Positions 1 to 45,427 of a DNA stretch of 45,427 nucleotides are shown here, piece after piece; positions within the stretch are counted from its first letter, which is position 1, and each line of letters begins with the position of its first letter. The stretch spans positions 38,969 to 84,395 of the forward strand of contig JAHDYM010000002.1 of the NCBI GenBank assembly GCA_023383705.1, in the 5' to 3' direction. The stretch is from Gammaproteobacteria bacterium. Its GTDB lineage: Bacteria > Pseudomonadota > Gammaproteobacteria > Steroidobacterales > GCA-2729495. Both the position numbers and the translations under genes were made by a program. The notes beneath the pieces are model-generated. The model saw only the letters and a program-made list of their open reading frames with translations. It was not told where the DNA came from and did no database searches.

Positions 1-56
1 CGAGTACCGAGTACCGAGTACCGAGTACCGAGTACCGAGTACCGAGTACCGAGTAC
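1..56. repeat. Perfect heptanucleotide tandem repeat (CGAGTAC) x8
   Basis: Bases 1-56 are eight uninterrupted copies of CGAGTAC, and the array touches the window edge, so the true copy number may be higher. It lies in the open reading frame of the glycosyltransferase that follows and reads as the heptapeptide EYRVPST. The unit has no stop codon in any of the six frames. Seven is not a multiple of three, so gain or loss of one or two copies shifts the frame: one alternative frame reaches TGA at 67-69, the other TAA at 117-119. This is the usual architecture of slipped-strand phase variation. The alternative is a contig-end assembly artefact, since the array sits exactly at the end of the sequence. 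Confidence 0.9.
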
Positions 57-985
57 ATTACCTCGATGAGGTGCAAAGCATTAGCAAGAAGGGAGTCAAC
101 CGTTTTACGTACAGGCTAAAAATTGCCCGGATAATCGATGACTATATTAGTCGGGTTATCGGCGATGACTGCGTGGTTCTGGCGAACATGATGTTCGTCG
201 ACAAGATCATGTCACAAAGCCGCCACAGGGTGTTTCACGTCATTCATAGCGCTTATTCTCAATCGCTTCTGACGGGAAAGTCGGCGATTCACAGGTATTT
301 CATACAACGAAATATCAGCAAGGTGTACGGGCGGCACCCTCTCATTTTCGTTTCTCATGGTGCAGAGGCCAGTTTTGTCGCCAACTTCAGTACGGCGTCG
401 GACAGGTTCGTGATTTACAACCCGGTGCCGGTTGGGGCGATCTGTTATTTGTCGACCGCTGACGCAGAAAGTCCGGCGAGCGACTATGTCATCCATGTCG
501 GACGTTTCAATCGTGCAAAGCGCCATGACAGATTATTGCTTGCCTTCTCAAAGCTCGCATCGGGGACAAAGCTGGTTCTCCTCGGTGACGGCAGATTAGA
601 ATCCAGGATTCGATCGCAAGTAGCGGAGCTTGGACTTGAAGAACGAGTTCTGTTCAACGGGTTTGTGAAGAATCCATATCCGTTGATGAAGAAGGCGCGG
701 GTGCTGGTTTTGTGTTCCGATTATGAAGGCTTGCCTACAGTGGTTCTGGAGGCAATGTGTTTGGGTGTGCCCATCGTGACGACCGATTGCCCTGGTGGAA
801 TAAGGGAGATCATTGATGACGAGTCATCACCCTCACTGGTGCCGCTGGGGGATATCGAAGCATTGGCGAGTGCAATACAGGGTGCTTTGGACCATCCAGA
901 AAGGTACCGGATCTCTCTGGGAGAAAAATTCCAGAGTCGCATTGTGGCAGAGCAATATCAGGCTCTTTTCAGTTCAGTACTCTAG
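2..985 (+). CDS. GT4-family glycosyltransferase, 5'-truncated
   Basis: Probably transfers a sugar from a nucleotide-sugar donor to a surface polysaccharide or LPS intermediate at the cytoplasmic face of the inner membrane. The visible part is 327 residues. The C-terminal nucleotide-binding Rossmann lobe is complete: HVGRFNRAKRHDRLL, LVLLGDG, then the donor-binding region with DYEGLPTVVLEAM (the E-x7-E element) and PGGIREII. The acceptor-binding N-lobe is incomplete. The frame is open to the window edge through the heptamer array, so the start lies outside; the GTG at 71 is only the first possible start codon downstream of the array, and starting there would make the N-lobe unusually short. 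The gene is visibly more AT-rich than everything to its right, which is common for surface-glycan genes acquired by transfer. Acceptor and linkage cannot be told from the sequence. Confidence 0.85.
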   Translation, partial: EYRVPSTEYRVPSTEYRVHYLDEVQSISKKGVNRFTYRLKIARIIDDYISRVIGDDCVVLANMMFVDKIMSQSRHRVFHVIHSAYSQSLLTGKSAIHRYFIQRNISKVYGRHPLIFVSHGAEASFVANFSTASDRFVIYNPVPVGAICYLSTADAESPASDYVIHVGRFNRAKRHDRLLLAFSKLASGTKLVLLGDGRLESRIRSQVAELGLEERVLFNGFVKNPYPLMKKARVLVLCSDYEGLPTVVLEAMCLGVPIVTTDCPGGIREIIDDESSPSLVPLGDIEALASAIQGALDHPERYRISLGEKFQSRIVAEQYQALFSSVL

Positions 986-1018
986 CCACCTGTTGGCCTG
1001 CGGAGTTTTTCGAGTCGC

Positions 1019-1684
1019 CTACATCCCCCGCCCCGCAGCCAGCACCCGATCACCCACAAACGGATTGCTCCGCCGTTCCTGTCCAAACGTCGAGGTCGGG
1101 CCGTGCCCGGGCACGAAGGTCACGTCGTTGCCGAGCGGCCAGAGCCGGCGGGTGATCGAGTCGATCAGGGTGGCGTAGTCGCCGCCGGGAAAATCGGTGC
1201 GGCCGATGGAGCCGGCGAACAGCACGTCGCCGACGAAACAGACCTGCGCCGAACGGCTGAAGAACACCACGTGTCCGGGGGTGTGGCCGGGGCAATGATG
1301 CACTTCGAGCGTTTCGTGGCCCACCTGCACCGTATCGCCTTGCTGCAACCAGCGGTCCGGCTCGAAGGTCGCCACTTGCGCGAAGCCGAAATTCCGCGCC
1401 TGGGCCGGCAGCTGTTCGATCCAGTAGCGGTCGCCTTCGTGCGGGCCTTCGACCGGCAGCCTGAAGCGCCGGGCAAGTTCCGCCGTGGCACCGGCGTGGT
1501 CGATGTGGGCGTGGGTCAGCAGGATCTTCGTCAGCTGTACACGCTGTTCCTGCACGCCGGCGAGGATCTCGTCCAGATCACCACCCGGATCGATCACTGC
1601 GCCCTGCAGGGTTTCGGTACACCAGATGACGGAGCAGTTCTGCTGGAACGCGGTCACCGGCACAATGAGTACCCGCAGGCTCAT
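1019..1684 (-). CDS. gloC: Hydroxyacylglutathione hydrolase, YcbL/GloC type (MBL fold)
   Basis: Type II glyoxalase of the YcbL/GloC branch: a cytoplasmic metallo-hydrolase that cleaves S-lactoylglutathione to D-lactate and glutathione in methylglyoxal detoxification. The 221-residue protein has the opening VPVTAFQQNCS, the metal site THAHIDH (about residues 57-63), HCPGHTPGHVVFF, the bridging-Asp region GDVLFAGSIGRTDFPGGD and a final FVPGHGPTS. These follow E. coli YcbL closely as I remember that protein. A longer frame exists upstream, but ATG at 1684 gives the family N-terminus and overlaps the nnrS stop as ATGA, indicating translational coupling. Family is secure; the exact thioester substrate is inferred. 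Confidence 0.88.
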   Translation of the reverse strand: MSLRVLIVPVTAFQQNCSVIWCTETLQGAVIDPGGDLDEILAGVQEQRVQLTKILLTHAHIDHAGATAELARRFRLPVEGPHEGDRYWIEQLPAQARNFGFAQVATFEPDRWLQQGDTVQVGHETLEVHHCPGHTPGHVVFFSRSAQVCFVGDVLFAGSIGRTDFPGGDYATLIDSITRRLWPLGNDVTFVPGHGPTSTFGQERRSNPFVGDRVLAAGRGM

Positions 1685-2886
1685 GGGCGTTTCATCAGGC
1701 CGTTGGGCTGGTCCGCGCGCGGCTGCGTGAGGATCGGTGCGTAGTGCCAGATGAACAGGCCGAAGCCTGCGATCCACAACAGCCCTGAACCGGTATAGGC
1801 CAGGGTGATGCTGCCTGCATCCAGCGGGCCGAATGTGCGCAGGATGGCCGCAAAACCGAGCAGCGCATAGGCCAGCTGGATGATGCGCGCGGCCTGCAGC
1901 GGCCGGCCGGTGTGTCCGAGCGCCACGCGCGTCATCATGCCGAGGATGACGCCGCCGATGCCGCCCACGGTAAGCGCATGCAGGGCCGCGGTTTCAGGTA
2001 TCGGCAGTCCGGCTGCGGAAAGACCCAGCAACAGAAAGCCCGCGCCCAGCCAGGCGTAGGCGACATGCAGCACCAGCAGCAGCGGTTCGGCGGTGGTCGC
2101 GAGTCCCCGCCAGCCCGACAGCCGCAGCAGGTGTGCTACCCCGGTGCCGAGGCACAGTATCGCGGTGAGGATGCTGGCCGGCAGGAGTGACTGGCTGATG
2201 CCGGCGGCGACGGTCAGCGGCACGATGGCGGTTTCCAGCCTGGCCCTGCTGCCTGGCAGGTTCGTGACACCGCGCATGCGCAACCAGGTGCCGGTGAAGC
2301 CGGGGATCACGCGGCCGCCGAGTATGGTGATCAGCACCACCAGCAGATACACGAACAGGCGGCTCACCATGCGCTGTATGTCGGCAGCCGCCTCTTCGGC
2401 GAGCAGGCCGGTTGCGGCAGCGTGATAGAGCAGGGTGAACACCGACAGCATCCAGGCGATCGCCAGCACGCCGTAGTTGCGCCGGTTGCGTGCGCCATAG
2501 ATCTCGCGTGTCGCGATCAATCCGAACAGGACCGGGAACAGCAGGTCCAGCAGCAGGATCAGGAGCGCCGGCAGCAATCCGCTGAACAGCATCGCTGCCC
2601 GCCCGCACAACCAGCTGGCGACCAACGCCACCAGCAACGGGCCGCGCACCGGCGGCCGTCCGGTCCAGTTGGCACCGGCCGTGAGGATGAAGCCGGTGAC
2701 CACGGCACCGCCGAATCCGAGTCCCATCTCGTGGGCATGCCAGAAGGTCGACAGGCTGGCGTTTGCCGGCCACGGGTAGCCGTTGATGGCGAGCAGCCAC
2801 TGGCCCATGCCGAGCACCGCGAGGATGCCCGCCAGCAGGAAGAAGGGCCGGAAGGCATAGCTGAACAGGGGGCTGGACTGGAACAT
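1681..2886 (-). CDS. nnrS: NnrS family membrane protein
   Basis: Polytopic inner-membrane protein of 401 residues with about twelve hydrophobic segments. NnrS proteins are haem- and copper-containing proteins linked to nitric oxide and nitrosative stress tolerance; the chemistry is not settled. Family marks are the N-terminus PLFSYAFRPFFLLAG, the block STFWHAHEMGLGFGGAV with conserved histidines, GANWTGRPP, and late histidines in ALHALTVGGIGG. I chose ATG at 2886 because it gives the conserved N-terminus; ATG at 2946 would add 20 residues, and the frame further upstream runs antisense to gnd. The gene is divergent from gnd and coupled by ATGA to gloC. No NsrR or FNR site stood out in 2887-3046. 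Confidence 0.88.
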   Translation of the reverse strand: MFQSSPLFSYAFRPFFLLAGILAVLGMGQWLLAINGYPWPANASLSTFWHAHEMGLGFGGAVVTGFILTAGANWTGRPPVRGPLLVALVASWLCGRAAMLFSGLLPALLILLLDLLFPVLFGLIATREIYGARNRRNYGVLAIAWMLSVFTLLYHAAATGLLAEEAAADIQRMVSRLFVYLLVVLITILGGRVIPGFTGTWLRMRGVTNLPGSRARLETAIVPLTVAAGISQSLLPASILTAILCLGTGVAHLLRLSGWRGLATTAEPLLLVLHVAYAWLGAGFLLLGLSAAGLPIPETAALHALTVGGIGGVILGMMTRVALGHTGRPLQAARIIQLAYALLGFAAILRTFGPLDAGSITLAYTGSGLLWIAGFGLFIWHYAPILTQPRADQPNGLMKRP

Positions 2887-3046
2887 GGCCCATTGTCGCG
2901 TGCCCTGGCGGATTTGCCAAAGTAAACTCGTGTCACGCTTGGGCATGCCGGACGGCCTGCATGCCTCAAGCCGTGCTGCGCGGTGCCGACAGCCTCCTGT
3001 GGAGGTCCGGCCAGTTGATGGCCTTCTGTGCCTTGGGGGAGTGGCT

Positions 3047-4042
3047 ATGCAACTCGGGATGATCGGCCTTGGCCGGATGGGCGCAAATATGGTGCGCCGC
3101 CTCATGCAGCACGGCCATGAATGCGTGGTTTTCGATGCCAGTGCCGACGCGGTCAAGGCGCTGACGGATGCAGGCGCCACCGGCGCCGCTTCCATCGACG
3201 AGTTCATCGCCCTGCTCAGGCCGCCGCGCGCAGTCTGGATCATGTTGCCGGCGCCGGTTGTGGAAGGCGTGGTGAAGACCGTTGCCGCTCATCTGCAGGC
3301 TGGCGATACGCTGATCGATGGCGGCAATTCGCCGTTCGAGAATGCGATCCGGCAGGCAGAATCCCTGCGTCCGGCCGGCATCCATTTCGTGGATGTGGGC
3401 ACCAGCGGCGGCGTCTGGGGACTGGAGCGCGGCTATTGCCTGATGATCGGCGGTGCGCGCGAAGCGGTACAGCGACTGGAACCGGTGTTTCGCGACCTGG
3501 CGCCCGGCTGCGGCGACATCCAGCCGGTTGCCGGCCGCAAGCCGGATGATCCGGCCTCGAAGGGTTACCTGCACTGTGGTCCGCCGGGCGCGGGCCATTT
3601 CGTGAAGATGGTGCACAACGGTATCGAGTACGGAATGATGGCGGCCTATGCCGAGGGCTTCAATCTGCTGCGTCATGCCGGCGCGGGCCGTACCGATGGT
3701 CCGGGCATGCCTGAACATCCCGAGCGCTATCTCTACGACTTCGATCTCGGTGCCATCGCCGAGCTGTGGCGGCGTGGCAGCGTGGTGACTTCCTGGCTGC
3801 TCGACCTGACTGCCGCCTCGCTGTCGGCCGATCCGCAGCTCAAGGGTTTTCAGGGCCGCGTATCGGATTCCGGTGAGGGTCGCTGGACGCTGAAGGCCGC
3901 CATCGATACGGCGGTGCCGGTGCCGGTGCTGTCAGCGGCACTCTATTCACGCTTTGAATCGCGCAGCGAGGCGGAATTTGCCAACCGCCTGCTGTCGGCG
4001 ATGCGTTTCCAGTTCGGTGGCCACAGGGACGCCGGCAAGTGA
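3047..4042 (+). CDS. gnd: 6-phosphogluconate dehydrogenase, decarboxylating (short YqeC-type)
   Basis: Oxidises and decarboxylates 6-phosphogluconate to ribulose 5-phosphate with NAD(P)+. The protein is 331 residues, the short bacterial form rather than the roughly 470-residue E. coli type. Visible elements: N-terminal Rossmann motif MIGLGRMGANMVRRLM, IDGGNSPFENAI, DVGTSGGVWGLERGYCLMIGG, and the catalytic Lys/Asn helix HFVKMVHNGIEYGMM. The ATG at 3047 starts the Rossmann fold directly; the frame upstream has no family similarity. It is first in gnd-zwf-pgl, and its TGA overlaps the zwf GTG. Cofactor preference (NAD or NADP) cannot be read safely. Confidence 0.93.
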   Translation: MQLGMIGLGRMGANMVRRLMQHGHECVVFDASADAVKALTDAGATGAASIDEFIALLRPPRAVWIMLPAPVVEGVVKTVAAHLQAGDTLIDGGNSPFENAIRQAESLRPAGIHFVDVGTSGGVWGLERGYCLMIGGAREAVQRLEPVFRDLAPGCGDIQPVAGRKPDDPASKGYLHCGPPGAGHFVKMVHNGIEYGMMAAYAEGFNLLRHAGAGRTDGPGMPEHPERYLYDFDLGAIAELWRRGSVVTSWLLDLTAASLSADPQLKGFQGRVSDSGEGRWTLKAAIDTAVPVPVLSAALYSRFESRSEAEFANRLLSAMRFQFGGHRDAGK

Positions 4043-5436
4043 GCGAAAGATCCGATGCCATCGTGCTGCTCGGCGCGACTGGCGATCTCGCCCATCGCAA
4101 GATTTATCCCGCGCTGGCCGCGATGGTCCGGCGGGGTAAGCTGGATGCGCCGGTGATCGGCGTGGCTCGCTCGGGCTGGGGGCTCGAGCAGTTCAGGGAC
4201 CGTGTGCGCGACAGCCTGGTAAAGCGTACCGGCAGTGCCGATACACCGGCCGCCGGCAAGTTGCTCGCCCAGCTGCGCTACGTGGATGGCGACTACCAGT
4301 CCGCGGAGACTTTCGCCCGTCTCAAGGAAGCGCTGAAGGATGCCAGGCGTCCGCTGTTCTACCTGGCCATCCCGCCCAGCCTGTTCGGACTGGTCGTCAA
4401 GCTGCTGGGTGAGTCAGGCTGTGCCGGGAACGCCCGGGTCGTTGTCGAGAAACCCTTTGGCCGCGATTACGCCTCGGCCAAAGACCTGAACAAGACCCTG
4501 CACCAGGTATTCGGCGAGTCGTCGATCTTTCGCATCGATCACTTCCTCGGCAAGGAGCCGGTGCAGAACCTGCTGTATTTCCGCTTTGCGAACTCTTTTC
4601 TCGAGCCGATCTGGAACCGCAACTACATCGAGAGCGTGCAGATCACCATGGCTGAGACCATCGGCGTGGAAGGCCGGGGCAAGTTCTACGAGGAAGTGGG
4701 TGCCATCCGCGATGTGGTGCAGAACCATCTGCTCGAGGTGGTGGCGAGCCTGGCCATGGATCCGCCGGTCGGTTACTGGGGCGAGGCGCAGCGCGACGAG
4801 CGCATCAAGGTGCTGCGGGCGATCAGCCCGTTTTCCGGGCGGAGCCTGGTGCGCGGACAGTATCGCGGCTATCGCGGTGAAACCGGCGTTGCGCCGGATT
4901 CCGGGGTCGAGACCTATGCAGCGATGCAGTTGCACCTGAACTCCTGGCGCTGGCAGGGCGTGCCCTTCTTCCTCCGCGCCGGCAAGTCGCTGCCGGTGAC
5001 GGCGACCGAGGTGATGGTGATCCTCAAGGCGCCGCCGCAGCAGGTGTTCGATGAACCGGTGCCGCCACAGTCCAACTATTTCCGTTTCCGCCTCGGGCCG
5101 GACCAGGTGGCGATCGCGGCCGGCGCACGTACCAAGTCGCCGGGTGAGCGGATGGCGGGCGAGGAAGTCGAGCTCTACGTCTGCAATTCGACGAGCGAGG
5201 CGAAGGAAGCCTATGAACGCCTGATCGGCGATGCGATGGGCGGCGATGCCACCCTGTTTGCCCGCGAGGACAGCGTGGAGGCGGCCTGGGCGATCTGCGA
5301 TCCGATCATCAATACCGGCGGACCGGTGTACCGCTACGAGTCGGGCAGCTGGGGGCCGCGCGAGGCCGACCGCATGGTTGCGGCATACGGTGGCTGGTAC
5401 AACCCGAGCCAGAACGGGAGCGGGTGCGGCAGCTAG
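4039..5436 (+). CDS. zwf: Glucose-6-phosphate 1-dehydrogenase
   Basis: Converts glucose 6-phosphate to 6-phosphogluconolactone with NAD(P)+, the entry step of the oxidative pentose phosphate pathway and, if edd/eda exist elsewhere, of the Entner-Doudoroff route. The 465-residue protein has the N-terminal nucleotide motif LLGATGDLAHRKIYPAL, EKPFGRDYASAK, the active-site signature RIDHFLGKEPVQNLLYFRFAN around residues 164-184, and HLNSWRWQGVPFFLRAGKSL toward the C-terminus. It starts with GTG in a GTGA overlap with the gnd stop, so translation is likely coupled. It is slightly shorter than the usual 480-490 residues, with a short N-terminus. Confidence 0.95.
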   Translation: MSERSDAIVLLGATGDLAHRKIYPALAAMVRRGKLDAPVIGVARSGWGLEQFRDRVRDSLVKRTGSADTPAAGKLLAQLRYVDGDYQSAETFARLKEALKDARRPLFYLAIPPSLFGLVVKLLGESGCAGNARVVVEKPFGRDYASAKDLNKTLHQVFGESSIFRIDHFLGKEPVQNLLYFRFANSFLEPIWNRNYIESVQITMAETIGVEGRGKFYEEVGAIRDVVQNHLLEVVASLAMDPPVGYWGEAQRDERIKVLRAISPFSGRSLVRGQYRGYRGETGVAPDSGVETYAAMQLHLNSWRWQGVPFFLRAGKSLPVTATEVMVILKAPPQQVFDEPVPPQSNYFRFRLGPDQVAIAAGARTKSPGERMAGEEVELYVCNSTSEAKEAYERLIGDAMGGDATLFAREDSVEAAWAICDPIINTGGPVYRYESGSWGPREADRMVAAYGGWYNPSQNGSGCGS

Positions 5437-6212
5437 CCGCGCCGTCGGGGAATTTCTGCGTGCGACTTGAAGTTGAGCCAACAGTAGCGGATGCGGCTGC
5501 AATGGCGGCCCGGCTCATCGCCACCGTCCTCGGTATCGGCATCGCCCGCCGCAGCCACGCGACGCTGGCGCTCAGCGGTGGCAGTTCACCGCTGCCGCTG
5601 CTCGCCGAACTGGTGCGCCAGCCGCTGGACTGGAAGGCGATCCATGTCTTCCAGGTCGATGAGCGTGTGGTGGCGCGCGGGGACACCGCGCGGAACCTGA
5701 CCAACATCGAGGAGTTGCTGGTCACCAATGGTCCCCTGCCGCGGCGGAATCTCCATCCGATGTGGGTCGATCGTGCCGATCTGCTCGGTGCCGCGGCGGA
5801 ATATGCTGCCGGGATCGAGCAACTGGCTGGCGTGCCGCCGATTCTCGATGCGGTGCATCTGGGCCTGGGGACCGACGGGCACACGGCTTCGCTGTTTGCC
5901 GGCGATCCGGCCCTGAAGGTAAGGGACCGTGCCGTGGCGCTTACCGCCGAGCATGCCGGCTATTCGCGCATGACGCTCACCCTGCCGGTCATCAACCGCG
6001 CGCGCAGCATCGTCTGGTTCGTGACCGGTGCCGACAAGGCCGGCGTGCTGGCTGATCTCTATGCCGGTGGTGCGCCGTTTCCCGCCGCCCGCGTGGCGCG
6101 GGTGCGTGCGGTGGTGGTCGCCGACAGTGCGGCAGCGAAGGATGCGGTGGCCCCGAAGAAGCGGCGGCCGCGACCGAAGTCCAAAGTGGTGCCGCTGCGT
6201 CGCCGTACCTGA
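5424..6212 (+). CDS. pgl: 6-phosphogluconolactonase
   Basis: Hydrolyses 6-phosphogluconolactone to 6-phosphogluconate, between the Zwf and Gnd reactions. NagB/DevB-like fold of 262 residues with LALSGGSSPLPLL, the FQVDERVV segment, and the signature LGLGTDGHTASLFAGD around residue 150. The C-terminal tail is strongly basic (AAKDAVAPKKRRPRPKSK), beyond the catalytic domain and of unknown purpose. GTG at 5424 overlaps the end of zwf by 13 bases, so all three pathway enzymes are probably translated together. It converges on the MFS gene with 25 bases between the stops and no obvious terminator. Confidence 0.93.
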   Translation: MRQLAAPSGNFCVRLEVEPTVADAAAMAARLIATVLGIGIARRSHATLALSGGSSPLPLLAELVRQPLDWKAIHVFQVDERVVARGDTARNLTNIEELLVTNGPLPRRNLHPMWVDRADLLGAAAEYAAGIEQLAGVPPILDAVHLGLGTDGHTASLFAGDPALKVRDRAVALTAEHAGYSRMTLTLPVINRARSIVWFVTGADKAGVLADLYAGGAPFPAARVARVRAVVVADSAAAKDAVAPKKRRPRPKSKVVPLRRRT

Positions 6213-6237
6213 ACCGGATTGCGGCAGTCTTCCAGAC

Positions 6238-7461
6238 TCAGCCGCGTTGCGATCCCTGCGGATAGGGGCCCAGCCTGAGCAGCAGTCCCACGGCAATGAC
6301 GATGGCGATTGCCGCGGCGGCCAGCATCGGTCGATAGCTGCCGAGTGTGTCGAAAACCCTGGCGTAGAGCAGCGGGGCGAGACCCGAGCCCGCGGTGAAG
6401 AATGCGTAGATGCCGCCGAACACCGCGCCGTAATGCCGCGTGCCGAAGTAACGGCTGCTCAGGTAGGCGAGCAGGTCCAGTTCTGCACCGGCGGCGAGGC
6501 CGAGCAGCACGGCTGCCGCGATGGCCAGCGCCGGTGTGATGGGCAGGCTCGCCATCATCGCCATGGCGAGCGCCGGACCGGAAAAAAACAGTGCCGCAAC
6601 GGCCGGGGCCCAGATCCGGTCGGCAAGGAAACCTGCCAGCAGGCGTCCGACGATGACGGCAAGGCCAAGCAGTGTCGCGGCCTGCGCAGCTGCGGCGGGC
6701 GTCCAGCCCAGATCGAGCAGGAGTGGCACGAAGTTCGGAATCAGGCCGATCACCGACAGCGTGATGATGAACAGTGCGCTGCCCAGCACCCAGAAGCGGC
6801 GGTCGCGCATGGCTTCGGCACGCGTCGGTCCCCACAGGGCCGGTTGCGGGCCGCTGCGTTCAGCTGCGTTGCTGGCGTCTGCCGGGGCAAGGCGCAGCCA
6901 GAGCAGTACCACCGGCAGCGACCAGGCCAGCGCACCCAGGCCGATCGCCGCGTAGGCGGAGCGCCAACCGGCGGCTTCGATGAAAAATCGCACCAGCGGC
7001 GGCCCGATGAGTGCGGCGAGCCCGATGCCGGCCATGGTCAGGCCGATGGCGAGGCCGCGATGCACATGGAACCAGCTGTTCACCACCGTGGTCCAGGTGA
7101 TGGGCAGGCTGCCGGCGGCGAACACGGCCAGTCCGGCAAAGCACAGATAAAAGGCCCACAGCGAGCCCGGCGTCATCGCCAGCACGACATACATGGTCGC
7201 GTGTCCGACGAGGCCGGCGATGCCAACGATGCGCGGCCCGAACCGGTCGACCAGTGAGCCCGCCAGCGGCGCCGTCACCAGGCCGCAGAACTGCATGATG
7301 GTGAAACCGAGGAAGAAGTCGCTGCGCGACCAGCCGAACGCAGCGCTCACCGGGCCGGCAAACAGGCCCTGCGTGTAGAAGGTGATGGCAAGGATGCCGC
7401 CGGCATTGCCGAGAATGCTGGCGGCCAGCGGGCGCCAGCCGCGCTCGAATTCACGATTCAA
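6238..7461 (-). CDS. MFS transporter (oxalate/formate or monocarboxylate-like branch)
   Basis: Twelve-helix major facilitator carrier of 407 residues in the inner membrane. Between helices 2 and 3 it reads GSLVDRFGPRIVGIAG, the MFS motif A region, followed by GLAIGLTMAGIGLAALIGPPL; the second half repeats the pattern with GRLLAGFLADRIWAP. The track extends upstream, but that part overlaps the preceding gene. TTG at 7461, 10 bases after the stop of the dehydrogenase small subunit, gives a normal MFS N-terminus (LNREFERGWRPLAASI). The close spacing suggests one operon with that subunit, so the cargo may be the substrate or product of the neighbouring dehydrogenase. That is inference; the sequence alone does not identify the substrate. 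Confidence 0.85.
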   Translation of the reverse strand: MNREFERGWRPLAASILGNAGGILAITFYTQGLFAGPVSAAFGWSRSDFFLGFTIMQFCGLVTAPLAGSLVDRFGPRIVGIAGLVGHATMYVVLAMTPGSLWAFYLCFAGLAVFAAGSLPITWTTVVNSWFHVHRGLAIGLTMAGIGLAALIGPPLVRFFIEAAGWRSAYAAIGLGALAWSLPVVLLWLRLAPADASNAAERSGPQPALWGPTRAEAMRDRRFWVLGSALFIITLSVIGLIPNFVPLLLDLGWTPAAAAQAATLLGLAVIVGRLLAGFLADRIWAPAVAALFFSGPALAMAMMASLPITPALAIAAAVLLGLAAGAELDLLAYLSSRYFGTRHYGAVFGGIYAFFTAGSGLAPLLYARVFDTLGSYRPMLAAAAIAIVIAVGLLLRLGPYPQGSQRG

Positions 7462-7471
7462 GGTCGCGGGA

Positions 7472-8029
7472 CTACCATTTTGCAGTTGGCCGGATATGCG
7501 CCATGTATGGGATCCCGAGCCGGTCAAAGCCTTCCTCGGTTCCGTACACGACGTCCACCGCATCGCTGCGAACGGCAAAGTAGAACAGCGGTGCAGGCGG
7601 TCCCTGCCAGCCTTCCGGGTTGCGCTCGCTCATGGTGCGCACCAGGCTGATGGCGGTTTTTTCGTCGAGGGCGGTGAAAGCCTTCTGGTATGCGGCCTGG
7701 CTGGCGGCATCCAGCGCTGCCAGTGCCGGGCGGTAAACATCGAGGTAGGGTGGTGGCACATCCAGATAGCGGATCAGCAGCAGGCAATCGGCGGCATCCA
7801 CCGCCAGTTGATGATCGACGAAGTGTGCGATGCCGGCCTCGCGGGCACCGGGCAACAGGATCTCGCCGAGAGCTTCGAGCCCGGCGACTTCGGCGGGGCG
7901 GAGCACGCGCATGGGCACGGTCCTGGCCCGTGCCTCGCGCGGCGTCAGCAGCAACTCGACTCCGCCCAGCGAGCAGGCCAGCAGCCCGAGGCTGCCGGAC
8001 TGGAGGAAGTGCCGCCTGCGCCTGTCCAC
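7472..8029 (-). CDS. Gluconate 2-dehydrogenase subunit 3 family protein, Tat-exported
   Basis: Small (gamma) subunit of a membrane-associated GMC dehydrogenase: 185 residues, needed in known systems to mature and export the flavoprotein partner. The N-terminus RRRRHFLQSGSLGLLACSLG is a twin-arginine signal (RRxFL). The body carries the family pattern EILLPGAREAGIAHFVDHQL and later GWQGPPAPLFYFAVRSDAVDVVYG. GTG at 8029 sits eight bases after GGAGGG, a strong ribosome-binding site; an ATG between them is out of frame and stops at once. Divergent from the GMC gene at 8107, with a 77-base gap that must hold promoters for both. Confidence 0.85.
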   Translation of the reverse strand: MDRRRRHFLQSGSLGLLACSLGGVELLLTPREARARTVPMRVLRPAEVAGLEALGEILLPGAREAGIAHFVDHQLAVDAADCLLLIRYLDVPPPYLDVYRPALAALDAASQAAYQKAFTALDEKTAISLVRTMSERNPEGWQGPPAPLFYFAVRSDAVDVVYGTEEGFDRLGIPYMAHIRPTAKW

Positions 8030-8106
8030 TACCGCATCCCTCCGTCTGGGCTAAGCTGTGTCGGCAAAGCTAGAGGCAGCCTTGGGTCCGGTCAAGCGGG
8101 GAACCA

Positions 8107-9672
8107 ATGAAGCACGCAGCAGTTGATGCCGTCATCGTCGGTGCGGGGGCCGCCGGCAGCGTTTACGCAGCCGAACTTGCGCGGGCCGGCAAGCGTGTGA
8201 CCGTGCTCGAGGCCGGACCTGCCTGGACGCTGGATGACCTGGTCAGTTCCCAGATCTGGGCGCGCCGGCTGAAGTGGCGTGGCGCGCCGGTCGCCGCGAC
8301 GGGTGAGCACCCGGCCGGCAACAATTTCGTCACCGGTTCGGGATTCGGTGGCGCGGCGCTGCACCACTACGGTACCTGGCCGCGCTTTTCGCCGGAGAAC
8401 TTCGAAGTGCGGCGCCGGTTTGGCAGGGGACTGGACTGGCCGATCAGCTATGACGACCTGCGTCCGTGGTATGACCGCATCCAGGCGGAAATGGGCATCT
8501 CGGGCGATGCCAGGGCCGAAATCTGGCGCGGTCCCGGTGATCCCTATCCGATGCCGGGCGTGCCGCGCTTCGGGCAGGGCGAAGCGCTGGCCCGCGGGTT
8601 TGCGAGGCTCGGGAAGCCGGTTGCACCCTTGCCGGTGATCGTCAACTCGGTGCCCTATCGCGGCCGTCCGGCCTGCCAGTGGGATGGCTGGTGCGATGCC
8701 GGTTGCCCGACGGGTGCGCTCGCCAACCCGCTCGTCACCTGGCTGAAGGCGGCGCGTGAAGCCGGTGCGGAATTCCGCGCAGACTGCGAGGTGAAACGGG
8801 TCATGACCGACCAGCGCGGCCGTGCGACCGGGGTGGAGTATTTCCATCAGGGCGATCGGCACGAGCAGCCTGCCGACGTGGTGATCCTTGCAGCCTCCAC
8901 CATCGGCAATCCGCGCATCCTGCTCAATTCGGTTTCCGCTGCGCATCCGGCCGGGCTTGCCAACAGCAGCGGCCTGGTCGGCCGCTACCTGATGGCGGAG
9001 TTCATCGTGCAGGGCTTCGGGCTGTTCAGCGAACAGACCCAGCCCTGGCTCGGCATCAGCGCCGGACAGCTCACCTATCGCGAAGGCTACGTCAGCGCGA
9101 CGCGGCCAGCCGCCTTTGGCGGCTATCAGTGGCAACTGGCGCCGTCGATGAAGCCCAACGACCTGCTCGGCATTGCCCTGAGCAAACCGCAGCTGTTCGG
9201 TGCGGAGTTGCAGCGCTTCCTCGAAACCGCCAGCCAGCACATGGGCATGATGATCGGCTTTGGCAGCGGTGTTCCCGGGCGCGACAATCGCGTCGAGCTG
9301 GATGAGCGCCGGGATCGCGAGGGTTATCGCCTGGCCCGCACGGTCCATCGCTATTCGCCGGAGCTGCTGGCCTTGTGGAAGCACATGCAGGATGAGGCAC
9401 GTGCCGTTTTCAGTGCGGCGGGTGCCCGCGAGTACTGGACCTCGTCGGGAATGCCGACCGGGCATATCGTCGGCGGCACGATCATGGGAGCGGAGGCACG
9501 GGATTCGGTGTGCGACAGCTTCGGGCGCACCCACGATGTGCGCAACCTGTACCTGGCCGGTGCGGGCCTCTTTCCCTGCAGTGCCGGCGTGAGCCCGACG
9601 TTCACGATCCACGCCGTCAGCCTCCGCTCCGCGACGCAACTCGTCGCGCGCTGGAATGACGACGCGCGCTGA
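8107..9672 (+). CDS. GMC-family FAD oxidoreductase with C-x5-C-x3-C Fe-S motif
   Basis: Flavoprotein (alpha) subunit of a likely periplasmic sugar or polyol dehydrogenase, 521 residues. It opens with the FAD-binding fingerprint VIVGAGAAGSVYAAELARAG, then has GSGFGGAALHHYGTWPR. At residues 190-200 it has CQWDGWCDAGC, cysteines spaced C-x5-C-x3-C, the same spacing as the 3Fe-4S ligands I recall for Burkholderia FAD glucose dehydrogenase. Near the end are TGHIVGGTIMG and SAGVSPTFTIHAVSLR, the GMC catalytic-His region. There is no signal peptide, so it probably rides on the Tat signal of the divergent small subunit. The third partner of known complexes, a multihaem cytochrome c, is not nearby. 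Substrate unknown; glucose or gluconate is suggested only by the adjacent gnd-zwf-pgl. Confidence 0.9.
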   Translation: MKHAAVDAVIVGAGAAGSVYAAELARAGKRVTVLEAGPAWTLDDLVSSQIWARRLKWRGAPVAATGEHPAGNNFVTGSGFGGAALHHYGTWPRFSPENFEVRRRFGRGLDWPISYDDLRPWYDRIQAEMGISGDARAEIWRGPGDPYPMPGVPRFGQGEALARGFARLGKPVAPLPVIVNSVPYRGRPACQWDGWCDAGCPTGALANPLVTWLKAAREAGAEFRADCEVKRVMTDQRGRATGVEYFHQGDRHEQPADVVILAASTIGNPRILLNSVSAAHPAGLANSSGLVGRYLMAEFIVQGFGLFSEQTQPWLGISAGQLTYREGYVSATRPAAFGGYQWQLAPSMKPNDLLGIALSKPQLFGAELQRFLETASQHMGMMIGFGSGVPGRDNRVELDERRDREGYRLARTVHRYSPELLALWKHMQDEARAVFSAAGAREYWTSSGMPTGHIVGGTIMGAEARDSVCDSFGRTHDVRNLYLAGAGLFPCSAGVSPTFTIHAVSLRSATQLVARWNDDAR

Positions 9673-9706
9673 GCAGGCCTGTGAAGATCAGCGGGACTCG
9701 CGCCGG

Positions 9707-9871
9707 TCAGTGGCCCGTCGTTTGCTTGCGATTGCGGCGGCGGCGCAAGAGCTCGGCAAGTACCGGCACGAAGGGCAGCAGTGCGCCGAAAAGCACCACC
9801 GTCCAGTGTATGTAGATGCCGGTCAGTACCAGGAACAGGCCGAGAGCGATCAGCCAGAACCAGCCAGCCAC
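9707..9871 (-). CDS. Small two-helix membrane protein, unknown function
   Basis: Predicted 54-residue protein with two hydrophobic stretches, GWFWLIALGLFLVLTGIYI and WTVVLFGALLPFVPVLAEL, followed by a basic cytoplasmic tail LRRRRNRKQ. I placed the start at GTG 9871, just before the first helix; the frame extends to ATG 9985 but the extra part is Arg/Pro-rich and looks non-coding. I do not recognise a family. It converges on the GMC gene with 34 bases between stops. Clean hydrophobic segments plus a positive tail argue for a real gene, but size and start are uncertain. Confidence 0.5.
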   Translation of the reverse strand: MAGWFWLIALGLFLVLTGIYIHWTVVLFGALLPFVPVLAELLRRRRNRKQTTGH

Positions 9872-10047
9872 GGCACTAGGTCCGCCACAAAAGAGGGAAA
9901 GAACCGGCCCCGGTGACGTGGGGCGAAACCGGGACCGGGCGGGGCGGAAACACGGCCTGGAGGCGCCGTGCCGCTCCTGCAGCAATTCCCGTATATACCC
10001 TTATGTCAAGCATTGCTTCACCCAAAAGGATGATTTTCATATGGATT

Positions 10048-10074
10048 CGACGAGGTCAGTCCTTTACCTCGTCG
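10048..10074 (-). terminator. Inverted repeat over the DUF6524-like stop codon
   Basis: Perfect nine-base arms, CGACGAGGT at 10048-10056 and ACCTCGTCG at 10066-10074, with a nine-base loop that contains the stop codon of the gene ending at 10056. There is no T-run after it on the minus strand, so it is at best a weak terminator or an mRNA 3'-end stabiliser. Confidence 0.35.
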
Positions 10075-10511
10075 ACGGTGGCCTGACCTGACAGGCGGCG
10101 GCGTATATGCGCCCAGGACACACCGATGGTCAGTACCACCGATACCCCGATCAGCACGATCCAGGTGATGGTTGAGGCCGAGCCGCTCTCGACCACGTGA
10201 TAGAAGAACAGCATCCACACCAGTACGCCGAACAGGGCCGCCACCAGCACGATGCCCAGCAAGCCGAGCGACTGCGTCGTGGCATGCACGAACACCACCC
10301 AGCCGATCAGCAGGCAGATCCCGGCCAGGAAGTGCAGGGGGCCGAGGCTGCTGGACAGGAACGCGTCCTTTGCCCAGTGCAGGAAGGAAAAGCCGGCGGG
10401 GTTATAGGTCAGCAACACGATGAGCAGGGCAAACAATAACCGCAGCAGGAAGCTGCCAAAACCGAATCCAGGTTCACCGCGGTTGCCGGCACTGATCGGA
10501 TCGGTAGCCAT
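10056..10511 (-). CDS. DUF6524-like four-helix membrane protein
   Basis: 151-residue inner-membrane protein with four hydrophobic segments: FLLRLLFALLIVLLTYNPAG, LHFLAGICLLIGWVVFVHA, LGLLGIVLVAALFGVLVWML and TITWIVLIGVSVVLTIGVS, then a short basic and acidic tail. The opening, a hydrophobic helix ending in TYNPAGFSFLHW, resembles a family of uncharacterised proteobacterial proteins I associate with DUF6524. Function unknown. ATG at 10511 is preferred over the upstream frame, which overlaps the divergent gene at 10589. Confidence 0.7.
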   Translation of the reverse strand: MATDPISAGNRGEPGFGFGSFLLRLLFALLIVLLTYNPAGFSFLHWAKDAFLSSSLGPLHFLAGICLLIGWVVFVHATTQSLGLLGIVLVAALFGVLVWMLFFYHVVESGSASTITWIVLIGVSVVLTIGVSWAHIRRRLSGQATVDEVKD

Positions 10512-10588
10512 CGAGGGTCTCCCGGCGACTGGAACGCAGCCGAAATTGTAGCCTGAACCATTCCGGTCGTATCGGCTAAGCTCTGCAC

Positions 10589-10897
10589 ATGGACACTGAA
10601 CTGCGTTGCTGGCGTTGCGGGGCATCCCTGGCGGCCCTGTCGCTGCCACTCGGCCGGACCGAGGAATGCGCCGCCTGCCGCAGTCCGCTGCATGTCTGCC
10701 GCCTGTGCCGGTTTTTCGACTGCTCGCGGCCGAAGCAATGTCGCGAAGACGATGCCGAGGAGGTGCGGGAGAAGGAGCGGCCCAACTTCTGCGACTACTT
10801 CAAGCCGCACGCGGGCGCCTTCGATGCGCAGCGGGCATCGGCAGAGCAGGCTGCGATGGATGCCGCCGCCGCACTGTTCGGGCCAAAGCAAGGCTGA
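10589..10897 (+). CDS. Cys-rich zinc-ribbon-like small protein
   Basis: 102-residue cytoplasmic protein with nine cysteines, most as CxxC pairs: C7/C10, C27/C30, C37/C40, plus C45, C51 and C68. The middle part reads HVCRLCRFFDCSRPKQC and the end FCDYFKP before an Ala-rich tail. The pairs suggest one or two zinc-ribbon knuckles; an Fe-S site is less likely but possible. I know similar uncharacterised proteins in gammaproteobacteria and no function for them. ATG at 10589 is divergent from the membrane protein ending at 10511. The stop is 25 bases before the YihY start, so the two may be co-transcribed. Confidence 0.75.
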   Translation: MDTELRCWRCGASLAALSLPLGRTEECAACRSPLHVCRLCRFFDCSRPKQCREDDAEEVREKERPNFCDYFKPHAGAFDAQRASAEQAAMDAAAALFGPKQG

Positions 10898-10922
10898 TGT
10901 TGCGGTTTCGCGCGATAACGGC

Positions 10923-12245
10923 ATGAAGACGCTGGCTGAATCCATCGACCAGGCGCTCTGGCGCCGTGACCTGTCTGGCCGGCCCTTGCCCGAGCGGCTG
11001 GCCTGGACTGCCGCACGCTACGTGCGTGCCCTGTCGCGCGATCTGCTCGGTGGCCAGCTGACCTTGCGTGCGATGGGTCTCGTCTACACGACACTGCTCT
11101 CGACCGTGCCCTTGCTGGCCCTCAGCTTCTCGGTGATCAAGATATTCGGCGTGCACAACCGCCTGCAGCCGCAGCTCTATCGCCTGCTGGAACCCCTGGG
11201 GCCCAGGGGTGCGGAGATCACCGACCGGGTGATCAGGGCGATCGACAACCTGGAAGGCGGAGTGCTGGGTACCGTATCGCTGGTGTTCCTGATTTACACC
11301 GCCATTGCGATGGTCGAGAAGGTCGAGTCCACCTTCAATTACGTCTGGCACGTGGCGCGTCCGCGGAGTCTTGCGCAGCGTATCAGCGAATACCTCAGCG
11401 TATTGCTGATAGGTCCGGTCGTGATGACCTTTGCCCTGGGGCTGCTCGCATCCATCGGCACGCATTCGATCGTGCTGGCGCTGAAGGCCATCGAGCCATT
11501 CGGTTCAGCGATCGTGGTGCTTGGGCAGGTGCTGCCTTACCTGCTGGTCGTCGCCGTGTTCACGTTTCTCTACAAGTTCCTGCCAAACTCCGCGGTACGT
11601 TTCGGCGCCGCACTGACCGGCGGCGTGGTCGCCGGAATCATGTGGGTTTTCGTGGGCTCGGTGTTTGCGTCGCTGGTCGCCCTGTCCTCGACCCAGCAGG
11701 CGATCTACAGCAGCTTTGCAGTGGCGATATCGGCGCTGATCTGGCTCTACCTGAGCTGGCTGATTCTGCTCGTCGGTGCGCAGCTGGCTTTCTACATTCA
11801 GCATCCGGTCTTCCTGCGCCTCGGCCAGCACCAGCCGGAGCTCGCCAACGAACTCCGCGAACGCATCGCGCTGAACCTCATGTACCTGGTCGGCAAAGCC
11901 TTCAGGACCGGCGATACCGGCTGCACGATGGAGCGGATCTCGGCTGCGATGGGGGTGCCGGGCCTCGCGCTTGCGCCGGTCCTGTCTGCACTGGAAACGG
12001 CCGGCCTGGTCCGCGCCAATGACCGGGCGGGATTGATGCCGGCGCGGGAAATGTCGCGGATCACGCTCGCCGAGGTGCTGGCAGCCGTCCGTGCCGGTGG
12101 CGATACGGGTGCGCTGCAGGCGCCGGTCTGGGCGGCACCCGTAGACCGCATGGCAGCGGAAGTGCAGGCTGCAATCAACAAACTGACAGCCACGACGACC
12201 TTGAGTGCGTTCCTGGACCAGGAGGACCCGTCAATTGCAAAGTGA
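10923..12245 (+). CDS. YihY/BrkB family (UPF0761) inner-membrane protein
   Basis: 440-residue protein with six predicted membrane helices in the first 300 residues and a soluble C-terminal extension. Family marks: LTLRAMGLVYTTLLSTVPLL, the GVLGTVSLVFLIYTAIAMV segment, ESTFNYVWHVARPRSLAQR and LLVGAQLAFYIQHP. It was once called ribonuclease BN, which is now considered wrong; the true role is not established. The C-terminal 130 residues look like a winged-helix-type segment (TGCTMERISAAMGVPGLALAPVLSALE). ATG at 10923 gives the expected N-terminus. The next gene begins within or just after its stop. Confidence 0.87.
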   Translation: MKTLAESIDQALWRRDLSGRPLPERLAWTAARYVRALSRDLLGGQLTLRAMGLVYTTLLSTVPLLALSFSVIKIFGVHNRLQPQLYRLLEPLGPRGAEITDRVIRAIDNLEGGVLGTVSLVFLIYTAIAMVEKVESTFNYVWHVARPRSLAQRISEYLSVLLIGPVVMTFALGLLASIGTHSIVLALKAIEPFGSAIVVLGQVLPYLLVVAVFTFLYKFLPNSAVRFGAALTGGVVAGIMWVFVGSVFASLVALSSTQQAIYSSFAVAISALIWLYLSWLILLVGAQLAFYIQHPVFLRLGQHQPELANELRERIALNLMYLVGKAFRTGDTGCTMERISAAMGVPGLALAPVLSALETAGLVRANDRAGLMPAREMSRITLAEVLAAVRAGGDTGALQAPVWAAPVDRMAAEVQAAINKLTATTTLSAFLDQEDPSIAK

Positions 12246-12258
12246 TTCTGCCCGGCAG

Positions 12259-13914
12259 ATGTTCACGCCAAAAATGCTGAGCGTCCTGCGTGAAGGTTAT
12301 GACCTCGGCAAACTCCGGTGTGATGCCGTTGCCGGGCTCACGGTTGCCATCGTTGCCCTGCCACTGGCGATGGCGCTCGGTATCGCCAGTGGCGCATCAC
12401 CCGAGAAGGGTCTGATCACGGCGGTGATCGCCGGATTTCTGATCTCTGCCCTGGGTGGCTCACGCGTGCAGATCGGCGGACCCACCGGCGCCTTCGTCGT
12501 GGTGATCTTCAATGTCATCGGCCAGCATGGTTATGACGGGTTGCTGCTTGCGACCCTGCTGGCCGGGCTCATACTCGTCGTGGCGGGCTACGCGAAGCTG
12601 GGCCAGGTCATCAAGTTCATTCCCCATCCGGTGATCACCGGTTTCACGGCCGGTATCGCCGTGATCATCGCCTCGAGCCAGGTAAAGGATTTTCTGGGCC
12701 TCCGGGCCGGCAAGGTGCCGGCGGATTTTGTTCTGCAATGGGGTGCCTACTGGCAGGCAATTGACAGCATCAACTGGGCGACACTTGCCATCGGTGCGGC
12801 GTCGCTGGCGGTGATCATCCTGCTGCGCCGTTTTGCTCCCCGCGCGCCCGGATTTCTGGTTGCCGTGGTGCTTGCTTCGGTCGTCGTGGCCCTGCTGGGT
12901 CTGCCGGTGGAGACCATCGGCTCCCGTTTTCCAGACATCCAGGGTGGGCTGCCGATGCCCGGCCTGCCTGAACTCTCGCTTGCGAAAATCAGGGAGGTGC
13001 TGCCATCGGCCTTCACGATCGCCTTTCTGGCCGGCATCGAAGCGTTGCTCTCCGCTGTCGTTGCAGATGGCATGACCGGCACGCGCCACCGGTCGAACCA
13101 GGAACTCGTGGGGCAGGGCGTGGCCAATGTCGCGTCTGCGCTGTTTGGCGGCTTGCCGGCGACCGGGGCGATTGCGCGCACGGCAACCAACGTCAAGGCG
13201 GGCGGGCTCACGCCGGTTGCCGGCATGCTGCACGCGGCATTTGTGCTGCTGTTCATGCTGTTTGCCACCGATCTGATGGCCTGGGTGCCGATGGCGGCAC
13301 TGGCGGCGATCCTGTTCGTGGTGGCCTGGGGGATGAGTGAACACGAGCGCTTCATGGCCCTGATGAGGATGCCCAACGGCGATCGCGCGGTTCTGTTGCT
13401 GACCTTCGCGCTGACGGTGTTCGTCGACCTGACCGTGGCCATCGGGGTGGGCGTCACGATTGCATCGCTGCTGTTCATGATGCGCATGAGCGAGTCGGTG
13501 CAGATCCAGGACATCCGGAAAGCGGTTCCTGACGCCGAGTTCGACGCTGATGACCTGCAGCAGCGCGATTCGTTGCCGGATGGCGTCGAGGTGTTCCGCA
13601 TCAACGGTCCGTTTTTCTTCGGGGTGGCCAGCGATCTGCTCGATACCCTGCGTCGCGTTGGCCAACCGCCGCGCGTGATCATCCTGCGCATGCGACTGGT
13701 GCCGCTGCTGGATGCGAGTGGCGTGCGGGCGCTCGGGGACTTTGTCCGCCAGGCCAGCGCCGGGGGTACCAGGGTCATCCTCTCCGGTGTACAAACGCAG
13801 CCGGCGGAGATGCTGCGTCGGGCATATCTGGGCGCTGACAGCGGCAAGGTGCTGCATGCGCCCGACTATGCGGCGGCGCTGCAGCTCGCGCGGGACATGT
13901 CCGGCGGCGAATGA
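12259..13914 (+). CDS. SulP family anion transporter with C-terminal STAS domain
   Basis: 551-residue inner-membrane carrier for sulfate, bicarbonate or another small anion. The SulP core is clear: DAVAGLTVAIVALPLAMALG, VQIGGPTGAFVVVI, HPVITGFTAGIAV, LLSAVVADGMTGTRHRSN and GLPATGAIARTATNVKAGG. About twelve helices precede a STAS domain (roughly residues 435-545) with FRINGPFFFGVASDLLDTL and LRMRLVPLLDASGVRAL. The start is ambiguous: TTG at 12235 overlaps the YihY stop, while ATG at 12259 matches the family better and is used here. Substrate cannot be assigned. No carbonic anhydrase is fused or adjacent. Confidence 0.9.
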   Translation: MFTPKMLSVLREGYDLGKLRCDAVAGLTVAIVALPLAMALGIASGASPEKGLITAVIAGFLISALGGSRVQIGGPTGAFVVVIFNVIGQHGYDGLLLATLLAGLILVVAGYAKLGQVIKFIPHPVITGFTAGIAVIIASSQVKDFLGLRAGKVPADFVLQWGAYWQAIDSINWATLAIGAASLAVIILLRRFAPRAPGFLVAVVLASVVVALLGLPVETIGSRFPDIQGGLPMPGLPELSLAKIREVLPSAFTIAFLAGIEALLSAVVADGMTGTRHRSNQELVGQGVANVASALFGGLPATGAIARTATNVKAGGLTPVAGMLHAAFVLLFMLFATDLMAWVPMAALAAILFVVAWGMSEHERFMALMRMPNGDRAVLLLTFALTVFVDLTVAIGVGVTIASLLFMMRMSESVQIQDIRKAVPDAEFDADDLQQRDSLPDGVEVFRINGPFFFGVASDLLDTLRRVGQPPRVIILRMRLVPLLDASGVRALGDFVRQASAGGTRVILSGVQTQPAEMLRRAYLGADSGKVLHAPDYAAALQLARDMSGGE

Positions 13915-13917
13915 GCG

Positions 13918-14970
13918 TCAGCGCATGTGCAGTTCGAGGACGTCCTTGTCGGCGAGCTGGTGCTCCGGTCCGACCTGCTGGCCGGCAAACACCTCGGTGC
14001 CCCAGATCTTGGCGTAACGCAGGCTGGCGGCGATGTCCTTGTGCACGAGACGGGCGACGTCCAGCACGGTCTGTCCACGTCGCAGCGTGAAGGGGCGATC
14101 CATCTCGGGCTGCTTGCCCGGCATCTTGGTGTAGACGCGGACGATCTGCAGGGCCTTGAACAGAAGCGGCCCCACCGCTTCGCAACCGGCGCCGGTCTGT
14201 GCCGAGACGCTGAGGGCGGGAAAGTCCAGCTCCAGCAGTTCCGCCAGCACTTGCAGCTCCCCCTCGGGGTCCTCGACCAGGTCCGACTTGTTGCCGACCA
14301 GCAGGGCGGGCAATTCAATGCGGAAGGGGTCTTCGATGATCTCTTCACCCGCTTCGTCGAAGCTGGGTTCCGGTACCGGTTTGGGACCACGCAGTCCCGG
14401 CCAGTAGCCGTGCAAAAAGATTTTCTTGTCCGCCAGTTGCCGGATGATGGCCTGCAGGTGTTCCGCACAGGCCGGATCGCCGAGGTCCACGACCAGCAGC
14501 ACACCGTCGGCCGGCTGCAGGGAGTTGCCCATCCAGCCCTCGATGTAGTTGCTGGAGATGGGCGGCAGGTCGACGAGCTGGAACCAGACGTCCTCGAAAC
14601 CGAGCATGCCGGGCATCGGCAGCTTGGTCGTGAACGGGTAGGGGCCGATATCGGCGCGTGATCCGGTGAGCCTTGCGTGCAGTGCCGATTTGCCGGCGTT
14701 CGGCGCACCCAGCAGGGACAGTTGTGCCGCACCCTCGCGCCGGATCGTGTGCACCGGGCCTTTCTTCTTGCCGCCCTGCTTGCCGGAGCCGAGCTCCTCG
14801 GTGAGCTCCTTGATCCAGCGCTTGATGTCGCCCTGCAGGTGGTCGGTGCCCTTGTGCTTCGGGATGGTGCGCAGCATCTCCTTGAGATGCTCCAGGCGCT
14901 CGGCAGGCTCCCTGGCGGCGCGATAGGCTTCTTCGGCCTTGCGGTATACGGGGGTCAGATTGGCGGGCAT
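13918..14970 (-). CDS. DRG/Obg-like GTPase with C-terminal TGS domain
   Basis: 350-residue predicted ribosome- or RNA-associated GTPase. After a basic helical N-terminus (about 1-75) comes the G domain: P-loop LGAPNAGKSALHARL near residue 87, G2/switch PFTTKLPMPGMLGFEDVWF, G3 LVDLPP in place of the usual DxPG, and G4 NKSD near 226. The last about 75 residues are a TGS domain (FTLRRGQTVLDVARLVHKDI). This order matches the DRG subgroup, better known from archaea and eukaryotes. It is distinct from ObgE, which has a glycine-rich N-domain, and from YchF. It converges on SulP with three bases between the stops. Partner and function unknown. Confidence 0.85.
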   Translation of the reverse strand: MPANLTPVYRKAEEAYRAAREPAERLEHLKEMLRTIPKHKGTDHLQGDIKRWIKELTEELGSGKQGGKKKGPVHTIRREGAAQLSLLGAPNAGKSALHARLTGSRADIGPYPFTTKLPMPGMLGFEDVWFQLVDLPPISSNYIEGWMGNSLQPADGVLLVVDLGDPACAEHLQAIIRQLADKKIFLHGYWPGLRGPKPVPEPSFDEAGEEIIEDPFRIELPALLVGNKSDLVEDPEGELQVLAELLELDFPALSVSAQTGAGCEAVGPLLFKALQIVRVYTKMPGKQPEMDRPFTLRRGQTVLDVARLVHKDIAASLRYAKIWGTEVFAGQQVGPEHQLADKDVLELHMR

Positions 14971-15040
14971 GAGGTCCGGACTGGCAAAGTGATGAGGCCG
15001 CGCAGTTTAGCGCGTTGGCGGCCTCGACAGGCCGTGAATC

Positions 15041-17395
15041 CTACTGCAACGCCACTGCCAGGGCGTCGTCCACCGTTTCGAGCCAGATGAATTCGAGCTG
15101 CTGGCGGGCACTTTCGGGGATGTCTTCCAGGTCCTTGCGGTTGCGGGCCGGCAGCAGCACGGTGTGAATGCCCGCGCGCAACGCCGCCAGGGTCTTTTCC
15201 TTGATGCCGCCAACCGGCAGCACCAGGCCGCGCAGGCTGATTTCGCCGGTCATCGCGACGTCGCTGCGCACCTTGCGGCCGGTCAGCAGCGAGGCGATCG
15301 CCATGAACAGGGCGACGCCGGCACTCGGGCCGTCCTTCGGGATCGCACCTGCCGGCAGATGCACGTGCAGGTCGCGTTTCTCGAAGTCGAACGAGCCGAG
15401 CCCCAGCGTTTCGGCGCGGGTCTTCACCAGGCTGAAAGCTGCCTGTGCGCTTTCCTTCATCACGTCGCCGAGCTGCCCGGTGAGGATCAGCTGGCCCTTG
15501 CCCGGCATGCTGGTGGCCTCGATGAACAGGATGTCGCCGCCGACCGGTGTCCACGCAAGCCCGGTCGCCACACCCGAGGTGCTGGTGCGCAGGGCCACTT
15601 CGGACTCGTACTTGCGCGCACCAAGGATCTCGTTGACGGCAGCGGCATCGACCTTCACCTCCGTTGCACTTCCCTCCGAGATCCGGACGGCGATATTGCG
15701 CAGCACGGCACCGATCTGCCGCTCGAGGTGCCGCACTCCGGCCTCGCGCGTGTAGTTAGCGACGATTTCAGCCAGGGCGTCATCGCCCAGGCAAACCTGG
15801 GTGGCGCTGAGCCCGTTGGCCCGCAGCTGCCGGTCGACGAGATAACGCCGGCCGATCTCCAGCTTCTCTTCCTGCGTGTAACCGGGCAGCTCGATGATCT
15901 CCATGCGGTCGCGCAGTGGGCCGGGGATCGTCTCGAGGACATTGGCGGTGGCGACGAAGAACACCTTCGACAGGTCGAAGGGTACGGCGAGGTAGTTGTC
16001 GCGGAAGCTGCCGTTCTGCTCCGGGTCGAGCACCTCGAGCAGGGCGGACGAGGGGTCGCCCTGGAAGCCGGCACCGAGCTTGTCCATCTCGTCGAGCATG
16101 AAAACCGGATTGCGTGTGCCGGCCTTGCGGATCTGCTGGATCACATTGCCCGGCAGCGCACCGATATAGGTGCGGCGGTGACCGCGAATCTCGGCCTCGT
16201 CGTGCACGCCGCCGAGTGAGGCGCGCACGAACTTCAGCCCGAGAGCTTTCGCGATGCTCTGGCCCAGCGAAGTCTTGCCGACGCCCGGCGGACCGACAAA
16301 ACACAGGATCGGCGAGCGTCCCTCGGGGTTGAGCTTGCGTACCGCGAGGTATTCGAGGATGCGCTGCTTGACCTTGCCGAGTCCGAAGTGGTCTTCATCC
16401 AGAACCTGGCGTGCACGGGCAATATCGATCGCTTCCGTGTCGAGCTTAGACCACGGCAGTGCGACCAGCCAGTCGAGGTAGGTCCGCACCATGGAATTTT
16501 CGCCCGAAGCCTCGGGCATGCGCTCGAGGCGCCTCAGTTCCTTGCGAGCCTGGGTTTCCGCCTCCTCGGGCATGCCGGCCTTGTCGATGGCTTCGCGCAA
16601 GGCGTCGAACTCGCCGGCTTCTCCGCTGTCGCCCAGTTCCTTCTGGATGGTGCGCAACTGCTCGCGCAGGTAGAACTCGCGTTGATGGCCCTCGAGTTTG
16701 TCCTTGGTCTGTTCGTCGACCTGGCGCGAGAGCTTCAGCACTTCAAGCTGGTGACTCAACAGGTCGAGCACACGATCCATGCGGGCCTGCACATCGAAGG
16801 TCTCAAGTATCTCCTGCTTCTGCTCCGGCTTGATGTCGAGGTGTCCGGCCACCAGGTCGGCAAGCTGGCCGGGATCGGAGATGCCCTGGATGAATGCGCC
16901 GAGCTCCGGTATCGCCTGCGGCAGCAAGGCGATCGCCTCGAGGGCCCGTTCGCGCAGGATCAGCATGCGTGCCTCCAGCGCGGTGGAGTCGGTGCGCTGC
17001 TCCGTCACCGCATCGAACCGGGCGGCGAGGAAGGGCAGGCCATGCAGGTAGTCGAGGGTGCGAAAGCGTTCCTCGCCCTGGCAGACCACGTGCTGTGTGC
17101 CATCCCGCGCCGTGAAGTAACGGATGACGCGTGCGACGGTGCCGACCGGGTGCAGGTCATCCGCCCCGGGTTCATCGACGGTGGGGTCGCGCTGCAGGGC
17201 CAGGCCGATCGGTCGCCCGCTGGCAGCAGCCTCTTCGGCAGCGGCAAGCGATACGCGGCGCCCGATCGTCAGCGGAATGACCGCGCCGGGAAACACCACC
17301 GTGTTGCGTATCGGCAGGATGATAAGCACGTCATCCGGCACGACCGTCCTGGTGCCGGTGGTTGCACCCTCGCCTGGATTGTCAGTGTTCGCCAT
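15041..17395 (-). CDS. lon: ATP-dependent protease Lon
   Basis: Cytoplasmic AAA+ serine protease that degrades misfolded and regulatory proteins. The 784-residue chain has the N-terminal substrate domain ([20 protein letters not shown]), coiled coil, Walker [10 protein letters not shown] near residue 366, Walker [11 protein letters not shown], and the C-terminal protease domain with catalytic serine in [12 protein letters not shown] (about 690) and lysine in PVGGIKEK (about 733). Start ATG 17395 gives [10 protein letters not shown], with GGGAG upstream. In-frame ATGs at 17425 and 17467 exist, but 17467 lies upstream of the transcription start implied by the sigma-32-like promoter at 17443-17469. 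Transcribed toward the TGS GTPase (70-base gap). Confidence 0.96.
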
Positions 17396-17442
17396 GTGTA
17401 TGTCTGCTCCCGTCCTGTCGTGCATGAGTCCCTTGCAGCGAG

Positions 17443-17469
17443 ATGGGGGTCCCGCACGGGAATTCAATA
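17443..17469 (-). promoter_or_regulatory. Sigma-32-type heat-shock promoter for lon
   Basis: On the minus strand the bases read ATTGAA, 14 bases, then CCCCATCT. The RpoH consensus is CTTGAA, about 13-15 bases, then CCCCATnT, so this is a close match. The implied transcription start is near 17436, about 40 bases before the lon ATG at 17395. Lon is a classical heat-shock gene, so position and logic agree. Confidence 0.65.
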
Positions 17470-17542
17470 CCGGCTGGTGCAGAGCTGGATTGCGGAGCAG
17501 CGCGGCACTTGCAGTGCGGCGCGTGGGTGGTCCGGTTTTCGC

Positions 17543-17995
17543 TCAGGCTGCGGTGATGCGGCGATTGCTGCCGCTGGCGCTGGTGCGCTCCATTTCGAGT
17601 TCCTGGATCCGCGCCTGCAGGGCCTGCACCTGGGCGGTGGCGGCGGCGAGTTCCGTGCGCAGGGAGTTCTTCTGGCGGATTTCGGCCTTGAGGGTGTTCT
17701 TGGCCTGGGCATATTGCCGCAGATAGGCGGCGACCTGCGTCTCCAGCGTCGCGACGTGGGCCAGCGCACGCTCGGTCTCAAGGCGCTGCTCCTGCAGTTT
17801 CGCCTTGATGGCCTCGTGTTCGCGGGTATATCCGCTGACCGCATCCCTGAGTTCGATCACGGCGAGTTCGCGCCGGCCTTCCTCGGCCGGGTCTGGCGCA
17901 GCCGCTGCGCGGCGTGTGAACCACGCAACCAGCGCGCCGCCGGCGAGCGCGGCGAGGCTTGCAACTGCCAGCACGACTGTCAATTCATTTGACAT
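17543..17995 (-). CDS. Membrane-anchored coiled-coil protein, unknown function
   Basis: 150 residues: one N-terminal transmembrane or uncleaved signal segment (LTVVLAVASLAALAGGALVAW) followed by FTRRAAAA, then a long heptad-rich helix from about residue 45 to 135 (EHEAIKAKLQEQRLETERA through QVQALQARIQELEMERT). The layout resembles small envelope or YhcB-like proteins, but I see no diagnostic motif and do not assign it. It is divergent from the ABC transporter at 18130 and upstream of lon on the same strand, 147 bases away with its own promoter region between, so it is probably a separate transcript. Confidence 0.75.
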   Translation of the reverse strand: MSNELTVVLAVASLAALAGGALVAWFTRRAAAAPDPAEEGRRELAVIELRDAVSGYTREHEAIKAKLQEQRLETERALAHVATLETQVAAYLRQYAQAKNTLKAEIRQKNSLRTELAAATAQVQALQARIQELEMERTSASGSNRRITAA

Positions 17996-18129
17996 AATGA
18001 ATGAGAAAAGAGGCCTGACATAACGTAGGCCTGCGCCCGTTCCGTGTCTGTGGGCCGGCTCTCATTTTGCGCTCGGGAACAGGCACCATAGGCTCCCGTT
18101 CAAACCGCTCGCTGCCCGGAAACCGCCAG

Positions 18130-19062
18130 ATGTCGCTTGTCCCACCTCCGCCGGATGCCGTTGTCGTCGCCCGTGGCCTGACCAAGCGCTTTGGTGAACG
18201 GACTGTCGTGTGCGGTATCGACCTGACCATTCCCCGGGGCGGCTGCTTCGGGCTGCTGGGGCCCAATGGTGCCGGCAAGACCACCACGTTGCGCATGATC
18301 CTCGGCCAGTCGCCGATGAGCGGCGGAACCCTGTCCGTACTCGGCCTGCCGATGCCCGCTGCGATCCGCGAGATCCATGCCCGTACCGGCGTGGTGCCCC
18401 AGAGCGACAACCAGGACCCGGACTTCACGGTGGTGGAAAACCTGCGCATGTATGCGCGTTACTTCGGGCTGCGTCCGGCGCAGGTCGCCGGCCGGATCGA
18501 TGAGTTGCTGGGTTTTCTCGAGCTCTCCGACCGGCGCGATGCGCTGATGCGGGAACTCTCCGGCGGCATGAAGCGTCGCCTGTCGATCGCGCGGGCGCTG
18601 ATCAATGACCCCGAATTCATCATGCTCGATGAACCCACCACCGGTCTCGATCCGCAGGTGCGTCACCTGATATGGACCCGGTTGCGCAAGCTCAAGACCT
18701 CGGGCAAGACCCTGCTGCTCACCACGCACTACATGGATGAGGCCGAGCGGCTGTGCGATCAGCTGGTCGTGATCGACCGCGGGCGCATCGTCACCCAGGG
18801 TTCGCCGCGCGGCCTGATCGAGCAGCACGTAGAACCGCATGTCATCGAGGTGCAGGGCGAGGCTGGCAGCGTGGTTCCGGTGCTCGGGAATATCCCGGGC
18901 GCCAGGCTGCTCACGGTTGGTGAAACCCACTACTGCTATGCATCCGAACTGGGTCCGGTGCTGGCACGCCTCGAAACCGTGCCGCAGCTTCGTTACACGC
19001 ACCGGACGGCAAACCTCGAGGATGTCTTTCTCAAACTGACCGGTCACGAACTGCGGGAGTAA
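18130..19062 (+). CDS. ABC transporter ATP-binding protein, NodI/DrrA type
   Basis: 310-residue ATPase of a type-2 (ABC-2) exporter. It has Walker A LGPNGAGKTTTLRMI, the Q-loop VVPQSDNQDPDFTVVENL, signature ELSGGMKRRLSIARAL, Walker B FIMLDEPTTGLDP, and the H-loop TTHYMDEAE, then a C-terminal extension typical of the NodI/DrrA group. ATG at 18130 starts eight residues before the ATPase fold; the longer frame upstream overlaps the promoter region. It is followed after 25 bases by the permease, so the two form a two-gene exporter. In rhizobia NodIJ exports lipo-chitin oligosaccharides; homologues elsewhere have other, mostly unknown, cargo. Confidence 0.92.
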   Translation: MSLVPPPPDAVVVARGLTKRFGERTVVCGIDLTIPRGGCFGLLGPNGAGKTTTLRMILGQSPMSGGTLSVLGLPMPAAIREIHARTGVVPQSDNQDPDFTVVENLRMYARYFGLRPAQVAGRIDELLGFLELSDRRDALMRELSGGMKRRLSIARALINDPEFIMLDEPTTGLDPQVRHLIWTRLRKLKTSGKTLLLTTHYMDEAERLCDQLVVIDRGRIVTQGSPRGLIEQHVEPHVIEVQGEAGSVVPVLGNIPGARLLTVGETHYCYASELGPVLARLETVPQLRYTHRTANLEDVFLKLTGHELRE

Positions 19063-19087
19063 CCCGCAATGCACGGAGTACATCGCG

Positions 19088-19873
19088 ATGGCAAACATGG
19101 GACTGGTGCTGCCGAGGCCGCAGGTCTCGGCCCTAAAGATCTGGCAGCGCAACCTGCTGGTCTGGCGCAAGCTGCTTGGCCCGAGCATGGCCTTTTCCTT
19201 CGGCGAACCGGTCATCTACCTGCTGGGCCTCGGCTATGGCCTCGGCCAGTTCATCGGTGAAGTGGGCGGCATCCCGTACTTCACCTTCCTGGCAGCCGGA
19301 CTGCTGGCTGCCTCGGCGATGAATGTGGCCTCCTTCGAAGGCATGTTCTCGGTGTTCACCCGCATGACCCACCAGCAGACCTACGATGCGATTCTTGCCA
19401 CGCCGCTGACGGTCGATGACATCGTCGCCGGCGAGATGTTGTGGTGCGCGACCAAGTCGCTGCTCAACACGCTGCCGATCTTGGTGGTGGCATTCCTGCT
19501 GGGTGCGATCCGGGACTGGTCGGCGCTGGGCGCCATTCCGGTGTTTTTCCTGGTCGGGCTGTGTTTCGCGGGACCGGCGCTGGTGATGGCCGCACTGGCC
19601 GCCAGCTATGACTTCTTCAACTACTACACGACCTTGCTGGTGACGCCGATGTTCATCTTCAGCGGCGTCTTCTATCCGGTGGCGACCCTGCCCGCGGTGG
19701 CGCAGGTCGTGGTCAACATCCTGCCGCTCTCGCATGCGATCGCATTGATACGGCCGCTGGTCGCCGGGCAGCCGCTGGTTGACCCGGTGCTGCACATCAC
19801 CGTGCTGGTTGTCTATGCCAGCCTCGGCTATGCGGCTGCGAGCGTCTTCATCCGTCGCCGGCTGATCCGCTGA
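19088..19873 (+). CDS. ABC-2 type transporter permease, NodJ family
   Basis: 261-residue permease with six predicted helices, partner of the ATPase at 18130-19062. Family marks: WRKLLGPSMAFSFGEPVIYLLGLGYGLG, FLAAGLLAASAMNVASFEGMFSVFTRM, TYDAILATPLTVDDIVAGE and PMFIFSGVFYPVATLPAV. These are characteristic of NodJ and related LPS/drug-type ABC-2 permeases. The last 26 bases overlap the convergent amino acid permease gene, so the two transcripts are antisense at their ends. Cargo unknown. Confidence 0.92.
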   Translation: MANMGLVLPRPQVSALKIWQRNLLVWRKLLGPSMAFSFGEPVIYLLGLGYGLGQFIGEVGGIPYFTFLAAGLLAASAMNVASFEGMFSVFTRMTHQQTYDAILATPLTVDDIVAGEMLWCATKSLLNTLPILVVAFLLGAIRDWSALGAIPVFFLVGLCFAGPALVMAALAASYDFFNYYTTLLVTPMFIFSGVFYPVATLPAVAQVVVNILPLSHAIALIRPLVAGQPLVDPVLHITVLVVYASLGYAAASVFIRRRLIR

Positions 19874-21323
19874 CGGCTGCAGTCCCGGCTGGCCTGCGGT
19901 TGAGGTGGCTGCGGCGCATGCTGTAGACGAAATACACGATCACGCCGATCACGGACCAGATGATGAAACGTATCCACGTCACCAGCGGCAGGAAGGCCAT
20001 CAGGCCGAGGCAGGCGAGTGCGGCGAGTATCGGCAGCCATGGCATGAACGGTGTGCGGAAGGGGCGGTGTTCATCCGGTCGCGTATAACGCAGCACGACC
20101 ACGCCGACGCACACGATCAGGAATGCAAACAGGGTGCCGATGTTGGTCATGTCGGCCGCTTCGCCCAGCTGCACGACGCCGGCCAGCAAGGCCACCAGAA
20201 TGCCGGTGATCCAGGTGGCCTTGTGTGGCGTGCGGAACTGCGGATGTACGCTGGCCAGCCAGTTGCCGAGCAGTCCGTCGCGCGACATGGCGAAGAAAAT
20301 CCGCACCTGGCCCATCAGCAGCACCACGAGCACGCTGGTGATACCCGCCACTGCACCGACTGAAACGATGGCTGCCCCCCACTTGAAGCCCAGCTGGCCG
20401 AGGGCATCGGCGATCGGTGCGTTCACGTCGATGTTCTGCACGGGAATCATGCCGGTGAGGATTGCCGCCACGGCCAGGTAGAGCAGGGTGCAGATGCCGA
20501 GCGAGGCGATGATGCCGATCGGAATGTCACGCTGCGGATTGCGCGCTTCTTCGGCTGTGGTCGAAACCGCATCGAAGCCGATGTAGGCGAAGAACACGAT
20601 GGCGGCGGCGGCACCGACACCCGCAAAGCCGTTGGGCATGTACGGTGACCAGTTGGCCGTATCCACCTGGTCCACGCCGACCGCGATGAAGAATCCGATC
20701 ACTGCCAGCTTGACCACGACGATGATGGTGGTGATGCGCGCACTTTCCTTGATGCCGACCACCAGCATCCATGTGCACAGCAGGACGATGATCATCGCCG
20801 GCAGGTTGATGAGCCCGCCCTCCGGGCCGCCTGGCGCGTGTGTCGCCCAGTGGGGCAGGTGAATGCCGGCAAGCTGCAGCAGCTTGTTGAAATAGCCCGA
20901 CCAGCCGATCGCCACCGCGACACTGGAAACACCATATTCGAGGATCAGGTTCCAGCCGGTTATCCAGGCCATGAATTCGCCGAGCGTGGCATAGGAATAG
21001 GTGTAGGCGCTGCCGGATACCGGGATCATGGCCGCGAACTCGGCGTAGCACAGCGCAGCCAGCACGCACGTCAGGCCGGACAGCAGGAAGGAGAGGGTGA
21101 TCCCCGGGCCCGCGCCCGGCCTCACCGCATCGCCGACGATGGCGGTGCCGATCAGCACGAATATGCCGGTACCGATGATTGCGCCGACCCCGAGCGCAAT
21201 GAGGTCCGTGACAGTCAGCGTGCGACTGAGGCGGTGATCCGGATGGTCGGCGTCCGCGAGGATCTGCTTGAGCGGCTTGGTGCGGAGCATCCGTGCACGG
21301 ATGCCTGGTTGCTGTGCTGACAT
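19848..21323 (-). CDS. APC-family amino acid permease (cationic amino acid transporter-like)
   Basis: 491-residue, about 12-14-helix inner-membrane permease. It has the APC helix-1 motif ALGVGAIIGTGIFVLIG, CYAEFAAMIPVSGSAYTYSY, EYGVSSVAVAIGWSGYFN, and FFAYIGFDAVSTTAEEARNP, the pattern of the CAT subgroup that transports basic or branched amino acids. Substrate is not certain. The ATG at 21323 shares one base with the stop of the VOC gene (TGATG), so translation is probably coupled. The 3' end overlaps the NodJ-like gene by 26 bases on the opposite strand. Confidence 0.92.
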   Translation of the reverse strand: MSAQQPGIRARMLRTKPLKQILADADHPDHRLSRTLTVTDLIALGVGAIIGTGIFVLIGTAIVGDAVRPGAGPGITLSFLLSGLTCVLAALCYAEFAAMIPVSGSAYTYSYATLGEFMAWITGWNLILEYGVSSVAVAIGWSGYFNKLLQLAGIHLPHWATHAPGGPEGGLINLPAMIIVLLCTWMLVVGIKESARITTIIVVVKLAVIGFFIAVGVDQVDTANWSPYMPNGFAGVGAAAAIVFFAYIGFDAVSTTAEEARNPQRDIPIGIIASLGICTLLYLAVAAILTGMIPVQNIDVNAPIADALGQLGFKWGAAIVSVGAVAGITSVLVVLLMGQVRIFFAMSRDGLLGNWLASVHPQFRTPHKATWITGILVALLAGVVQLGEAADMTNIGTLFAFLIVCVGVVVLRYTRPDEHRPFRTPFMPWLPILAALACLGLMAFLPLVTWIRFIIWSVIGVIVYFVYSMRRSHLNRRPAGTAAVSGSAGDG

Positions 21324-22273
21324 CAGTTCCTGCCCTGTACTTCGACTCTGAATCCGGCTGGCGAAAAAAACGACAGGACGGGTCCGCTGCCGTACAGGGC
21401 TCCCACGGTGCCATGCTCCGCAAAAGGAAGTTTTGCGTCCCGCAGGCGGGCCCGGATCGGCTCGATGTCCGCCACCTGCCAGTTGGCGTGGAGTATACCG
21501 GTGGCCGGTGGCCGTGCCTGCGGATACCGGTTTTCACCATGGACCTGCTGGTATTCGATGATCTCGATGCGTCCCAGGGCTTCGGCCGGGTCGCCGAAGA
21601 CGCGCAGCCGGAGCGCGGCGCCCGCCGGCAGGCCGACGGTCCGTTCGATGACCGGCCCGTTCAATTCCAGTTCGAGCGTGGTGCGCATGCCGAGTACATC
21701 GCGCCAGAACAGCGTCTCGACGCCGATGTCGGGAACAATGGTGACCAGTGGCCCGACGCCTGCATATCCCCTTGGCGACATCGCGGTCTCGTAGCCCGGG
21801 CCGATCGCCTCTATCAGTACGAGGTTGATCCCGTCATGTGCCGGCATCTGGACTTCGCGGAAACGGTGCTGGCCGGCCGCCATCTCGGCCCAGCGGGTAC
21901 GGAACCAGTGGCCGGCGGCCTCAAGTTCCGCATACCGTGCCGGCATGTCGGTCGTGTAGAGATCGAGGTTCTTCGGCAACAGGTCGAAGGGCCGGGCTCC
22001 CAGCCGCACAGCTGGCAGCGGGTCCGTGAATTCGACCAGGTGCATCGCCCCGACCACTGCCCGGCGGGCGGAGCTGGTCGGAGTGGCCACGATCGCCTGG
22101 CGACTGATCCGCTCCGGTTCGATCCCCCACAGCGCAGCCAGCCCGGCATCGGGGCCCTCGCGCCTGTCACGGACCCCGAGGCCGAAGTTGTCCGCCCAGA
22201 AGCCCAGGGCCTGATCGAGACTGGCTACCCCGACTGTCACGTGGGAGAAGGCCCCCAGACCGGATCTGGACAT
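21323..22273 (-). CDS. VOC-superfamily (glyoxalase/bleomycin/dioxygenase) two-domain protein
   Basis: 316 residues with two vicinal-oxygen-chelate halves. The first begins at HVTVGVASLDQALGFWADNF, the second near residue 170 at PLVTIVPDIGVETLFWRDVLGM, and a late strand has GILHANWQVADIEPIRARL. Candidate metal ligands include the first-strand His and a C-terminal Glu in GFRVEVQGR. It could be an extradiol-type dioxygenase, an isomerase or a glyoxalase; the sequence does not decide. ATG at 22273 follows GAGGTGA, a strong ribosome-binding site. Overlap with the amino acid permease start suggests a joint metabolic purpose, such as uptake and conversion of an amino-acid-derived compound. That is inference. 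Confidence 0.85.
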   Translation of the reverse strand: MSRSGLGAFSHVTVGVASLDQALGFWADNFGLGVRDRREGPDAGLAALWGIEPERISRQAIVATPTSSARRAVVGAMHLVEFTDPLPAVRLGARPFDLLPKNLDLYTTDMPARYAELEAAGHWFRTRWAEMAAGQHRFREVQMPAHDGINLVLIEAIGPGYETAMSPRGYAGVGPLVTIVPDIGVETLFWRDVLGMRTTLELELNGPVIERTVGLPAGAALRLRVFGDPAEALGRIEIIEYQQVHGENRYPQARPPATGILHANWQVADIEPIRARLRDAKLPFAEHGTVGALYGSGPVLSFFSPAGFRVEVQGRN

Positions 22274-22576
22274 GAGTCACCTCACGGGGTGGTACCAGGA
22301 ATGACGGAATTCTATGCGCCCGATTCTGTAATCCGGAATCCGTTTGTTTTGCGCTGCTTACGAAATTGCCCCATCGCAACGCCGGGAATGCCGTGCTACA
22401 GTGAATCCATCCGCATCCGAGTCGGCAGCCGCGCATCCTTCTGTGATCCTTCCGTGAACCGCTTTTCCGCAGTTGCCCCCTTCAAATTCCAGTTCATGGA
22501 CGCGAGCTGCGCTTGCGCCCTCTTGTCGTCGTACTCGTGCCGTCCATCAACCTTGGGGAATTAACAGGTATCCGTC
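22274..22576. other. Divergent intergenic region and long leader of the RRM gene
   Basis: 303 bases without a gene. The minus-strand end holds the VOC ribosome-binding site (22277-22283). For the plus-strand RRM gene the best promoter I see is weak, TCGCAA (22374-22379), 17 bases, TACAGT (22397-22402). It would give a leader of about 170 bases, as often found for cold-regulated RNA-binding proteins. No riboswitch or RNA gene was recognised. Confidence 0.4.
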
Positions 22577-23038
22577 ATGACCAGGATTTACGTAGGTAAT
22601 CTGCCTTACACCGCCGATGAAGCGTCGGTTCGTGAGCTGTTCTCGCAACACGGGACGGTAGACGCCGTGCGCCTGATCAACGATCGCGAGACTGGCCGTT
22701 TCCGCGGCTTCTGCTTTGTGGAGATGCCGGAATCGGACGCGCAGAACGCAATTGCCCGTCTTAATGGTCACGACATGGGTGGCCGCCAGTTGCGTGTCAA
22801 TGAAGCCCGTGAGCGTGAAGGCGGTGGCGGCGGCGGCGGTGGTGGCGGCGGTGGTCGTCGCGGTGGTTACGGCGGTGGCGGTGGCGGCGGTGGTGGCTAC
22901 GGCGGTGGTGGCGGCTACGGTGGTGGCGGCCGCGATGGCGGTGGCGGCTACGGCGGCGGTGGTCGCGATGGCGGTGGCGGTTATGGCGGCGGTGGCCGCG
23001 ATGGCGGCGGTCGGGGACCGCGCGGACCCCGCTACTGA
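22577..23038 (+). CDS. Glycine-rich RRM RNA-binding protein
   Basis: 153 residues: one RNA-recognition motif (1-80) plus a Gly/Arg/Tyr tail. RNP2 is IYVGNL (4-9) and RNP1 is GRFRGFCFVEM (about 40-50), with the aromatic residues needed for RNA stacking. The tail from about residue 85 is almost pure glycine with Tyr and Arg-Asp, including three 11-residue repeats of type GGGGYGGGGRD, ending GRGPRGPRY. Such proteins act as RNA chaperones and are often cold-induced; the low-complexity RGG-like tail may drive RNA clustering. ATG at 22577 lies downstream of a plausible long leader. A strong terminator follows at 23102. Confidence 0.93.
   Translation: MTRIYVGNLPYTADEASVRELFSQHGTVDAVRLINDRETGRFRGFCFVEMPESDAQNAIARLNGHDMGGRQLRVNEAREREGGGGGGGGGGGGRRGGYGGGGGGGGGYGGGGGYGGGGRDGGGGYGGGGRDGGGGYGGGGRDGGGRGPRGPRY
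22921..23010 (+). repeat. 33-bp tandem repeats in the glycine-rich tail
   Basis: The coding DNA for the GGGGYGGGGRD units repeats with a 33-base period, about three copies, with mostly synonymous GGC/GGT differences. It keeps the frame and can expand or shrink by recombination or slippage without truncating the protein. Confidence 0.7.
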
Positions 23039-23101
23039 GGACTCAGGTCGGGGACCGGAACTTCCGGTACTCGCCCGCAACTGGTCAGGATGGATGTTGC
23101 A

Positions 23102-23138
23102 AATGCCCGCCGATTCACATCGGCGGGCATTCTCTTTT
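23102..23138 (+). terminator. Rho-independent terminator of the RRM gene
   Basis: Perfect 13-base arms AATGCCCGCCGAT (23102-23114) and ATCGGCGGGCATT (23119-23131), four-base loop TCAC, then CTCTTTT. It ends the RRM transcript. On the opposite strand it lies just past the tRNA 3' end with only three Ts, so it may also weakly stop the tRNA transcript. Confidence 0.9.
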
Positions 23139-23144
23139 CTGAGC

Positions 23145-23221
23145 TGGTGGGCCCGCCAGGACTTGAACCTGGGACCAACGGATTATGAGTCCGCCGCTCT
23201 AACCAACTGAGCTACAGGCCC
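23145..23221 (-). tRNA. tRNA with CAU anticodon, probably tRNA-Ile2 (lysidine)
   Basis: 77-base cloverleaf on the minus strand: acceptor GGGCCTG paired with CGGGCCC (one U-G pair), D-arm TAGCTCAGTTGGTTAGAGC, anticodon loop CTCATAA with anticodon CAT, T-arm GGTTCAAGTCC, discriminator A and encoded CCA. CAU may be elongator Met or the Ile2 isoacceptor whose C34 is modified to lysidine by TilS. Acceptor pairs 4 and 5 are C-G, as in E. coli Ile2 and unlike elongator Met (U and A at 4 and 5), so I favour Ile2. An extended -10 element lies just upstream. Confidence 0.95.
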
Positions 23222-23232
23222 GACCGGCGCCA

Positions 23233-23241
23233 ATTCTAGCA
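23233..23241 (-). promoter_or_regulatory. Extended -10 element upstream of the tRNA
   Basis: On the minus strand the sequence is TGCTAGAAT (TG-N-TAGAAT), ending about 11 bases before the tRNA 5' base at 23221. No good -35 hexamer is visible at 17 bases, which fits an extended -10 promoter. Position is right for a short tRNA leader. Confidence 0.4.
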
Positions 23242-23317
23242 GTCGCCGTGCGGATTGGCCCCGGACTCGGTCGGGCCGCTACACTTGCGGCGCAATTGTT
23301 CACCACGGGGAAAGCGC

Positions 23318-23902
23318 ATGGCCCGCCGTACAGCAGATTTGCCGCCACTCACTGGTCTACCGCATGTGGTGCGCGAGCTGCGTTACCAGGAAGTGATGCG
23401 GCAGGGGGTTGGACTGGCCCTGATGCCGGTTTTCGCCTTCTTTTCAACGCCCTTTCCCGCCGCGTTCTGGGCTGGAGCGTTTTTTGTGGCCGCTGGCTCC
23501 CTGTTGCGTGTGTATGCCTCGGGATTCATCGTCAAGAACAGGCAACTGGCGACCGAAGGCCCCTATTCGCTGGTTCGGCATCCGCTGTATACCGGCAATC
23601 TGCTGATCCTGATCGGTTTCACGGCCGCCTGTGCCCGCTGGTGGGCGCCGCTGGTGGCGGTGGCTTTCTGGTGGTTCTACTACCCGGTTGCGATCCAGTA
23701 CGAAGATCGCAAGCTGCAGCGTATTTTCGGTACGGAGTGGGAGCGCTGGAGTACCACGGTGCCGGCCGTGATTCCCCGCAGGCTGCTGCCGCGCGGGCCG
23801 GCCAGCTGGTCGCTGATGACCTCGCTGCGCCAGAACCTGGAGCCGGTGGTGCTGTTGTTTACCCTCATCTGCTTTGCCTGGATCGGCATGCGGACGGGAT
23901 GA
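23318..23902 (+). CDS. ICMT/PEMT-like membrane methyltransferase family protein
   Basis: 194-residue integral membrane protein of the isoprenylcysteine carboxyl methyltransferase / phospholipid methyltransferase superfamily. Four to five helices are visible. The SAM-binding signature is near the middle: RQLATEGPYSLVRHPLYTGNLL (His/Pro/Tyr/Asn in VRHPLYTGN), followed by a hydrophobic hairpin and YYPVAIQYEDRKLQRIFGTEWERW, where the conserved E-x-x-L..F.G..W element sits. The methyl acceptor is unknown. ATG at 23318 gives a normal N-terminus. It is the first gene of a tight three-gene unit (22 bases to the kinase). Confidence 0.85.
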   Translation: MARRTADLPPLTGLPHVVRELRYQEVMRQGVGLALMPVFAFFSTPFPAAFWAGAFFVAAGSLLRVYASGFIVKNRQLATEGPYSLVRHPLYTGNLLILIGFTAACARWWAPLVAVAFWWFYYPVAIQYEDRKLQRIFGTEWERWSTTVPAVIPRRLLPRGPASWSLMTSLRQNLEPVVLLFTLICFAWIGMRTG

Positions 23903-23924
23903 GCCGGCCGGGTCTTGCAGTCTG

Positions 23925-24581
23925 ATGGCACAGGCAGAACGATTCCTGAGCCGTGGCTACCAGGGCGTTGTCCGCCTGCGTGATACCGATGCGGGTCCGG
24001 TCGTCGTCAAGCAGGCGATGGGACGGGGGCTTGCACTCTGGCTGCGCCGGGCGATGCTGCGACGCGAGTTTGCGGTCTATCAGCGCCTGGACGGCGTTCC
24101 CGGCGTGCCACGCTGTCTCGGCATGGAGGCGGATGGCAGCCTTCTGCTCGAATATGTCGAGGGTGAGCCGTTTCGTGAAACAGCGGCAGCCCTGCATGAT
24201 CGCGAGCGGTTTTTCAGCGAGTTGCTGCGCTCCATCCTCGCCGTGCATGCAGCAGGTGTGGCGCACGCCGATCTCAAGCGCCGCGGTAACATCCTGATCA
24301 GTCCGGATGGCAGTCCCGTGCTGCTGGATTTTGGCTCTGCAGTGCTGCGGAGTGCAGGCGGTGGCTGGCTGAATGGCCTGCTGTTCCGCCAGGTCCGCCG
24401 CATGGACCTCAATGCCTGGGTGAAGCTGAAGTACCGGCGTCGCTACGAACTCATTGCCGCGGAAGATCGTGCCTACTACCACCCGACCGGAATCGAGGCC
24501 CTGGCGCGGTCACTTCGCCGCCTGTGGCGCAAGCTGAGTGGCCGGCAGTTGCGCAAGGCGCGGCGCCGGCGCCGCACATAA
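23925..24581 (+). CDS. Small Kdo/RIO-like kinase family protein
   Basis: 218-residue kinase-fold protein. Visible elements: ATP-binding lysine in PVVVKQA, catalytic loop HADLKRRGNIL (H114, D116, N122) and metal-binding LDFGSA (D135). The asparagine is six residues after the catalytic Asp instead of five as in HRDLKPEN, an insertion also seen, as I recall, in some lipopolysaccharide/RIO-type kinases. It could phosphorylate a lipid-linked sugar (Kdo or heptose) or a protein. The C-terminus is very basic (RLWRKLSGRQLRKARRRRR), suiting membrane or nucleic acid contact. Followed after 17 bases by the FMN protein. Confidence 0.8.
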   Translation: MAQAERFLSRGYQGVVRLRDTDAGPVVVKQAMGRGLALWLRRAMLRREFAVYQRLDGVPGVPRCLGMEADGSLLLEYVEGEPFRETAAALHDRERFFSELLRSILAVHAAGVAHADLKRRGNILISPDGSPVLLDFGSAVLRSAGGGWLNGLLFRQVRRMDLNAWVKLKYRRRYELIAAEDRAYYHPTGIEALARSLRRLWRKLSGRQLRKARRRRRT

Positions 24582-24598
24582 CGCTGAAGGGGGTGCCT

Positions 24599-26071
24599 GT
24601 GAGCTTTGTCCGCGAACTCCTGAACCTGCTGACTTATGCCTTCGTGTTTGCATTTGTCGCCGGCGTGGTCGCCGTTGCGGTCATGTACGTGATCGACATC
24701 ACGCAGACGAAACACGCGATCCGGCGCAACTTTCCGGTCGTCGGCCGCTTCCGCTACATGTTCGAGAACCTGGGCGAATTCTTCCGCCAGTATTTCTTTG
24801 CGATGGACCGCGAAGAGTTGCCGTTCAATCGTGCCGAGCGTGCCTGGGCATACCGGGCTGCCAAGGGCGTGGACAGCACCGTTGCCTTCGGTTCGACCCG
24901 CGACCTGCGCCCCATCGGCACGCCGATCTTCGTCAATGCGCCATTCCCGGCGCTGGATGAAGAGATCCGGCAGCCTGCGGCCGTGACCATCGGTCCGTAT
25001 TGCCGGACGCCCTACACGACTGACCGGTTCTTCCATATTTCGGCGATGAGTTTTGGCGCGATCTCGCGGCCGGCCGTGCAGGCGCTTTCGCGCGGAGCGA
25101 AGGCGGCAGGCTGCTGGCTGAACACCGGGGAGGGCGGGCTTGCCCCCTGGCATCTCGAAGGCGGCGCGGACATCGTCTTCCAGATGGGTACCGCCAAGTA
25201 CGGTGTGCGCGACGCATCGAGCCGCCTGGATGATGAGCGCCTGCGCGCAGTGGCCGCGCATGCGCAAGTACGCATGATCGAGGTCAAGCTGAGCCAGGGC
25301 GCGAAGCCGGGCAAGGGCGGCATTCTTCCCGGTGACAAGGTGACCCCTGAAATCGCGGCGATTCGCGGCATCCCGGCCGGCCAGGATTCGCTCAGCCCGA
25401 ACCGCCATGTCGAGATCGGCAACAACAGCGAGCTGCTCGATTTCATTCACAGGGTGCGCGAAATCAGCGGCAAGCCGGTCGGTTTCAAGACGGTCATTGG
25501 CTCGACCGACTGGCTGGATGAGCTGTTTCAGGAGATCGGTCGCCGCGGCATCGAGAGTGCACCGGACTTCATTACCATCGATTCAGGCGATGGCGGGACC
25601 GGCGCGGCACCCATGGCGCTGATCGACAACGTGGGCCTGCCGATCCGCGAAAGCCTGCCGCTGGTGGCCGACCTGCTGCGCCGGCACGGACTGAAGGAGC
25701 GGACCCGCCTGATCGCCAGTGGCAAGCTGACCACGCCGGCCAACGTTGCGCTGGCGCTGTGTGCGGGTGCCGACTTCGTGACATCTGCCCGGGGCTTCAT
25801 GTTCGCGCTGGGCTGTATCCAGTCGCTCCATTGCAACAAGAACACCTGCCCGACGGGCATCACCACGCACGACGAGCGGCTGCAACGCGGCCTGGTGCCC
25901 GAAGACAAGGCACGGCGCGTGATGCGTTACCAGCAGAACATGGAAAAGGAGGTCAATGTGATCGCCCATTCCTGCGGCGTCGCCGAGGCGCGCCAGCTGC
26001 GGCGCCACCACTGCCGGATCGTGCAGGCGGACGGGCGTTCGGTTCCGATCAGCGAGATCTACCCCGCCTGA
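24599..26071 (+). CDS. Membrane-anchored FMN/3Fe-4S glutamate-synthase-like protein
   Basis: 490 residues matching only the central FMN domain of glutamate synthase large subunit, without the glutaminase or GXGXG domains. An N-terminal helix ([20 protein letters not shown]) anchors it in the membrane. The barrel shows [57 protein letters not shown], and three cysteines at 406, 412 and 417 (C-x5-C-x4-C in [16 protein letters not shown]), the 3Fe-4S ligand spacing of GltB. It should bind FMN and an Fe-S cluster, but with no ammonia-producing partner its reaction is unknown. GTG at 24599 follows AAGGGGG. Third gene of the methyltransferase-kinase unit. Confidence 0.87.
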
Positions 26072-26072
26072 G

Positions 26073-26088
26073 CAGGCCGGCGGGCCTG
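26073..26088. terminator. GC-rich hairpin between convergent genes
   Basis: CAGGCC (26073-26078), loop GGCG, GGCCTG (26083-26088), between the FMN-protein stop and the rpoD stop. No T-run follows on either strand, so termination strength is doubtful. Confidence 0.3.
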
Positions 26089-26104
26089 CCCGGGCGGGTG
26101 TGGT

Positions 26105-27976
<1,872 letters not shown>

Positions 27977-28010
27977 TCAGAAGCCCTCATCGTGGAAGTA
28001 AAAACGCGCC

Positions 28011-28039
28011 ATTATACGGAACACCGACCGCTGGCCCAA
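28011..28039 (-). promoter_or_regulatory. Sigma-70 promoter in front of rpoD
   Basis: Minus strand: -35 TTGGGC (28039-28034), 17-base spacer, perfect -10 TATAAT (28016-28011). The implied start near 28003 leaves a short leader of about 27 bases before the GTG at 27976. It lies in the 158-base gap after dnaG, so rpoD can be expressed independently of the upstream operon promoter. Confidence 0.65.
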
Positions 28040-28134
28040 GGCAAAATTCCGGGACAAAAGCAGTCGGTTGCCAACCCATGGGTGGACTTGTCGGTTGCCG
28101 TGCAAAATCCTTGAGAACGCAATGCGTCAAAAGC

Positions 28135-29967
28135 TCAGGAATCAGGGCGTTGGCGGGCCATTCCATGGCTGGCGGCAACGGTTCGTTGGAGCTCTGCGAG
28201 CCGTGTTAGTTCCTCGCTGGACAGCGTCCGCTGGCCGGCTTCATGCAGGAGCGCGGCCAGTTCCTGTTGTGCTGCAGCGACCACCAGACGTTCCAGGCAG
28301 TGGCCAAATTCCGTCCCTGCGTCTTCCGCGCCGATCAATTGTTCCTCGGTGAGCAGTTGTGCCAGGTGTGGCAGCTCATTCCGGCCCCGGAAGCGCTCGA
28401 GCAGCGCGGCCGTGCCCACGCCAGACCTGCTGCGGGCCAGATCGTGCAGTTCGCAGAGCAGATCGACGCCGCGCAGCCCGGCTGAGCGCAGGCTGTCCGG
28501 CAAGGGGATCTGGCCGACCACATCCGGATAGTGCAGCAGCAGGCTGATGGCCTGGCGGCTGAGTGAACCTCTGCGGTCCGCTGCCGCATTCCGGTCAGTT
28601 GGCGGTCGCATACCGGGGAGAAGTGGTTTCTGTTCGCGGGGCCGGGACTGGGGCTGGGACTGGGCTTGCCCCTGGCCCTGAGCCTGGGTACCACCGCCCG
28701 TCATCAGTTCAGCCAGTCGGTCGCGGGGCAGGCCGACACAGCGCGCAAGTTCCCCGGTCAGCAGTTCGCGATAGACGCCCTCGGGCAACTGCGCAAGCAG
28801 CGGTTTCGCCAGTGCGGTGAGGCGCGCCTTGTCTGCCAGGTTGTCGAGGTCGAGGTCGCGACTCAGTGAATCGAGCATGAACTGCGACAGCGGAACGCTG
28901 CTGCCGATACGTTCCGCAAATGCCTTTGCACCTTCGCGCCGTACCAGTGAGTCCGGATCCTCGTTGTCCGGTAAAAGCAGGAAGCGGATCTGTCGCCCGT
29001 CCTGCAAAAGCGGCAGGCTGGTCTGCAGCGCACGCCAGGCGGCATCGCGGCCGGCACGGTCGCCGTCAAAACAGAAGACGATTTCACCGGCCACTCCGAA
29101 CAGGCGCCGCAGGTGTTCGCCGGTCGTCGCTGTGCCGAGTGTGCCGACAGCGTTATGGATGCCGTGCGCCGCCAGCATCACCACGTCCATGTATCCCTCG
29201 ACCACGAGAATCCGCTCGAGTTTCCGTTCAGCCCGCCGTGCCTCGTACAGGCCATAGAGTTCACGGCCCTTGTGGAACAGCGGGGTTTCGGGCGAGTTCA
29301 GGTACTTGGGTTCACCGCTGGCGATGATTCGTCCGCCAAAGGCGATGACCCGGCCCCGGGTATCGCGGATCGGGAACATGATCCGGTCCCGGAAGCGGTC
29401 ATAGAAGCCGCCCGTATCGCGTGCGATCACCAGTCCTGCGGCCAGCAGGCTTTGCCTCGCGGCTTCAGTGGTGCCGAGGTTGGCCAGCAGCGTGTCCCAG
29501 CCCGCAGGTGCGTAGCCGATGCCGAATTCCCTGGCGGTCTCGCCGTCGAGGCCGCGTGCCTTGAGGTAATCGACTGCTGCCGGATGGTCGCGCAGGGCTT
29601 GCCGGTAGATGTTGGCGGCCTTCTCGAGCATTGCGAGCAGTGGCTCGGTGGAGGGCCGGTCACTGTCGGTGTGGGGGACTTCCACGCCGACGCTGCGCGC
29701 AAGCTCTTCGACGGCTACCGGGAAGTCGAGGCGTTCGAACTCCATCAGGAAGCCGAGTGCCGTGCCATGTGCGCCACAGCCGAAGCAGTGATAGAAACCC
29801 TTCTGCGGGCTGACCCAGAACGATGGGGTCTTTTCGCTGTGGAACGGACAGCGTGCCTTGTATTCGCGGCCGGCCTTGGTGAGCGGAACGCGTGAGCCGA
29901 CGACCTCGACGATGTCGGCCCGCTGCACCAGGTCGTCGATGAAGTCCTGCGGAATTCGCCCACTCAC
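28135..29967 (-). CDS. dnaG: DNA primase DnaG
   Basis: Synthesises RNA primers at the replication fork and works with DnaB helicase. 610 residues: N-terminal zinc-binding domain with CPFHSEKTPSFWV and HCFGCGAHG (three Cys and one His ligand, about residues 40-65), TOPRIM core with VVEGYMDVVMLA and FCFDGDRAGRDAAWRAL, and a C-terminal helicase-binding domain. Between core and C-domain is a Gln-rich low-complexity linker (GTQAQGQGQAQSQPQSRP), encoded by imperfect short repeats. Start GTG at 29967 gives SGRIPQDFID, which aligns with the E. coli N-terminus; no ATG is available there. Gap to yqeY is 44 bases. Confidence 0.97.
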   Translation of the reverse strand: MSGRIPQDFIDDLVQRADIVEVVGSRVPLTKAGREYKARCPFHSEKTPSFWVSPQKGFYHCFGCGAHGTALGFLMEFERLDFPVAVEELARSVGVEVPHTDSDRPSTEPLLAMLEKAANIYRQALRDHPAAVDYLKARGLDGETAREFGIGYAPAGWDTLLANLGTTEAARQSLLAAGLVIARDTGGFYDRFRDRIMFPIRDTRGRVIAFGGRIIASGEPKYLNSPETPLFHKGRELYGLYEARRAERKLERILVVEGYMDVVMLAAHGIHNAVGTLGTATTGEHLRRLFGVAGEIVFCFDGDRAGRDAAWRALQTSLPLLQDGRQIRFLLLPDNEDPDSLVRREGAKAFAERIGSSVPLSQFMLDSLSRDLDLDNLADKARLTALAKPLLAQLPEGVYRELLTGELARCVGLPRDRLAELMTGGGTQAQGQGQAQSQPQSRPREQKPLLPGMRPPTDRNAAADRRGSLSRQAISLLLHYPDVVGQIPLPDSLRSAGLRGVDLLCELHDLARSRSGVGTAALLERFRGRNELPHLAQLLTEEQLIGAEDAGTEFGHCLERLVVAAAQQELAALLHEAGQRTLSSEELTRLAELQRTVAASHGMARQRPDS

Positions 29968-30011
29968 GATGGAGATCCGGTCCCTTGCCGGTCAGCGGAC
30001 CGGCAGCCTGT

Positions 30012-30464
30012 CTACTTGCCGGAGAGGCGGGCTTTTACACGCTCACCGATGGTGCTGAAGTCGGCACGGCCCTGGGCGCGCTCGCGCAGTGCAGCCATGA
30101 CCCGGCCCATGTCCTTCATGCTGGTCGCAGCGCTGCTCGTGATGACTTCGTCGATCAGCGCCTCGAGTTCGTCGGCGGACAGGGCGCTCGGCAGCCATGC
30201 CTGGAGCACGGCGATCTCGGCGTTTTCCCTGTCGGCCAGGTCAGCCCGGCCCCCGGCAGTGAACTGGGTGGCCGATTCGCGTCGCTGCTTGATCTGCTTC
30301 TCGAGGATCTGCAGCACGGCTGCATCGGTGGTGTCGGTACGTTCATCGACCTCGCGCTGCTTGATTGCCGCGAGCAGCATCCGGATGACCGACAGCCGGT
30401 CCTTGTCGCCGGCCCGCATCGCGGACTTCATGTCTTCCTGGATCTGTGCCTTGAGCAGCGACAC
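30012..30464 (-). CDS. yqeY: GatB/YqeY domain protein
   Basis: 150-residue all-helical protein related to the tail of the GatB amidotransferase subunit. It starts SLLKAQIQEDMKSAMRAGDK and has RLSVIRMLLAAIKQREVDER, then a second helical bundle ending in KDMGRVMAALRERAQGRADF. The GatB tail domain contacts tRNA, so tRNA-related activity has been suggested, but the role of the stand-alone protein is not established. It sits between rpsU and dnaG, a common position in proteobacteria. GTG at 30464 has AGGGG eight bases upstream. Confidence 0.93.
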   Translation of the reverse strand: MSLLKAQIQEDMKSAMRAGDKDRLSVIRMLLAAIKQREVDERTDTTDAAVLQILEKQIKQRRESATQFTAGGRADLADRENAEIAVLQAWLPSALSADELEALIDEVITSSAATSMKDMGRVMAALRERAQGRADFSTIGERVKARLSGK

Positions 30465-30555
30465 GGTCAGTTCCCCTCTGTGCAGCGGCCGGGAAGCCCG
30501 GCCGGACGACGCGGCACCCCGCGGCAGTGGTACCCGGGGTGTTCAGCCTGGCCGC

Positions 30556-30598
30556 AAAAAAGCCGGTCTTCCGTCGCGCAAGCAACCGCGCGGCCGGC
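30556..30598 (-). terminator. Terminator/attenuator after rpsU
   Basis: Minus strand: outer arms GCCGG and CCGGC with inner arms CCGCGCG and CGCG-A-CGG separated by a GTTGCTTG loop, followed by six Ts. It lies seven bases past the rpsU stop. In E. coli a partial terminator between rpsU and dnaG keeps primase and sigma factor below ribosomal protein levels; this hairpin is placed to do the same. Confidence 0.8.
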
Positions 30599-30604
30599 GG
30601 AGAC

Positions 30605-30820
30605 TCAGTAGAGGCGGACTCGCCGGCTGGTTTCGCGGGCGCTTTTCTTCTGTTGGCGCTTGACGGCTGCAGCCTTTTTGCGTTTACGTTCCTGCGTGGG
30701 CTTTTCGTAGAATTCCCGGCGACGAAGTTCGGTCAGAACCCCCGCCTTTTCGCAAGCGCGCTTGAAACGCCGGAGGGCGGCGTCAAAATGCTCGTTTTCT
30801 CGTACTCGAACGCCGGGCAA
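30605..30820 (-). CDS. rpsU: Ribosomal protein S21, TTG start
   Basis: 71-residue small-subunit protein that helps 16S rRNA pair with the Shine-Dalgarno sequence. [40 protein letters not shown], a lysine-rich stretch and the end RRVRLY cover the whole family and give its usual length exactly. The start is TTG at 30820, with AAGGA eight bases upstream and no ATG or GTG nearby in frame; the longer upstream frame runs across the promoter. First gene of the macromolecular synthesis operon, followed by a terminator/attenuator, and divergent from tsaD. Confidence 0.96.
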
Positions 30821-30922
30821 GGTCGTGATCCTTAAATTTTTTGGTCCGACGCCCAGTGGCGGCGGCCCAGTTGTTGCTGGATGGGCAAGGGAATCCGGCT
30901 CTTTGGGCCGGACGAACCCAAA

Positions 30923-30951
30923 AATATAGCCACTCAGACAGCTTTTTGCAA
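30923..30951 (-). promoter_or_regulatory. Sigma-70 promoter of rpsU
   Basis: Minus strand: -35 TTGCAA (30951-30946), 17-base spacer, -10 TATATT (30928-30923). Four of six consensus bases match in each box and the spacing is ideal. The start would be near 30916, leaving a leader of about 95 bases before the TTG at 30820. It lies in the 169-base divergent gap with tsaD, for which no equally good promoter is visible. Confidence 0.7.
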
Positions 30952-30989
30952 AATATTCCCACCGGATGACTGGATTGAAGCCTGGACAG

Positions 30990-32018
30990 ATGATCATTCT
31001 CGGCCTGGAAACCAGCTGTGACGAGACGGCAGCGGCCATCTATGACTCGGGATCCGGCCTGCGCGGCCATTGCCTGTTCAGTCAGGTGGAGACGCATGCG
31101 CCCTTTGGCGGCGTGGTTCCGGAGCTTGCCTCGCGTGACCACATCCGCAAGTTGATGCCGCTGGTTGAGGCTGTGTTCGAGCAATCCGGGGTCCAGCCAC
31201 GCGAACTGGCCGGGGTGGCCTATACGGCCGGTCCGGGGCTGGTGGGCGCCCTGCTGGTTGGTGCCACGGCGGGCGTTGGACTTGCGCTCGGCTGGGGCAT
31301 ACCGGCGATTCCGGTCCACCACATGGAGGCCCATCTGCTCGCTGCCCTGCTCGAGCCTGATCCGCCGCAATTCCCTTTTGTTGCCTTGCTGGTATCGGGT
31401 GGTCACACCCTGCTGGTCGAGGTGCAGGGCCTTGGGATATACCGCATCCTTGGCGAGACCCTCGATGATGCGGCCGGCGAGGCCTTCGACAAGGGCGCCA
31501 AGCTGCTGGGCCTGCCTTACCCGGGTGGCCCGCAACTGGCGCAGCTTGCCGACCAGGGGCGGCCTGGGCGATATGCGCTGCCGCGGCCGATGCGCAACCA
31601 GCCGGGCCTGGATTTCAGTTTCAGCGGACTGAAGACGGCCCTGGCGCTGCAGGTACGGGGCAAGGGCGGTGTTGCCGGCCTGACCGAAGCTGACCGGGCC
31701 GATCTCGCAAACGCCTACCAGGAAGCCATCGTCGATACGCTGGTTGCCAGGTCATGCCGCGCGATTGCCTCGACAGGCCATACGCGCCTGGTGATTGCCG
31801 GCGGCGTGGGCGCGAACCGCCTGCTGCGCGAGCGACTTGCAGACGGGCTGTCGCGACATGGCGCCACTGTTTACTATCCGCGCATCGGGTTTTGTACCGA
31901 CAATGCCGCCATGATCGCCTTCACCGGTTGCCTGCGCCTGGCGGCATCGCCCGATGCGTTCCAGGACTTGCAGGTTGCTGCCCGTCCACGCTGGCCACTG
32001 GAAGAACTGCGGCCCTGA
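30990..32018 (+). CDS. tsaD: tRNA N6-adenosine threonylcarbamoyltransferase TsaD
   Basis: Transfers the threonylcarbamoyl group to A37 of ANN-decoding tRNAs (t6A), with TsaB, TsaE and TsaC. 342 residues, normal for the family. ASKHA fold: [32 protein letters not shown], metal ligands in [22 protein letters not shown], and [20 protein letters not shown]; the last ligand is in [14 protein letters not shown] used ATG at 30990, which begins at the conserved strand; an ATG at 30966 would add eight residues. Divergent from rpsU, the usual gammaproteobacterial neighbour, and followed by folB after 25 bases. Confidence 0.96.
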
Positions 32019-32043
32019 ACTGGCCGCCAGTCACGGAAGAATG

Positions 32044-32400
32044 ATGGATACGATTTTTCTGCGCGACCTGCGCATCCGCACCATCGTCGGTATCTGGGAA
32101 TGGGAGCGGCGCATGCCGCAGATCGTGAGCATCGACCTGGATATGGGTACCGATATCCGGCGTGCCGCGCGCAGCGACCAGATCGGGGACACGCTTGACT
32201 ACAAGGCGGTGACCCGTAGGGTGCGGGCGCTGGTTACCGACTCCGGTTTCCAGCTGATCGAGACGATGGCAGAGCAGATTGCCGCACTCATCCTCGACGA
32301 GTTCCATGTGCCATGGGTGCGGGTCGCTGTACACAAGCCCGGGGCCATTCGCGGCTCGCGCGATGTCGGGGTCGTCATAGAGCGCGGCTCGCGCGAGTGA
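32044..32400 (+). CDS. folB: Dihydroneopterin aldolase FolB
   Basis: Cleaves 7,8-dihydroneopterin to 6-hydroxymethyl-dihydropterin and glycolaldehyde in folate synthesis. 118 residues: DTIFLRDLRIRTIVGIWEWE, DLDMGTDIRRAARSD, DTLDYKAVTRRVRALVT with the Asp-Tyr pair, QLIETMAEQIAALIL with the conserved Glu, and a C-terminal VHKPGAIRGSRDVGV with the catalytic Lys. Two ATGs are in tandem at 32041 and 32044; the second is better spaced from GGAAG. Folic-acid neighbour folK begins 10 bases after its stop. Confidence 0.93.
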   Translation: MDTIFLRDLRIRTIVGIWEWERRMPQIVSIDLDMGTDIRRAARSDQIGDTLDYKAVTRRVRALVTDSGFQLIETMAEQIAALILDEFHVPWVRVAVHKPGAIRGSRDVGVVIERGSRE

Positions 32401-32410
32401 GCGTGCCAGA

Positions 32411-32923
32411 GTGAGCGTGTCAGCGCCGTCCCCGGTCGATGTCTATGTCAGTGTCGGCAGCAACGTCGCGCCGGCAGAGAACCTGCGTCTCGCCCTTGCC
32501 GGGCTGCGCAAGCGGTTTGGCGAGCTGGAGGTGTCGTCGGTGTACCGCAACCCGGCGGTCGGTTTTGAAGGCGATGATTTCCTGAATCTCGTGCTGCGCT
32601 TCCGGACGGCAGAATCCCCGGCCGCCATCATTGCGGAACTGGAACGCCTGCATGTACTCGCGGGCCGGGTACGCGGCCCTGATCCCTTCTCCTCGCGCAC
32701 CCTGGATCTCGACCTCCTGCTGTACGGTGATGCTGTCCTGCCTGATCCGGCCATCCGCGTGCCGCGCGAGGACATCAGGAAATATGCCTTTGTGCTCGGC
32801 CCGCTGGCCGAGCTTGCGCCCGAACTCCGCCATCCCGTGACAGGGGAGACGATGGCCGCGCTGTGGGCGGGGTTCGACCAGGCAGGCCATCAGCTGCAGC
32901 GGGTCCCCGCCCCCTTCTCCTGA
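32411..32923 (+). CDS. folK: Hydroxymethyldihydropterin pyrophosphokinase FolK
   Basis: Transfers pyrophosphate from ATP to 6-hydroxymethyl-dihydropterin, the step after FolB. 170 residues: VYVSVGSNVAPAENLRLAL, VYRNPAVGFEGDDFLNLVL, then the active-site block GPDPFSSRTLDLDLLLYGD, which has the RTLDLDLL metal/ATP signature, and PREDIRKYAFVLGPLAELAP. The start is GTG at 32411. Its stop is 23 bases from the stop of the convergent pteridine reductase, so three pterin genes meet here. Confidence 0.94.
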   Translation: MSVSAPSPVDVYVSVGSNVAPAENLRLALAGLRKRFGELEVSSVYRNPAVGFEGDDFLNLVLRFRTAESPAAIIAELERLHVLAGRVRGPDPFSSRTLDLDLLLYGDAVLPDPAIRVPREDIRKYAFVLGPLAELAPELRHPVTGETMAALWAGFDQAGHQLQRVPAPFS

Positions 32924-32946
32924 GCGGGGCGCGCGGGATTGCGGGC

Positions 32947-33729
32947 TTACCAGCCTGCGCTGCGGCCGCCGTCCACGGCAATGACCTGGCCCGTGACATA
33001 GCTGGCGTCGCGTACCAGATACAGCACGCAGCCGGCGATGTCAGCGGGTTCGCCGACGCGCTTCAGCGGGATCTGGCGCAGCACGGTGTCGCGCATCTGG
33101 TCTGACACGCCGCCATCCGGCCAGAGGATCGCGCCGGGCGCCACACCGTTTACCCGGATGTCCGGCGCAAGGTCGCGGGCCAGTGCACGGGTCAGAAAGG
33201 CGAGTCCGGCCTTCGCCGCGCCATAGGCCGTGTGGTCCCGGAGCGGGCGCATGGCGTGGATGTCGACGATGTTGATGATGACGCCACGCGTGGCCCTGAG
33301 TTGCGGCAGGGCCGCCTGGGCCAGGAACAGCGGTGCCTTGAGGTTGGTGCCGATCAGGTCGGTCCACTGCTCCTCGGTGACCGATGCCAGCGGCGTGGGG
33401 TAGAAACTCGAGGCGTTGTTGACCAGGATGTCGAGCCGGCCTGCGTGGGCCGTGACGGCATCGACGAGGCCACGCAGCTGGCCGGTGTCCACCAGGTCGG
33501 CCTGCACGGTCAGCGCCGAGTCGGGGCGACGCTCATTGAGTTGCTGCGCCAGTTGCAGGGCCGGGCCGCTCGAGCCACGGTAATGGATCGCGACCCCCGC
33601 ACCCTGCGCGTGCAGGGTAGTGGCGATCTCCGCACCCACACGGCGTGCAGCGCCGGTGATCAGCGCCCACTTGCCTGCCAGCGAGGCAGTGCCGGTCATC
33701 GTGGTATCGCCTCTGGCTGTGTTGCTCAT
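32947..33729 (-). CDS. Pteridine reductase-like short-chain dehydrogenase
   Basis: 260-residue SDR that probably reduces dihydropterin or dihydrofolate with NADPH, supporting FolB/FolK across the way. It carries the cofactor motif TGAARRVGAEIA, the pteridine-reductase form TGxxxRxG instead of TGxxxGxG, then NNASSFYPTP, and the catalytic pair in YGAAKAG. The C-terminus ends VIAVDGGRSAGW. The start is unsure: ATG 33729 (used) or ATG 33699, both with modest ribosome-binding sites; the longer frame upstream overlaps the methyltransferase. It could be the FolM-type enzyme; I leave the symbol open. Confidence 0.85.
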   Translation of the reverse strand: MSNTARGDTTMTGTASLAGKWALITGAARRVGAEIATTLHAQGAGVAIHYRGSSGPALQLAQQLNERRPDSALTVQADLVDTGQLRGLVDAVTAHAGRLDILVNNASSFYPTPLASVTEEQWTDLIGTNLKAPLFLAQAALPQLRATRGVIINIVDIHAMRPLRDHTAYGAAKAGLAFLTRALARDLAPDIRVNGVAPGAILWPDGGVSDQMRDTVLRQIPLKRVGEPADIAGCVLYLVRDASYVTGQVIAVDGGRSAGW

Positions 33730-33791
33730 CGCGGCGGTGTTCCTGTATGCGCGTGCAGGCGTGTCAACCCGGGGCTTAAGATTACACCACC

Positions 33792-34964
33792 ATGCAAAGC
33801 AGATCCGAGCTGCCGCTTCCCGATGATTCCGCACTGGCGCACAGCCGCCGGGTTGTTGATCTGGTGCGTGCGCGCCTGGCCGCCAGCGGTGGCTGGATCA
33901 GTTTCGCCGACTACATGGACCTCGTGCTGTATGCGCCAGGCCTCGGTTACTACAGTGCGGGTGCGCAGAAGTTTGGCGCGGCGGGGGATTTCGTCACCGC
34001 ACCGGGGCTGGGCAGCATCTTCGCGCGCTGCCTGGCGCGTGTGGCCGGCGACACCCTCGAACAGATGGGCGGTGGCGTGGTGCTCGAGGTTGGTGGCGGT
34101 ACCGGCGCGCTCGCGGCCGACCTGCTCCAGGCCCTGCGCACGCGCCCGCCGCAACGCTACCTGTTGCTCGAGTTGAGTGCCGACCTGCGCGAACGGCAGC
34201 GGGCGAGGCTCGCGGCGCAGGTGCCGGAACTGCTCGACCGCGTGCAGTGGCTGGATCGCCTGCCGGACCGGCCACTGACCGGCGTGCTGATTGCCAATGA
34301 GGTGCTCGACGCATTGCCGGTCGAGCGCTTCACCATGCAGGCTGGAAAACCCCGCCAGCTTGGCGTAGGCCTGAGTGGCGAGGAACTCGCATGGTCTGCG
34401 GCAGATGCGTCGGCAGCGCTTGAAGCGGAGGTCCGGACCATCGAGCAGGATCTCGGCGCCCGCCTGCCCGATGGCTACAGCTCGGAGGTGTCGTTGCGCC
34501 AGCCGGCATGGTTCGGTGCGCTGGCGGCGACCCTTGGGCGGGGCCTCGCGCTGTTCATCGACTATGGCTATTCACGTCGCGAGTACTACCACCCGCAGCG
34601 TACCGGGGGTACGCTCGGTTGCCACTACCGGCATCACTGGCATGCCGATCCGTTTTTCCTGCCGGGCTTGCAGGACATCACCGCCTGGGTGGACTTCAGT
34701 GCGGCGGCACGTGCGGCCACGGCCGCCGGGCTGGACGTCGCCGCCTATACGACGCAGGCGCACTTCCTGCTCGCGACCGGCATCCTGCAGGAGATGGAAG
34801 CAGTGACTGAAGCCAGCCCGGCAAGGACGCAGGCGATGGCTGCGGAGTTGCGACAGTTGCTGATGCCGGGCGAAATGGGCGAGCGATTCAGGCTGCTGGC
34901 ACTGACACGTGACTTCGTGCCTGCCGGGGAACTGACGATGCGCGATATGCGCCCCGGACTCTGA
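33792..34964 (+). CDS. SAM-dependent methyltransferase, MidA/NDUFAF7 family
   Basis: 390-residue class I methyltransferase of the DUF185/COG1565 group. N-terminal ISFADYMDLVLYAPGLGYYS is diagnostic, followed by FGAAGDFVTAPGLGSIFARC, the SAM-binding VVLEVGGGTGALAADLL, LIANEVLDALPVERF, and LFIDYGYSRREYYHPQRTGG. The mitochondrial relative NDUFAF7 dimethylates an arginine of complex I subunit NDUFS2; the bacterial substrate is unknown and may or may not be NuoD. Divergent from the pteridine reductase (62 bases) and convergent with cca (14 bases). Confidence 0.9.
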   Translation: MQSRSELPLPDDSALAHSRRVVDLVRARLAASGGWISFADYMDLVLYAPGLGYYSAGAQKFGAAGDFVTAPGLGSIFARCLARVAGDTLEQMGGGVVLEVGGGTGALAADLLQALRTRPPQRYLLLELSADLRERQRARLAAQVPELLDRVQWLDRLPDRPLTGVLIANEVLDALPVERFTMQAGKPRQLGVGLSGEELAWSAADASAALEAEVRTIEQDLGARLPDGYSSEVSLRQPAWFGALAATLGRGLALFIDYGYSRREYYHPQRTGGTLGCHYRHHWHADPFFLPGLQDITAWVDFSAAARAATAAGLDVAAYTTQAHFLLATGILQEMEAVTEASPARTQAMAAELRQLLMPGEMGERFRLLALTRDFVPAGELTMRDMRPGL

Positions 34965-34978
34965 GTGAGCTGGCAGGG

Positions 34979-36226
34979 TTATTCAGGCGCGGTGCGCTCA
35001 GCCATGAAGCGGGTGCGGGCGGCGCTGCAGGCTTCCAGCCGGGCCTGACGTATGGCAGCGCCAAGTGCCTCGCCGGCCAGTCCCTGGTCCGCGACGACCG
35101 AGCTGTCGATGCATCGTGCCGCCTGCCATGCCGCGTGGAGCAGTTCGCGCTGGGGATAGGGAATCCCTTCCAGTCCGGTGCGACCCCGCGCGTCGGCTTC
35201 ACAGGCATCGAGGAACGGCTCCACGTGGTTGGCCTTGCGGAAGGCGTCGAGGCTCTCCAGCAGGGCCAGTATGGTTGCCGGTCTCAGTTCGAGTGCCCGA
35301 TGACAATTGCCGTGATGGCGGGTCACGGCGATGGCGAGGTTGCGGAAGCGGTTGGGGATGGCCAGGCGTTCGCACAGTTGCTGCACGAGTGCCACACCGC
35401 GCTCTTCATGGCCGGGATGCCTCGGCAAGTCGTGTTTCGGGGTGGTGCCCTTGCCGAGGTCATGCACCAGTACGGCGAAGCGCACTTCGGGCGTGTGTCC
35501 GAGCCGGGCTGACTGCGCGAGGGCGAGCAGGATGTGCTTGCCGGTATCTATCTCGGGGTGCCACTTTTCCGGTTGCGGTACACCGAACAGTGCGGCGACT
35601 TCCGGGAATACCACGGCCAGCGCGCCGCAATCGTGCAGGACCTCGAAGTAAATGTCCGGTCGTGGCTCGCCGAGCGCCGATTCGGTTTCCTGCCAGACTC
35701 TTTCCGGCACCAGTGCCGCAACCTCGCCGGCCTCGACCATCTCGCGCATGAGCTGCCGGGTGGCCTCCGCCACGCGAAAGCCCAGCTCATGGAAGCGGGC
35801 TGCAAATCGCGCCACCCGCAATATGCGCACCGGGTCTTCGCGGAATGCATCCGAGACATGGTGCAGCAGCCGCTCGCGCAGGTGGGCCTGGCCGCCGGCC
35901 GGATCGATGAGCGCGCCGGAGTCGTCTTCAGCGATGGCGTTGATGGTGAGATCGCGGCGCCACAGGTCCTCCTCCAGCGTCACCGACGGGTCGGAGCGGA
36001 CATCGAAGCCGTGGTAGCCCGGGCCGGTTTTCAGTTCGGTACGGGCGAGCGCGTACTCCTCGTGGCTTTGCGGATGCAGGTAGACCGGAAAACTGCGGCC
36101 GACGCGCCGGTAACCCTGCGCTTCGAGTTCAGCCGGTGTCGCACCGACGACGACCCAGTCGCGCTCGCGGACCGGCAGGCCCAGCAGCCGGTCGCGTACG
36201 GCACCGCCTACCAGGAAGATCTGCAT
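34979..36226 (-). CDS. cca: CCA-adding tRNA nucleotidyltransferase with HD domain
   Basis: Adds and repairs the 3' CCA of tRNA. 415 residues: the class II nucleotidyltransferase core QIFLVGGAVRDRLLGLPVRE then ERDWVVVGATP with the catalytic Asp pair, LWRRDLTINAIAED, FREDPVRILRVARFAARFHE, and RVWQETESAL; then an HD phosphohydrolase domain with RFAVLVHDLGKGTTP and HPGHEERG. This is the multifunctional proteobacterial form. ATG 36226 gives the conserved start; the longer frame overlaps the NDUFA9-like gene. It follows that gene by 25 bases on the same strand, probably co-transcribed with degQ. Confidence 0.96.
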   Translation of the reverse strand: MQIFLVGGAVRDRLLGLPVRERDWVVVGATPAELEAQGYRRVGRSFPVYLHPQSHEEYALARTELKTGPGYHGFDVRSDPSVTLEEDLWRRDLTINAIAEDDSGALIDPAGGQAHLRERLLHHVSDAFREDPVRILRVARFAARFHELGFRVAEATRQLMREMVEAGEVAALVPERVWQETESALGEPRPDIYFEVLHDCGALAVVFPEVAALFGVPQPEKWHPEIDTGKHILLALAQSARLGHTPEVRFAVLVHDLGKGTTPKHDLPRHPGHEERGVALVQQLCERLAIPNRFRNLAIAVTRHHGNCHRALELRPATILALLESLDAFRKANHVEPFLDACEADARGRTGLEGIPYPQRELLHAAWQAARCIDSSVVADQGLAGEALGAAIRQARLEACSAARTRFMAERTAPE

Positions 36227-36251
36227 GGGCCGGATCCCGCGGCACCGGCCA

Positions 36252-37199
36252 TCAGCGGCCGGCCGTGCGACGACAGGTATCGTAGTGGCTGTGCAGGCCG
36301 GCCCCGGCGAGTGAGCTGGCCAGGTTGGCTGCCAGCGAACGCGGCCTGATGCCGAGGCGTTGCAGTCCATCTTCCTTGCCGACACTGTCGAGCAGCATCG
36401 AGCGATAGTTGTCGGTCGAGAAGGGTTTGCCCGGCACGAAATCCATCCATGCTGCCTGGGCCCGGGACAGCCCCCGCGACATGCCGATGATCCGGCGATC
36501 GAGGCCGAGGGCGTCAGCGATCATCCGGACGATTTCCCGGAGGGTGAAGCTCTCGGTGCCATAGAGTTGCAGTGTCTGGCGGATCGTTTGCGGATCCTGC
36601 AGCGTGCGGGCAATGGCCAGCACCAGGTCATCCACATGCAATGGCGCAAAGCGGGTATCCGGCATGGGCAGCGTGAATACCCAGGGGATCAGCTTGAGGA
36701 GTCCGGCAAAGCGGTTGAGGAAGGCGTCGCCGGGACCGTAGACGACCGAGGGTTGCAGGATCGTCCAGTCCAGCCGCGAGGCGCGCAGCAGGCTTTCCGC
36801 CTCGCCCTTGCTGCGCAGGTAGTGGCTGCTTGCCTGCGGGGCGCCGGCATTCAGTGCGCTGACCTGGACCAGGCGTGACACGCCTGCGCTTTCACAGGCT
36901 GCGATCAGCGTCTGCATCAGCTCCACATGGGCGCGCTGGAAGCCGCGGCCGTCACGGCCCGATTCATTCAGGATGCCGATCAGGTTGATGACCGCATCGC
37001 TGCCGCCAAGCAGGCCGGCGAGCGTGCCGGGGGCGTGCACGTCGGCACGGATTATCCTTGCCGCGGGCAGGATGCGCAGGTGCCGGGCCCGTTCCGGATC
37101 ACGCGTGGGTATGGTGATGCGGTGTCCACGGTTGGCCAGGTGTGCGACGAGCCGTGAACCGACAAAACCCGTTCCGCCAAGTATGCAATAGGAAGCCAT
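36252..37199 (-). CDS. NDUFA9-like extended SDR (NAD(P)-dependent epimerase family)
   Basis: 315-residue Rossmann protein of the atypical extended SDR group related to the mitochondrial complex I subunit NDUFA9. It has YCILGGTGFVGSRLVAHLA, IIRADVHAPGTLAGLLGG, VINLIGILNESGRDGRGFQ, the VQVSALNAGAPQASSHYLRS region, then KGEAESLLR and LQPSVVYGPGDAFLNRFA. The catalytic Tyr-x3-Lys reads YLRSK. The substrate is unknown; in mitochondria the relative is a structural NADPH-binding subunit. It sits 15 bases downstream of degQ and 25 upstream of cca. Confidence 0.88.
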   Translation of the reverse strand: MASYCILGGTGFVGSRLVAHLANRGHRITIPTRDPERARHLRILPAARIIRADVHAPGTLAGLLGGSDAVINLIGILNESGRDGRGFQRAHVELMQTLIAACESAGVSRLVQVSALNAGAPQASSHYLRSKGEAESLLRASRLDWTILQPSVVYGPGDAFLNRFAGLLKLIPWVFTLPMPDTRFAPLHVDDLVLAIARTLQDPQTIRQTLQLYGTESFTLREIVRMIADALGLDRRIIGMSRGLSRAQAAWMDFVPGKPFSTDNYRSMLLDSVGKEDGLQRLGIRPRSLAANLASSLAGAGLHSHYDTCRRTAGR

Positions 37200-37214
37200 A
37201 AATCCCCGGAATGT

Positions 37215-38588
37215 TCAGCGGATCTGCAACAGCAGATTCCGGTCGCCACGACGCACGCTCATGATCAGCAGGCTCTGCTGGCTGGCTGCCTGCTGCAGTT
37301 CACGCACGTTGCGCACGCGCTTGCGGTTCACCGAGACGATGATGTCGTTGGGCCGTATTCCGGCCAGGGCCGCAGGGCTGTTGGGCTCGACGGCTTCGAT
37401 CCTGACGCCGGGGCCGGTGAAGTCCTCGCCCTTGCCTGCATGGTTGCCGAGCTGGGCGCCAGCGAGGCCCGGATGCACATCGCCGCCATCCAGCTGGGCG
37501 CTGCTGCTGACTTCGCTGAGTACGGTGGTGAACTGGCGTCGCTTGCCCTCGCGGATCACATCGACACGCACCGAATCACCGCTGCGCTTGAGGCCGATCG
37601 TGTTGCGCAGGTCGGATGCGCTCTTGATCCGCTGTCCGTCGACCGACACGATCACGTCGCCGACCATGATTCCGGCCGTTTCCGCAGCCGAGCCGTCGAC
37701 GACTTCCTGGACCAGCGCGCCCTCTGCCGTGCCCTCGATGCCGAAGGCCTTGGCACTGTCGGCATTGAAATCCGAGATGCTGACCCCGAGCAGCCCGCGC
37801 TTCACCTCGCCGAACTGCAGGATCTGGTTCATGATCGATTTGGCGATGTTTACCGGGATCGCGAAACCGATGCCGATGTTGCCGCCGCTGTTGCTGAAGA
37901 TCGCCGAGTTGATGCCGATCAGCTCGCCGCGCAGGTTCACGAGTGCGCCGCCGGAATTGCCCGGATTGATCGATGCGTCGGTCTGGATGAAGTCTTCATA
38001 GCCGTCCGGGTTGATGCCGCTGCGCCCGAGTGCGCTGACGATGCCCGAGGTGACGGTGTGTTGCAGTCCGAAAGGATTGCCGATCGCGAGTACAAAATCG
38101 CCAACCTGCACCTGGTCGGAATTGCCGAACTTCATCTGTACCAGGTTCTTCGTATTCTCGACCTGCAGCACGGCGATGTCGGTACCGGCATCGGAGCCGA
38201 TCACCTTGGCCTTCAGGTTGCGGTTGTCGGTCAGGTAGATTTCGATCAACTCCGCGTTCTCGACGACGTGGTGATTGGTCAGGATGTAGCCCTTGGCCGC
38301 ATCGACGATCACGCCGGAACCGGCGCTTTGCACCTCGCGCCGCCGTTGCGGTTGCTGCTGGTCGGGAAAGCCGAAGAAGCGGCGGAAAAACGGGTCCTGC
38401 ATCAACGGGTTCACGGGGGCGTTGACGGTGCCCTTGGTGGCAATGCTGACCACGGCGGGTTCAACCTGCTTGACCAGTGGTGCGAGCGTGGGCATTTCCT
38501 GGTTGCCAACGCGTACCGGCAGTTGTGCGGCAGCCACACCCGGTACAAGGGCCAGCAGGAGCGCGGCCCGACAGAGACGTCCTGTCAT
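37215..38588 (-). CDS. degQ: Periplasmic serine endoprotease, DegQ/Do family
   Basis: 457-residue HtrA-type protease and chaperone for unfolded envelope proteins. Signal peptide MTGRLCRAALLLALVPGVAAA with likely cleavage after AAA. Trypsin-like domain with His in YILTNHHVVENA (about 106), Asp in SDAGTDIAVLQV (about 136) and Ser in SINPGNSGGALVN (about 210). Two PDZ domains follow, around 260-350 (GLLGVSISDFNADSAKAFGI) and 370-457 (ending SVRRGDRNLLLQIR). I chose ATG 38588 because the signal peptide begins there; the upstream frame has no export features. Whether it is DegP or DegQ is not certain; the short LA-loop region with QQQPQRR favours DegQ. Downstream genes follow closely. Confidence 0.93.
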   Translation of the reverse strand: MTGRLCRAALLLALVPGVAAAQLPVRVGNQEMPTLAPLVKQVEPAVVSIATKGTVNAPVNPLMQDPFFRRFFGFPDQQQPQRRREVQSAGSGVIVDAAKGYILTNHHVVENAELIEIYLTDNRNLKAKVIGSDAGTDIAVLQVENTKNLVQMKFGNSDQVQVGDFVLAIGNPFGLQHTVTSGIVSALGRSGINPDGYEDFIQTDASINPGNSGGALVNLRGELIGINSAIFSNSGGNIGIGFAIPVNIAKSIMNQILQFGEVKRGLLGVSISDFNADSAKAFGIEGTAEGALVQEVVDGSAAETAGIMVGDVIVSVDGQRIKSASDLRNTIGLKRSGDSVRVDVIREGKRRQFTTVLSEVSSSAQLDGGDVHPGLAGAQLGNHAGKGEDFTGPGVRIEAVEPNSPAALAGIRPNDIIVSVNRKRVRNVRELQQAASQQSLLIMSVRRGDRNLLLQIR

Positions 38589-38761
38589 GGTTAGTAGACC
38601 TTCGGCAGATGGTTGAAGACCCCGAATCATAGCGTTTTTCCCTGGCCGCCGAGCCTCCGGCAAAGTTTGTCCGCCAGTCATTGTTGGCATAATCCACCTC
38701 CCAATATGTAGTGTGCGAGGGCGGCCGGCGAGCGGTCGAAAAAGATTAATCCGGGGGCCTG

Positions 38762-38807
38762 AAATAACTGGGCAAGATTTATGCAAGTTATTGTTAGTAA
38801 ATAACTT
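38762..38807. promoter_or_regulatory. AT-rich palindromic cluster (AAATAACT / AAGTTATT)
   Basis: AAATAACT occurs at 38762-38769 and again at 38799-38806, with AAGTTATT (38785-38792) between them; the latter and AATAACTT (38800-38807) form a perfect 8-base inverted repeat with loop GTTAGTA. The surrounding stretch is strikingly AT-rich for this genome. It is a candidate operator or UP-like element 30-75 bases upstream of the nrdJa -35 box. No known regulator is recognised. Confidence 0.45.
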
Positions 38808-38836
38808 TCTCCTCTATTTTCTGATGAAAACATTGC

Positions 38837-38865
38837 TTGACAGCCTCGCGGTCGGCTCCTAATGT
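38837..38865 (+). promoter_or_regulatory. Sigma-70 promoter of nrdJa
   Basis: Perfect -35 TTGACA (38837-38842), 17-base spacer, weak -10 TAATGT (38860-38865). Implied start near 38872, just before or inside the NrdR palindrome. Confidence 0.6.
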
Positions 38866-38875
38866 ACGGCTTGTG

Positions 38876-38897
38876 TCGCCACAACATCTTGTGGCGA
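38876..38897. promoter_or_regulatory. NrdR box
   Basis: Perfect inverted repeat TCGCCACAA-CATC-TTGTGGCGA. Its core CCACAACATCTTGTGG (38879-38894) fits the NrdR consensus acaCwAtATaTwGtgt at nearly all conserved positions (CAC at 3-4 with A, the central AT, and T-TGTG). It overlaps or follows the predicted transcription start, a position suited to repression. NrdR normally uses two boxes about three helical turns apart; I find only this one. Confidence 0.75.
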
Positions 38898-39030
38898 CGA
38901 TTCCAGCGATAATTTGCGGTTCGGGCGGTTGGTGCATCTGCTGGCGAAGGGGTGTCGCCGCAGTCGGATCCATTCCGGGTAGCAGGCTCCGGGCGCAGAT
39001 TACAGGGCAGTTTTGGGGGATATCAGGGCT

Positions 39031-41178
39031 ATGAAGCCGGCAGTACAAATGGAAAACGTCAGGGCAGGCACCGTTGCTTTCCAGGAAGCATCGATCGATA
39101 TCTGGGACAAGAAGTACCGGCTGAAGTCGAAGACCGGTGCGGTCATCGATGAGACCATGGACGACACCTACAAGCGTGTTGCCCGTGCGCTGGCCGACGT
39201 CGAGCCCGAGGGCGACCGCGACCGGTGGTGCGAGCAGTTTCTCTGGGCGTTGCGGCGCGGGGCGATCCCCGCCGGCCGGATCATGTCGAATGCCGGCGCG
39301 CGCGAGCACAAGCCGGCCACCTCGACCATCAACTGCACGGTATCCGGCACCATCGGCGACTCGATGCAGGACATCCTGACCAAGGTCCACGAAGCCGGGC
39401 TCACGCTCAAGGCCGGTTGCGGGATCGGTTACGAGTTTTCGACCCTGCGGCCGAAGGGGGCCTACGTGTCGGGCGCCGGTGCGCACACCTCCGGGCCGAT
39501 GTCCTTCATGGATATCTACGACAAGATGTGCTTCACCGTTTCATCCGCCGGTGGCCGGCGTGGCGCGCAGATGGGCACCTTCGATGTCGGTCATCCCGAT
39601 GTGCTGGACTTCATCCGTGCCAAGCGCGAGGACGGTCGCCTGCGCCAGTTCAACCTCTCGCTGCTGGTAACCGACGAGTTCATGCAGGCCGTCAAGCACG
39701 ACCGTGAATGGCTGCTGGCTTTTCCGCTCGATCATCGGCAGCTCGAGCAGCTTGGTCTCGACCTCGACGATCCGGCGCAGGTGCTGTGGCGTGAATGGCC
39801 GGTAACCGCAGGTTACGTGACCAATGACAGCGGCCAGGTCGCCTGCCGCATCTACAAGAAGATCCCGGCACGGCGGCTGTGGGACATGATCATGGCTTCC
39901 ACCTACGATTTTGCCGAGCCGGGCTTCGTGCTGGTCGACCGTGTCAACGAGATGAACAACAACTGGTTCGACGAGAATGTCCGGGCCACGAATCCCTGCG
40001 GCGAACAACCGCTGCCGCCTTACGGGTCATGCCTGCTGGGGTCGGTCAACCTCACCAAGTTCGTGGTGGACCCCTTTGCCGAGAATGCCCGTTTTGACTG
40101 GGACGAATTCCGGCGGGTGGTGAAGGTGTTCTCGCGGATGCTCGACAACGTAGTCGAGATCAACGGCTTGCCGTTGCCGCGACAGCGCGAGGAGATCCTG
40201 CGCAAGCGCCGTCATGGCATGGGCTTTCTCGGGCTCGGGTCGACGCTGACCATGCTGCGCATGCGCTATGGCTCGAAGGAGTCGGTGAAATTCACCGATG
40301 ACGTCGCCCGCGAAATGGCGCTGGCTGGCTGGGAGACGGCACTGGACCTGGCCCGGGAGAAAGGCCCGGCGCCAATGCTGCTCGAGGATTTCGAGGTGAC
40401 CGCGCAGATGCTGCGCAAGCGGCCGGAGATGGCGCGCGATGGCTGGAAAGTCGGTGACCGGGTTCCCGGCCGTATCCTGCATGCGCGCTACAGTCGCTAC
40501 ATGCAGCGCATCGCCGAGGTGGCCCCCGAGCTGGTCAAGGACCTCGAGCAGGTCGGTGCGCGCTTCACCCACCACAGTTCGATTGCGCCGACCGGGACGA
40601 TTTCACTGTCCTTCGCCAACAATGCCAGCAATGGCATCGAGCCGAGCTTTGCCCATCACTATTTCCGCAACGTGATCCGCGAAGGCAAGAAGTCGAAGGA
40701 AAAGGTCGATGTGCTGTCCTTCGAACTGCTGGCCTACCGGCAGTTCGTCAATGCGGCAGCAACGCCTGGCAGCACCCGGCCGGAAGAACAGCTGCCGGAC
40801 TATTTCATTACCGCCGACGACATCAGCCCGCGGGAACATGTGGACATCCAGGCCGCCGCACAGCGCTGGGTGGATTCCTCGATTTCGAAGACTGCCAACG
40901 TACCGACCGACTTCGATTACGAGCAGTTCAAGGACATCTACATGTATGCCTATGAAAAGGGCCTGAAAGGTTGCACGACCTTCCGCTTCAACCCGGAAGC
41001 TTTCCAGGGCGTGCTGGTGAAGGGCAAGGACCTGCAGAACACGAAGTACACCTTCGTGCTTGAAGACGGATCCGAACTCACGCTCCGGGGTGACGAAGAG
41101 ATCGAGTACGACGGCGAGACCCACACGGCCGCCAATCTCTTTGATGCCCTCAAGGAAGGGTATTACGGCAAGTTTTGA
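39031..41178 (+). CDS. nrdJ: B12-dependent (class II) ribonucleotide reductase, catalytic part NrdJa
   Basis: Reduces ribonucleotides to deoxyribonucleotides with adenosylcobalamin, independent of oxygen. 715 residues. The N-terminal part has IPAGRIMSNAGAREHKPATS and INCTVSGTIGDSM; the barrel shows LTLKAGCGIGYEFSTLRPKG and SSAGGRRGAQMGTFDVGHPD; the thiyl-radical site is in ATNPCGEQPLPPYGSCLLGS; and SIAPTGTISLSFANNASNGI follows. It lacks the C-terminal Cys-rich tail, which is supplied by the next gene. This is the split arrangement described in Pseudomonas aeruginosa (NrdJa/NrdJb). ATG 39031 follows CAGGG; TTG at 39013 is an alternative. Confidence 0.93.
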   Translation: MKPAVQMENVRAGTVAFQEASIDIWDKKYRLKSKTGAVIDETMDDTYKRVARALADVEPEGDRDRWCEQFLWALRRGAIPAGRIMSNAGAREHKPATSTINCTVSGTIGDSMQDILTKVHEAGLTLKAGCGIGYEFSTLRPKGAYVSGAGAHTSGPMSFMDIYDKMCFTVSSAGGRRGAQMGTFDVGHPDVLDFIRAKREDGRLRQFNLSLLVTDEFMQAVKHDREWLLAFPLDHRQLEQLGLDLDDPAQVLWREWPVTAGYVTNDSGQVACRIYKKIPARRLWDMIMASTYDFAEPGFVLVDRVNEMNNNWFDENVRATNPCGEQPLPPYGSCLLGSVNLTKFVVDPFAENARFDWDEFRRVVKVFSRMLDNVVEINGLPLPRQREEILRKRRHGMGFLGLGSTLTMLRMRYGSKESVKFTDDVAREMALAGWETALDLAREKGPAPMLLEDFEVTAQMLRKRPEMARDGWKVGDRVPGRILHARYSRYMQRIAEVAPELVKDLEQVGARFTHHSSIAPTGTISLSFANNASNGIEPSFAHHYFRNVIREGKKSKEKVDVLSFELLAYRQFVNAAATPGSTRPEEQLPDYFITADDISPREHVDIQAAAQRWVDSSISKTANVPTDFDYEQFKDIYMYAYEKGLKGCTTFRFNPEAFQGVLVKGKDLQNTKYTFVLEDGSELTLRGDEEIEYDGETHTAANLFDALKEGYYGKF

Positions 41179-41206
41179 CGCAGGGCACGGCCCGCGGGAG
41201 ACAGAC

Positions 41207-41932
41207 GTGGCGAAGATCAGGATTGACAAGAAGATCGTTGGCTACCGGGTAGACAGCGGTGATGACAAGCCGGCTGAAAAGGCCGCCGACAGGAAGTCCG
41301 AGCGGTCGGCCGCAAAGCGCCTGCCGGTCGAAGGCAATGTCGTGCGCATGCACGAGAAGCTCGAGCGGCCGGAGATGCTGCAGGGTTCCACCTACAAGGT
41401 GAAGACCCCGGTTTCGGATCATGCGATGTACGTGACCATCAATGACCTGATACTCAATCCCGGGACCGAGCATGAACAGCGCCGTCCCTTCGAGATATTC
41501 ATCAACTCGAAGAACCTCGATCACTACCAGTGGATCGTCGCGCTGACCCGGCTGATGTCGGCGGTGTTCCGCAAGGGTGGCGACGTCACCTTCATGGTGG
41601 ATGAGCTCAAGGCGGTCTTCGATCCCCGGGGTGGCTATTGGCAGCCGGGTGGCAAGTTCATGCCATCGATCATCGCCGAACTCGGTCACATCATCGAGAA
41701 GCATCTGCGTTTCATCGGCCTGCTGCCCGCGGATTCGCTCGACGAGCACAAGCGCAAGCTCGTCGAGGAGAAGCGCCGGGAATACGAGGAACAGCATCGC
41801 CAGCAGGACGCTTTCGCGCGCAGCGAATATCCGGCCGGGGCGCAGATCTGCATTGTCTGCAGCACGGTAGCCGTGGTTTACATGGACGGCTGCATGACCT
41901 GCCTTGCCTGCGGCGATTCGAAATGCGGCTGA
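41207..41932 (+). CDS. Class II ribonucleotide reductase tail protein NrdJb
   Basis: 241 residues, the C-terminal partner of the split enzyme. It begins VAKIRIDKKIVGYRV, has a linker rich in charged residues, then the conserved PVSDHAMYVTINDLILNPG and RRPFEIFINSKNLDHYQWI, and ends with ICIVCSTVAVVYMDGCMTC-type cysteines (five Cys in the last 28 residues), the swinging pair that re-reduces the active site with thioredoxin. GTG at 41207 follows GGGAG; the gap to nrdJa is 28 bases and no promoter is visible, so one transcript is likely. The upstream extension of the frame is antisense-free but lies within nrdJa and is not used. Confidence 0.88.
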   Translation: MAKIRIDKKIVGYRVDSGDDKPAEKAADRKSERSAAKRLPVEGNVVRMHEKLERPEMLQGSTYKVKTPVSDHAMYVTINDLILNPGTEHEQRRPFEIFINSKNLDHYQWIVALTRLMSAVFRKGGDVTFMVDELKAVFDPRGGYWQPGGKFMPSIIAELGHIIEKHLRFIGLLPADSLDEHKRKLVEEKRREYEEQHRQQDAFARSEYPAGAQICIVCSTVAVVYMDGCMTCLACGDSKCG

Positions 41933-41982
41933 AGCCGGCGTGCTAACATCCGTGCGGTCGCAGCCGCGTTGCTCTCCAACGG

Positions 41983-43416
41983 ATGACCTTCAGCATTCCT
42001 GATTTCAGCCGCGTCACCGTCCTGGTGGTCGGTGATGTCATGCTCGATGACTACTGGTTCGGGCCGACCTCGCGGATATCGCCCGAGGCGCCGGTACCGG
42101 TGGTCCGGGTTACCCGTTCCCAGTCCCGTGCCGGTGGTGCGGCAAACGTGGCGATCAACCTGGCCAGCCTCGGCGTACGTACCACCCTGACCGGCATCGT
42201 GGGTCGCGATGCCAACGGCAGCACCCTTGCACGGCTGTTGCGCGAGAACGGCGTTACAGCCGATCTCATCCAGTCGGCCCGCCAGCCGACGATCACCAAG
42301 CTGCGGGTGCTGAGCCGCAACCAGCAGTTGATCCGTCTCGATACCGAAGATACCTACCCCCTGAGCGATGTCAGCGGCTTGCCCGGCATGCTGGAGCGGC
42401 ATCTGCCAAAGGCCAGCGTCTGCCTCTTCTCCGATTACGCCAAGGGTACCCTGGCCGAGATCCAGCGGCTCATCGGCATCTGCCGGCAACGCGGCGTTGC
42501 CGTGCTCGTCGATCCCAAGGGCAGCGATTTTGCCCGTTATCGTGGTGCGAGCCTGCTCACGCCTAACCTGAGCGAGTTCGAGGAAGTGGTCGGCCCCACC
42601 AGTGGCGATGACGACATGGTCGAGCGCGCCCGCGCGCTGCGCGAGGCCCTCGATATCGATGCGTTGCTGATCACACTCGGCGAACGGGGCATGGCCGTGA
42701 TTACCGCTGGCGAGGAGGCGGTGTTCCTGCCGGCTCGCGCCCGCCAGGTCTTCGATGTGACCGGTGCCGGCGATACGGTCATCGCGACGCTGGCCGCTGG
42801 CCTCGGTGCCGGCCAGACCCTCTACGAGGCGGCGGAGCTTGCCAACCTGGCCGCAGGGCTCGTGGTCGGCAAGATCGGCGTGGCTGCGGTTACGCCTTCG
42901 GAACTGAGACTGGCCCTGCATGAGCATGGGCAGGGTGGTCGCGGTCTGCTCAGCCGCGGCGAGGTCCGGCAGATCGCCGCCGAGGTGCGCTCCCGCGGCG
43001 AGCGCCTGGTGATGACCAACGGCTGCTTCGATATCCTGCATGCCGGCCACGTCGCCTACCTCGAGGAAGCCAAACGCCGCGGCGACCGCCTGCTCGTGGC
43101 GGTGAATGACGATGACTCGGTAGCGAGGCTCAAGGGCCCCGGCCGCCCGATCAATTCCCTGGCCGATCGCATGGCCGTGCTGGCCGGACTCGCTGCGGTC
43201 GACTGGGTGGTGCCTTTCAGCGAGGACACTCCCGAGGCGCTGATCGCGGAGGTACTGCCGGATGTACTGGTGAAGGGCGGCGACTACCGGCCGGAGACCA
43301 TCGCCGGTGCCAGCACGGTGCTGGCGCGCGGCGGGACGGTGGAGGTACTCAGCTTCCATCCGGGCCGTTCCACCACCACCATCGTCGAAGCCCTCAACCG
43401 GCTCGCAAAGCAATAG
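41983..43416 (+). CDS. hldE: Bifunctional heptose-7-phosphate kinase/heptose-1-phosphate adenylyltransferase
   Basis: Two steps of ADP-heptose synthesis for the LPS inner core. 477 residues: N-terminal ribokinase-type kinase (about 1-320) with VVGDVMLDDYWFGPTSRISP, AGGAANVAINLASLG, and the catalytic FDVTGAGDTVIATLAAG; C-terminal nucleotidyltransferase (about 340-477) with MTNGCFDILHAGHVAYLEEA, LLVAVNDDDSVARLKGPGRP and VLVKGGDYRPETIAGA. Domain order and length match the fused enterobacterial HldE. It is followed after 35 bases by waaA. Confidence 0.95.
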   Translation: MTFSIPDFSRVTVLVVGDVMLDDYWFGPTSRISPEAPVPVVRVTRSQSRAGGAANVAINLASLGVRTTLTGIVGRDANGSTLARLLRENGVTADLIQSARQPTITKLRVLSRNQQLIRLDTEDTYPLSDVSGLPGMLERHLPKASVCLFSDYAKGTLAEIQRLIGICRQRGVAVLVDPKGSDFARYRGASLLTPNLSEFEEVVGPTSGDDDMVERARALREALDIDALLITLGERGMAVITAGEEAVFLPARARQVFDVTGAGDTVIATLAAGLGAGQTLYEAAELANLAAGLVVGKIGVAAVTPSELRLALHEHGQGGRGLLSRGEVRQIAAEVRSRGERLVMTNGCFDILHAGHVAYLEEAKRRGDRLLVAVNDDDSVARLKGPGRPINSLADRMAVLAGLAAVDWVVPFSEDTPEALIAEVLPDVLVKGGDYRPETIAGASTVLARGGTVEVLSFHPGRSTTTIVEALNRLAKQ

Positions 43417-43451
43417 CCTTCACCATACGGCAGCCCGGAAGCAGCTTGTAG

Positions 43452-44744
43452 ATGCGCAGAACTTCGTGGTTGCGGATCGTCTACATCCTGCTCAGCTACC
43501 TGCTCGTGCCGCTGCTGCTCGTCCACCTGTACTGGCGCAGCCTCAGTGCACCGGCTTACCGGCAGCGGATCGGCGAGCGCTTCGGATCCGGCCCGGTTCC
43601 CCGGCGCCGGCCATCGATCTGGGTGCATGCCGTGTCCGTCGGCGAGGTCCAGGCGGCTGCGCCACTGGTGCGGGCCCTGCTGAAACGCCATCCGGGCGTC
43701 CCGCTGGTCATCACCACCATGACGCCGACCGGCTCCGAGCGTGTCCGGCTGCTGTTCGGCGATACCGTGGTGCACAGCTATGTGCCCTACGATCTGGCTG
43801 CAGCAGTCCGGCGTTTCTTTGACCGGGTGCAACCCTCGCTGGCGATCATCATGGAAACGGAACTCTGGCCCAACCTCTACCATGAGTGTGGCCGGCGCCA
43901 GGTCCCGCTGGTGCTGGCCAGCGCACGCATCTCCCCGCGCTCACTCGCACGCTACCAGCGGCTGATGCCGCTGTTCCGGGACACGCTGGCCAACGGTATC
44001 GTGATCGCGGCACAGACACCGGCCGATGCCGAGCGGTTCCGTGCACTCGGGGCAAACCCCGCGCATACCCACGTTACCGGCAACATCAAGTTCGACTTCG
44101 AGTTGCCCGGCGATGTGGTGATGGCCGGACGTGCGCTGCGCAAGCTGCAGGCAGCTGACCGGCCGGTATGGGTAGCAGCCAGCACGCATGAGGGCGAGGA
44201 GGCAGTGCTGCTTGCGGCCCACGTGCTGGTCCGCAAGCAGCACCCGCAGGCGATGCTGTTGCTCGTGCCCCGCCATCCCGAGCGCTTTTCCGCAGTTGCG
44301 GGCCTGGTCGTGGATTGCGGGCTGGCTTGCGTCACGCGCAGCAGTGCGGCGGTCGCCGGTCCGCACGATGCGGTATTCCTTGGCGACACCATGGGCGAGT
44401 TGATGACCTTCTACGCGGCCGCCGATGTGGCTTTCGTCGGTGGCAGCCTGAGTGCCATCGGCGGGCATAACCTGCTCGAACCGGCTGCACTCGGTATCCC
44501 GGTGATCACCGGTCCGCACAACGAGAATGCGGCGGATATCTGTGCCTTGCTGGTTGCCCGCGGGGCGGCGAGCGTGGCGGGCGATGCGGCCGGCGTGGCC
44601 GCCGAGGTTTGCCGCCTGTTCGGTGATCCGGCGGAGCGTCAGAGGCGCGGTGCGGCCGGGCAGGCCGCACTCGCCGACAACAGCGGCGCGCTGCAGCGAC
44701 TGCTCAGGCTCGTCGAGCCGCTGGTTCCCGGCGACGGCAGCTGA
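43452..44744 (+). CDS. waaA: Kdo transferase WaaA
   Basis: Adds Kdo residues from CMP-Kdo to lipid IVA at the inner face of the cytoplasmic membrane. 430 residues: N-terminal anchor helix LRIVYILLSYLLVPLLLVHL, acceptor domain SIWVHAVSVGEVQAAAPLVR with the catalytic Glu, ETELWPNLYHECGRR, and C-terminal donor domain with LLVPRHPERF, FVGGSLSAIGGHNLLEPAAL and VITGPHNENAADI. GT30 family throughout. Whether it adds one, two or more Kdo units cannot be told. ATG 43452 starts the anchor. It converges on the TolC-family gene with 20 bases between stops. Confidence 0.94.
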   Translation: MRRTSWLRIVYILLSYLLVPLLLVHLYWRSLSAPAYRQRIGERFGSGPVPRRRPSIWVHAVSVGEVQAAAPLVRALLKRHPGVPLVITTMTPTGSERVRLLFGDTVVHSYVPYDLAAAVRRFFDRVQPSLAIIMETELWPNLYHECGRRQVPLVLASARISPRSLARYQRLMPLFRDTLANGIVIAAQTPADAERFRALGANPAHTHVTGNIKFDFELPGDVVMAGRALRKLQAADRPVWVAASTHEGEEAVLLAAHVLVRKQHPQAMLLLVPRHPERFSAVAGLVVDCGLACVTRSSAAVAGPHDAVFLGDTMGELMTFYAAADVAFVGGSLSAIGGHNLLEPAALGIPVITGPHNENAADICALLVARGAASVAGDAAGVAAEVCRLFGDPAERQRRGAAGQAALADNSGALQRLLRLVEPLVPGDGS

Positions 44745-44764
44745 AGCCCGAAACCGCTGCCCGA

Positions 44765-45427
44765 CTACCTGAGCAGCGTGTCGACCTGGGCAAGATCATC
44801 GACCGTCAGCGTGCCGGCCGCCTGCTTGAGGCGCAGCCCGTTGATCAGGTAGTCGTAACGGCTGCGCAGGTAAAGCGCCTCGGCAACATATGTCTTGCGT
44901 TTTGCATCCAGTACATCGACTGCGGTGCGGGTGCCCACTTCGTAGCCGGCCTCGCTGGCCTTGAGTGCCGTGCGACTGGACTCCAGCGCCTGTTTCAGTG
45001 CCGCGACCCGGGAAATATCCGAGATCACGCCGAGGTAGGCATCGCGCGTCTGCTGTTCCGTTTCGCGGGCGGTGCGCTCAAGCCGTTCCCGCGCCGCGCG
45101 ATGGCGGTAGACAGCCTGCTGTACCCGCGCCGAAGTCTGGCCACCGCTGAAGATCGGCAGCGTCAACTGCAGCGAGATGCTGTCGGTTTCCAGATCCGTA
45201 CCCGTCGGCGTACGGACAACGTCGCCGGGGCAGCTGCCATCGGGGAGGGTTGGGGTGTTACATGAACGTGAAAATCCCTCGTTATCGGTATCGTTGCGGG
45301 TCAGCACCAGGTCTGCCGTCGGATAATGCCCGGTCCGTGCCAGGCTCACATCGTCCTTGGCGATCTGGGTGCCGATCTGGCTCGAGATTACGCTGCGGTT
45401 CTGCTGCAGGGCGGTCTTTACCCAGGC
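44765..45427 (-). CDS. TolC-family outer-membrane efflux protein, 5'-truncated by the window edge
   Basis: C-terminal 220 residues of an outer-membrane channel, open to the window end (AWVKTALQQNRSVISSQIG is the first visible part). GTG at 45349 is not the true start because the frame continues upstream. The sequence has the amphipathic coiled-coil and beta elements of the second TolC repeat: DDVSLARTGHYPTADLVL, SISLQLTLPIFSGGQTSARV, YEVGTRTAVDVLDAKRKTYV and YDYLINGLRLKQAAGTLTVD. The pattern fits TolC itself as well as other efflux OMFs; placement after waaA is consistent with tolC in several gammaproteobacteria, but I keep the family name only. Confidence 0.88.
   Translation of the reverse strand, partial: AWVKTALQQNRSVISSQIGTQIAKDDVSLARTGHYPTADLVLTRNDTDNEGFSRSCNTPTLPDGSCPGDVVRTPTGTDLETDSISLQLTLPIFSGGQTSARVQQAVYRHRAARERLERTARETEQQTRDAYLGVISDISRVAALKQALESSRTALKASEAGYEVGTRTAVDVLDAKRKTYVAEALYLRSRYDYLINGLRLKQAAGTLTVDDLAQVDTLLR

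Follow-up and report, generated by a model that had tools for sequence, protein, structure and literature searches.

A conserved methyltransferase–kinase gene pair with a possible link to lipopolysaccharide modification

Introduction

Do three closely spaced genes, encoding a membrane methyltransferase, a small kinase and a glutamate-synthase-like FMN protein, make up one pathway? The question is raised by a locus in a 45,427-nucleotide stretch of a gammaproteobacterial genome (G000; 2.93 Mb, 96% complete), and we refer to that whole stretch as the window. A preliminary description of the DNA proposed that the three-gene set acts jointly on a membrane lipid or quinone. Part of this proposal stands: the first two genes do appear to belong together, and a membrane lipid is a plausible substrate. 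The inclusion of the FMN protein as a third member does not stand. What is left looks like an uncharacterised yet widespread module assembled from known enzyme superfamilies, whose two families carry generic annotation only ('isoprenylcysteine methyltransferase' and 'serine/threonine kinase').

Organization of the locus

The three plus-strand open reading frames were confirmed at their coordinates, with gaps of 22 bases between the methyltransferase and the kinase and 17 bases between the kinase and the FMN gene. Pfam matches for each gene agree with the initial reading of the products as an ICMT-like SAM enzyme, a kinase and a protein with a glutamate-synthase-like FMN domain. Gene 1 (23318..23902, ATG start, 194 aa) is predicted to encode an ICMT/PEMT-like integral-membrane SAM-dependent methyltransferase with the motifs RHPLYTGN and EDRKL. 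Gene 2 (23925..24581, ATG start, 218 aa) encodes a small RIO/Bud32-like kinase with an HxDxKxxxN loop and a DxNAWxKxKY signature, and gene 3 (24599..26071, GTG start, 490 aa) a single-domain FMN/3Fe-4S GltB-like protein with a predicted N-terminal membrane helix. Downstream, rpoD (26105..27976, minus strand) is convergent with the FMN gene, and adjoins it in most of the window's bacterial family. Upstream of the methyltransferase, on the opposite strand, lies a tRNA gene with a CAU anticodon (23145..23221, minus strand). This tRNA is called as Met, but its loop, CTCATAA, is one that we take to resemble the minor Ile (lysidine) tRNA and not Met. At 22577-23038 the window encodes a short RRM-like RNA-binding protein with a long glycine-rich tail, and the long Ala/Thr-rich or Val/Ala-rich open reading frames that overlap it in other frames are likely artefacts.

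Conservation of the methyltransferase–kinase pair

The preliminary description took adjacency of the three genes in other genomes as one point on which its proposal would turn. In the co-occurrence survey, genes 1 and 2 stay adjacent and gene 3 does not. Scanning a genome collection with a kinase alignment returned 80 loci. They belong to Gammaproteobacteria, Desulfobacterota/'Deltaproteobacteria' and Acidobacteriota, and almost all come from metagenome assemblies, whose organism titles are only as reliable as the bins. In 66 of the 80 the methyltransferase directly precedes the kinase in the same orientation, at a median profile-to-profile distance of 100 bases. Eleven of the 14 loci that lack it form one supported clade of Lysobacterales/Wenzhouxiangella type (L157, L159, L160, L167, L169, L172, L174-L176, L178 and L179), two (L149 and L163) sit at a contig end, and L135 is the lone exception. 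Many loci of the methyltransferase-less clade adjoin genes resembling the olefin (oleABCD) cluster.

The same pairing holds at closer range. Among the window genome and 40 relatives, 19 genomes carry a full-length methyltransferase orthologue, and in 18 of these the kinase is adjacent on the same strand. The only exception, G023, has kept the methyltransferase and is missing the kinase, and in G017 the kinase match carries one in-frame TGA. Within genus g4, then, the kinase has a stop or is missing while the methyltransferase is intact (G017:C1:1008530-1009165; G023:C2:197621-198190). Across 349 phylum-wide genomes the kinase was found in two (E<=1e-25), and both have the methyltransferase next to it. 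The outer flanks of the pair are wholly different between lineages, being the rpoD region in some, the ribosomal rps/rpl/rpoA region in others, and LPS genes or other genes elsewhere; the persistence of the pair is therefore meaningful. Judged by gene order, the methyltransferase and the kinase are a conserved pair that is both tight and widespread.

Predicted properties of the two enzymes

The methyltransferase scores above the Pfam cut-offs for both PEMT (44.9 bits, cut-off 25) and ICMT (27.5 bits, cut-off 24), and the motifs RHPxYxGN and EDxxL are present in all 65 full homologues. The closest PDB match to its AlphaFold model (pLDDT 86.9) is the ICMT structure 5vg9 (Z 10.5, rmsd 2.9, 128 aligned), followed by Ma-ICMT, 4a2n (Z 9.8, rmsd 3.4, 139 aligned). 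Foldseek alone gave no significant match for this model, its best hit (E 0.044) again being Ma-ICMT. By domain score, motifs and predicted multi-helix fold, the protein is an ICMT/PEMT-type membrane enzyme.

The kinase matches Pkinase (35.4 bits) and APH (29.0 bits). Its catalytic loop, HADLKRRGN (24264..24290, plus strand), runs from H114 to N122 as H114-A-D-L-K-R-R-G-N122 and is one residue longer than the common form HxDxKxxN, with a D to N spacing of 6 where 5 is usual. This peculiarity had been pointed out for the single protein and proves to be a family trait: H-x-D-x-K-x-x-x-N occurs in 80/80 homologues, and DxNAWxKxKY follows the DFG segment in 79 of the 80 loci. K29, E48, H114, D116, N122, D135 and G137 are invariant in 49 kinase sequences and F136 is nearly so. 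Because its catalytic residues are invariant in this set, the kinase looks active.

Genomic context and a possible role in LPS modification

A potential substrate for the pair is suggested by its neighbors in other lineages. The clearest case is G081 (L188), a gammaproteobacterium from a different family, where a single strand carries exbD, an msbA::lpxK fusion, a ycaR-like gene, kdsB, the methyltransferase and the kinase, and the curated-model scores for MsbA (690.6 bits), LpxK (262.8 bits) and KdsB (319.2 bits) are all over cut-off. Neighbors of the pair in Desulfobacterota include msbA-like, lpxK, lptG, heptosyltransferase-like and kdkA-like (Kdo-kinase-like) genes; lpxK (194 bits) and lptG (292 bits) score over cut-off, and the msbA-like gene, at 468 bits, does not reach the cut-off of 602, yet MsbA is its best model. 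In Acidobacteriota, an msbA-like gene directly follows the pair.

With fixed score cut-offs, an LPS-type gene is present in 16/81 pair or kinase loci vs 0/16 comparison loci. Restricting the count to loci longer than 9 kb outside the FMN-linked group gives 11/41 vs 0/16 (Fisher p 0.024), a comparison made against a small set, with loci that are phylogenetically clustered and model seeds drawn partly from the same loci, so that the enrichment is suggestive only. Within the family that the window comes from, the neighbors of the pair are the tRNA and rpoD, and some other lineages have ribosomal protein genes there; the link to LPS is thus not local. No O-antigen export genes are adjacent to the pair in the window. 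What leads us to infer a link between the pair and LPS is thus gene context in lineages beyond that family.

Since the window genome also encodes lpxK and an ordinary Kdo kinase, LPS is made there and the kinase of the pair must have another target. We considered whether the pair's kinase substitutes for an absent Kdo kinase and rejected this, as G000 and many of its relatives have both. The inner-core Kdo and heptose kinases KdkA and WaaP resemble the window kinase in being small and protein-kinase-like, and several lineages place LPS genes beside the pair. Unlike them, the window kinase has no Pfam match to PF06293 (Kdo/WaaP) at E<=1, in addition to its longer loop and the separate Kdo kinase in its genome.

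We tentatively read the pair as a two-enzyme module, excluding gene 3, that may modify LPS (lipid A/inner core) at the membrane, a reading we rate at just short of an even chance; LPS as the substrate, taken by itself, we regard as evenly balanced. Such a module would work on the cytoplasmic side of the inner membrane, either ahead of MsbA-dependent flipping or at about that stage. There the kinase would transfer phosphate from ATP onto a hydroxyl of a lipid A-Kdo/inner-core acceptor, after which the membrane-embedded methyltransferase would donate a SAM-derived methyl group; that same phosphate is its most attractive target, and a nearby group the alternative. The strict pairing of the two enzymes inside LPS operons points to an LPS modification that has probably not been described. 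Several points count against this module: the LPS link is absent from the immediate surroundings in the window's family, G023 keeps a methyltransferase without the kinase and the G017 kinase match has an in-frame stop, the resemblance of the methyltransferase to LmtA, which acts on lipid A, is weak and unspecific (see below), and the kinase fold is closest to RIO and lanthipeptide-synthetase kinases, which makes a protein substrate possible.

The last of these points leads to the strongest alternative, in which the kinase is a RIO/Bud32-like protein kinase that regulates the methyltransferase or the cell envelope, and the substrate of the methyltransferase is a small lipophilic or isoprenoid molecule, not LPS. 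The AlphaFold model of the kinase (pLDDT 88.4) has Rio2, 1tqi, as its best PDB match (Z 19.1, rmsd 2.9, 169 aligned) and aligns with Rio1 at Z 17.9 (rmsd 2.8, 168 aligned). The lanthipeptide-synthetase kinase CurKC is also among the closest solved folds. No direct WaaP or WbdD match is among the best-ranked ones, which favors neither reading. The kinase sequence has detectable similarity to the WbdD structure 4azw (E 0.0027). Pkinase is matched by all 49 family members examined, and the methyltransferase fold is that of ICMT, both in keeping with this alternative. However, the Kdo/WaaP and APH kinases share this fold and are themselves matched by 13/49 (PF06293, at E<=0.001) and 34/49 members, LPS genes adjoin the pair in several lineages, and no consistently neighboring gene presents itself as encoding a protein substrate. 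Taken together, we consider a regulatory protein kinase unlikely, though well worth keeping in view.

Precedents for sequential phosphorylation and methylation

A known system with related logic is WbdD, the terminator of the E. coli O9a O-antigen, which phosphorylates the terminal mannose and then methylates that phosphate (PMC3482155). Like the pair, WbdD combines a eukaryotic-like kinase with a SAM methyltransferase, and it acts on an LPS component. It differs in being one polypeptide with a soluble-type bacterial methyltransferase domain (PMC3482155), whereas the pair consists of two genes and its methyltransferase is an ICMT-like membrane enzyme.

LmtA, the Leptospira lipid A 1-phosphate methyltransferase, offers the complementary comparison. 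According to Hinckley et al. it is an ICMT/Ste14p-like enzyme that methylates a lipid A phosphate, and the window methyltransferase shares this membrane type. All 42 aligned methyltransferase members match the LmtA model TIGR04571 (NCBIfam) at E<=1e-5, but the window protein reaches only 51.9 bits, below the cut-off of 325, and two unlinked ICMT-like proteins of the same order, used as a control, score higher, at 81 and 78 bits. We have therefore dropped LmtA orthology as a main argument. The two control proteins (L218:143-883 and L219:138-884) are candidates for true LmtA-like enzymes in their own right.

Because the similarity to LmtA is unspecific, addition of the methyl group to phosphate is put forward purely as a hypothesis, and an improbable one. 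The complete scheme, a two-gene pathway in at least three phyla in which LPS (lipid A/inner core) is phosphorylated and the phosphate capped with methyl, is marginally more improbable again. Its consequences would be considerable. Methylated lipid A phosphate has so far been described only in Leptospira (PMC10248169), and if the phosphate were methylated, negative charge would be lost and surface and immune properties altered.

Both enzymes could instead act on LPS at separate sites, with the kinase phosphorylating Kdo or heptose and the methyltransferase modifying a sugar hydroxyl or carboxyl. The LPS context speaks for this arrangement as much as for sequential chemistry. Diverged relatives of the methyltransferase, nearly all belonging to a single family (f51) in another class, occupy core-sugar clusters with heptosyltransferase and lptF genes in 7 of the 9 loci examined, in genomes with no kinase of the pair's type at E<=1e-25, which favors this arrangement. 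The clusters around these relatives also count toward the LPS context of the module proposed above. The O8 homologue of WbdD has no kinase domain and transfers methyl straight to sugar hydroxyls (PMC3482155). The strict gene order and tight linkage of the pair, in contrast, suggest sequential chemistry, and we judge separate sites to be somewhat less likely than a regulatory protein kinase.

The FMN protein as a neighbor

The features first noticed in the FMN protein hold. Its single Pfam domain is Glu_synthase (PF01645; 289.7 bits, cut-off 20.4), and its PDB matches are limited to the FMN region of GltB (7mfm, 1ea0 and 6s6s). As described, the glutaminase and GXGXG domains are absent by Pfam and the Fe-S cysteines are kept, in a C-x5-C-x4-C pattern that starts at residue 406 and recurs in 26/26 full-length copies. 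The reported membrane helix corresponds to a single strong N-terminal hydrophobic segment (Kyte-Doolittle 2.71 at residue 14). The window genome offers the protein no glutaminase or GXGXG partner encoded on its own; its sole GATase_2 and GXGXG domains sit in a separate full-length GltB of 1557 aa. A role as GltB large subunit was rejected, since these domains are missing both from the protein and as separate partners. Gene 3 instead shares its N-terminal helix, FMN domain and 3Fe-4S cysteines with the single-domain FMN-binding glutamate synthase family, from which no tested feature separates it. Our literature search found no paper linking yerD with glutamate synthase, and the papers found on 'FMN-binding glutamate synthase', judging mainly by titles and abstracts, touch on the family only in passing.

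This family is far commoner than the pair, occurring in 91/185 sampled gammaproteobacterial genomes. At the ortholog level (>600 bits), the FMN gene is present in 24 of the 41 genomes made up of G000 and its 40 relatives, and ten of these 24 lack the pair; conversely, the pair is present and the FMN gene missing in G002, G020 and G037. The FMN gene comes close to the pair in relatives of the window alone. It lies within 2 kb of the kinase on the same strand in 19/80 kinase loci, at a distance of 27-31 bases in the closest relatives, 97 and 159 bases in two others, and 0.5-1.9 kb in 14 of the 19. A lipoprotein gene on the opposite strand and/or an EEP-family membrane protein gene usually lies between them. 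Because the genes are mostly this far apart elsewhere, the 17-base spacing in the window is best read as a derived state found in a few close relatives, which would most simply have arisen by loss of the intervening genes.

A single pathway in which all three proteins act on a membrane lipid or quinone is thus very improbable: the short gaps in the window and its close relatives and the 19 nearby loci favor it, but the FMN family has a much wider distribution, the pair and the FMN gene are each found alone, intervening genes are usual, and the recurrent neighbors of the FMN gene are different ones, so we rejected the three genes as one unit. Comparative genomics instead places gene 3 outside the module of the pair, as an independent FMN/3Fe-4S oxidoreductase, anchored in the membrane and belonging to a common but uncharacterised family, and the window locus is no reason to place the GltB-like protein in a lipid pathway.

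Elsewhere, the FMN gene repeatedly adjoins genes for an aldehyde dehydrogenase and/or a ThDP-dependent enzyme resembling acetolactate synthase, with examples at L043, L045, L048, L059, L195, L204, L205, L208, L209, L210, L212 and L217. In one relative (G012:C1:455254-456286; L060, L081), the FMN gene is split into several frames, with rpoD adjoining it as usual.
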